Of a stretch of DNA of 37,475 nt, positions 1-37,475 are shown in pieces. Within the stretch, counting starts at the first letter, position 1. Every line of letters starts with the position of its first letter. A program made the translations under genes and the position numbers. Location of the stretch: contig CALHDG010000233.1 in assembly GCA_938023075.1 (NCBI GenBank), forward strand, positions 1 through 37,475, written 5' to 3'. The notes below the pieces were generated by a model. That model searched no databases. It saw only the letters and a program-made list of their open reading frames with translations, and was not told the origin of the DNA. The stretch comes from an uncultured Chitinophagales bacterium (GTDB lineage Bacteria; Bacteroidota; Bacteroidia; Chitinophagales; JAHDHT01).

Positions 1-39
1 ATGGAAAAATTCGTCATTCAAAATTGGGTGTTCGGTGTT

Positions 40-87
40 CGATATTCGATATTTATTGGATGACCATTTAATGAACAACGAATATCG
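40..87. repeat. Short intergenic inverted repeat
   Basis: CGATATTCG at 40-48 is the exact reverse complement of CGAATATCG at 79-87, and the flanking TTCG/CGAA-rich sequence extends the pairing imperfectly. No gene lies in 1-394; this repeat and the structured element at 160-285 are what the stretch holds. Bacteroidota genomes often carry TTCGATATTCG-type intergenic filler, so this is probably a repetitive spacer and not a regulator. Confidence 0.4.
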
Positions 88-159
88 ATTAACGAATAAT
101 GAATGTTGAATTATTTTTAATGTATAAATAAATAACATTCAGTATGCCGAAAGACACTT

Positions 160-285
160 AGATAGAATTGCAGTGGTTATGCTATTTTGCGGTGGGCATT
201 GAAGCGGTGGCAATAGCATTTGAACGGAAAGCGGGGAGCGCCTTGGATGGAAAACCTAATGGTTCGCTTCAAAAAAAATTAAACG
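160..285 (+). repeat. Structured intergenic element, copy E (core plus right arm)
   Basis: Degenerate copy of the repeated element seen complete at 32451-32698. The core hairpin arms are ATGCTATT (179-186) and AATAGCAT (212-219), followed by the conserved GAACGGAAAGCGGGG stretch (222-236) and then the arm motif GGTTCGCTTC before an A-run. The 5' side has lost the usual AGCCCCGAT (here ATAGAATTGCAG), and no terminal inverted repeats remain. Relative to the other copies the inner stem differs by paired changes, so folding is kept. Confidence 0.65.
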
Positions 286-394
286 TATATAAAAACCCAA
301 CCAATATATACATCATTTGAGCGACTTGCTTATTTAAAAGCTAATATATTATTGCTGGTTGGGTTCAATAAGTTACTTTAATACGACGACTTTG

Positions 395-1144
395 CTAAGC
401 ACCAACTCTTGCAAGGTACTTGGCTACGTCTCTACCTTCTATACTGGTTGGGTATTCTTCTTTAATAATTTCGTAATGTTCTTTGGCTCCTTCGGCATCG
501 CCGTTTTGCTCTTTGGCAACGCCTGCCCTAAAATGATACATCGGTGCAGTTACCTTATTATCACTATTGGCTGCCGCTTTTTCGTAAAAGCTAATACCCT
601 CCGAAGTATTGCCCAATTGCATATGAGCATCGCCAATGCCGCCAAGCGCCATAGAACTAATGACCATATCGTTACCCTTAAAACTGCTTAAATAATCAAT
701 GGCTTCTTCGTAATTACCGAGTTGCAAATAACACGCACCAGCATAATAATTAGCCAAGTTACCCATTTTGGTGCTTCCATAATTGCTAATAATATCTAAA
801 AAACCGTCATTTACGCCATCGCCATTTAGGGCTTTATCAAACTCATCTTTTTCAAAATAATTTTGAGCAAAATAAGCACTTTCAACCGAAGCGGCTGTGC
901 GTGGCGGCACATATAAATTGTTATACGCCCAAAAGCCAATAACGCCTAATAATATGAAGCCTAACACTCCAAAAATAGGAAACTTGTATTTGTTTAAAAA
1001 ATCTTCGGCTTTGTTATATCCTTCTTGCACATCAATTTCCTGATCAAAAATAGTTCCGGCATCTGTGCGGCTATCGTTGCCAAAAGCACCTTTGGTTTGG
1101 CTGGTTTGTACCCCTTGGTCTTTTATTCTTTTTTTCTTTGCCAT
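395..1144 (-). CDS. Membrane-anchored tetratricopeptide repeat protein
   Basis: A 249-residue protein with a charged cytoplasmic N-terminus, one membrane segment at about residues 56-76 (PIFGVLGFILLGVIGFWAY) and a C-terminal region of TPR-like helices, with motifs such as YYAGACYLQLGNYEEAIDYL and a following repeat GDAHMQLGNTSEGISFYEKAA. The layout (short tail, one TM helix, exposed TPRs) is like YfgM-type proteins that act with membrane or periplasmic chaperones, but that role is inference. It lies 24 bp downstream of pdhA on the same strand and is probably co-transcribed with it. Start ATG at 1144 is clear. Function is unproven; the TPR assignment is fairly sure. Confidence 0.8.
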   Translation of the reverse strand: MAKKKRIKDQGVQTSQTKGAFGNDSRTDAGTIFDQEIDVQEGYNKAEDFLNKYKFPIFGVLGFILLGVIGFWAYNNLYVPPRTAASVESAYFAQNYFEKDEFDKALNGDGVNDGFLDIISNYGSTKMGNLANYYAGACYLQLGNYEEAIDYLSSFKGNDMVISSMALGGIGDAHMQLGNTSEGISFYEKAAANSDNKVTAPMYHFRAGVAKEQNGDAEGAKEHYEIIKEEYPTSIEGRDVAKYLARVGA

Positions 1145-1168
1145 TTTTTTATGTATACTAAAAATATG

Positions 1169-2161
1169 TTATGAGAGATAAGGGTAATTTTGCTGATAGT
1201 AAACATCTTTATACAACTCTGCATCATCTGGAAAAGGAGAATTTTCTGCAAATGTTACACATTCGTCTACTTGTTGTTTTACCCTTGTATTAATTTCTTT
1301 TATTTGTTCTTCGGTAGCGTATTTTTTCTTTTTAATATCGTCTAAAACCTGTTCTATCGGATCTAATTTTTTGTATGATTCTACCTCTTCTTTAGTCCGG
1401 TATTTTTGTGGGTCAGACATAGAGTGTCCTTTGTACCGGTAGGTTCTTATTTCAAGAAAAGTAGGTCCTTTACCTTTACGAGCACGGTCGGCAGCCGTTT
1501 CAATGGCTTTATGTACCGCCATCGGATGCATACCGTCAACGGCTTCGCTTGGCATTTCGTAGCCGAGACCCAATTTCCAAATTTCTTCAACATTGGTCGT
1601 TCGTTCAACGGAAGTACCCATGGCATAACCATTGTTTTCTACTATAAAAATAACGGGCAGTTTCCAAGTCATTGCCATATTAAAGGTTTCGTGTAAAGCG
1701 CCTTGACGGGCAGCACCATCTCCAAAAAGGGTTACACAAACATTGTCGGTTCCTTTATATTTTTCGGCAAAACCAATACCGGCACCCATCGGAATTTGTG
1801 CGCCCACTATACCATGTCCACCAAAAAAATAATTTTCTTTAGAGAAAAAATGCATAGAACCACCTTTACCCTTACTGCTACCGGTTGCTTTACCATATAA
1901 TTCAGCCATGCATTCATTAGGCGTCATACCTCTTGCTAAGCCGAGACCATGGTCGCGATAAGCCGTTATAATAGGGTCTTCTTTTCGAGTTGCCGAAACA
2001 ATGCCTGCCGAAACGGCTTCCTGACCTATATATAAGTGACAAAACCCGCGTATTTTCTGCTGACCATATAACATTCCTGCCCGTTCTTCGAAACGGCGTT
2101 GCAAAAGCATGCTTTCATACCATGTTAAATAGGTTTGTTTTGTTACCTTTATCTTTGCCAC
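1169..2161 (-). CDS. pdhA: Pyruvate dehydrogenase E1 component, alpha subunit
   Basis: A 330-residue thiamine-diphosphate-dependent E1 alpha subunit, the usual length for the alpha/beta heterotetramer type. It decarboxylates pyruvate and passes the acetyl group to the E2 lipoyl domain. Visible motifs: the ThDP/Mg-binding GDG at 147-149 with NN at 176-177, the GHGIVGAQIPMGAG region at 116-129, and the YKGHSMSDP loop at 243-251 that carries the regulated serine region in this family. The beta subunit is not adjacent; a separate pdhB or a pdhB fusion elsewhere is expected. It is divergent from recF with only about 40 bp between the starts, so the two promoters must overlap, and it is followed by the TPR gene. 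A branched-chain 2-oxoacid E1 alpha is less likely given the length and loop sequence. Confidence 0.93.
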   Translation of the reverse strand: MAKIKVTKQTYLTWYESMLLQRRFEERAGMLYGQQKIRGFCHLYIGQEAVSAGIVSATRKEDPIITAYRDHGLGLARGMTPNECMAELYGKATGSSKGKGGSMHFFSKENYFFGGHGIVGAQIPMGAGIGFAEKYKGTDNVCVTLFGDGAARQGALHETFNMAMTWKLPVIFIVENNGYAMGTSVERTTNVEEIWKLGLGYEMPSEAVDGMHPMAVHKAIETAADRARKGKGPTFLEIRTYRYKGHSMSDPQKYRTKEEVESYKKLDPIEQVLDDIKKKKYATEEQIKEINTRVKQQVDECVTFAENSPFPDDAELYKDVYYQQNYPYLS

Positions 2162-2202
2162 GTAAAAATTTTGGCGAAGATACGGAAATTTGAACTTTAT
2201 TG

Positions 2203-3306
2203 ATGCATTTAACCCTCTCGAATTTTAAAGCCCTGCAATTCAAAAATTTGGAAAATGTATCTTTACATTTTTCCAATCGCTTTAATTGTTTTACCGGCAA
2301 TAATGGGGCGGGCAAAACTAACTTGTTAGATGCGCTGTATTATCTCTCTATCTGCAAAAGTAATTTTAATGTAAAAGATGCGGAATTGATCCTTCATCAA
2401 CGTGATTTTTTTCGCTTGGAAGCTTCTTATATTAATGATAACAATACATTTGAGGTGACGATGGCTTATCATAAAAATCAGCAAAAAAAGATACAAACTA
2501 ACGGACAAGTTTTAAACCGCTTGCAAGACCATATTGGGCAATTTCCCGTTTTGTTGATTACACCTGATGATATTGCCTTGATAAAGGGTTATAGTAACGA
2601 CCGAAGAAAAGCCATAGATAAGGTGCTTTGCCAAACCAACCCAACCTATCTACAACAATTAAGTACTTATCAAAAGGTTTTACAACAGCGCAACCATCAT
2701 TTAAAAACCTGTAAACGTCAACCTGATTTTACTTTATTAGATGCCTATACGCAACAATTAATTCCGGCTGCACAGTTTGTATTTGAAAGCCGTCAACAGT
2801 TTTTGAACGATTTAAGTCCCATTTTCAAAACAATGTACCAAGCCATTTCTATGGGCAATGAAGCAGCTACTTATCACTACTTTTCTAATTTATTTGAAGA
2901 CAGCTATGAGCAACTGCTAAAAAATGCCCAATTAGATGATATTTATGCTCAGCGAACCACCGTTGGTATTCATAAAGATGATGTACATTTTTTAATTAAT
3001 GAGCAGCCCGCAAAACAGTATGGTTCGCAAGGACAGCAGAAGAATTACTTGATTGCTTTTCAATTGGCTTGTTCGCAATATATGTTTCAGCAAAGCCACA
3101 AAGCACCTTTACTTTTGTTAGATGATGTTTTCGATAAATTAGATTCGAACCGGGTTGCTGCTTTGTTAAACCTATTACAACAAGCTCCTTTTGGGCAAGT
3201 TTTTATTACTGATACTGAAATGAGTAGAATGCAACTTATTTTAAATGCCCTTGAAGTAGAGAAGAAGTTTTTTCGGGTTAGTGAAGGCGTGGTTGAGGAG
3301 TTTTAG
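2203..3306 (+). CDS. recF: DNA replication and repair protein RecF
   Basis: SMC-like ABC ATPase that, with RecO and RecR, loads RecA at single-strand gaps. The 367-residue protein has the expected N-terminal NFKAL start, Walker A GNNGAGKT at 32-39, the ABC signature area YGSQGQQKN from about 273, and Walker B LLLLDD at 303-308 followed by VFDKLD. ATG at 2203 is chosen over the in-frame TTG one codon earlier because family members begin directly before the TLSNFKAL segment. It is not in a dnaA-dnaN-recF cluster but alone and divergent from pdhA, as is common in Bacteroidota. Confidence 0.96.
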   Translation: MHLTLSNFKALQFKNLENVSLHFSNRFNCFTGNNGAGKTNLLDALYYLSICKSNFNVKDAELILHQRDFFRLEASYINDNNTFEVTMAYHKNQQKKIQTNGQVLNRLQDHIGQFPVLLITPDDIALIKGYSNDRRKAIDKVLCQTNPTYLQQLSTYQKVLQQRNHHLKTCKRQPDFTLLDAYTQQLIPAAQFVFESRQQFLNDLSPIFKTMYQAISMGNEAATYHYFSNLFEDSYEQLLKNAQLDDIYAQRTTVGIHKDDVHFLINEQPAKQYGSQGQQKNYLIAFQLACSQYMFQQSHKAPLLLLDDVFDKLDSNRVAALLNLLQQAPFGQVFITDTEMSRMQLILNALEVEKKFFRVSEGVVEEF

Positions 3307-3320
3307 GATTGGGCTTCTTC

Positions 3321-3418
3321 ATGGTAAATTTTGTGGCTTGATTTTTTGTTAAAACACCTTTACTCAAATAGAGTTGAGTGTGGATTGTTTAGGTATTAGC
3401 AGAAAATAAATTTACCAT
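3321..3418. repeat. Intergenic inverted repeat downstream of recF
   Basis: ATGGTAAATTT at 3321-3331 is repeated in inverse as AAATTTACCAT at 3408-3418, with a small hairpin ACTCAA/TTGAGT between them. The right end (AGAAAATAAATTTACC) resembles the ends of the element at 6785-6919. It may be a decayed small insertion; no gene is seen in 3307-3560. Confidence 0.35.
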
Positions 3419-3560
3419 TTATGATAAGGTATTTTTTTTGATATACCATTATTTAGGTCTCAACAATTGCGACCTCTACGTTTTGGAAAAACAAGCATAA
3501 ACCCATAAATACATAAATTATCAATTTAGTTAATTAAAATCTCTTACCTTTATCTTATCT

Positions 3561-4391
3561 ATGATCATTTTACAATCATACCCATTAAGGCAATTAATTA
3601 CGTGGGTTTTAATGGCACTCGTATTTATTGGTAGTGGCTGCACTACTAATTATTATTATTCGCCAGGTGCACAACATAATTTGCGCTTATACAAAGCAAA
3701 GCAAGCCAAAGGGGAAGCAGGTATTTTTAGAAGTGCCGGTACAACAGGTTTTGTAACGCAAGCAGCTTACAGCCCCTATAAACATATTGGTTTACAGGCT
3801 AATTACTTCAATTCAACCTCTTCTCCAACCGACCGTTTAAAAATGCAAGAAGGCAACGTAGCTATAGGAACCTACTATTTACAAAAATTGAAAAGCAGTC
3901 AAGATGACAAAACCTATCTTTTTGAACCGGGTTTTTTATTTGATTTGTATGCCGGCATAGGTATTGGGCAAAATAAAAACCAAATAACCGATTTTTTTTC
4001 GGCAGCAGGTACCACCGGGGTAGCCCACTCTACATTTTATTATCATACATATTACATTCAAGCAGGTGCTCATTTTCAATCATTTAAAGCAGTGGCTATT
4101 GGCTATACTTTTCGGTTTTTTTATTTAGATTATAAAAAGGTTTCTGCCTATGGAAGTATTTCCGAAAACTTTTTCAATCAATTAAACGTGATTCAATCTA
4201 ACGATCCTTTTTTTATGAGAGAAAATTCATTTAAGCTATCTATAGGAAGAGAAAAGATCAACTACTACGTAAGCGCCAATTTTTTATCGTCCGGTAGCCT
4301 ATTTGATGTGGTTTTTTCCAGAAGCTCTTTCCAATCGGGCATGGAAATTAATATTAGTGAATTGTTTAGGAAGAAAAATAGCTTAGAGTAA
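3561..4391 (+). CDS. Putative lipoprotein, beta-strand-rich outer-membrane type
   Basis: A 276-residue unrecognised protein. Its N-terminus is a lipoprotein signal: a hydrophobic segment (about 11-24) ending FIGSGC with the acylation Cys at 27, then TTNYYYSP. The rest alternates aromatic and polar residues in strands, for example HIGLQANYFNS, YYIQAGAHFQSFKAVAIGYTFRFFYLDY and FKLSIGREKINYYVSANF, the pattern of Bacteroidota outer-membrane beta-barrel or barrel-like proteins. A TACCTTTA box lies about 20 bp upstream of the ATG and may be the -7 element, similar to that before the gene at 34494. No catalytic motif is visible. It stands alone between recF and the dehydrogenase gene. Confidence 0.7.
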   Translation: MIILQSYPLRQLITWVLMALVFIGSGCTTNYYYSPGAQHNLRLYKAKQAKGEAGIFRSAGTTGFVTQAAYSPYKHIGLQANYFNSTSSPTDRLKMQEGNVAIGTYYLQKLKSSQDDKTYLFEPGFLFDLYAGIGIGQNKNQITDFFSAAGTTGVAHSTFYYHTYYIQAGAHFQSFKAVAIGYTFRFFYLDYKKVSAYGSISENFFNQLNVIQSNDPFFMRENSFKLSIGREKINYYVSANFLSSGSLFDVVFSRSSFQSGMEINISELFRKKNSLE

Positions 4392-4437
4392 ACTTGATTT
4401 CTTGAAATTTATTTTTTTGTTGTAAACTTGCAGTACT

Positions 4438-5667
4438 ATGCAAAAAATAAAAATAGGCATTATTAAAGAGGGTAAAACACCACCGGATACAAGAGTAGTT
4501 TTAAGCCCAAAACAATGTGCGATGCTTATGCAACAGTTTCCGCAAATTGACATGTGTGTGCAAGCATCGCCCAACCGTTGTTTTACCAATGAAGAATATG
4601 TTAAAGAAGGCATAACCATAACAGAACAAGTAAATGATTGTGATGTTTTACTGGGTGTGAAAGAAGTGCCCATAACCGAACTAATTGACAACAAAACCTA
4701 TTTTTTCTTTTCTCATACCATCAAAAAACAACCGTATAATCAAAAATTATTGCAAGCTGTAGTTCAAAAAAACATTCGTTTAATTGATTACGAATGTTTG
4801 GTAAATGAACAGGGAGAACGGATTATTGCCTTTGGACATTGGGCGGGCGTGGTTGGTGCGCATAATGCCTTATGGACTTGGGGTAAAAAATTTGATCAAT
4901 TTAGTTTACCAAGAGCGATAGAAGTGAATGCTTTAAAAGATTTGAAAGATATTTACCAAACAATCGATTTTCCACCTATTAACATTGCAGTTACCGGTGG
5001 TGGAAGAGTGGCTAATGGGGTTTTTGAAATTTTAGAGGCTGCGGGAATACAAAAAGTTGCAGATGAAGCTGTGATCGACCAAACTTTTAATCATCCGGTT
5101 TATATACAATTAGATACGGAAGAGTTGTTTGCCAGAAAAAAAGATAATGGATATGATCAAACAGAATTTTATGCCGATCCAACAGGCTATAAAAGTATTA
5201 TTCATCCGTATTTACCTTATATCGATTTGTTTATTAATGCGATTTACTGGAATCCGAAAGCACCAAAATTTTGGAGCTTGGAAGCTATGCAACAGCCCGA
5301 TTTTGGCATCAAAGTAATTGCAGATATTACTTGTGATATTGCTCCGGAGGCTTCAATACCATCCACTTTAAAAGCCTCTACTATTGTTGAGCCTGTTTAT
5401 GGTTTTGATGTGAAAACTCATCAAGAAACTGAAGCCTTTAAAAGTGATACGATTGAGGTAATGGCAATTGACAATTTGCCGAATGAACTGCCAAGAGATG
5501 CTTCTGAAAACTTTGGTTCGATGTTTTTAGAGGAAGTGTTACCTGAATTAGTTAAGCCAGAAAAAAGCACTATGTTATATAAAGCCAGCATTACTCAGCA
5601 AGGCAATTTAAACCAACCTTTTGAATATTTGAGAGATTATTTAGAGGAAGGTTCGCTGACTGTCTAA
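4438..5667 (+). CDS. Saccharopine/alanine dehydrogenase-like NAD(P)-dependent oxidoreductase
   Basis: A 409-residue protein with the AlaDH/PNT fold. The N-terminal half begins KIGIIKEGKTPPDTRVVLSP, as in alanine dehydrogenase and lysine-ketoglutarate reductase. FFSHTIKKQPYN (90-101) matches the family motif around the substrate site, and the Rossmann glycine stretch VTGGGRVANG is at 185-194. In Bacteroidota such genes are often labelled saccharopine dehydrogenase (lysine-forming) or simply NAD(P)-dependent oxidoreductase. The substrate cannot be read from sequence; the FSHT.KKQ motif favours the saccharopine-type branch over plain alanine dehydrogenase. A TAAACTTG box just upstream, with a TTG about 18 bp further up, is a plausible promoter. 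Its 3' end overlaps the convergent next gene by 27 bp. Confidence 0.82.
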   Translation: MQKIKIGIIKEGKTPPDTRVVLSPKQCAMLMQQFPQIDMCVQASPNRCFTNEEYVKEGITITEQVNDCDVLLGVKEVPITELIDNKTYFFFSHTIKKQPYNQKLLQAVVQKNIRLIDYECLVNEQGERIIAFGHWAGVVGAHNALWTWGKKFDQFSLPRAIEVNALKDLKDIYQTIDFPPINIAVTGGGRVANGVFEILEAAGIQKVADEAVIDQTFNHPVYIQLDTEELFARKKDNGYDQTEFYADPTGYKSIIHPYLPYIDLFINAIYWNPKAPKFWSLEAMQQPDFGIKVIADITCDIAPEASIPSTLKASTIVEPVYGFDVKTHQETEAFKSDTIEVMAIDNLPNELPRDASENFGSMFLEEVLPELVKPEKSTMLYKASITQQGNLNQPFEYLRDYLEEGSLTV

Positions 5668-6270
5668 AATTCCTGTTCGGTTTTTTTCAGTTTCCCAACC
5701 ATAAATTAAATAATAAAGCCATGCAGCGTATTCATACAACATAGCTTTTAGCCTGCCTAAAAAACCAAATTTTTTAGGATAGTGTACTGCTTTCATTTGT
5801 ATGTTGTTGGCATACGGTTTAAAAACATAACTTGCCCTTAAGGTATGATAAGATGAGGTGACCAATATGAGATTATTGGCTTGAAGGCTTTGAATAATGT
5901 GCTTGCTATAAAAAGCATTTTGGATGGTATTGATAGATTGGGTTTCGGTTAATATATCAGCTTCTGGTACATTTTTGGTTTGTGCATATTGTTTCATTAT
6001 TTCGGCTTCTACAAAATGGTTTGCAACCGCTCCACCGGTAAATAGAATTTTATTGGCTAAGCCGTTTTTATACAGATTAATGCCTTCCTCAACCCGGCTT
6101 TTTTGTGTTGGGCTTATGCTACCATCATTATTTACCGGATAGCCAAATACTATAATTAAATCTGCTGGTTTTAAGGCAGAGGTATTTACCGTAAAAACAG
6201 CATCTGAAATTAAAAACCAAATAACAGGGATGAACAGTAACAAAACCGCTTTTCGCAATCCCTTCTGCAT
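5641..6270 (-). CDS. YdcF/SanA-like DUF218 membrane protein
   Basis: A 209-residue protein with one N-terminal membrane segment (about 8-24) and a DUF218 domain: ADLIIVFGYPV at 36-46, the RVEEGINLY helix, FTGG at 77-80, EAEIMKQYA, the ETQSINTIQNA segment (109-119) and LVTSSYHTLRASYVF at 136-150. SanA and YdcF relatives act in envelope integrity or vancomycin sensitivity, and the biochemical activity is unsettled. It converges with the dehydrogenase gene, the two coding regions sharing 5641-5667. It lies 9 bp downstream of the 131-residue hypothetical gene on the same strand, so the pair is probably one transcript. Confidence 0.85.
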   Translation of the reverse strand: MQKGLRKAVLLLFIPVIWFLISDAVFTVNTSALKPADLIIVFGYPVNNDGSISPTQKSRVEEGINLYKNGLANKILFTGGAVANHFVEAEIMKQYAQTKNVPEADILTETQSINTIQNAFYSKHIIQSLQANNLILVTSSYHTLRASYVFKPYANNIQMKAVHYPKKFGFLGRLKAMLYEYAAWLYYLIYGWETEKNRTGILDSQRTFL

Positions 6271-6279
6271 ATTTAAAAA

Positions 6280-6675
6280 TTATTTTTGACCAGAAGCTTT
6301 AAACATATCCCGTATCTCCGATAATTCTTCCCGGTTTAAATGATGGTCAGCCTTTTTCATCAATTCCATCATATATACAAACTCTTCTACTTCGGTGGCG
6401 GGTTCTCCACTTTCTACTACCGGTATCGGTTCTCCATTTTCGTCAATTTCTTCTTCAACCTTAGAAAGCATTTTGATCTTATAACCACCGGTTTTTTCAA
6501 TATGTTGATACGACATACGCAACAGCTTGGTTACCAACGGATCTTTAATCACGTCTTTAAAGTAGGGTCGCAACTCTTTCAGCAAACTAATCAATTGCGG
6601 TGTTAAACCATTGGTATTGGCTTCTTGAATGATATCGTCAATATTTATCATACTGGTTGTACTTTTTGAATCCAT
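6280..6675 (-). CDS. Hypothetical cytoplasmic protein, 131 residues
   Basis: I do not recognise this family. The protein is acidic and helical, with no signal peptide or membrane segment. The N-terminal half (IDDIIQEAN, LTPQLISLLKELRPYFKDVIKDPLVTKLLRMSYQHIEK) looks like a compact helical domain. A Glu-rich, Pro-containing linker follows at about 73-92 (EEEIDENGEPIPVVESGEP), then a final helix pair ending in a Lys-rich tail. It is the first gene of a likely two-gene unit with the DUF218 protein. Base composition matches the neighbours, which supports a real native gene. Confidence 0.65.
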   Translation of the reverse strand: MDSKSTTSMINIDDIIQEANTNGLTPQLISLLKELRPYFKDVIKDPLVTKLLRMSYQHIEKTGGYKIKMLSKVEEEIDENGEPIPVVESGEPATEVEEFVYMMELMKKADHHLNREELSEIRDMFKASGQK

Positions 6676-6784
6676 TAATGCATTTTAACGCAAATTTCAT
6701 AAAATTAGTTTAGTATCAATAAATTAGGCTCATATTTATTATTCAAATTATAATTTTTGATTGTTTTTTATAAGTAATGCTACA

Positions 6785-6919
6785 AAAATAAATCTACATT
6801 TCTGTCTTTGCCATTTTTGGATATACTTTGTTGAAAAGCCTCGTCTTAGCACCACTATGCCTTCGTTTTTCTCCTCGTCTATCAAAAAATTGCTTTGACA
6901 TAAAAAGTAGATTTATTTT
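6785..6919. mobile_element. Small MITE-like element with terminal inverted repeats
   Basis: AAAATAAATCTAC (6785-6797) is perfectly inverted at GTAGATTTATTTT (6907-6919), and similarity continues imperfectly inward for roughly 20 more bases on both sides (TGTCTTTGCCATTTTT against TGTCAAAGCAATTTTT). The 135-bp unit has no coding potential. Clear flanking target duplications were not found. It fills most of the 345-bp gap 6676-7020; the rest is AT-rich with no visible gene. Confidence 0.5.
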
Positions 6920-7020
6920 CTCCGCATTCCTAAGTTTGGATGCATTTAGATTTTTCTACCAACCATATGCAAACTAAATAGTGTCTTTATAACTATTGAA
7001 CAATTGAACAAAAAGAGAAC

Positions 7021-7488
7021 ATGAAAAAGATCATATTTATAATAGTTGTGTGTTGTAGCCTTATAGCCTGCTCGAAAGAAACAACAAAAGTTGACAAACC
7101 TATTGAAGGTGAAACTTTACATAACGAAATTATACTGAGTTTTAATGAAACCAAAACTATTGGTTCAGAAAATATGTCAATTAAATTTACTGGAATTAGT
7201 CCTGATAGCCGTTGTCCTTCCGGACCTATTGTTTGTTTTTGGGGTGGAGAAGTAATGGCGACTTTGGAAATTACAATTAACTCTGAAACAGAAATAGCTA
7301 CCTTAAAGGCACCAGGTGGTTGTTTTCATGAAGATTATGAAAGTAATGGTCCTTGCCCGGGTGAAGAAAAAGCGATAATGGATTATCAGTTTAAATTGAT
7401 TGGCATTGATCCTTATCCCGATGGCACAAACAATAATGGCAATATTGAAGAGGAGGATTACACGGTAACATTTATGGTTACCAAATAG
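7021..7488 (+). CDS. Small lipoprotein with DSRCP/CFWGG-type domain
   Basis: A 155-residue lipoprotein: the signal peptide MKKIIFIIVVCCSLIAC gives acylation at Cys17. The mature part has the segment SPDSRCPSGPIVCFWGGEVMATLEI, which matches a pattern (DSRCP...C.W.G) recurrent in small Bacteroidota lipoproteins of unknown function. Four Cys residues in the mature domain (two in that segment, two in GGCFHEDYESNGPCPGE) could form disulfides. It stands alone and no operon partner is evident. The 262 bp after it hold only a scrap (7627-7648) resembling the arm of the repeated structured element. Confidence 0.75.
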   Translation: MKKIIFIIVVCCSLIACSKETTKVDKPIEGETLHNEIILSFNETKTIGSENMSIKFTGISPDSRCPSGPIVCFWGGEVMATLEITINSETEIATLKAPGGCFHEDYESNGPCPGEEKAIMDYQFKLIGIDPYPDGTNNNGNIEEEDYTVTFMVTK

Positions 7489-7750
7489 ATTGAGAATAAT
7501 TGTTGAAGGCGATATCTTTAAAGGAAGTTGCCATCTCTAACAGAAAAAATGGAGGCACTCGAAAAAAGGAAAGTTCAACCCCTTTGATAAATTAATAAAT
7601 AAAGCAACCTTCAAAAAATACTGATATTACGAAGAACCGAAGTTTTAGGCTTATATGTTGTGATAAAAATTTCGTCTTCCCATTTTCTTTTTATTGAACT
7701 TAATTTCTATTTAGCTTTTAAACACTTGTTGGCGTAATTTTATTTGCTGC

Positions 7751-9298
7751 CTAATTACAAGCATTTATTCTAACCCTAAAAGTAGCGGATGCCGGAACAG
7801 AGAAGGATTCTTTTAATTGAACAGTTTGATTGGCTTGAAAAACTACATCTGCATATTGCTTAATTTGCCCTTGGCTTTCTAAAATTTCGGTAGCTTTATA
7901 AATGGCTGAACTAACGCTATCTTCTATAAAAACATAATTTGAACATGTTATGGGTTGCAAACAAACATTATTAATATATACATTTGATGCATTTTCGCCA
8001 CCGCAATCAAAAGTAATTCTACTCAGTGAATTGCTGGGTTCAGTTATTGTAAAATAAAATTCATAATTATTATTATTGGTGCTCAAAGCCACATTTTGAA
8101 AAGTGTAGCCTGTGTAATCGCCATCAATTTTTTGTCCTACTAAAAGGTTTATATCTCTACTGAAATTTGCATAAGCATTAAATGCAATGCGATAAGTTGT
8201 TGCAATTTCAGTATTAAAATATTCCTGTTTTAGGCGTACTTGCCACTTTGCTGTTCCACCATTCTCTATGGTAATTTTAACCGCATTATTTTCGGGAACA
8301 AAATTTACATTAGAAGCGCTGCCAAAAAAATCTCCTGACCAATTATTCAATCCATCTGTAAAATCATAATTCTCAATTAATCCACAAGTTGAACTTACAC
8401 AAGTAAAATTGTTTTGTACAAATTCTTCTGTATTAAACTCAAATACACCTTGCGTTACCGGTGGATCGTTTTTAAATTCGTGGGTTCCAATACAGTTAAA
8501 CTCATCTGTAAAAGCAACTGCCTCCGAACGGAAATGGGTATTCACATCATAAGGACCATCAAATTCAATTATTTGCATTTCACTATTGGTGAAAAAGTAG
8601 GGTGCTTCAAAACATTTAACCAGTACACATTTTTGATAAGCTAATAAAGCAATTGTGCGGTTAGTTGCATTGATATCTGCTGACGAAACAGCGGGTGAAA
8701 AGTTGGGACTAATCACCGTTTCTAAATGTTCTGCTGTATAAGAACCGCTAACATCAGGCACTCTAAATGATATAGTTAAAGTATCGTTTGCAAAACCCTT
8801 GGTAAAAATATACAAGTAATTATCTAACCAAAACATACCTTCTGCATTGTAGCTTTTGTTTTCAGGATACACAAAATCGATCAACTCTGAGGATACCGTT
8901 TCCCCATCTTCGTAAGCATTAATATTATTTATTTTATAAATTCTGAACATGGTTTTATTGGTGCTGGCACTACCTATATCGCCAACATAAAGGTTGCCCC
9001 TATCATCTTCTGTCATATCTTCCATATCGCTTAAATCTATAATATCGTCAGGGTTTATTTTTACGGTTTTGGCAATTGAACCGTTAGTAGCGTTAAACAA
9101 ATGCAGATCGCCCAATACAAAAGGATCGCCATTTACAAATTTGTTGTTATGCGACCAATAATGATCAGCCATTGGAGCGTTGGCTATTCCTGATGTTTCT
9201 TTCAATGAATCGGGAAGTGTAGATAAAGTAAAGATTGTTTGCCCTGATAAGATTTGGGAATAAAGCAACCAATACAAGACGAATACTATTTTTTTCAT
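7751..9298 (-). CDS. Secreted multidomain protein with propeller-like and carbohydrate-binding-like domains
   Basis: A 515-residue exported protein (signal peptide ending ILSGQ, residue 20). The N-terminal 280 residues look like a beta-propeller or SMP-30-like fold, with blades such as DMTEDDRGNLYVGDIGSAS and YNAEGMFWLDNYLYIFTKG. From about 305, LIENYDFTDGLNNWSGDF opens a jelly-roll resembling carbohydrate-binding module families 4/9 (N-terminal NYDF...GLNNW, C-terminal VYINNVCLQP). The last 50 residues (YKATEILESQGQI to FRVRINAC) match a short C-terminal stack domain common on secreted Bacteroidota proteins, possibly a sorting signal different from the classical T9SS type A domain. Ligand and activity are unknown. 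A TAACTTTG box lies 26 bp upstream. Confidence 0.75.
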   Translation of the reverse strand: MKKIVFVLYWLLYSQILSGQTIFTLSTLPDSLKETSGIANAPMADHYWSHNNKFVNGDPFVLGDLHLFNATNGSIAKTVKINPDDIIDLSDMEDMTEDDRGNLYVGDIGSASTNKTMFRIYKINNINAYEDGETVSSELIDFVYPENKSYNAEGMFWLDNYLYIFTKGFANDTLTISFRVPDVSGSYTAEHLETVISPNFSPAVSSADINATNRTIALLAYQKCVLVKCFEAPYFFTNSEMQIIEFDGPYDVNTHFRSEAVAFTDEFNCIGTHEFKNDPPVTQGVFEFNTEEFVQNNFTCVSSTCGLIENYDFTDGLNNWSGDFFGSASNVNFVPENNAVKITIENGGTAKWQVRLKQEYFNTEIATTYRIAFNAYANFSRDINLLVGQKIDGDYTGYTFQNVALSTNNNNYEFYFTITEPSNSLSRITFDCGGENASNVYINNVCLQPITCSNYVFIEDSVSSAIYKATEILESQGQIKQYADVVFQANQTVQLKESFSVPASATFRVRINACN

Positions 9299-9323
9299 TG
9301 TTGATAATGCAATTTATCCTTTT

Positions 9324-9331
9324 CAAAGTTA
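9324..9331 (-). promoter_or_regulatory. -7 promoter box (TAACTTTG) for the secreted protein gene
   Basis: Read on the minus strand this is TAACTTTG, an exact match to the Bacteroidota -7 consensus TAnnTTTG, about 26 bp before the ATG of the gene at 7751-9298. No good -33 TTG was found at the usual spacing, so the call is moderate. Confidence 0.5.
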
Positions 9332-9350
9332 AGCAAAAAAAGGTAATAGA

Positions 9351-9437
9351 AGCTAGTTTGCCAAGTTCGGTTCTTCATAAGAAGAAAAAACAGCTATAAT
9401 CCGAAACAAAAAATATCAACTACAGTAATAAACTTGA
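9351..9437 (-). repeat. Structured element, solo left arm (copy H)
   Basis: On the minus strand this reads as the left arm of the 250-bp element: CAAGTTTAT, then GTAGTTGATA, then GAAGAACCGAACTT, ending at AAACTAGC exactly where the conserved core would begin. The core and right arm are missing. Such a sharp boundary suggests deletion or recombination at the core, not random decay. Confidence 0.6.
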
Positions 9438-10210
9438 TGTGGATGTTTAGGAAAGAGGTAAGGAATTCTGTTTCACAAGCTACACGGAAATAAGGCATCA
9501 CGTTTGTATGGTATACCTTAACTAATTGTCAATTTCATTGCTAAACATATTGCAATTTGTAACTTATTTTAATTTTCTAAGTAAAATTAAACGAAAGTAA
9601 ATTTTAGATAGTAATTAGAACTTTTGGTAATTATACTTAAAAGTGTTTTGGGGTGTTAATTTGAATGTTTTCTAGTGGGGGATGGGTGTTTTCTTTCAAG
9701 CTTCCTCCGTTAGTTAGTCAGCTTTTGGTACTTTTTGAATGAACTGTTTACAATACAAACAAACATTTTTAGTGCAAGCAATTTTAGTATTGAAAAAATG
9801 GATGTTTAAAAAATGGAGAACCTTAATAATTAACTATAAAATAATGCTTTTATATAGATGTTTTTTTTGTCAATAATTATGGGTGATAATATTAGTTAAT
9901 TCAATTTACATCACACAAGCATTAGTTGGTAATAAGGTCCAACACAAAAGTAAAAACCTATTATTCGGGTATCTAAAAAATAATATAGTCTTTACAAATT
10001 TTTAGTTTTGGGGTGCTTTGAGCATTTAGGGTAAATTCAACATATTCTCTTTTATAATCCTTCAATGAGCTATCAGTTGATATTTAATATTGTAAAGATA
10101 AGTGCCTTTAAGCACAAAAAAAGCTACAATTGAATGGATTTGTCTTATTTTTATTTTCTATCTAATATGTATAAGTAATTGATTATCAGATTATATGAAA
10201 ATATTTCTTG
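9438..10210. other. Non-coding AT-rich interval
   Basis: No credible open reading frame, tRNA-like fold or strong hairpin was seen in this 770-bp stretch. It is very AT-rich with scattered stops in all frames, and it separates two divergent genes. A small RNA cannot be excluded by eye. Confidence 0.4.
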
Positions 10211-10241
10211 TTGGTTTTATCCAATAAAAATAGTATCTTTG
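10211..10241 (+). promoter_or_regulatory. Bacteroidota-type promoter (TTG and TATCTTTG)
   Basis: TTG at 10211-10213 and TATCTTTG at 10234-10241 are separated by 20 bp, fitting the -33/-7 arrangement recognised by the primary sigma factor of Bacteroidota. Transcription would begin about 75 bp before the ATG at 10323, giving an untranslated leader. Confidence 0.65.
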
Positions 10242-10322
10242 TAAAGCTAAACAGCAAAAAAAAGTTGTTTTGTAACATAAAGTAGTTAATTAATAGAATA
10301 CTTCGTAACCTAATTTGAACCT

Positions 10323-11798
10323 ATGTCAGCTTCTATTTCAAAAGACCGGTTTATTGATAGTAAGGTGGTTGCCTTGTTTCAATCGTTAAGTAAACAAGAG
10401 GTAAAAGCCTTTGCAAAGTATCTATCAGGCACTTCGTATAAACCAGATAATGACGTTTTTCAGTTATTCTTTTTTTTAAAAAAACATCATCCAAATTTTT
10501 GTGAAAAGAAAGTAACCAGCTCAACAGTTTGGCAATATATTTTTTATGAAGATGAAGTAAATAAAAAGAAATTGCTACAATTATGCACCAATTTGGTAAA
10601 AGTTATAGAAGATTTCTTAATAAAACTACAATTACAAAAAAGCCAACCCGAACGTGATTTTTTATTGTTAAATGCTTTCAAAGACCGAAAATTAGACAAT
10701 CAATTCTTTCAAAAAGTAAAAGAAGTTCGTAAAAAGTGGGAAAAAGATAAGCCGCCGGGCATTGAGCAATTACATAATGAGTATAAGTTGGAAACTATGA
10801 GCAGTAGTCATTTAGATACAACTAATATAAACTTAATTATGACTGCTATGCAAAACGACATAAATAATTTTGATATATATTATTTAGCGAAAAGATTGCA
10901 TTTGTCTCATGCTCTTGCATTAAGTAAAAATTATTTTACTAATGTTGAAGATCAAAATGAGAAAAATATTCTGGAAAATCTTTTGTCATTAAGTAATCAA
11001 GGCAAATATGCCAAGACACCTGCTATACATTTATCGAATTTAATTTTTAAAGACCTTTTAAGGGGAGAATTTAATAATTATCAAGAAATATTAGACTTGT
11101 TTATTCAAACTTTTGAACAATACAGCAAACTAGAACAAACTGACATACTTGATTTTCTTTTTCATTATTGTATAAAGAATGAATCTAAAGGTGATAAAAA
11201 CGCTTTGATTAGTTTATTTGATTTGACTAAATGGTCAGTGCAAAACAAGATATATATTAAAGATGGTTACATTTCAAATGGACAATTTGTAAACATTGTA
11301 AACATCGCTTGTAAGGCTAAACAATATAATTGGGCAAGAGACTTTATTTCTGACAATAAGTACTTTCTAGTTGAAAAAATAAGAGAAGACATTGTTGCTT
11401 CTTGCATTGCTACTTGCCTGCATTCAGAAAAAAAATATGAAGATTTATTAAGCCATTTAGTCAGAGTAAACTTTAAAAATATTATATATAGCGTGAATGC
11501 TAGATGTCTTCAAATTATGGCTTACGTTGAGCTCGGTAATAAAGATGAACTCTTCTACAATTCAACAAAAGCACTTACTTCGGTAATATCAAGAAACAAT
11601 TTGTTAGCTAAAGAAAGAAAAAATGGCATTCGATTATTTATTAAATATGCAAAAAAAATAAATAAATTAAACCATAGAAGTAAAATTAATTATAAAGCGT
11701 TAAAAAATAAAGTAGGAAACAGTAAAAACGTAATTGCAAAAAAATGGCTATTGGAGAAATTGGATTATTACGAAAAAAGAGCGACTAAGTTTAAGTAG
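10323..11798 (+). CDS. Hypothetical helical protein, 491 residues
   Basis: I do not recognise a named domain. The protein is Lys- and Leu-rich, almost entirely helical by residue pattern, with no signal peptide or membrane segment. Its N-terminus (LFQSLSKQEVKAFAKYLSG...FFLKKHHPNF, about 18-60) has the look of a conserved N-terminal domain. The middle and C-terminal parts contain helix-turn-helix pairs such as YNWARDFISDNKYFLVEKIREDIVASCIATCLHSEKKYEDLLSHL, reminiscent of TPR-like solenoids. It has its own promoter at 10211-10241 and converges with the lipoprotein gene 36 bp away. The low GC and AAA/AAT-heavy codons differ from the nrdJ region, so lateral origin is possible. Confidence 0.65.
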   Translation: MSASISKDRFIDSKVVALFQSLSKQEVKAFAKYLSGTSYKPDNDVFQLFFFLKKHHPNFCEKKVTSSTVWQYIFYEDEVNKKKLLQLCTNLVKVIEDFLIKLQLQKSQPERDFLLLNAFKDRKLDNQFFQKVKEVRKKWEKDKPPGIEQLHNEYKLETMSSSHLDTTNINLIMTAMQNDINNFDIYYLAKRLHLSHALALSKNYFTNVEDQNEKNILENLLSLSNQGKYAKTPAIHLSNLIFKDLLRGEFNNYQEILDLFIQTFEQYSKLEQTDILDFLFHYCIKNESKGDKNALISLFDLTKWSVQNKIYIKDGYISNGQFVNIVNIACKAKQYNWARDFISDNKYFLVEKIREDIVASCIATCLHSEKKYEDLLSHLVRVNFKNIIYSVNARCLQIMAYVELGNKDELFYNSTKALTSVISRNNLLAKERKNGIRLFIKYAKKINKLNHRSKINYKALKNKVGNSKNVIAKKWLLEKLDYYEKRATKFK

Positions 11799-11834
11799 TG
11801 CTCTTTTATAAGTTGCTGAGTTAAATAATGCATT

Positions 11835-12446
11835 CTAAAATGGATCAATAATAATAATTCTATTAACTCTCCCATTCTGCGGCAAACAACTCGGTCCTAC
11901 TGTAGATCCAGTAACACAAGAATCTTCATCATCAAATTCAATATAACCATCATTATCCAAAGGCATATTGTGCGTTACATCAACCTTAAAGTCAAACGAC
12001 TTTTTTGTACCATCTTCTAAGGAAACAATTACTTCAATATTATATTCCTTAATTACATAAGGTAATTGAAGCTTGGTTGTTAATTGAAGTATAGTTTCAC
12101 CATCTACTATCCACTCAATTGCTTTTGGATTTACCTTTACGCCACTATATTCATCAATATTCGAATAAATGATATTGACGCTTTGTCCTACAATTATTTG
12201 AGGGGTTAAGATACTTAAGGTTCCAGTTTTACAAGCTTGCGAAGTCGAAAATGGAACAAACGGAGCAATTCTACTGGGCGATTGATTAGATTCAGGAGTT
12301 TCGGGATAGAAAAACTCAATAGCTGAGTTGAGAATTTCATCGTCGGCGATGTAAGAATCTGGTTTATCGGGTGTAGGAAAATCTTTAGTACAGCTGTTTA
12401 ATAGAGCAACAATTGCTAATGAAAGCAAAAAACGTTTCGGGTTCAT
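11835..12446 (-). CDS. Putative lipoprotein with PKD/Ig-like strand pattern
   Basis: A 203-residue lipoprotein. The signal FLLSLAIVALLNSC places the acylated Cys at 19, followed by TKDFPTPDKPD. The mature region after about 70 reads as beta-strands of one Ig-like domain (GTLSILTPQIIVGQSVNIIYSNI...AIEWIVDGETILQLTTKLQLPYVIKEYNIEVIVSLEDGTKKSFDFKVDV), suggestive of a PKD-like fold. A C-terminal tail with two Cys (DSCVTGS, PSCLP) ends in a hydrophobic RIIIIDPF. No enzyme motif. It converges with the 491-residue gene, with no obvious terminator between. Confidence 0.65.
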   Translation of the reverse strand: MNPKRFLLSLAIVALLNSCTKDFPTPDKPDSYIADDEILNSAIEFFYPETPESNQSPSRIAPFVPFSTSQACKTGTLSILTPQIIVGQSVNIIYSNIDEYSGVKVNPKAIEWIVDGETILQLTTKLQLPYVIKEYNIEVIVSLEDGTKKSFDFKVDVTHNMPLDNDGYIEFDDEDSCVTGSTVGPSCLPQNGRVNRIIIIDPF

Positions 12447-13046
12447 AAAATTAAATTTTGGAGTTAACGAATTTTTATTTATACAAATTACATATTTTTA
12501 TTAAGTTGATTTTGATGCGAAAATATTTGATAAAAGTAATTTTATATTTTTAAAAATTTAAAACACAATATTTAACAAGTTTTTAAAAAATAAAGTTACT
12601 TTATGGATAATTTTTTAAAGTCATATAATCGCGTGTTGTCTTTCACTATTATAAACGAAAAAACGGCACTTTTAGTTGCTTTATTAACATTTTTTTTATT
12701 TTGTATTTTTGGAAAAATGAAGAAATTTATTATAATTTGTTTAGCAAATATTAGTATGCTATAAAGCAATTTAGAGTGTGGATAACTCGTATTAACAGGG
12801 CAATTTCATTGGCTTTTAACATTCTATTCTGGTTTTAATATACTACCAATAATTTATTAACATTGCTAAGTGTGAACTTGCCTCACTTTCAGCAATTTCT
12901 GTTGAAAAGTCCACTTTCGATTTTGAGGTTCTATATTAATTTTACATTTCTAATTATGAATGATTATTTAAACGCTTAGCTCAAGTCAGCAAAAGTCCCA
13001 ATCATTTACCAATTTTATTTAACCCTTTAAAGAATATGTAACCTTG
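12447..13046. other. 600-bp gap before nrdJ, with one possible leader peptide
   Basis: AT-rich and largely featureless. A 15-codon ORF, MKKFIIICLANISML, lies at 12717-12764, just 6 bp after a TATTTTTG box (12704-12711, matching TAnnTTTG). The peptide looks like a truncated signal sequence and may be chance or the remnant of a lipoprotein gene. I looked for the conserved B12 box of a cobalamin riboswitch ahead of the B12-dependent reductase and did not find one. Confidence 0.35.
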
Positions 13047-16502
<3,456 letters not shown>

Positions 16503-16518
16503 GGTGTTTTTGATAGCC

Positions 16519-16553
16519 AGAGGTGACACCTTTCAAAAAAAGGTGTCACCTCT
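16519..16553. terminator. Perfect 15-bp hairpin downstream of nrdJ
   Basis: AGAGGTGACACCTTT (16519-16533) pairs perfectly with 16539-16553 around a 5-base loop CAAAA, 16 bp after the nrdJ stop. There is no following T-tract, so intrinsic termination is unproven; it may instead protect the mRNA 3' end or be a repetitive palindrome. Confidence 0.55.
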
Positions 16554-16631
16554 AACCAGCCCCAAGCAGCAAATTCGTGGCAGGACTTGTAAGAGTAGCT
16601 TTCAGTCGTGGCACGAATATTAATAACCGTC

Positions 16632-16673
16632 ATTCTGAGATTTCTGGAATGCAATGGAAGAAATGCTCAGAAT
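16632..16673. repeat. Short imperfect intergenic hairpin
   Basis: ATTCTGAGATTTCT at 16632-16645 pairs with AGAAATGCTCAGAAT at 16659-16673 with a single bulge. The wording (CATTCTGAG...CTCAGAATCTG) resembles common dispersed Bacteroidota palindromes. No gene is present in 16503-16903, which holds this, the nrdJ hairpin and structured element copy F. Confidence 0.4.
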
Positions 16674-16769
16674 CTGTAGTTCAGTTACAAGCGAAGCCAA
16701 TTAATAAGCAACTTGTAATGATTCGATAAAGGATTTGGAGCGAAACGGTTGGAGCTCGTGGGAACACCG

Positions 16770-16846
16770 GTCCCGCTGTCCTTTCAAATGTTGCGGCTAC
16801 GCTTCAAGCCTTCGCTTCAGGCAACATAACCACTACCATCGGGGCT
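16770..16846 (-). repeat. Structured intergenic element, copy F (core only)
   Basis: Minus-strand copy of the conserved core: AGCCCCGAT at the 5' end, GGACAGCGGGACC at the 3' end, and inner arms ATGTTGC (16821-16827, read on minus) and GCAACAT (16788-16794). The inner pairs differ from copies A, B, C and E but still match each other. The outer GACAAG terminal repeats are absent. Confidence 0.7.
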
Positions 16847-16903
16847 ATTTTGGAGACGGTTGTGGTTCGTGGATGGGGTTTTAGAAATTCAAAATTAATT
16901 TTA

Positions 16904-18277
16904 ATGACTACTATAAATAAACTTAAAAATCTAAACATACAGTTCTTAGATTCATTATTTGAAATATTTAATGTAAAGAAATGTAAGAATTGGGAGGAGT
17001 TAAAAAATAACATAACTCTGAATAAAATATCTTTAGCATATTATACTTATAAGGAAATTTTCAACTCAAATCTAAATAGATATGATCTTTTGCCAAAGAA
17101 TGATCAAAACAAATTAGTTGCTATTTTTCATGGGGATTTAGATTATAGAACTATTATTAATAATGTTGCCAGATATTCAATATATAATGACGAGATAATA
17201 GTCTTTCATAAAATTCAAAATCCATTATTGATTAGTGAAGAATTTAATCCAATTGCAAAACCTGATTTATGGAGAATTGAATTTGCTAATTGCTTGTACT
17301 ACTACGTGGTTTTAAATCAATGGGTGAGAAAAGGTTTAGTTCATCTAATTGAAAACCCACTTAATTTCGACGAGTCTGGAGAAACCCTTTTAAGAGAGCA
17401 GACGGAATTACGATTATCAAAAGATGAAGATCTTTTGCTCAATTCAAAGGAAATCGGTGAATTTGTAGATAAATCAACTTATGATAAATTAAAAACTGCA
17501 ATACTTAGTTATCCTGTTGAGAATATTGAAATTTTGGTTAGAGAAACATTTCCAAACTATAATAATAGACAAGTCCAATCTTTAGCAAAGAGATTCAAGG
17601 AACTTGGTAAACAAAATCCTTTATGTATTGATGTTGGAGAAAATAATTTTAACAATAGAACACTAATGTTTAATAATAAAGGAGGAACAATCGAAGAAGT
17701 AGATACAATTTGCAAAATAACTGGTGCTAATTCTTATACGACAGAAAAACATATAAAATTTCAATTGGAACTAAGAGGTGATAATTCTTTTTGGACTAAA
17801 TTTGGAAATTTATATTCAAATTTGCCATTAAAATACTTAGACAAAACTGATACTTCATTTGCACTCCAAATTAGGGAAGAAGAGAGATTATCCTCTTTAA
17901 GAAATTGTTTGAGAGAACTATTCGGGTATATTAATAATAAAGATTTAAATCAGATGCGCGATGAAGACATATTAAATTTTAATGATAAATTCTGTGCTGA
18001 AATCCAAAGATCAGAATCAGAATGGCAAACAATTCTTGACGAAGAGAAGAAAAAAAATATTATGGTTATTGGTAGCAGTAGTTCTATTGGATTATTTATT
18101 GATCCTACCAAAATAATGGCACCACTCGTTGCGACCGCTTCTTCAATCTTGATAAATGGCTTTATTAAAAACAGAAAACTCAAAAATTATAGAAAGAAGG
18201 ATCCTATCTCTATTTATGTTGACTTGAAAAATAATACACCATCATTTTTTTCAGATTTAAAAAATTGCCTCCTATAA
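16904..18277 (+). CDS. Unrecognised 457-residue protein with C-terminal hydrophobic segment
   Basis: No named family recognised. The start is placed at ATG 16904; an earlier in-frame TTG (16850) lies next to the core of structured element F and its translation looks unlike protein. The body is soluble-looking and mixed helix/strand. A notable central motif is KPDLWRIEFANCLYYYVVLNQWVRKGLVHLIENPLNFD (about 119-156). A hydrophobic, Gly/Ser/Ala-rich stretch at 385-420 (IMVIGSSSSIGLFI, PLVATASSILINGF) could be a membrane hairpin, followed by a basic tail. Base composition is clearly more AT-rich than nrdJ and codons are AAT/AAA/ATA-heavy, suggesting acquisition. With the next gene it may form an accessory, possibly defence-related, pair; that is speculation from context only. 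Confidence 0.6.
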   Translation: MTTINKLKNLNIQFLDSLFEIFNVKKCKNWEELKNNITLNKISLAYYTYKEIFNSNLNRYDLLPKNDQNKLVAIFHGDLDYRTIINNVARYSIYNDEIIVFHKIQNPLLISEEFNPIAKPDLWRIEFANCLYYYVVLNQWVRKGLVHLIENPLNFDESGETLLREQTELRLSKDEDLLLNSKEIGEFVDKSTYDKLKTAILSYPVENIEILVRETFPNYNNRQVQSLAKRFKELGKQNPLCIDVGENNFNNRTLMFNNKGGTIEEVDTICKITGANSYTTEKHIKFQLELRGDNSFWTKFGNLYSNLPLKYLDKTDTSFALQIREEERLSSLRNCLRELFGYINNKDLNQMRDEDILNFNDKFCAEIQRSESEWQTILDEEKKKNIMVIGSSSSIGLFIDPTKIMAPLVATASSILINGFIKNRKLKNYRKKDPISIYVDLKNNTPSFFSDLKNCLL

Positions 18278-18367
18278 TAGAAAATATTGTTCTCAAAACA
18301 ATTGAACGTTCTTATAAAATTGAATATTTTGATTTATTCTAATTAAGCAAGAACAGATCTTTTGTAT

Positions 18368-18375
18368 TATCTTTG
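18368..18375 (+). promoter_or_regulatory. -7 promoter box (TATCTTTG)
   Basis: An exact TAnnTTTG match 41 bp before the ATG at 18416, implying that the 118-residue gene has its own promoter. A proper -33 TTG was not found at the right distance. Confidence 0.5.
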
Positions 18376-18415
18376 TAATCCGATTAAAAAATTCATTAGA
18401 AAATAACATATTGAA

Positions 18416-18772
18416 ATGAAATTGACTGTAAATAAAAGAGAGTTTGAAGTAAATAATAAACAAGAATTAATAGATAGAATCAATGAGAATTCAAACAGAA
18501 ATTGTGATTTAATATCTTTAAAAAATACCAAAGGAAGTGAGTTACGTTTAAGAATTAATAGAGTAAGCAGAAGGGCACTTGTTTACTTTAACGGAATGAA
18601 AAAATATTATGAAAGCTCGGATGAGGCTTTCTTTCATATGAATACTGGTATGTTTTCCGATAGACATACAGTAAGTTCAACTGAAGGGTTTGACGCTTTG
18701 GAATTTTTTTATGATACTGGTCTTTGTCAAATGGACCAACCCGATAAAAGAGATAATGAAATCTTAATGTAA
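18416..18772 (+). CDS. Hypothetical small protein, 118 residues
   Basis: Not recognised. It has no signal peptide or membrane helix. The N-terminal third (MKLTVNKREFEVNNKQELIDRI) reads as a strand-strand-helix start. The middle (LRLRINRVSRRALVYFNGMKKYYESS) is strand-rich, and the C-terminus has GFDALEFFYDTGLCQMDQPDKRDNE. This size and acidic tail are common in immunity-type proteins of Bacteroidota, but nothing specific proves it. It follows the 457-residue gene by 139 bp on the same strand, with its own likely promoter. Its stop codon TAA is immediately followed by the ATG of a 59-codon ORF that runs into a REP array. Confidence 0.55.
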   Translation: MKLTVNKREFEVNNKQELIDRINENSNRNCDLISLKNTKGSELRLRINRVSRRALVYFNGMKKYYESSDEAFFHMNTGMFSDRHTVSSTEGFDALEFFYDTGLCQMDQPDKRDNEILM

Positions 18773-18952
18773 ATGACTAAAAATGAAGTAAATAATATTT
18801 GCTATCGGTGCAAAATAATCAAGGATATTGATACCCTCGCCTCATCCTCGTTTGTAACGAGGATGTGTGAGAAGTGCATTTGCAATGCACTAAAACGTCA
18901 GAGACGTTTTTCTCGTCCGCCCTCGTTACAAACGAGGGCGATGGTTAAATAA
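18773..18952 (+). pseudogene. 59-codon ORF, probably a small gene truncated by REP insertion
   Basis: ATG 18773 directly abuts the preceding TAA, the tight spacing of a translationally coupled gene. The first 22 residues (MTKNEVNNICYRCKIIKDID...) precede the REP array and carry CYRC. The rest is read through the REP hairpins (including a CEKC encoded by the repeat) and stops just before the RAYT leader. The likeliest reading is a small zinc-finger-like gene whose 3' part was replaced when the REP/RAYT module arrived. It could also be a chance ORF. Confidence 0.3.
18843..18940 (+). repeat. REP-like hairpin array upstream of RAYT (copy 1)
   Basis: Four back-to-back perfect hairpins. The first is CATCCTCGTT/AACGAGGATG (18843-18865), the second AGTGCATT/AATGCACT (18873-18891), the third AAAACGTC/GACGTTTT (18892-18910), and the fourth CGCCCTCGTT/AACGAGGGCG (18918-18940). 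Each loop has three bases. The first and last are variants of one palindrome and could also pair with each other. This matches the REP/BIME arrays mobilised or maintained by REP-associated tyrosine transposases. Copies recur at 20133-20230 and 22031-22128. Confidence 0.85.
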
Positions 18953-18974
18953 AATATTTTCCATATATTTAACC
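18943..18974 (+). promoter_or_regulatory. Hairpin covering the RAYT translation start region
   Basis: GGTTAAATA (18943-18951) pairs with TATTTAACC (18966-18974), ending 3 bp before the RAYT ATG at 18978. It would sequester the ribosome-loading region and could limit transposase synthesis. It is retained in truncated copy 2 (near 20233-20264) but not in copy 3. Confidence 0.5.
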
Positions 18975-18977
18975 TTT

Positions 18978-19529
18978 ATGGCAGGTGACAATTATTTTAT
19001 AAAAGATCAATACACGCCCTACTTTTTAACTTGTACAATTATTCGTTGGATAGATGTATTTACCAGAAAAAGCTACAAAGATATTATTGTAGAATCCCTA
19101 AATTATTGTGTACAACACAAAGGTTTAGAACTATATGCTTGGGTAATAATGAGCAATCATATTCATTTAGTCGCAAAGGTGAAACCACCATTAGGGATGT
19201 CTGGCTTTTTACGAGATTTTAAAAAATTCACTTCTAAAAAAATTGTAGCAGCTATTATTGAAGGTCCAGAAAGTCGGCAAGATTGGCTGTTAGATAAATT
19301 TAACTTTGAAGCCAGGCGAACAAGGCGCACCGAAAATTATAAATTCTGGAAAGATGACAACCACGCTATTGATTTAGACCAATACCAAATTGATATGCAA
19401 GAAAAAATTCATTACATCCACAACAATCCGGTTCGTGCTGGCTTAGTCCACTTTCTTGAAGATTACGTTTATAGTAGCGCAGCAGACTATGCCGATAAAG
19501 TAGGCTTAGTTAAAGTGTGTGTGGCTTGA
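18978..19529 (+). CDS. REP-associated tyrosine transposase (RAYT, IS200/IS605-like Y1 family)
   Basis: A 183-residue single-domain Y1 HUH nuclease. The metal-binding HUH is His61-Ile-His63 in SNHIHLV, and the catalytic tyrosine is most likely Tyr146 in HYIHNNPVRAGLV. Also typical are the RDFKKFTSKKI helix, the KFWKDDNHAIDL segment and the YSSAADY C-terminal motif. RAYTs cleave and rejoin single-stranded REP hairpins and are usually present as domesticated single copies beside them. Here the gene directly follows a four-hairpin REP array and a start-proximal hairpin. All motifs are intact, so it is probably active; two broken relatives lie 1.3 and 3.2 kb downstream. Confidence 0.92.
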   Translation: MAGDNYFIKDQYTPYFLTCTIIRWIDVFTRKSYKDIIVESLNYCVQHKGLELYAWVIMSNHIHLVAKVKPPLGMSGFLRDFKKFTSKKIVAAIIEGPESRQDWLLDKFNFEARRTRRTENYKFWKDDNHAIDLDQYQIDMQEKIHYIHNNPVRAGLVHFLEDYVYSSAADYADKVGLVKVCVA

Positions 19530-19559
19530 AACGGGCAGCAAAAGTTGTTTGAAAAAGTT

Positions 19560-19567
19560 TATCTTTG
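19560..19567 (+). promoter_or_regulatory. -7 promoter box of the toxin-antitoxin operon
   Basis: TATCTTTG, an exact TAnnTTTG match, 18 bp before the antitoxin ATG at 19586. Transcription would start close to the ATG, leaving a very short leader. Confidence 0.5.
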
Positions 19568-19585
19568 AAATATTAAAGTAGCCAT

Positions 19586-19837
19586 ATGTCAGTTAAAGAT
19601 GAAATTATAAATCAAATAAACCAAATAGACGACTCCTTAGTTTTAGATGAAATTTTGAGTTTAGTAAAATCAAAATCAAATAGAGAAACGGTTTATCAAT
19701 TTAGTGAAGCAGAAAGAAAATCGGTGGAAGAAGGTTTAGCAGATTTAGATGCCGGCAAATTTTACACGAATGAAGAAGCCAATAAATTAGTTGCCAAATG
19801 GTTAAGCGAACAGTCCGTTGGTCTGAAAGGGCATTAA
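19586..19837 (+). CDS. Antitoxin of a ParE/RelE-type toxin-antitoxin pair
   Basis: An 83-residue protein beginning MSVKDEIINQINQIDDSLVLDEILSLVK, a pattern common in Bacteroidota antitoxins, then QFSEAERKSVEEGLADLDAGKFYTNEEANKLVAKWL. The SVEEGLADLDAGKFYTNEEA segment resembles the toxin-binding C-terminal part of antitoxins paired with RelE/ParE toxins. It should bind and neutralise the toxin encoded directly downstream and repress the shared promoter. The two genes overlap by 40 bp, which couples their translation. Strong context support, moderate family support. Confidence 0.8.
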   Translation: MSVKDEIINQINQIDDSLVLDEILSLVKSKSNRETVYQFSEAERKSVEEGLADLDAGKFYTNEEANKLVAKWLSEQSVGLKGH

Positions 19838-20097
19838 ATGATAAGTTGATGATTTTCAAATATTGGATTGAGCGGAATCAATCTATTGCTTATCCAACAA
19901 AACTTGAAAACCTATTTGACGATGCTTTAGAAACAGTTTCTATTTTTCCATTATCAGGAAGAGCTACTGAAATCCAACATGTTAGAATGGTTATTGTAAA
20001 AAACTATAAGATTGTTTATCGTATTTCAGAAGAACTAATTGAAGTAATAACTGTTTGGGACGGTAGAAGAAATCCATCTGATTTTAGGATAATTTGA
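19798..20097 (+). CDS. ParE/RelE superfamily toxin
   Basis: A 99-residue toxin: VRWSERALNDKLMIFKYWIERN at the N-terminus, then LSGRATEIQHVRMVIVKNYKIVYRISEELIEVITVWDGRRNPSDF. The central VRMVIVKNYKIVYRI strands and the final VWDGRRNP motif are diagnostic of the RelE/ParE fold. Target (ribosome-bound mRNA or gyrase) cannot be decided from sequence. It starts inside the antitoxin gene and appears complete. Immediately downstream begins the second REP array, so the TA pair sits between two REP/RAYT modules. Confidence 0.88.
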   Translation: MVKRTVRWSERALNDKLMIFKYWIERNQSIAYPTKLENLFDDALETVSIFPLSGRATEIQHVRMVIVKNYKIVYRISEELIEVITVWDGRRNPSDFRII

Positions 20098-20132
20098 CGA
20101 AACTTGCATTATCCTTGTTTGCACTCTCGCCT

Positions 20133-20230
20133 CATACTCATTTACAACGAGGATGCTTGAGCAGTGCATTTGCAATGCACTAAAACGTCAGAGACGTTTT
20201 TCTCATCCGCCCTTGTTGCAAACGAGGACG
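20133..20230 (+). repeat. REP-like hairpin array (copy 2, degenerate outer hairpins)
   Basis: Second copy of the four-hairpin array. The two inner hairpins (AGTGCATT/AATGCACT and AAAACGTC/GACGTTTT) are perfect, while the outer ones carry unpaired changes (CATACTCATT against AACGAGGATG; CGCCCTTGTT against AACGAGGACG). Confidence 0.8.
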
Positions 20231-20267
20231 ATGGTTAAATAAGATAATTTTCATATATTTAACCTTT

Positions 20268-20307
20268 ATGGCAGGTGATAATTATTTTATAAAAGATCAA
20301 TACACCC
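20268..20307 (+). pseudogene. 5' remnant of a RAYT transposase gene
   Basis: The first 13 codons of the RAYT gene (MAGDNYFIKDQYT) with its leader hairpin are nearly identical to the copy at 18978. Homology then stops abruptly in the proline codon and runs into the terminator of the next minus-strand gene. A deletion or partial duplication left only the module's left end. Confidence 0.8.
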
Positions 20308-20344
20308 ATATTTGAAGATATAAATATAGGGCAATAAAAAAAAT

Positions 20345-20377
20345 AAAAGACCAAGTAAACTTTATCCTTGGTCTTTT
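20345..20377 (-). terminator. Intrinsic terminator for the 20390-21583 operon
   Basis: AAAAGACCAAG (20345-20355) pairs perfectly with CTTGGTCTTTT (20367-20377). On the minus strand the stem is followed by a T-rich tract, and it sits just after the stop of the 112-residue gene. Confidence 0.8.
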
Positions 20378-20389
20378 ATCTTATAAATT

Positions 20390-20728
20390 TTAATGAAACA
20401 TCACATAATCATAGGTTGGCACATTCCTGATTAATATCTCAAGAAATAGCAAAAAATACATATAACATAGTAGAATTCGGTTATTAAAAAATTTTGTAAA
20501 ATATATAATACAAATTATTATAAATATGATGCTTAAAAGGTGACCGTACGCTAAAATCGCCTCATCTGTCGATCCAGAAAATAACTTATATCTATTTGAT
20601 TCATCAGCATTTGTTGGCCATTTTCCAACTCTATAATATCCACTTATAATAAAAAATATTCTAAATGCATTTATAGCGGTACAATAACCTGCTAATAAAA
20701 AGAAAAATGTATTAACAATTTTTTTCAC
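20390..20728 (-). CDS. Small multi-spanning membrane protein
   Basis: 112 residues, not recognised. It has three or four hydrophobic segments: about 6-30 (NTFFFLLAGYCTAINAFRIFFIISGY), 60-80 (LAYGHLLSIIFIIICIIYF) and 84-102 (NRILLCYMYFLLFLEILI). A polar loop (RVGKWPTNADESNRYKLFSGSTDE) separates the first two. Its ATG overlaps the stop of the upstream lipoprotein gene (ATGA-type, 4-bp overlap), so the two are translationally coupled and may work together in the envelope. A strong terminator follows. Confidence 0.65.
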   Translation of the reverse strand: MKKIVNTFFFLLAGYCTAINAFRIFFIISGYYRVGKWPTNADESNRYKLFSGSTDEAILAYGHLLSIIFIIICIIYFTKFFNNRILLCYMYFLLFLEILIRNVPTYDYVMFH

Positions 20729-21583
20729 CCTTCTCTATCAGATGGCGGGTTATCAAGAATGCAATTAACTCGAATTCCGACCGCATCAAAACGGGTAATA
20801 TCAATCCAAGCATCGTGTTTACAAGTAGTCAAGAACCAAGTTACTGAAATTGACAATTCATGTAGATGCCCTATAAATGTTGAATATTGGCGCGCATCAG
20901 GTACTCTATACCCACCTACCATATCATCCATAATTGCTCGATAGGTGGTGCTACTTGTGTACCAAGTAAATCTATGTCTATTTGGATTATTGTATTGATA
21001 TAAGGTTGGATTCCAAAAATATGAGTTATCACAGTCAACATTAGGCTCTGGATCTTGAATAGAACAATCATAAGCCATTATCTCTTCACTTGCGCATCGG
21101 CTTTGAACATATACAATTGTATTTGGTTCAATGTTGCAAGTGGCTTGAGCATTACATTCTGCTGGCGGCCAATCACAGTTAAGTTTGAAAGAATTTGGAT
21201 GCAGTTTCTTCAATTTATCTAAATAATCAGCTGCAAACTCTTCCTTGCTTTCATGGTCTCCTTCCAAAAAAGAAATATGCTGATCTTCTCGATAATCGTT
21301 AAATAAATCTGCCACAAGTTGAGCAACTGATTCAGATATTAAATTGTGTATCCTTTGTACAAGTAGGTCTTCTCTTTCTTCGGGAGTAAAAAATTCCTCC
21401 ATAAGCGCATCAATATTAAAATTCATTGCTTCAATTGCTTCATCTGTTTCTGTAGTAAATATTTTAATCAATTCTTCTTTCGAATAAATTGGATCTTCTG
21501 ATATCGTTTTACCTACTTTTTGACAAGAGGTAACTGCTAACAAGACGAATAAGGAAATAAGGAAATAATTTAAATTTTTTCAT
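20725..21583 (-). pseudogene. Putative lipoprotein gene with a 1-base frameshift at its start
   Basis: About 285 residues if repaired. The open frame encodes LLAVTSCQKVGKT, a textbook lipobox, but has no ATG ahead of it. In the same frame upstream the sequence reads KNLNYFLISLFV, a perfect signal core. An ATG at 21583 is exactly one base out of register, the discrepancy being a run of six A (plus-strand T 21575-21580) where five would restore MKNLNYFL. Either a real frameshift, a sequencing error or slippage explains this. The mature protein has a Glu/Asp-rich helical N-half and a Cys-rich middle (CDWPPAECNAQATC, SRCASEE, YDCSIQ). Its C-terminal half is strand-rich and ends in VGIRVNCILDNPPSDREG. 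Function unknown; coupled to the small membrane protein. Confidence 0.7.
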
Positions 21584-21695
21584 GAATTTAAATTTTAAGG
21601 TTAAAAATTGTTGTATTTGATATTTTGAGTATCAAATTGCTATTATTTATAAAGATTTATCCAATCACAAAAAGGTTGCATTAATTATACATTTT

Positions 21696-21996
21696 TACTA
21701 GCGATGCGTAGTAACTGTTTAATATTCAGTTAGTTGCGGAACAAGCTGTTTGAATTTTGTAAATTTAATGCATAAAATATTGATTAACAATAATCTATAA
21801 ATAGTGTTGAACAATTAATTTTCGTAGTATAATTTATCCCAAATTAAGCCAATATTCCGTACCAATGCACTGAAATTGAAAATTAAGACACTCATTTTAA
21901 ATTCATTTTCTGAAGTCGAAAAATCAAAAAATCTCCACAAACAATTGTAAATCAAACAATTATAACTATTTTTGATTTCTTAACGCATCGCTAGTG
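21696..21996. mobile_element. 301-bp MITE-like element with 13-bp inverted repeats and 9-bp target duplication
   Basis: ACTAGCGATGCGT (21697-21709) is perfectly inverted at 21983-21995. The element is flanked by identical 9-bp direct repeats ATACATTTT at 21687-21695 and 21997-22005. The interior is AT-rich without coding capacity. This is the full signature of a non-autonomous transposon. A 9-bp duplication is used by several IS families (for example some IS4 and IS1 members), so the parent family cannot be named here. Confidence 0.88.
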
Positions 21997-22030
21997 ATAC
22001 ATTTTAAATAAAGTTAACAGCCCCTCGCCT

Positions 22031-22128
22031 CGTCCTCGTTTGTAACGAGGATGTGTGAGCAGTGCATTTGCAATGCACTAAAACGTCAGAAACGTTTTTC
22101 TCGCCCGCCCTCGTTGCAAACGAGGGCG
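22031..22128 (+). repeat. REP-like hairpin array (copy 3)
   Basis: Third four-hairpin array, with the same order and spacing as copy 1. The outer hairpins are CGTCCTCGTT/AACGAGGATG and CGCCCTCGTT/AACGAGGGCG with a GCA loop; the third hairpin has one mismatch. A broken RAYT gene follows. Confidence 0.83.
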
Positions 22129-22164
22129 ATTGATTAGTTAGTTATATTTTCTTACTTTTAGGCT

Positions 22165-22639
22165 ATGGCAGGCGATAATGATTTCATTACCAATCAATAC
22201 ACACCTTACTTTTTTAATTGGTAACCGTTATTCGTTGGATAGATGTGTTTACCAGAAAAAGCTACAAAGATATTATTGTAGAATCTCTAAATTATTGTGT
22301 GCAACATAAAGGTTTGGAATTGTATGCTTGGGTAATTATGAGCAATCACATTCATTTAGTGGCTATGTAGTCAGTCAAGTTCATACTGTCGGTTACTTTG
22401 GCAAAATTAGAACGATTACTTCGTTGGAGAACATCAACCATAGCTTTGGCTATGCTTGATAACCTCCGCCTCGTACTCCTCCAAATTTTACTTAAATTAA
22501 TCCGACACCATCAACTTGACAGACTACTAAGGTAAATCCCCCATTGGGAATGTCTGGCTTTTTACGTGATTTTAAAAAATTCACTTCTAAAAAAATTGTA
22601 GCAGCTATTATTGAAGGTCCAGAAAGTCGTCAAGATTGG
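22165..22639 (+). pseudogene. RAYT transposase pseudogene, frameshifted, interrupted and 3'-truncated
   Basis: It starts MAGDNDFITNQYTPYF like the intact gene at 18978, then shifts frame near codon 17 (extra bases in TTTTTTTAATTGG). It continues recognisably through RWIDVFTRKSYKDIIVES and the MSNHIHLVA HUH region. A MITE splits it at 22364-22529. After that it resumes with KVNPPLGMSGFLRDFKKFTSKKI and ends abruptly at QDW (22639), so the catalytic tyrosine half is lost. It shows that RAYT modules have been duplicated locally and then decayed. Confidence 0.9.
22366..22527. mobile_element. 162-bp MITE with TA target duplication (IS630/Tc1-mariner-like)
   Basis: Terminal repeats of 26 bp (22367-22392 against 22502-22527) match at 22 positions, beginning GTAGTC and reaching TGTCGG. 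The flanks are TA at 22364-22365 and TA at 22528-22529. Removing the element plus one TA restores GTG GCT AAG GTA AAT, in line with the intact RAYT codons GTC GCA AAG GTG AAA, so the boundaries are secure. The interior is non-coding, with a CATAGCTTTGGCTATG hairpin. TA duplication points to an IS630-superfamily transposase acting in trans. Confidence 0.88.
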
Positions 22640-22679
22640 TTCTATAATAGCAATTAATAAACGGATTTAGTATATTTGA

Positions 22680-22916
22680 ATGGTGGAAATGAAATTAAAA
22701 ATTGATTACAGTAATTTATTAGATTTAATCAATCAATTACCCAATCATTTAAAAGAAAAATTGAAGGCTGATTTGATAGATACACCTACTCAACCTGTCA
22801 AAAATGCAAAAGAAAATCTGGCTGAACTCATTAAAGAAATGCGAACTAAACCTATGTTTACCGAAATTGAAGATCCGGTGAAATGGCAAAAAAACCTGCG
22901 CAATGAATGGCAATAA
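22680..22916 (+). CDS. Antitoxin-like protein, orphaned from a PIN toxin
   Basis: 78 residues: KIDYSNLLDLINQLPNHLKEKLKADL, then a linker with Pro/Thr, then ENLAELIKEMRTKPMFTEIEDPVKWQKNLRNEW. The closing DPV.WQ..LR.EW is typical of Bacteroidota antitoxins encoded just before PIN-domain toxins. A second ATG nine bases in (MKLKIDY) may be the real start. TATATTTG at 22671-22678 matches the -7 consensus. The stop overlaps the start of a PIN toxin fragment, as in functional operons, but that toxin is broken. Confidence 0.65.
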   Translation: MVEMKLKIDYSNLLDLINQLPNHLKEKLKADLIDTPTQPVKNAKENLAELIKEMRTKPMFTEIEDPVKWQKNLRNEWQ

Positions 22917-22998
22917 GGTGGTGTTAGTTACCAACGTACTCATCTTTATGTCCAAAGGTAAATCTCAACCAGCAAGTTGTAACATTTTATGCCATTGA
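22903..22998 (+). pseudogene. 5' fragment of a PIN-domain toxin (VapC-like)
   Basis: Only 31 codons: MNGNKVVLVTNVLIFMSKG then out-of-frame sequence to a stop. The pattern VVL-D-TN-LI opens PIN nucleases; here the first catalytic Asp is replaced by Val (VVLVTN), and the rest of the domain is missing. It overlaps the upstream antitoxin gene by 14 bp. Confidence 0.7.
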
Positions 22999-23321
22999 CC
23001 GTGGTGTAACTATACAAAAACCTAATGGTAAAATGGCTAAGAGATGCGATGGTATATTATCTTATACAAATAATTTAATTTTTGTAGAATTGAAAATCTA
23101 AAAAGAAAAAACAATGGCTAAGAGAAGGAAGAGGGCAACTGACAACCACCATTAACCACTTCAAATTGAACCCTGATATTTCTACTTATTTAAATGTAGA
23201 AGCGTATGTTTGCAACAGCTTAAAACCTTTCGCACATAAAGGGCAAGCTGTAAACATTCAAAAATTTAAAGATGATACTGGCTTTATTCTGAAAGGAAAA
23301 AGAGAAATTGACATTATTTAA
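22961..23321 (+). pseudogene. Remnant of an unidentified gene, broken by a frameshift
   Basis: Two consecutive frames make one protein-like track. The first reads NQQVVTFYAIDRGVTIQKPN and continues GKMAKRCDGILSYTNNLIFVELK, ending at TAA 23098-23100. A second frame continues WLREGRGQLTTTINHFKLNPDI, then AYVCNSLKPFAHKGQAV and ends FILKGKREIDII at 23321. The AIDRG, KRCDG and FVELK...W...G.GQLT pieces recall a Bacteroidota family with a nuclease-like D...ELK core, but I cannot name it. Its 5' end is fused to the PIN fragment, so a deletion joined two genes. Confidence 0.6.
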
Positions 23322-23331
23322 TTAAAATACT

Positions 23332-23823
23332 ATGGCAAGCGCAATCAACAATTTATCAAACTATAATGCAGCAGAAATTCCTACTGCCAATCATTTAAAA
23401 TTTGGATTGGTCGTCAGTTCGTATAATGAATCAATAACCTTTGCCTTAAGAGACGCTTGCATAGAAACCTTGTTAAAGCATGGCGCAAAAGAAGATGCCA
23501 TTTTTATGGAATATGTTCCCGGAGCTTTTGAGTTGCCGGTCGCTGCTAAACATCTTGCCAAAAATAATAAAGTGGATGCTGTAATAATATTGGGTTGCGT
23601 AATTAAAGGCGGAACCGATCATGATAAATACATTAATCATGCAGTAGCACAAGGCATCATGCAACTCAACCTTCAATTTGATATTCCATTTATTTTTGGT
23701 TTGCTAACACCCAACACAGCGCAACAAGCTAAAGACCGCGCAGGCGGCAAACACGGCAACAAAGGTGTTGAAGCTGCAGTCGCCGCATTAAAAATGGCAC
23801 ATCTTTTAAAAAAGAATAAGTGA
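23332..23823 (+). CDS. ribH: 6,7-dimethyl-8-ribityllumazine synthase
   Basis: Condenses 5-amino-6-ribitylaminouracil with dihydroxybutanone phosphate in riboflavin synthesis. At 163 residues it is full length. Visible motifs include FGLVVSSYNESIT near the N-terminus, the substrate-binding YVPGAFELPVAAK, the VIILGCVIKGGTDHDKYINHAVAQGI block with the catalytic His, and FGLLTPNTAQQAKDRAGGKHGNKGVEAA (family pattern PFIFG-L-T). The short Lys-rich C-terminus is normal. The gene is not with other rib genes. It begins 10 bp after the decayed pseudogene, marking the right border of the accessory region. Confidence 0.96.
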   Translation: MASAINNLSNYNAAEIPTANHLKFGLVVSSYNESITFALRDACIETLLKHGAKEDAIFMEYVPGAFELPVAAKHLAKNNKVDAVIILGCVIKGGTDHDKYINHAVAQGIMQLNLQFDIPFIFGLLTPNTAQQAKDRAGGKHGNKGVEAAVAALKMAHLLKKNK

Positions 23824-23882
23824 ATAAATTCCAAAAAAAGAAATCTCAAATTCTAAACTAAAAAACAAAAGACTGTTTTTAC

Positions 23883-23890
23883 TATCTTTG
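23883..23890 (+). promoter_or_regulatory. -7 promoter box (TATCTTTG) before the DinB-family gene
   Basis: Exact TAnnTTTG match 15 bp before ATG 23906. It overlaps the TTG at 23888 that would be an alternative start, which argues that the ATG is the true start. Confidence 0.6.
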
Positions 23891-23905
23891 TTAAAATATA
23901 AAATC

Positions 23906-24445
23906 ATGCAAAGAAAATACTTCATACCATTCGGAGAAGCACCTTCTCAATCTATTGATTATCTTTTAGGAATTATTTATGATGCACGAGCCGTTACCCT
24001 CCGGTTAACAGAAGGCATTAGTAAAGAAGAATTGCATTGGCAATATGCCGAAGGTTGGAATACAGTTGGTGCTTTACTTTCTCATATTATTTCGTGTGGG
24101 CATTTTTTCAGAATTCAATTTGTAGAAAAAAGAAAATTAAGCAATGAAGAAGAGACCACATGGTTGCCCGGCTTAAAAATGGGCAAATACATTACAGAAC
24201 TTATTACCGATCAACCCATAGAATATTATGTGGAAAAAATGACCGAAGGAACAGCGTTACTGACTAAAGGAGTCATGCAATTATCTGAAAAACAATTTCA
24301 CGAAAGACGAAAAGGGTACAGTGAAGAAACCGGCTGTAATTTAGCATGGGTACTCTATCACCTTGCCGAAGACGAAGTACATCATAGAGGGCAAATTAGT
24401 TTGATCCGAAAGTTGTATAAACATCTACAACCTAAAACCGCATAG
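23906..24445 (+). CDS. DinB-family protein (DinB/YfiT four-helix metal-binding fold)
   Basis: 179 residues from ATG 23906. DinB/YfiT proteins are four-helix bundles with a His3 metal site, several acting as thiol transferases. The likely ligands are His60 (LLSHIISCGHFF), His152 (VLYHLAEDEVHH) and His159 or His160 (HHRGQI). The order LLSHI...VLYHL.EDEVHHRGQI is the family signature. Substrate unknown. Convergent with tex: the coding ends overlap by 14 bp (24432-24445), leaving no room for a separate terminator. Confidence 0.87.
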   Translation: MQRKYFIPFGEAPSQSIDYLLGIIYDARAVTLRLTEGISKEELHWQYAEGWNTVGALLSHIISCGHFFRIQFVEKRKLSNEEETTWLPGLKMGKYITELITDQPIEYYVEKMTEGTALLTKGVMQLSEKQFHERRKGYSEETGCNLAWVLYHLAEDEVHHRGQISLIRKLYKHLQPKTA

Positions 24446-26543
24446 ACAACTGTATCCGTTTTCGCTCAATATCAACATCGGTAACTTTCACTTTCACGGC
24501 TTGGTCTAATTTCAATACCTCTGCCGGGTCGTTAATAAAGCGGTCAATAATTTGTGATTTATGAATTAAGCCATTCTCTTTAATCCCAATATCTACAAAA
24601 GCACCAAATTTAGTCAAGTTGGTTACTTTACCATTTAATACCATACCATTTTTTAAATCAGAAATGGTTCTGATGGTCTCATCAAACTGAATAGCTTTAG
24701 CCGCTCCCCTGGGGTCTAAACCCGGTTTGTTCAACTCACTTACAATATCGTTTAAAGTAGGAAGTCCGACTTTTTCATTTACAAAAACTTTTAAGTTAAG
24801 GGCTTCTGTAAGGGCTTTATCACCAATTAAATCTTTAATCGCACAATTATGTTGCTTCGCCATTTGTTTAACGATTGCATAACTTTCGGGATGAACGGCA
24901 CTAGCATCTAAAGGATTATCGCCAGTTTTAACTCGTAAAAATCCGGCAGATTGTTCATAGGCTTTTGCACCTAAACCTTTTACTTTTAATAAAGCTTTCC
25001 GGTTTTTGAATGCGCCGTTTTCATTTCTGTAAGACACAATATTATCCGCTACTTTCGCTCCTATGCCTGCTACATATTGCAACAAATGTTTGCTGGCGGT
25101 ATTCAAATTTACCCCTACTTCATTAACTGAATACATCACCGTATTATCTAAACTGGCTTTTAATTTATCTTGTGCTACATCATGCTGATATTGCCCGACT
25201 CCAATACTTTTTGCATCAATTTTTACCAACTCTGCCAAAGGGTCCATTAAGCGGCGACCAATAGAAATGGAGCCTCTTACTGTGGCATCCAAGTCAGGAA
25301 ACTCCTCCCGTCCATTTGCCGAAGCTGAATAAATAGAGGCACCGGCTTCACTAATTAAATACACTTCTATGTTTAAATTTTTTGGTAAGATGCTTTTGAT
25401 GAATTGCTCCGTTTCTCTTCCTGCAGTTCCATTACCAATAGCAATAGCTTCTATTTGATGTTGCTGCAATAAATTTAAAACAATATGGCTGGCTTTCTGC
25501 TTTTGGTTTTGTGGCGGATGTGGAAATATAGCCGTATGAAAAAGTAAATCGCCTTGTGGGTTTAAACCGACCAATTTGCAACCCGTTCTATAACCCGGAT
25601 CTAATGCCATCACCTTTTTGGCACCTAAAGGTGCAGCCATCAACAATTGCTTTAAGTTGTTCGAAAATATACTAATCGCTTCATCGTCGGCTTTGGCTTT
25701 GGCATCCTTGCGTAGTTCGGTTTCTAAACTGGGGCTTAGTAATCTTTTATAAGCATCTTTAATTGCTGTTTCAATTTGTTCGGCAGCCGAACCCTCACTT
25801 TTAATAAAAATATGCTGTAGTTTTTGATTGGCTTCTTCTACATCAACTTCAATTTTAAGTTTTAAAAAACCTTCTTTTTCAGCCCTTAAAATGGCTAATA
25901 AACGATGGCTGGGTAAACGTTTTACGGGTTGGCTAAACTCAAAATAGTCTTTATATTTCTGTGCTTCCGCCTTTTTCTTTGTCACTACTTTGGCTTGCAG
26001 TACGGCTGTTTTTTGAAACAACTTTCGTAAAAGATTTCTTGCATAAGCATGTTCACTAACCCATTCTGCTATAATGTCGCGTGCACCTTGTAGTGCCTCC
26101 TCTTCAGTTAACTTACCTTTCGCAAAACGAAATGCCTGATGCCTAACATTGTCTTGCTTTTGCGCCATAATTATTTTTGCCAAGGGTTCTAAACCTTGCT
26201 CTCTCGCTTTGCTTGCCCGCGTTTTTCTTTTAGGTTTGTAAGGCAAATACAAATCTTCTAACAGCTTGCCATCATAACAGTTTTTTATTTTATTCAACAA
26301 GGCTTCATTATCGACCCCTTGCTCTTTTAAGCTTTCTAAAATGCTTTGTTTTCTTTTGGCTAAATCCAGTAATTTTTTATGTGCGGTAGCAATCTGCTCA
26401 ATAGCTACTTCATTTAAACTACCCGTAGCTTCTTTCCGGTAGCGCGCTATAAAAGGAATGGTGCCGCCCTCTTGCAATAGCTTAACCACTGCCTGCACCC
26501 CCGCCAAGGGTAAGTTTAATTGTTTAGAAATTAATTGCTCCAA
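24432..26543 (-). CDS. tex: Tex-family transcription accessory / RNA-binding protein
   Basis: 703 residues with the Tex order. First comes an N-terminal helical Tex domain (ISKQLNLPLAGVQAVVKLLQEGGTIPFIARYRKE, then EDLYLPYKPKRKTRA), then the YqgF/RNase H-like fold (MALDPGYRTGCKLVG near 317). A helix-hairpin-helix pair follows (LQYVAGIGAKVADNIVSYR, KALLKVKGLGAKAYEQSAGFLRV), and a C-terminal S1 domain lies at about 630-703 (NGMVLNGKVTNLTKFGAFVDIG, GLIHKSQI). Tex interacts with RNA polymerase and nucleic acid and affects gene expression and stress survival. It ends right after the S1 domain, without the longer tail of enterobacterial homologues. Monocistronic. Confidence 0.95.
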   Translation of the reverse strand: MEQLISKQLNLPLAGVQAVVKLLQEGGTIPFIARYRKEATGSLNEVAIEQIATAHKKLLDLAKRKQSILESLKEQGVDNEALLNKIKNCYDGKLLEDLYLPYKPKRKTRASKAREQGLEPLAKIIMAQKQDNVRHQAFRFAKGKLTEEEALQGARDIIAEWVSEHAYARNLLRKLFQKTAVLQAKVVTKKKAEAQKYKDYFEFSQPVKRLPSHRLLAILRAEKEGFLKLKIEVDVEEANQKLQHIFIKSEGSAAEQIETAIKDAYKRLLSPSLETELRKDAKAKADDEAISIFSNNLKQLLMAAPLGAKKVMALDPGYRTGCKLVGLNPQGDLLFHTAIFPHPPQNQKQKASHIVLNLLQQHQIEAIAIGNGTAGRETEQFIKSILPKNLNIEVYLISEAGASIYSASANGREEFPDLDATVRGSISIGRRLMDPLAELVKIDAKSIGVGQYQHDVAQDKLKASLDNTVMYSVNEVGVNLNTASKHLLQYVAGIGAKVADNIVSYRNENGAFKNRKALLKVKGLGAKAYEQSAGFLRVKTGDNPLDASAVHPESYAIVKQMAKQHNCAIKDLIGDKALTEALNLKVFVNEKVGLPTLNDIVSELNKPGLDPRGAAKAIQFDETIRTISDLKNGMVLNGKVTNLTKFGAFVDIGIKENGLIHKSQIIDRFINDPAEVLKLDQAVKVKVTDVDIERKRIQLSMRF

Positions 26544-26755
26544 CTAGTTAGCTTCATTTTTTTTCGTTCAAAATTAGAGAATAGATGCCAGCTTACAAAG
26601 CGTATTGATCAACTTCGGTTGAAGATGTAGGAGATACTGGATAAAATGCTTCATTGCTCTAAGCAATTTTCCAGCATAACAGTCTTGTCATGCTGAAATC
26701 TGTGCTCGATTCGGTTCGATCCTGAATCTGTATACTTGTTTAGGTTGTATTTTGA

Positions 26756-27008
26756 GACAAGTTTATCTATACCATAAAGTAGTTGACACTAAAGCATTAA
26801 TATTTTTTGAAGCAAAACTTTTGAGCATTATAATAACTTTGGGTCCCGCTTTCCGCTCAAATGCAATTGCTTGGCTGCAAATGCTGCGCTGCAAAATTGC
26901 ATAACCGCTGCAATCGGGGCTAGTTTGCAAACTTCGGTTCTTCGTAGAAAGAAAAAAAACCGTGACAATTGAAAACAAGAAAGTATCAAGCACTTTGATC
27001 AACTTGTC
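26756..27008 (-). mobile_element. Structured TIR element, complete copy C
   Basis: Ends GACAAGTTTATC (26756) and GATCAACTTGTC (27008), the terminal inverted repeats of the family. The core on the minus strand runs TAGCCCCGATTGCAGCGG to GAGCGGAAAGCGGGAC (26843-26922), with inner arms ATGCAATT (26895-26902, minus) and AATTGCAT (26861-26868). The inner stem differs from copy B by compensated changes. The flanks (ATTTTGA and ATTTTAA) could be a decayed target duplication. It lies between divergent genes, so it is not simply a terminator; the rest of 26544-27160 is AT-rich without a gene. Confidence 0.82.
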
Positions 27009-27160
27009 AATTTTAAACATATTTTTTGTTTTTTCATCTACACCTTAATGTAGAGTCATATGGATCAACTAAATTTTCTGTACTATAACTTTTTTAATAT
27101 TAAAAACCACCAATTTTAATGGTATACTTGCACCAGTAAAATTGAACAGTCTTTATATAA

Positions 27161-28324
27161 ATGAACCTAAGCTATTGGGAGTGGCATAGCTACTTTAAAC
27201 ATATTGACATTATAGTAATTGGAAGTGGTATTGTAGGCTTAAGTGCAGCAATACATTTAAAAACCAATAAGCCTGATTTACAAGTAACCGTAGTAGAACG
27301 AGGTATACTACCTAGTGGTGCCAGCACCCGAAATGCCGGCTTCGCTTGCTTTGGTAGTGTTTCCGAATTGTTAGATGACTTAAGCCACCAACCCGAAGCA
27401 GTAGTGTTCAATTTGTTAGAAAAACGATGGAAAGGTTTGCAAAAGATGAAAAACGATTTAGGTGTAGACAATATACATTATCAAGCCCTTGGTGCTTATG
27501 AGCTTTTTAAAAACTCAGATGATGCTTTATTTGAACAGTGCCTTGAAAAAATAGACTTTCTCAATACAATGATTAAAGATATTACCGGTGAACAACAAAC
27601 CTTTAGTCTGCGGAATAAAGAAATTCAAACTTTTGGTTTTCAAAAAATTAAACACCTAATTTATAACAAAAGCGAGGGACAAATTGATACCGGTGCAATG
27701 ATGAAAGCACTGCTACAAAAAGCCAAAACTTTGGGTATTGAAATTTTGAATGGCATTACCATTACTAACATACAGCAAGAAGAAAAATTTGTGCTGTTAA
27801 AAACCGCCAATAATTGGAACATAAAAATTGCTAAAGTTTTAATTGCTACAAATGGTTTCACAAAAAAATTATTGCCACAATTGGAGCTTCAGCCTGCCCG
27901 TAATCAGGTTTTGATTACCAAGCCTATACCAAATTTATTGTTAAAAGGTTGCTTTCATTACAATAGAGGGTATGTTTATTTCAGAAATATTCATAACCGG
28001 ATTTTGCTGGGTGGTGGTAGAAATATAAATCCAAAACAAGAACAAACCGATGCTTTTGGAACTACAGAAGACATACAACAATATTTAATCAATTTATTAA
28101 AAACACATTTTTTACCCAATCAATCTTTCGAAATTGACAGATGGTGGAGTGGCATTTTAGGTGTTGGTAGTAGCAAAGCAACCAAAACACCCGAAACACC
28201 CAAAACACCCATTGTAAAAAAACTATCAGATAAAATAGCGGTAGCTATCCGGTTAGGAGGCATGGGTGTTGCTATTGGCATGCTGGTTGGTGAAGAAGGA
28301 GCGGCATTACTATTAGAAAATTAG
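27161..28324 (+). CDS. FAD-dependent oxidoreductase, DAO/DadA-like
   Basis: 387 residues. The N-terminal dinucleotide fold IDIIVIGSGIVGLSAA places GxGxxG at Gly21-Gly23-Gly26, followed by the acidic end of strand 2 (VTVVERG) and the flavin-contact stretch LPSGASTRNAGFACFG. The C-terminal part returns to the FAD site with GILGVGSSKA, then RLGGMGVAIGMLVGEEGA. The fold is that of D-amino acid and glycine oxidases or dehydrogenases that deaminate or demethylate amines; the substrate is not readable. An unusual Thr/Pro stretch (TKTPETPKTP, about 343-352) sits between them as a loop. Isolated gene with repeated elements on both sides. Confidence 0.85.
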   Translation: MNLSYWEWHSYFKHIDIIVIGSGIVGLSAAIHLKTNKPDLQVTVVERGILPSGASTRNAGFACFGSVSELLDDLSHQPEAVVFNLLEKRWKGLQKMKNDLGVDNIHYQALGAYELFKNSDDALFEQCLEKIDFLNTMIKDITGEQQTFSLRNKEIQTFGFQKIKHLIYNKSEGQIDTGAMMKALLQKAKTLGIEILNGITITNIQQEEKFVLLKTANNWNIKIAKVLIATNGFTKKLLPQLELQPARNQVLITKPIPNLLLKGCFHYNRGYVYFRNIHNRILLGGGRNINPKQEQTDAFGTTEDIQQYLINLLKTHFLPNQSFEIDRWWSGILGVGSSKATKTPETPKTPIVKKLSDKIAVAIRLGGMGVAIGMLVGEEGAALLLEN

Positions 28325-28384
28325 TTTTTTTTGCGTTAAAATAAATAGAAGCGAAACCGATAAACACGCAGAAACTGTTGGTCC

Positions 28385-28450
28385 CGCTTTATGCTCAAAT
28401 ACCATTTTGCAAAACGTTTCAATGTCTGGCTAAAATGGAATAACAAGCTA
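28385..28450 (-). repeat. Structured element, degenerate core (copy G)
   Basis: On the minus strand this reads CATTTTAG, then GCAAAATGGTATTTGAGCATAAAGCGGGACC, matching the 3' half of the core. The 5' AGCCCC half has been lost. It lies 110 bp from complete copy A, so two elements landed in one convergent gap (28325-28841). Confidence 0.55.
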
Positions 28451-28453
28451 TCA

Positions 28454-28468
28454 AGACCTGACAGGTCT
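28454..28468. repeat. Short palindrome AGACCTG-A-CAGGTCT
   Basis: Perfect 7-bp arms around one A. The ACCTGACAGGT word is a frequent dispersed palindrome in Bacteroidota intergenic DNA; no function is visible here. Confidence 0.5.
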
Positions 28469-28560
28469 AAGGGCTACCATTGAAACCATTTGCTTTTTAG
28501 GTGGCACTTCATTTTACGAAGGGTCTGGAGTTCTGAGCAGCTATAAACAAGTAGATATTT

Positions 28561-28811
28561 GACAAGTTTATCAAAGTAGTTGATACTTTTCTGTTTTTGA
28601 TTGTTGGTGTTTTTTGTCTTGCTACGAAGCACCAACTTTTTTAAACTAGCCCCGATTGCAGCGGTTATGCCATTTCGAGCGGCTTTGAAGCGCAGGCAAA
28701 TGGCATTTGAGCGGAAAGCGGGACCACCGTTATTATCATGCTGCAAGGTTTCGCTTCAAAAAAAAATTATTGCAATAGTTTCAACTACTTTGTTGTTTAA
28801 ATAGACTTGTC
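28561..28811 (+). mobile_element. Structured TIR element, complete copy A
   Basis: 251 bp, starting GACAAGTTTATCAAAGTAG and ending in the inverse ...ACTTGTC. The core at 28648-28724 has outer arms CCCG and CGGG and inner arms ATGCCATTT (28667-28675) and AAATGGCAT (28698-28706). A 7-base insertion is present in the right terminal repeat only, as in copy B, giving the element a fixed polarity relative to the core. Located between convergent genes. Confidence 0.85.
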
Positions 28812-28841
28812 AAAGATTTTGATGAAACATTGTCAAAATTA

Positions 28842-29732
28842 TTATCCTAATTTTTTCTTCCAATAACGGAGTAAACCGGCAACTGCCATAAACGAAGGAT
28901 TGGAGGTTTCATAAATATCTAAATCGGTTTGACTAGCTCCTTTTTCCAGGAGCAAGGTTTTTACAAATTCATTAAATGGCTGCACTATTTCTTGTACTGT
29001 AGCTCCTTTTTCATAGTAAGGTTTTATAAATTGAGCATAGGCTTTCAGCATAAATTGCAGCTTTTCCATATGTGGTACACAGTCTGTAATTTTGCCACCA
29101 TGCGTAAGGTAATAAGTATCAATTTCTTTAATTGCCGTAATTTTATTGATGGAGGCTAACCAATCTTCTATATGAATGTCAGGTGGTGGGCAGGGCGGCA
29201 CCACCGGACCGCTTTCAATACAAATTCCAGCAACATCACCGGTAAATAAAATATGGTTCAACTGCCAGGCAACATGATGTTTGGCATGCCCAGGTGAATA
29301 GATGGCTTTAAAAGTATGTTCACCTATAGTTAACTGCATGTCATCTTCAACAGTGGTTAATTTTTCTGCAGCTATTGGTTTAAGGGTTCCCCAAAGTTGA
29401 TCCATCATATCTCCATACAATATTTTGGCAGAGGCTAATAATTTTGACGGGTCGTGCATATGCTTATAACCCAATGGGTGCAAGTAAATTTGTGCTCCTT
29501 GTTCGGCAAAATACCAGGCAGCTCCGCCATGGTCTAAGTGAATATGCGTTAGCAATACATGCTTTACATCTTGAATTTGATATCCACACCGTTGTATACC
29601 CGCTTCTAAAGATTGAATGGTTGAATGCGGACCGGATTCAACAATTACCGGACCTTCGGTAGTTTCAATCAAAAATGAAGAAATGGCAAACAGGTTAGTA
29701 TTACAATCTAAAGGGATTTCGTGTACGTTCAT
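28842..29732 (-). CDS. Metallo-beta-lactamase-fold hydrolase
   Basis: 296 residues. The zinc motif HIHLDHGG gives His63, His65, Asp67 and His68. Further ligands are expected in YSPGHAKHHVAW and in FTGDVAG. The last fold His is probably in YLTHGGKI. The C-terminal third is helical (MLKAYAQFIKPYYEKGATVQEIVQPFNEF), as in proteins of the glyoxalase II-like group. The substrate may be a thioester or lactone, but this is not determined. It lies 60 bp downstream of aroC on the same strand; the gap contains an arm scrap of the repeated element (GTTTCGCTTC plus A-run), so co-transcription is only possible. Confidence 0.87.
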   Translation of the reverse strand: MNVHEIPLDCNTNLFAISSFLIETTEGPVIVESGPHSTIQSLEAGIQRCGYQIQDVKHVLLTHIHLDHGGAAWYFAEQGAQIYLHPLGYKHMHDPSKLLASAKILYGDMMDQLWGTLKPIAAEKLTTVEDDMQLTIGEHTFKAIYSPGHAKHHVAWQLNHILFTGDVAGICIESGPVVPPCPPPDIHIEDWLASINKITAIKEIDTYYLTHGGKITDCVPHMEKLQFMLKAYAQFIKPYYEKGATVQEIVQPFNEFVKTLLLEKGASQTDLDIYETSNPSFMAVAGLLRYWKKKLG

Positions 29733-29792
29733 TGTTTGAAATTATTTTGTCCGTTTCGCTTCAAAAAAAAATGATGATATGGATGTTTGTAA

Positions 29793-30878
29793 CTAATTGT
29801 CAATTTGATCTGACCGGGATCGTAAATAATGATCTGCTAAAACCAAAGCCGCCATAGCCTCCACAATGGGTACAGCTCGTGGAACCACGCAAGGGTCGTG
29901 CCTGCCTTTACCTTTAACAGTAACCTCGTTGCCGGCGGTGTTTATACTTTGTTGATCGCGCATAACCGTTGCCACCGGTTTAAAAGCAACGTTAAAATAA
30001 ATATCCATCCCATTACTGATGCCGCCTTGTATGCCACCTGAATAATTAGTCTGTGTAGTAACCTTGCCCGATTGATTTTCAAAAATATCGTTGTGGCTTA
30101 AACCATTCATAGCGGCTGCCGCAAAACCACTGCCATATTCAAAACCCTTAACTGCATTAATGCTTAGCATTGCCTTTGCTAAATCAGCTTGTAATTTGTC
30201 AAATACCGGTTGCCCTAAACCTACCGGCGTACCTTCAATTACGCATTGTATGATGCCGCCAATGGTATCTCCTTTTTTACGCGTTTCATCTATTAAAGCA
30301 ATCATTTTTTGCGCCATTTCCAAATTAGGGCAGCGAACAATGTTTTGTTCTGTTTGAGTAAAATCTAACTCTTGGTATGGGCTTTCTAATTTTAAATGAC
30401 CAACTTGTTGAACAAAGGCATGAATGCGTACACCTACCTTGGTCAGCATCAGTTTGGCAATAGCCCCTGCGGCAACTCTCGCAGCCGTTTCTCTGGCAGA
30501 GGATCGTCCACCGCCACGGTAGTCTCTTAATCCAAATTTCTCTTGCCAAGTAAAATCGGCATGAGAAGGTCTGTAACTATCTTTGATATGACTGTAGTCT
30601 TTACTTTTTTGATCTTTGTTGTGAATGATTAAATGAATGGGGGTTCCGGTGGTTTTGCCCTCAAAAGTACCCGATAAAATATGGACTTCATCCGGTTCTT
30701 TACGCTGTGTCGTAATTTTTGATTGACCAGGTTTACGCCTTTGAAGTTCTTCATTAATAAAATCTTCATCTATTACTAAACCTGCCGGACAACCATCTAC
30801 AATTACGCCAATGGCTTTTCCATGTGATTCGCCATAGGTATGAATTTTAAACAACTGCCCAAATGTACTGCCTGCCAT
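29793..30878 (-). CDS. aroC: Chorismate synthase
   Basis: Makes chorismate from 5-enolpyruvylshikimate 3-phosphate using reduced FMN, the last shared step to aromatic amino acids. 361 residues, full length. The signatures are [20 protein letters not shown] at the N-terminus, [20 protein letters not shown] in the middle and the [19 protein letters not shown] segment. The C-terminal [25 protein letters not shown] is the conserved end block. The other aro genes are not here. No terminator is apparent directly after it, which leaves read-through into the MBL-fold gene possible. Confidence 0.97.
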
Positions 30879-30966
30879 ATACGCTGCAAGCTATATACTT
30901 TATCTTGAAAAAGCAATATGGTTTTGGATGTTTGAATAAACTAATTACGACTTGCTTCAAAACACA

Positions 30967-30998
30967 CAACAAAAAAAGGATGCCAACCGACATCCTTT
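30967..30998 (-). terminator. Intrinsic terminator for the 31051-31644 gene
   Basis: On the minus strand AAAGGATG pairs with CATCCTTT (30991-30998 and 30975-30982 in plus coordinates) around an 8-base loop, followed by a T-run. It lies about 50 bp beyond the stop of the outer-membrane gene. Confidence 0.85.
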
Positions 30999-31050
30999 CC
31001 TTTCTAATTTATTTATGAATACAATAATTTAGTTTAAAGCAAAGTGGAGA

Positions 31051-31644
31051 TTAGAAACCCCAACCCAACGAAATACCGGTCTTTCCAAATTCAATACCGT
31101 TGGCATCAAAAGTTGGGGTATAGTTAAATCTAAAAATAATCCCTTTTCTAATGGGCTTAAAACGATAGCCAATATTTAAAAATGCCTGACCATTAAACGC
31201 GTCGTTGTTTTGTTCTAAAATAGTGGTAAAGCCTACACCGGTTTCTAAACTGTGGCGACGTTTGCCAAATAAATAATTGATTTCGGCTGGTATGGTTAAG
31301 GCATCATAGGTCACTTGATTTTCAGTACCTCTGTTGTATTCAAACTCGGTAGCACCAATACCTACTCGCATACCTAAGCCATTGCGACCATTGCTGAAGC
31401 GCGAATCAAAATTGATGGATCTGCCAATACCATTACCACGCCACTCTACAAAAATGGCTTTTTGAGGGTTGTCCATTTGGTGTCGTCTATTTTTTCGTTC
31501 TTTACAGTCATCCTTAAAATTATCCCAGCGGCTTTCCCAACTATTTCCTGATCGATTATTCGACGGACCTTTGTCGTTACATTGTGCATTAGCAATAAAA
31601 GCTGCAGATAAAATGATTAAGGAAGTAACAAGCAGTTGTCTCAT
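31051..31644 (-). CDS. Outer-membrane beta-barrel-like exported protein
   Basis: 197 residues. The signal peptide ends in ANAQ (about 20) and is followed by a Arg/Asn/Lys-rich segment (NNRSGNSWESRWDNFKDDCKERKNRRHQMD). The rest is strands of alternating residues: AIFVEWRGNGIGRSINFDSRF, GLGMRVGIGATEFEY, YDALTIPAEINYLFGKRRHSLETGVGFTTI, AFLNIGYRFKPIRKGIIFRFNYTP, ending TGISLGWGF with a C-terminal aromatic. The latter is the pattern recognised by the barrel-assembly machinery. The family is unnamed but common in Bacteroidota. Monocistronic, with a strong terminator. Confidence 0.78.
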   Translation of the reverse strand: MRQLLVTSLIILSAAFIANAQCNDKGPSNNRSGNSWESRWDNFKDDCKERKNRRHQMDNPQKAIFVEWRGNGIGRSINFDSRFSNGRNGLGMRVGIGATEFEYNRGTENQVTYDALTIPAEINYLFGKRRHSLETGVGFTTILEQNNDAFNGQAFLNIGYRFKPIRKGIIFRFNYTPTFDANGIEFGKTGISLGWGF

Positions 31645-32378
31645 AATTATATATTTTTTGTTTTACAATACCACTAAGACGACCACATTATCCCCAAAGT
31701 TTAATCAGGCTTTAAATTTTAACAAAAAAGTTCCCCCAATGGGTGTTTATTTAGAAATAGATAATTCATTAATTATGAATTTTATTGAAAAATACGTAAA
31801 ATTAAACTCTTGTCGTATGCCCGAAAACTTGGTTTAACCCAAATAGCGTTTAATTTTCAAAATGATTTTTGACATACTCATTTTGTTTTTAGAGATGAGG
31901 AGGAAATAAATTGATCAATTTAAAGCAGTTTTTTTTAGACTAACGCAGGCTTAACCGAAGCCAAGTAGAAGCTTAATTTGATGAGTTTTAAACGCAGACA
32001 TAGCTATCAGTTGAGTCGAGTATTTTAACAAAAAGCATGTACTTAACTTGATTCATTGAACTCTCAACAATAAACCAAAATTTGAGCTACATGTAATGGT
32101 TAAATTGGTATTAATTCAAATTTGTTAAAGAGCTTTTATAATAAATGATGAAGTATATCAGAGAATATCAAATCTTATAGATTAGATTGTTTTTTACTTA
32201 ACCTAAAATCGTTTTTTCCAATAATACGTAAACCTCTGCTATCATTTTAAACTTTTTTATGAAGTATTAACAATAATTTTCACTTAAATATAGGTTAAAT
32301 GCAACATTTCGGCACAAAATATGTATTACGATTATTAACTATCCCCAATTTACCTCAATAACTATAGCAAGTTTTTAA
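31645..32378. other. Long intergenic stretch without a recognised gene
   Basis: About 730 bp with no credible coding frame (the longest plus-strand frame is a shadow of the neighbouring gene) and no tRNA-like fold. It ends at a good plus-strand terminator (32380-32402) although no plus-strand gene precedes it. A small RNA in its right part is therefore possible; no clear -33/-7 promoter was found. Confidence 0.4.
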
Positions 32379-32379
32379 G

Positions 32380-32402
32380 AACCGGTGAAATTCCGGTTTT
32401 TT
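32380..32402 (+). terminator. Orphan intrinsic terminator
   Basis: AACCGG (32380-32385) pairs with CCGGTT (32393-32398) around TGAAATT, with a T-run reaching 32402. There is no plus-strand CDS for more than 2 kb upstream, so it may end a small RNA or leader. Confidence 0.6.
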
Positions 32403-32450
32403 AATTTGTTTAAAATGAAATAACAAATTCAACTTTTCTGGTAAAAAATC

Positions 32451-32698
32451 GGACAAGTTTATCAAAGTGGTTGATACTTTCTTGTTTTGAATTGTCATTG
32501 TTTTTTTCTTTCAACGAAGCACCGAAGTTTTTAATATAGCCCCGATTGCAGCGGTTATGCCATTTTGAGTGGCTTTTGCAGCGTTGGCAAATGGCATTTG
32601 AGCGGAAAGCGGGACGGGTGTTCTTATAAAGCCAAATAGTTTCGCTTCAAAAAATATTAAAAAAGTGTGAACTACTTTCTTGTTTAGATAAACTTGTC
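32451..32698 (+). mobile_element. Structured TIR element, complete copy B, with 8-bp target duplication
   Basis: Perfect 12-bp terminal repeats GACAAGTTTATC (32452-32463) and GATAAACTTGTC (32687-32698). Identical octamers AAAAAATC flank it at 32443-32450 and 32699-32706, a direct-repeat signature of transposition. The core at 32538-32615 has outer arms CCCG and CGGG and inner arms ATGCCATTT (32557-32565) and AAATGGCAT (32589-32597). The right duplication covers part of the bestrophin stop codon. No transposase is encoded, so movement would need a partner elsewhere. Confidence 0.88.
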
Positions 32699-32704
32699 AA
32701 AAAA

Positions 32705-33742
32705 TCACATCAATACTCCATTAATAGGCTCAATATTAGGCGGCAAGTCGGTTTCCCCTAACATTTCACGTAAATCTATTTCTATTACCCGGCAAAGCGA
32801 TAGCATCGGAATATCATTACCTAATCCTTCAAACGGATTTTCTGAATAATCGCCCACTAACTCCATCATTAAGTAAACCCAAGCTACCAAAACAGTAAAG
32901 GGAATAGCTAACCAAACTAACGATTCATTCAATTTATGAAACTCGTTTGCCATACCAAAGGGCAACAATAAAATAAAGATGCCAATAAAAATAATACTGG
33001 TGCTACCATATTGACGAGGCAAGGGAAATTTCTTAATCCGCTCACATTTGCCTTGATGAATATAAAAATCATTTAAAATACTTTGCAATTCCATGTGCCG
33101 GAAATCATCTATCGTATTTTCATCTTTTATTTGTGCCAATTCAATCGATTGCTCATTGATAATTTGAGTAGCAGTATTTTTATAATTGATCAATCGGTCA
33201 TACTCACCTGCTGGTAAAAAATTTTTCAATTCTACTTCGGTTACCGTATCTTTGTATAAGCCCGTACCAAACTCCTCCTGTCTTTTTTGCGCCTGTTTTG
33301 CAACATGCCTGCCTTGGTTAATATGCTCCCAAGTAGTAGGTATCAATAGTTGGTTTCGCAAAGCATACAACCAACCAATGTGCCGGTAAATTAAACGTTG
33401 CCTTAGTTGCTGAAGTTCAATATCCGTTAATCGTTTCTCTCTAAAGTAATTGCCGGTAAAAGCCAATACCGTGCTACCCCAAGCTCTGCTGCTATTTACA
33501 ATGGCTCCCCAAATTTTACGCGCTTCCCAAAGCCGGTCGTAAGCTTGGTTATTTTTAAAACCAATATAAAAAGCAACAGCCGTACCTATAACAGAAATAG
33601 GTAGCCAAGGCACGGCAAGCCATGTCCAATGCGTTAACTCATAAAGGCAAGTTACCGCAGTTGCCCATATGGTAAGCCATAATATATGTCGTCCTGTAAA
33701 TTTTATAACATTCCAAAACCCAAAATTCTTCTCTATATACAT
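32705..33742 (-). CDS. Bestrophin-family anion channel
   Basis: 345 residues, the usual size of bacterial bestrophins (RFP-TM family), which form pentameric channels. The diagnostic block FKNNQAYDRLWEARKIWGAIVN follows the second membrane segment (about 64-85). Membrane segments are at about 17-35 (GRHILWLTIWATAVTCLYE), 42-63, 245-265 (SIIFIGIFILLLPFGMA) and 274-295. The C-terminal NPFEGLGNDIPMLSLCRVIEIDLREMLGE is also a family hallmark. Bacterial members are reported to pass cations or anions; plant and algal ones carry chloride and bicarbonate. It lies 15 bp downstream of a beta-carbonic anhydrase gene, which suggests bicarbonate transport here. Its stop overlaps the target duplication of copy B. 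Confidence 0.92.
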   Translation of the reverse strand: MYIEKNFGFWNVIKFTGRHILWLTIWATAVTCLYELTHWTWLAVPWLPISVIGTAVAFYIGFKNNQAYDRLWEARKIWGAIVNSSRAWGSTVLAFTGNYFREKRLTDIELQQLRQRLIYRHIGWLYALRNQLLIPTTWEHINQGRHVAKQAQKRQEEFGTGLYKDTVTEVELKNFLPAGEYDRLINYKNTATQIINEQSIELAQIKDENTIDDFRHMELQSILNDFYIHQGKCERIKKFPLPRQYGSTSIIFIGIFILLLPFGMANEFHKLNESLVWLAIPFTVLVAWVYLMMELVGDYSENPFEGLGNDIPMLSLCRVIEIDLREMLGETDLPPNIEPINGVLM

Positions 33743-33757
33743 TTAAGGTAAAAGTTT

Positions 33758-34327
33758 TTATAAGAAAGAAACTTCTCCACTACCCAAATGATAATAGGCA
33801 GACTCTATAGAAAGTTTTCCACTATCTACCGCATTTTTAATAATAGCTGAACGGCTAGTCAACTCTTTTTTGGTCAATTGTGCATTCATCTTTACAACAT
33901 CATTTACTTCAGCACCTTCTTTACTAGCATGAATTGCCGGCGTAATATGCGAGAGTAAATGATTTAAACTATAGCCATTATCTCCACCATTAACGGCGGC
34001 AGTAACTGCTCCACAGCTTTCGTGCCCTAATACTATCAATACCGGAGACCCAATATGTGCTACCGCATATTCAATACTGGCAATGGTAGATGTGTTGGCA
34101 ACATTGCCTGCAACCCGAACTACAAATAACTCACCTAAACCAACATCAAAAGCTAATTCGGGTACTACCCGGCTATCTGCACAACTTAAAACAATGGCGT
34201 ATGGTTGCTGTCCTCCGGTTAAAGAAGATCTTCTGCTACTGTCTTGCAATTTTCCATCTAATTTGTCAGCTACAAATCGCTGATTACCTGTTTTTAAACG
34301 CTCTAATACTTCTGGTATACTAATCAT
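33758..34327 (-). CDS. Beta-class carbonic anhydrase
   Basis: Interconverts carbon dioxide and bicarbonate with a zinc centre. 189 residues. The ligands are clear: Cys49-Ala-Asp51-Ser-Arg53 (CADSR), His102 and Cys105 (GHESCGAV). The segment VGLGELFVVRVAGNVAN (62-78) is also typical. There is no signal peptide, so it is cytoplasmic. First gene of a two-gene unit with bestrophin, 15 bp apart. Together they could couple bicarbonate formation to transport across the inner membrane, serving carboxylases or pH balance. The short length is in the normal range for this class. Confidence 0.95.
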   Translation of the reverse strand: MISIPEVLERLKTGNQRFVADKLDGKLQDSSRRSSLTGGQQPYAIVLSCADSRVVPELAFDVGLGELFVVRVAGNVANTSTIASIEYAVAHIGSPVLIVLGHESCGAVTAAVNGGDNGYSLNHLLSHITPAIHASKEGAEVNDVVKMNAQLTKKELTSRSAIIKNAVDSGKLSIESAYYHLGSGEVSFL

Positions 34328-34493
34328 AATTTATTCAGTTTTTAAACATCGCAACGAATGTATGAAATTTTGATAATTCATAAAAATTAGTCTGTAATTT
34401 TAAAACATTAAATCCTGTAGTTGCGAAAAATAACTTGAGTTTTATTTTTTTAAAAAAAATTGTGCTTTACCTTTATGTCTTAAATGTAGAAGT

Positions 34494-35093
34494 ATGAAAA
34501 CCTATCTATTAATGTTAGCTCTATTAACCACACAACTTGTTTCGGCTCAAAATACTATGGAAGATGTTTGTCCTTTAAAAGTAGGCAGCGAAATTCCAAC
34601 CACTATGCTTGCGGCAGCCGATGCTCAATTGATTGCTATGGACAGCTTGGTGAATACTAAACCAACCATACTCGTTTTTTACAGAGGTGCTTGGTGTGGA
34701 TATTGTAGAAAACACTTAGCCGAATTAAACGATATCAAGCAAAAAGTAGAAGACTTGGGTTATCAAATGTTTGGTGTTACAGTCGATCAAGCCTCTAAAC
34801 TAAAAGAGACCAATGAAAAAGCAAACACCGAAATTAAAGTTTATGCCGATGTTGATGCCGCAACCATAAAAGCCTTTGGTTTAAATTGGCATGTAGATGA
34901 TACTTTATTTAATAAGTACAAAAACGAATATCAATTAAATTTGGAAGAATGGAGCGGAGCAACCCACCATCAATTACCCGTGCCTGCGGTATTTGTTATT
35001 AAAGATGGTATTATTCAATTTCAGTATGTAAACCCAAATTATAGTGTACGCCTAAAGCCTGAAACTTTGTTAGCTGTTTTAGAAACATTATAA
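34494..35093 (+). CDS. Exported thioredoxin-fold (AhpC/TSA-like) protein
   Basis: 199 residues with a cleavable signal (MKTYLLMLALLTTQLVSAQ). The thioredoxin/peroxiredoxin fold begins around 55 (KPTILVFYRGAWCGYCRKHL), with a CxxC pair at Cys68 and Cys71. It continues with VTVDQASKLKETNEKANTEIKVYADVD and a cis-Pro region before VFVIKDGIIQFQYVNPNY. The ILVFYRGAWCGYC stretch matches periplasmic redoxin-like proteins of Bacteroidota, acting as thiol peroxidase or disulfide reductase. Which one is not certain. A TACCTTTA box is about 25 bp upstream. Standalone. Confidence 0.88.
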   Translation: MKTYLLMLALLTTQLVSAQNTMEDVCPLKVGSEIPTTMLAAADAQLIAMDSLVNTKPTILVFYRGAWCGYCRKHLAELNDIKQKVEDLGYQMFGVTVDQASKLKETNEKANTEIKVYADVDAATIKAFGLNWHVDDTLFNKYKNEYQLNLEEWSGATHHQLPVPAVFVIKDGIIQFQYVNPNYSVRLKPETLLAVLETL

Positions 35094-35103
35094 TAAGCCT
35101 TAA

Positions 35104-35325
35104 GCCAAACTACACACCAAAATATTTAAAATTTTTAGAAGCGAAAGTTTTGGGATATTTACAAACGGGCTCCCTGCTTTCCGTTCAAATGCTGCAGCTC
35201 TGCGACAAAATTGCAACGCTTCAGGCAGCATAACCACTGCAATCAGGGCTAGTCTTCCAAGTTCGCCCCTCTTCAAAAACGAAAATGATAGCAAAGCATC
35301 AAATCTCCCAACCCTAACTTGCAAA
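35104..35325 (-). repeat. Structured element, eroded copy D
   Basis: Minus-strand copy with a recognisable core (35170-35251). The outer pairs have changed together to AGCCCTG and CAGGG, and the inner arms are ATGCTGC (35225-35231, minus) and GCAGCAT (35189-35195). Both halves stay complementary. The left arm (GAAGAGGGGCGAACTTGGAAGAC on minus) survives and ends near CAAGTT, but the terminal repeats are degraded. Confidence 0.72.
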
Positions 35326-35936
35326 ATCAATGCTTTTCAAGAAAGTATACCAGAAAGTGGCAAAGTCAGATAGTATATTTATTTTTTTTCTCATTCCAAA
35401 GAGCTTCATTTTATAAAAGCCTCTCAGTTTCAGTCTTAATTCAAGTATACGAGTAAAATAAGCTCAACATTAAACAGCACTAAAACTACCAATTTTAATA
35501 AAATTAGACAACACCAAAATTTTAAAAATTTAAAACAATTGATAATCAATTAGTTAAATCCTATACGTCTTTCATTTTGACTTTTTTTAGTAAAACAACC
35601 TTCAAAAATTGTATTTTTTTTAGATGTTCAAGCTATTTACATTTGCTCTGAAATCAATTTATAAATTAAATAAAAATTAAAATTACGTCGATAATGATAC
35701 AAAACAAACAAACTTTAAAAGCCGGTCGGTTAAACAAAAAAACCACTGTAGGAAAAAACCAGATCTTTGTATAAAAATATAATCCTTCAATGGGCAGTTC
35801 GTTTTATCTGATTATGCAAATACCCCGAACCCAATACCCACCTTGCTTTAAACACCTGAAACACCCGGCACCCAAAACGCTCGACACCCATTAAAACAAC
35901 TGTCCATTTTTTTTAAATTTAAAACAATTGAAAACA
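35326..35936. other. Non-coding interval with a G-poor, C-tract segment
   Basis: No gene seen. At 35823-35892 the plus strand has runs of three to four C separated by short A-rich spacers (ACCCCGAACCCAATACCCACC, then ACACCCGGCACCCAAAACGC). The opposite strand thus has GGG tracts that could form a G-quadruplex. It lies just before the secreted protein gene, with its 3' end 45 bp from the ATG. Confidence 0.45.
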
Positions 35937-37475
35937 ATGAAATATAAAATTTTAAGTTTCGCGTTTGCCCTTTTCGGTTGCCATTGTTTAGTGGCACAAT
36001 CCATTAGTTCATCGGTTATTTCTCCAATGGGCACCTCTTTTAAACAAGACGGTTTTGGTTTACATTTTTCTATAGGAGAACCTTTAAACACGATGATTGA
36101 AGGAACAGAAAGTAGTATCTCGCAAGGTGTTTTGCAGATGCCTTCTACCAGCACCAATAATGGCAATACTCAGGCTTCTGGTGCAGCACCAACAATTACT
36201 TGCCCTCAAACAACGGTAATCAATATCTGTGCTCCGGTTGGCAGTCCGGCAGCCATGGCTTTCAGCGAGTTTAATCCGGTAGATGACCAAACCGCCTCAG
36301 CAAATATTGCTTTTGATGTGGTAGATGAGATTAACACGCAAGAAGCCTTAACAACCATTACCCGTCAATATATTTTTACGGATGAAGATGGAAACAGCAC
36401 TTCTTGTGAAATGGTCTACCATATTACCAATCAATTTATGGAAGCTCCGGTAATAGCAGAACAACCCGCCATTTGTGCAGATGACTTTTTTGCCGGTATA
36501 AAATTGGGCAGTGCAAATTACCGGGTTTATACCAATCAAAATGGCAGCATGGGTAGTTTAGTTAATATATGCGATAAGCCCGGTTTGTTATGTTCAGCCG
36601 GCGATTTAGGTATTGATGCCACTGTAGCAGGTAACAAACAATTGTGGGTAACAGAATTTATTAATTTTCCAGATGGCTCTATTTGCGAAAGCCCGGCAAG
36701 TGTGTTAAATCTGGAAGTTTTGGAAAAACCAAGTGCTCAACTTAGTGAAGTAAGTACCACTATACAAAATGGAGAAGTATTAGATCTGATGGATTTTGTA
36801 GCCCTTAACCCAAACGGATATTGGTCTGGTGAAGGTGTATTTAGCATTGCAACAGCAGACGGTTCGCCTTTATGGATATTTTCTGGCAATGAAACCGGTG
36901 CAAAAAAATTATACTATACGGTCAGTAACCAAATTTGTACAGAAAGTTATTTGCTGGTAGTTAATGTAGAAGATTTAAATACTTGCGATAGTAACACGGG
37001 TACCTTCTTTTATGCTTTTTGTGGAGGCATTAGTTATTATTTTATTGAGTTAGAAGATGGGCGAATTTTTGACCCTTACTTCGCCGTAGATCCAGGTTAT
37101 TTTCCTTATGAAGGGCAACAAATTCGTTTCGATTATGAAATTAAAACCGACGTTACTACGCCTTGTACAATTTCGGAAAGCCCTATTACCATTACTTGTT
37201 TTGAGACGATTACACCAGGCGTTTTTGCGAACAGACCTGTGCCAATAAACAACAACCAAGGCTTAGTAAGCCCTTCTGTACAGTTGTATCCAAACCCGGT
37301 AGTGGATTATTTGAATTTGAATATAGCTGATGTGCATGCCCATAATTACCAAATACAATTATTTTCGATGAATGGTGCTTTGCTTAAAGAAGCCGTTGTT
37401 AATCAGCCGGTTCAATCTGTTGATTTGTCAGCATTCAATGCTGGAAATTATATAATGCATTTAATAAAAAATGAT
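35937..37475 (+). CDS. T9SS-type secreted protein, C-terminally cut by the window edge
   Basis: Starts at ATG 35937 with a signal peptide (MKYKILSFAFALFGCHCLVAQ) and is open to the last base (513 codons, no stop). Residues 22-58 (SISSSVISPMGTSFKQDGFGLHFSIGEPLNTMIEG) match the repeat at the start of many Bacteroidota surface proteins. The middle is Ig/PKD-like strands with scattered Cys. From about 430, VSPSVQLYPNPVVDYLNLNI...YQIQLFSMNGALLKEAV...LSAFNAGNYIMHLIKND is a classical T9SS type A sorting domain (YPNP motif), which would be cleaved and exchanged for a lipid-linked sugar on the surface. Probably only about 10 C-terminal residues are missing. Adhesin or matrix role is inference. Confidence 0.9.
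   Translation, partial: MKYKILSFAFALFGCHCLVAQSISSSVISPMGTSFKQDGFGLHFSIGEPLNTMIEGTESSISQGVLQMPSTSTNNGNTQASGAAPTITCPQTTVINICAPVGSPAAMAFSEFNPVDDQTASANIAFDVVDEINTQEALTTITRQYIFTDEDGNSTSCEMVYHITNQFMEAPVIAEQPAICADDFFAGIKLGSANYRVYTNQNGSMGSLVNICDKPGLLCSAGDLGIDATVAGNKQLWVTEFINFPDGSICESPASVLNLEVLEKPSAQLSEVSTTIQNGEVLDLMDFVALNPNGYWSGEGVFSIATADGSPLWIFSGNETGAKKLYYTVSNQICTESYLLVVNVEDLNTCDSNTGTFFYAFCGGISYYFIELEDGRIFDPYFAVDPGYFPYEGQQIRFDYEIKTDVTTPCTISESPITITCFETITPGVFANRPVPINNNQGLVSPSVQLYPNPVVDYLNLNIADVHAHNYQIQLFSMNGALLKEAVVNQPVQSVDLSAFNAGNYIMHLIKND

Follow-up and report, generated by a model that had tools for sequence, protein, structure and literature searches.

Flavo-1-like hairpins with covarying stems, many of them carried by a mini-transposon, in an uncultured Chitinophagales genome

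Repeated hairpins and their carrier in the window

The window analysed here is the whole stretch of 37,475 nucleotides from one contig of an uncultured Chitinophagales bacterium, and it contains copies of an intergenic hairpin whose cores and carrier units are collected in Table 1. A sequence-only reading had listed six comparable cores, and all six were found, although one of them, core E (earlier placed at 160-237), proved to be split and to lack the 5' arm of its outer stem. For cores A, B, C, D and F, both stems were reproduced as listed, including the CCTG/CAGG variant in D. Core E keeps the inner stem ATGCTATT/AATAGCAT, and since an insert has removed the outer 5' arm it provides no evidence for the outer stem. 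The same insert recurs in two further genomic copies (at C272 and in L145), with window positions 1-235 being 87% identical to the split copy at G000:C272 and matching L145 in pieces of 92% and 82%. The splitting of core E, and the location of three of the six cores inside a mini-transposon of the MITE type, go beyond the earlier reading. Terminal inverted repeats (TIRs) were looked for and not found around cores D and F, which both fall in the TIR-less class.

Table 1. Repeat features of the window, with strand and supporting evidence
Feature	Position	Strand	Evidence
Insert splitting core E, right part	1..167	+	remainder past contig end
Core E remnant (inner stem and 3' arm only)	168..237	+	alignment to other split copies
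Flavo-1-like core F	16771..16847	-	inner stem ATGTTGC/GCAACAT; RF01705 31.0 bits, E 0.0081
MITE copy C	26756..27008	-	TIR pair; flanking 8-mers TATTTTGA/AATTTTAA agree at 6/8
Flavo-1-like core C	26844..26922	-	inner stem ATGCAATT/AATTGCAT; RF01705 38.9 bits, E 5.4e-5
Decayed fragment (3' half) of copy A's repeat unit	28348..28407	-	inverted repeat I5; adjoins copy A
MITE copy A	28561..28811	+	TIR pair; flanking 8-mers AGATATTT/AAAGATTT agree at 6/8
Flavo-1-like core A	28647..28723	+	RF01705 39.4 bits, E 4e-5
MITE copy B, 247-bp unit with core B	32452..32698	+	TIR GACAAGTTTATC (32452-32463) / GATAAACTTGTC (32687-32698)
Flavo-1-like core B (main finding)	32537..32614	+	RF01705 39.2 bits, E 4.4e-5; pairs and G.A mismatches
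Flavo-1-like core D	35172..35251	-	outer stem CCTG/CAGG; RF01705 30.9 bits, E 0.0084

The carrier units of cores A, B and C measure 247-253 bp, starting with GACAAGTTTATC and ending with its inverse. Copy B has AAAAAATC on both flanks (32443-32450 and 32699-32706), with one extra G at the left, and the imperfect duplications of the three window copies fit older insertions. Across the genome, the 12-bp terminal repeat GACAAGTTTATC occurs 129 times, compared with 2 occurrences of its reversed control. In 1.41 Mb, we identified 43 distinct TIR pairs shorter than 420 bp. The majority span 243-255 bp, and the target duplications at their borders are of 8 bp and essentially no other length: nine are exact where 0.21 would be expected, and 17 reach at least 7/8 identity against an expectation of 0.77, with none of 20,000 shuffles attaining either count. 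When the flanks were joined across an element, uninterrupted copies of the surrounding repeat were recovered as empty sites for two elements, the core-bearing L138:2512-2759 (L144, L053 and L049) and L058:1695-1988, which has the same ends and another cargo (L067, L131 and L108). A further candidate empty site, L150, was dropped, being an internal deletion in which both element ends remain. With TIRs at both ends of a short non-coding unit, a duplication of fixed length and empty sites, the roughly 250-bp unit that carries many of the cores here is a MITE with 12-bp TIRs and 8-bp target duplications.

The MITEs described from other Bacteroidota (Porphyromonas gingivalis, PMC4596501; Cardinium, PMC9769881) are likewise short, non-coding, dispersed and bounded by TIRs, and are presumably mobilised in trans; compared by description, the present family differs in its GACAAGTTTATC ends and its covarying Flavo-1 cargo. 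When TIR pairs of up to 5 kb were examined in the 1.41 Mb, no autonomous element or transposase with GACAAGTTTATC ends was found, and the genome's one IS1595-type and one ISL3-type transposase genes are without these terminal repeats. The MITE terminal repeat was not found in the 20 relatives searched, and in a wide genome collection the long TIR is common to only three MAGs, two of them Saprospiraceae.

Several other repeats accompany these units. The decayed fragment next to copy A is 73% complementary to 28698-28757, and a lone, coreless fragment resembling the MITE 5' flank lies on the minus strand at 9345-9390. Three elements with GACAAGTTTATC ends (L058:1695-1988, L133:18040-18315 and L070:14667-14869) have quite different interiors, so that these ends bound several cargoes; one such different-cargo element has an exact 8-bp duplication as well as empty sites. 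A palindromic repeat family, AGTAATGCTACAAAAATAAATCTAC, occurs in the window at 3389-3438 and 6773-6931 and also at L036:7421-7794, and one of its copies has inserted into the right end of a MITE.

Similarity to Flavo-1 and its distribution

Flavo-1 (RF01705), typed by Rfam as a small RNA, has been a candidate structured RNA without a function since 2010 (Weinberg et al. 2010, PMC2864571). At curated thresholds, no Rfam family reaches its cut-off in the window. In a permissive search, the five best window matches are five of the cores, all to RF01705, with 30.9-39.4 bits (E 4e-5 to 8e-3) against a gathering score of 42 bits; they fall just under the cut-off because their inner stem and loop differ. 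The same genome holds at least 146 sites matching RF01705, at least 72 of which reach 42 bits, the best among those listed scoring 65.9 bits. The long inner-stem type seen in the window also exceeds the cut-off elsewhere in the genome, for example at C216:38499 (45.9 bits). These matches bear out the earlier guess of Flavo-1.

At E 1e-4, matches were detected in 37 of 247 genomes sampled from the window's phylum and in none of 14 control genomes. In a second genus, which belongs to the window's class (g34, presumably Flavobacterium), each of the listed genomes has at least 18 matches. Some relatives within the order have distant forms with the same loops and an outer stem of GGG/CCC, AGG/CCT or AGAG/CTCT. 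With covarying stems, conserved internal loops and a distribution in Bacteroidota, the repeated hairpin is, as judged from its sequence and predicted structure, a member of the Flavo-1 family. It agrees with the published description (PMC2864571) in core sequence, stems, internal loops, phylum, intergenic position and multiple copies, and differs in that many copies here lie within a MITE and in that the repeated unit extends past the 76-nt model; the Flavo-1 literature that we found describes no association with transposons. We have high confidence in these two steps, the assignment to Flavo-1 and the MITE as its vehicle. Flavo-1 inside a mini-transposon points to a way in which families of this kind are dispersed.

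Two variants were observed alongside. In another genome of the same family (G001, L221-L225), a relative of Flavo-1, some 148 nt long, has outer stems resembling GGG/CCC or GCG/CGC and, close to the apex, another conserved motif, GAAGCGACCGGCGGAAGC. At L039:11743 and L040:5282, the core 3' arm is broken by a stretch resembling AGCCCAAGAAGTATCGGGGTGCACGGAAAGC.

Covariation of the stems and conservation of the loops

A census of 183 cores, taken from 1.41 Mb of the 6.1 Mb genome (23%) and picked towards Flavo-1 matches, shows Watson-Crick pairing in 95-100% of cores at nearly all structural pairs, many of which take two or three pair types. Set within these stems are the mismatches A8.G, G11.A, A13.G and G16.A, present in 183, 183, 181 and 179 of the 183 cores, respectively. 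Because the position between two of the mismatches (12-4) varies freely and without covariation, G N A facing G R A is the best description of the loop. A tree of 151 genomic copies was built from the core and 60-nt flanks; on it, both sides of a structural pair change along one branch in 109 instances, against 21.8 under branch-weighted permutation. When 488 column pairs were tested, structural pairs of the hairpin took all ten of the top scores. A more stringent null, simulated on the tree as R-scape does and low in power with so few columns, leaves two pairs at E<0.05, both of them structural. Single-sequence folding energies of the cores are no more than modest (z -0.2 to -2.1), so the fold is supported by comparison and not by thermodynamics.

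The sequence-only reading had observed by eye that both arms change while pairing persists, and had taken this as a sign that the folded form matters. The first point holds on the scale of the census and the tree, where the covariation is significant, and the pairing, the tree-controlled covariation and one syntenic locus in 13 species together indicate that the folded form is maintained. The predicted hairpin is thus preserved by paired changes: its stems appear free to change provided that pairing holds, and its internal loops hardly change.

The syntenic locus is one intergenic site between the same two genes in g34, and 13 species carry the element there. Pair 6-10 is T-A in eight species, A-T in two, C-G in two and G-C in one, and three forms are seen at pair 10-6. 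On the flanking-gene tree, paired changes share a branch ten times, where 3.0 would be expected and the highest count among 3,000 permutations is 8. The arms could have appeared to covary simply because the copies descend from a few distinct ancestors, a concern raised at the outset; the changes seen on many branches of the genomic tree and those in place at the g34 site rule this out. The syntenic copies could in principle have been replaced through gene conversion from other copies, but close g34 species have the same inner stem or differ slightly, as vertical descent predicts. Compensatory evolution of one syntenic copy makes a strong case for selection on the fold after insertion.

Cores that lack recognisable terminal repeats make up 70 of the 149 of the long type. 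Their mean identity to the consensus is 91%, yet 98% of pairs are kept, and their common unit runs about 40 nt beyond the core, to GTTTCGCTTC. Such copies either were never within a MITE or lost their ends through decay while the hairpin stayed, and since it holds under both origins, the hairpin is what is kept.

These copies bear on two accounts that dispense with selection on the inserted hairpin. Template switching from one arm of a quasi-palindrome to the other would generate paired changes mechanically, in keeping with the rarity of mismatched intermediates (about 2% of outer-pair cells) and with both-side changes often occurring on one branch; the same process should, however, repair the four G.A mismatches, which persist through nearly the whole census and in every one of the 70 long-type copies without TIRs, and we regard such self-correction as improbable. 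A purely selfish MITE, whose hairpin serves transposition only and whose copies decay neutrally once inserted, would explain the clear anatomy with its 8-bp duplications and empty sites. Against it, the TIR-less copies are still paired, the 13 syntenic g34 copies stay paired in place and the g34 copies read are without GACAAGTTTATC-type terminal repeats, leaving this explanation with a similarly small chance of being correct.

Level at which the hairpin may act

Symmetric internal loops rich in G.A are typical of structured RNA. Of the two strands, the one with the G.A mismatches is the likely folder, since its complement would set C against T. Single-sequence folding separated neither RNA from DNA nor the core strand from its opposite.

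If the element worked at the RNA level, the core would be transcribed alone or in mRNA leaders or trailers, and the RNA hairpin would bind a protein or alter mRNA stability. Its small-RNA classification in Rfam, the pattern of covariation and internal loops such as RNA often has all speak for such a role. A functional RNA is also expected to tolerate G.U above A.C on the folding strand; on the core strand, however, G.T was counted 19 times and A.C 13 times (p 0.38), in a test that, for cores of the short type, omits the inner stem, where a conserved bulge shifts the register (77 apparent A.C). With so few wobbles counted, and some of them not independent of one another, the absent G.U preference is weak evidence against RNA. 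An autonomous small RNA with its own promoter is unsupported, the Bacteroidota -7 box (TAnnTTTG) showing no enrichment and occurring within 100 nt upstream in 0 of 49 g34 copies. An intrinsic terminator was rejected, T-runs directly after the hairpin being few on either strand (28 of 183 on the core strand and 11 of 183 on the opposite strand; in g34, 1 and 4 of 49). Where the flanking genes are in tandem, with gene contexts taken from a simple ORF caller, the core strand is antisense to them more often than sense (67 versus 39, p 0.008). In the transcriptome of F. psychrophilum, some Flavo-1 matches coincide with 5' transcribed regions, as an RNA-level role would have it, but matches lie sense or antisense to transcribed regions and often outside them, with no consistent orientation or transcription (PMC9723704). 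The absent promoter and terminator signatures, wobble bias and sense-strand bias, each an indirect sign, weaken a simple RNA-gene reading; an RNA-level role is possible but somewhat doubtful, and a DNA-level role is slightly more likely. These observations caution against assuming that any intergenic repeat with covariation must be an RNA gene.

We therefore favour, tentatively, an explanation in which a maintained Flavo-1 fold is carried by a MITE and its protein-recognised strand has a role at the DNA level, a combination that we judge to have close to an even chance of being right as a whole. A MITE would have captured a pre-existing Flavo-1 unit and multiplied its copies, with a transposase supplied in trans. 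In what is the least certain step, the strand with the G.A mismatches would fold and a host protein would recognise its loops, for which reason the hairpin would be retained; at the DNA level, the hairpin could form in an exposed single strand or as a cruciform. A wider proposal seems to us unlikely, namely that Flavo-1 is no family of RNA genes at all and consists of dispersed hairpin sites in DNA, whose folded single strand with invariant G.A loops is recognised by a Bacteroidota protein; such sites would stay at fixed intergenic positions over long periods and be seeded to new ones by transposons that captured them.

The hairpins resemble REP elements and their RAYT transposases (PMC2817692) in being palindromic, intergenic and present in more than 100 copies, and the window itself encodes a Y1 transposase with hairpins of its own; the Flavo-1 units differ in being larger and in having internal loops. 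Mobilisation of the RAYT/REP kind is disfavoured because several Flavo-1-rich genomes are without a detectable Y1 transposase: none was detected in G103, G157, G221 and G237, with at least 18 Flavo-1 copies each, or in G049, with 6.

The Y1 (RAYT-type) transposase gene lies at 18978-19529 of the window (Pfam PF01797, E 1.7e-8) and is flanked by CCTCGTTTGTAACGAGG hairpins, with more copies of that repeat at 20123 and 22021 (region 18833-22700). Elsewhere in the genome, six cores (L043:15307, L045:7142, L116:7471, L144, L147:1227 and L031) lie within 150 nt of a RAYT-type hairpin located 5' of the core, and one such hairpin was seen on the 3' side; about 0.002 would be expected per core. This suggests that a Flavo-1 core and a RAYT-type hairpin form composite modules.
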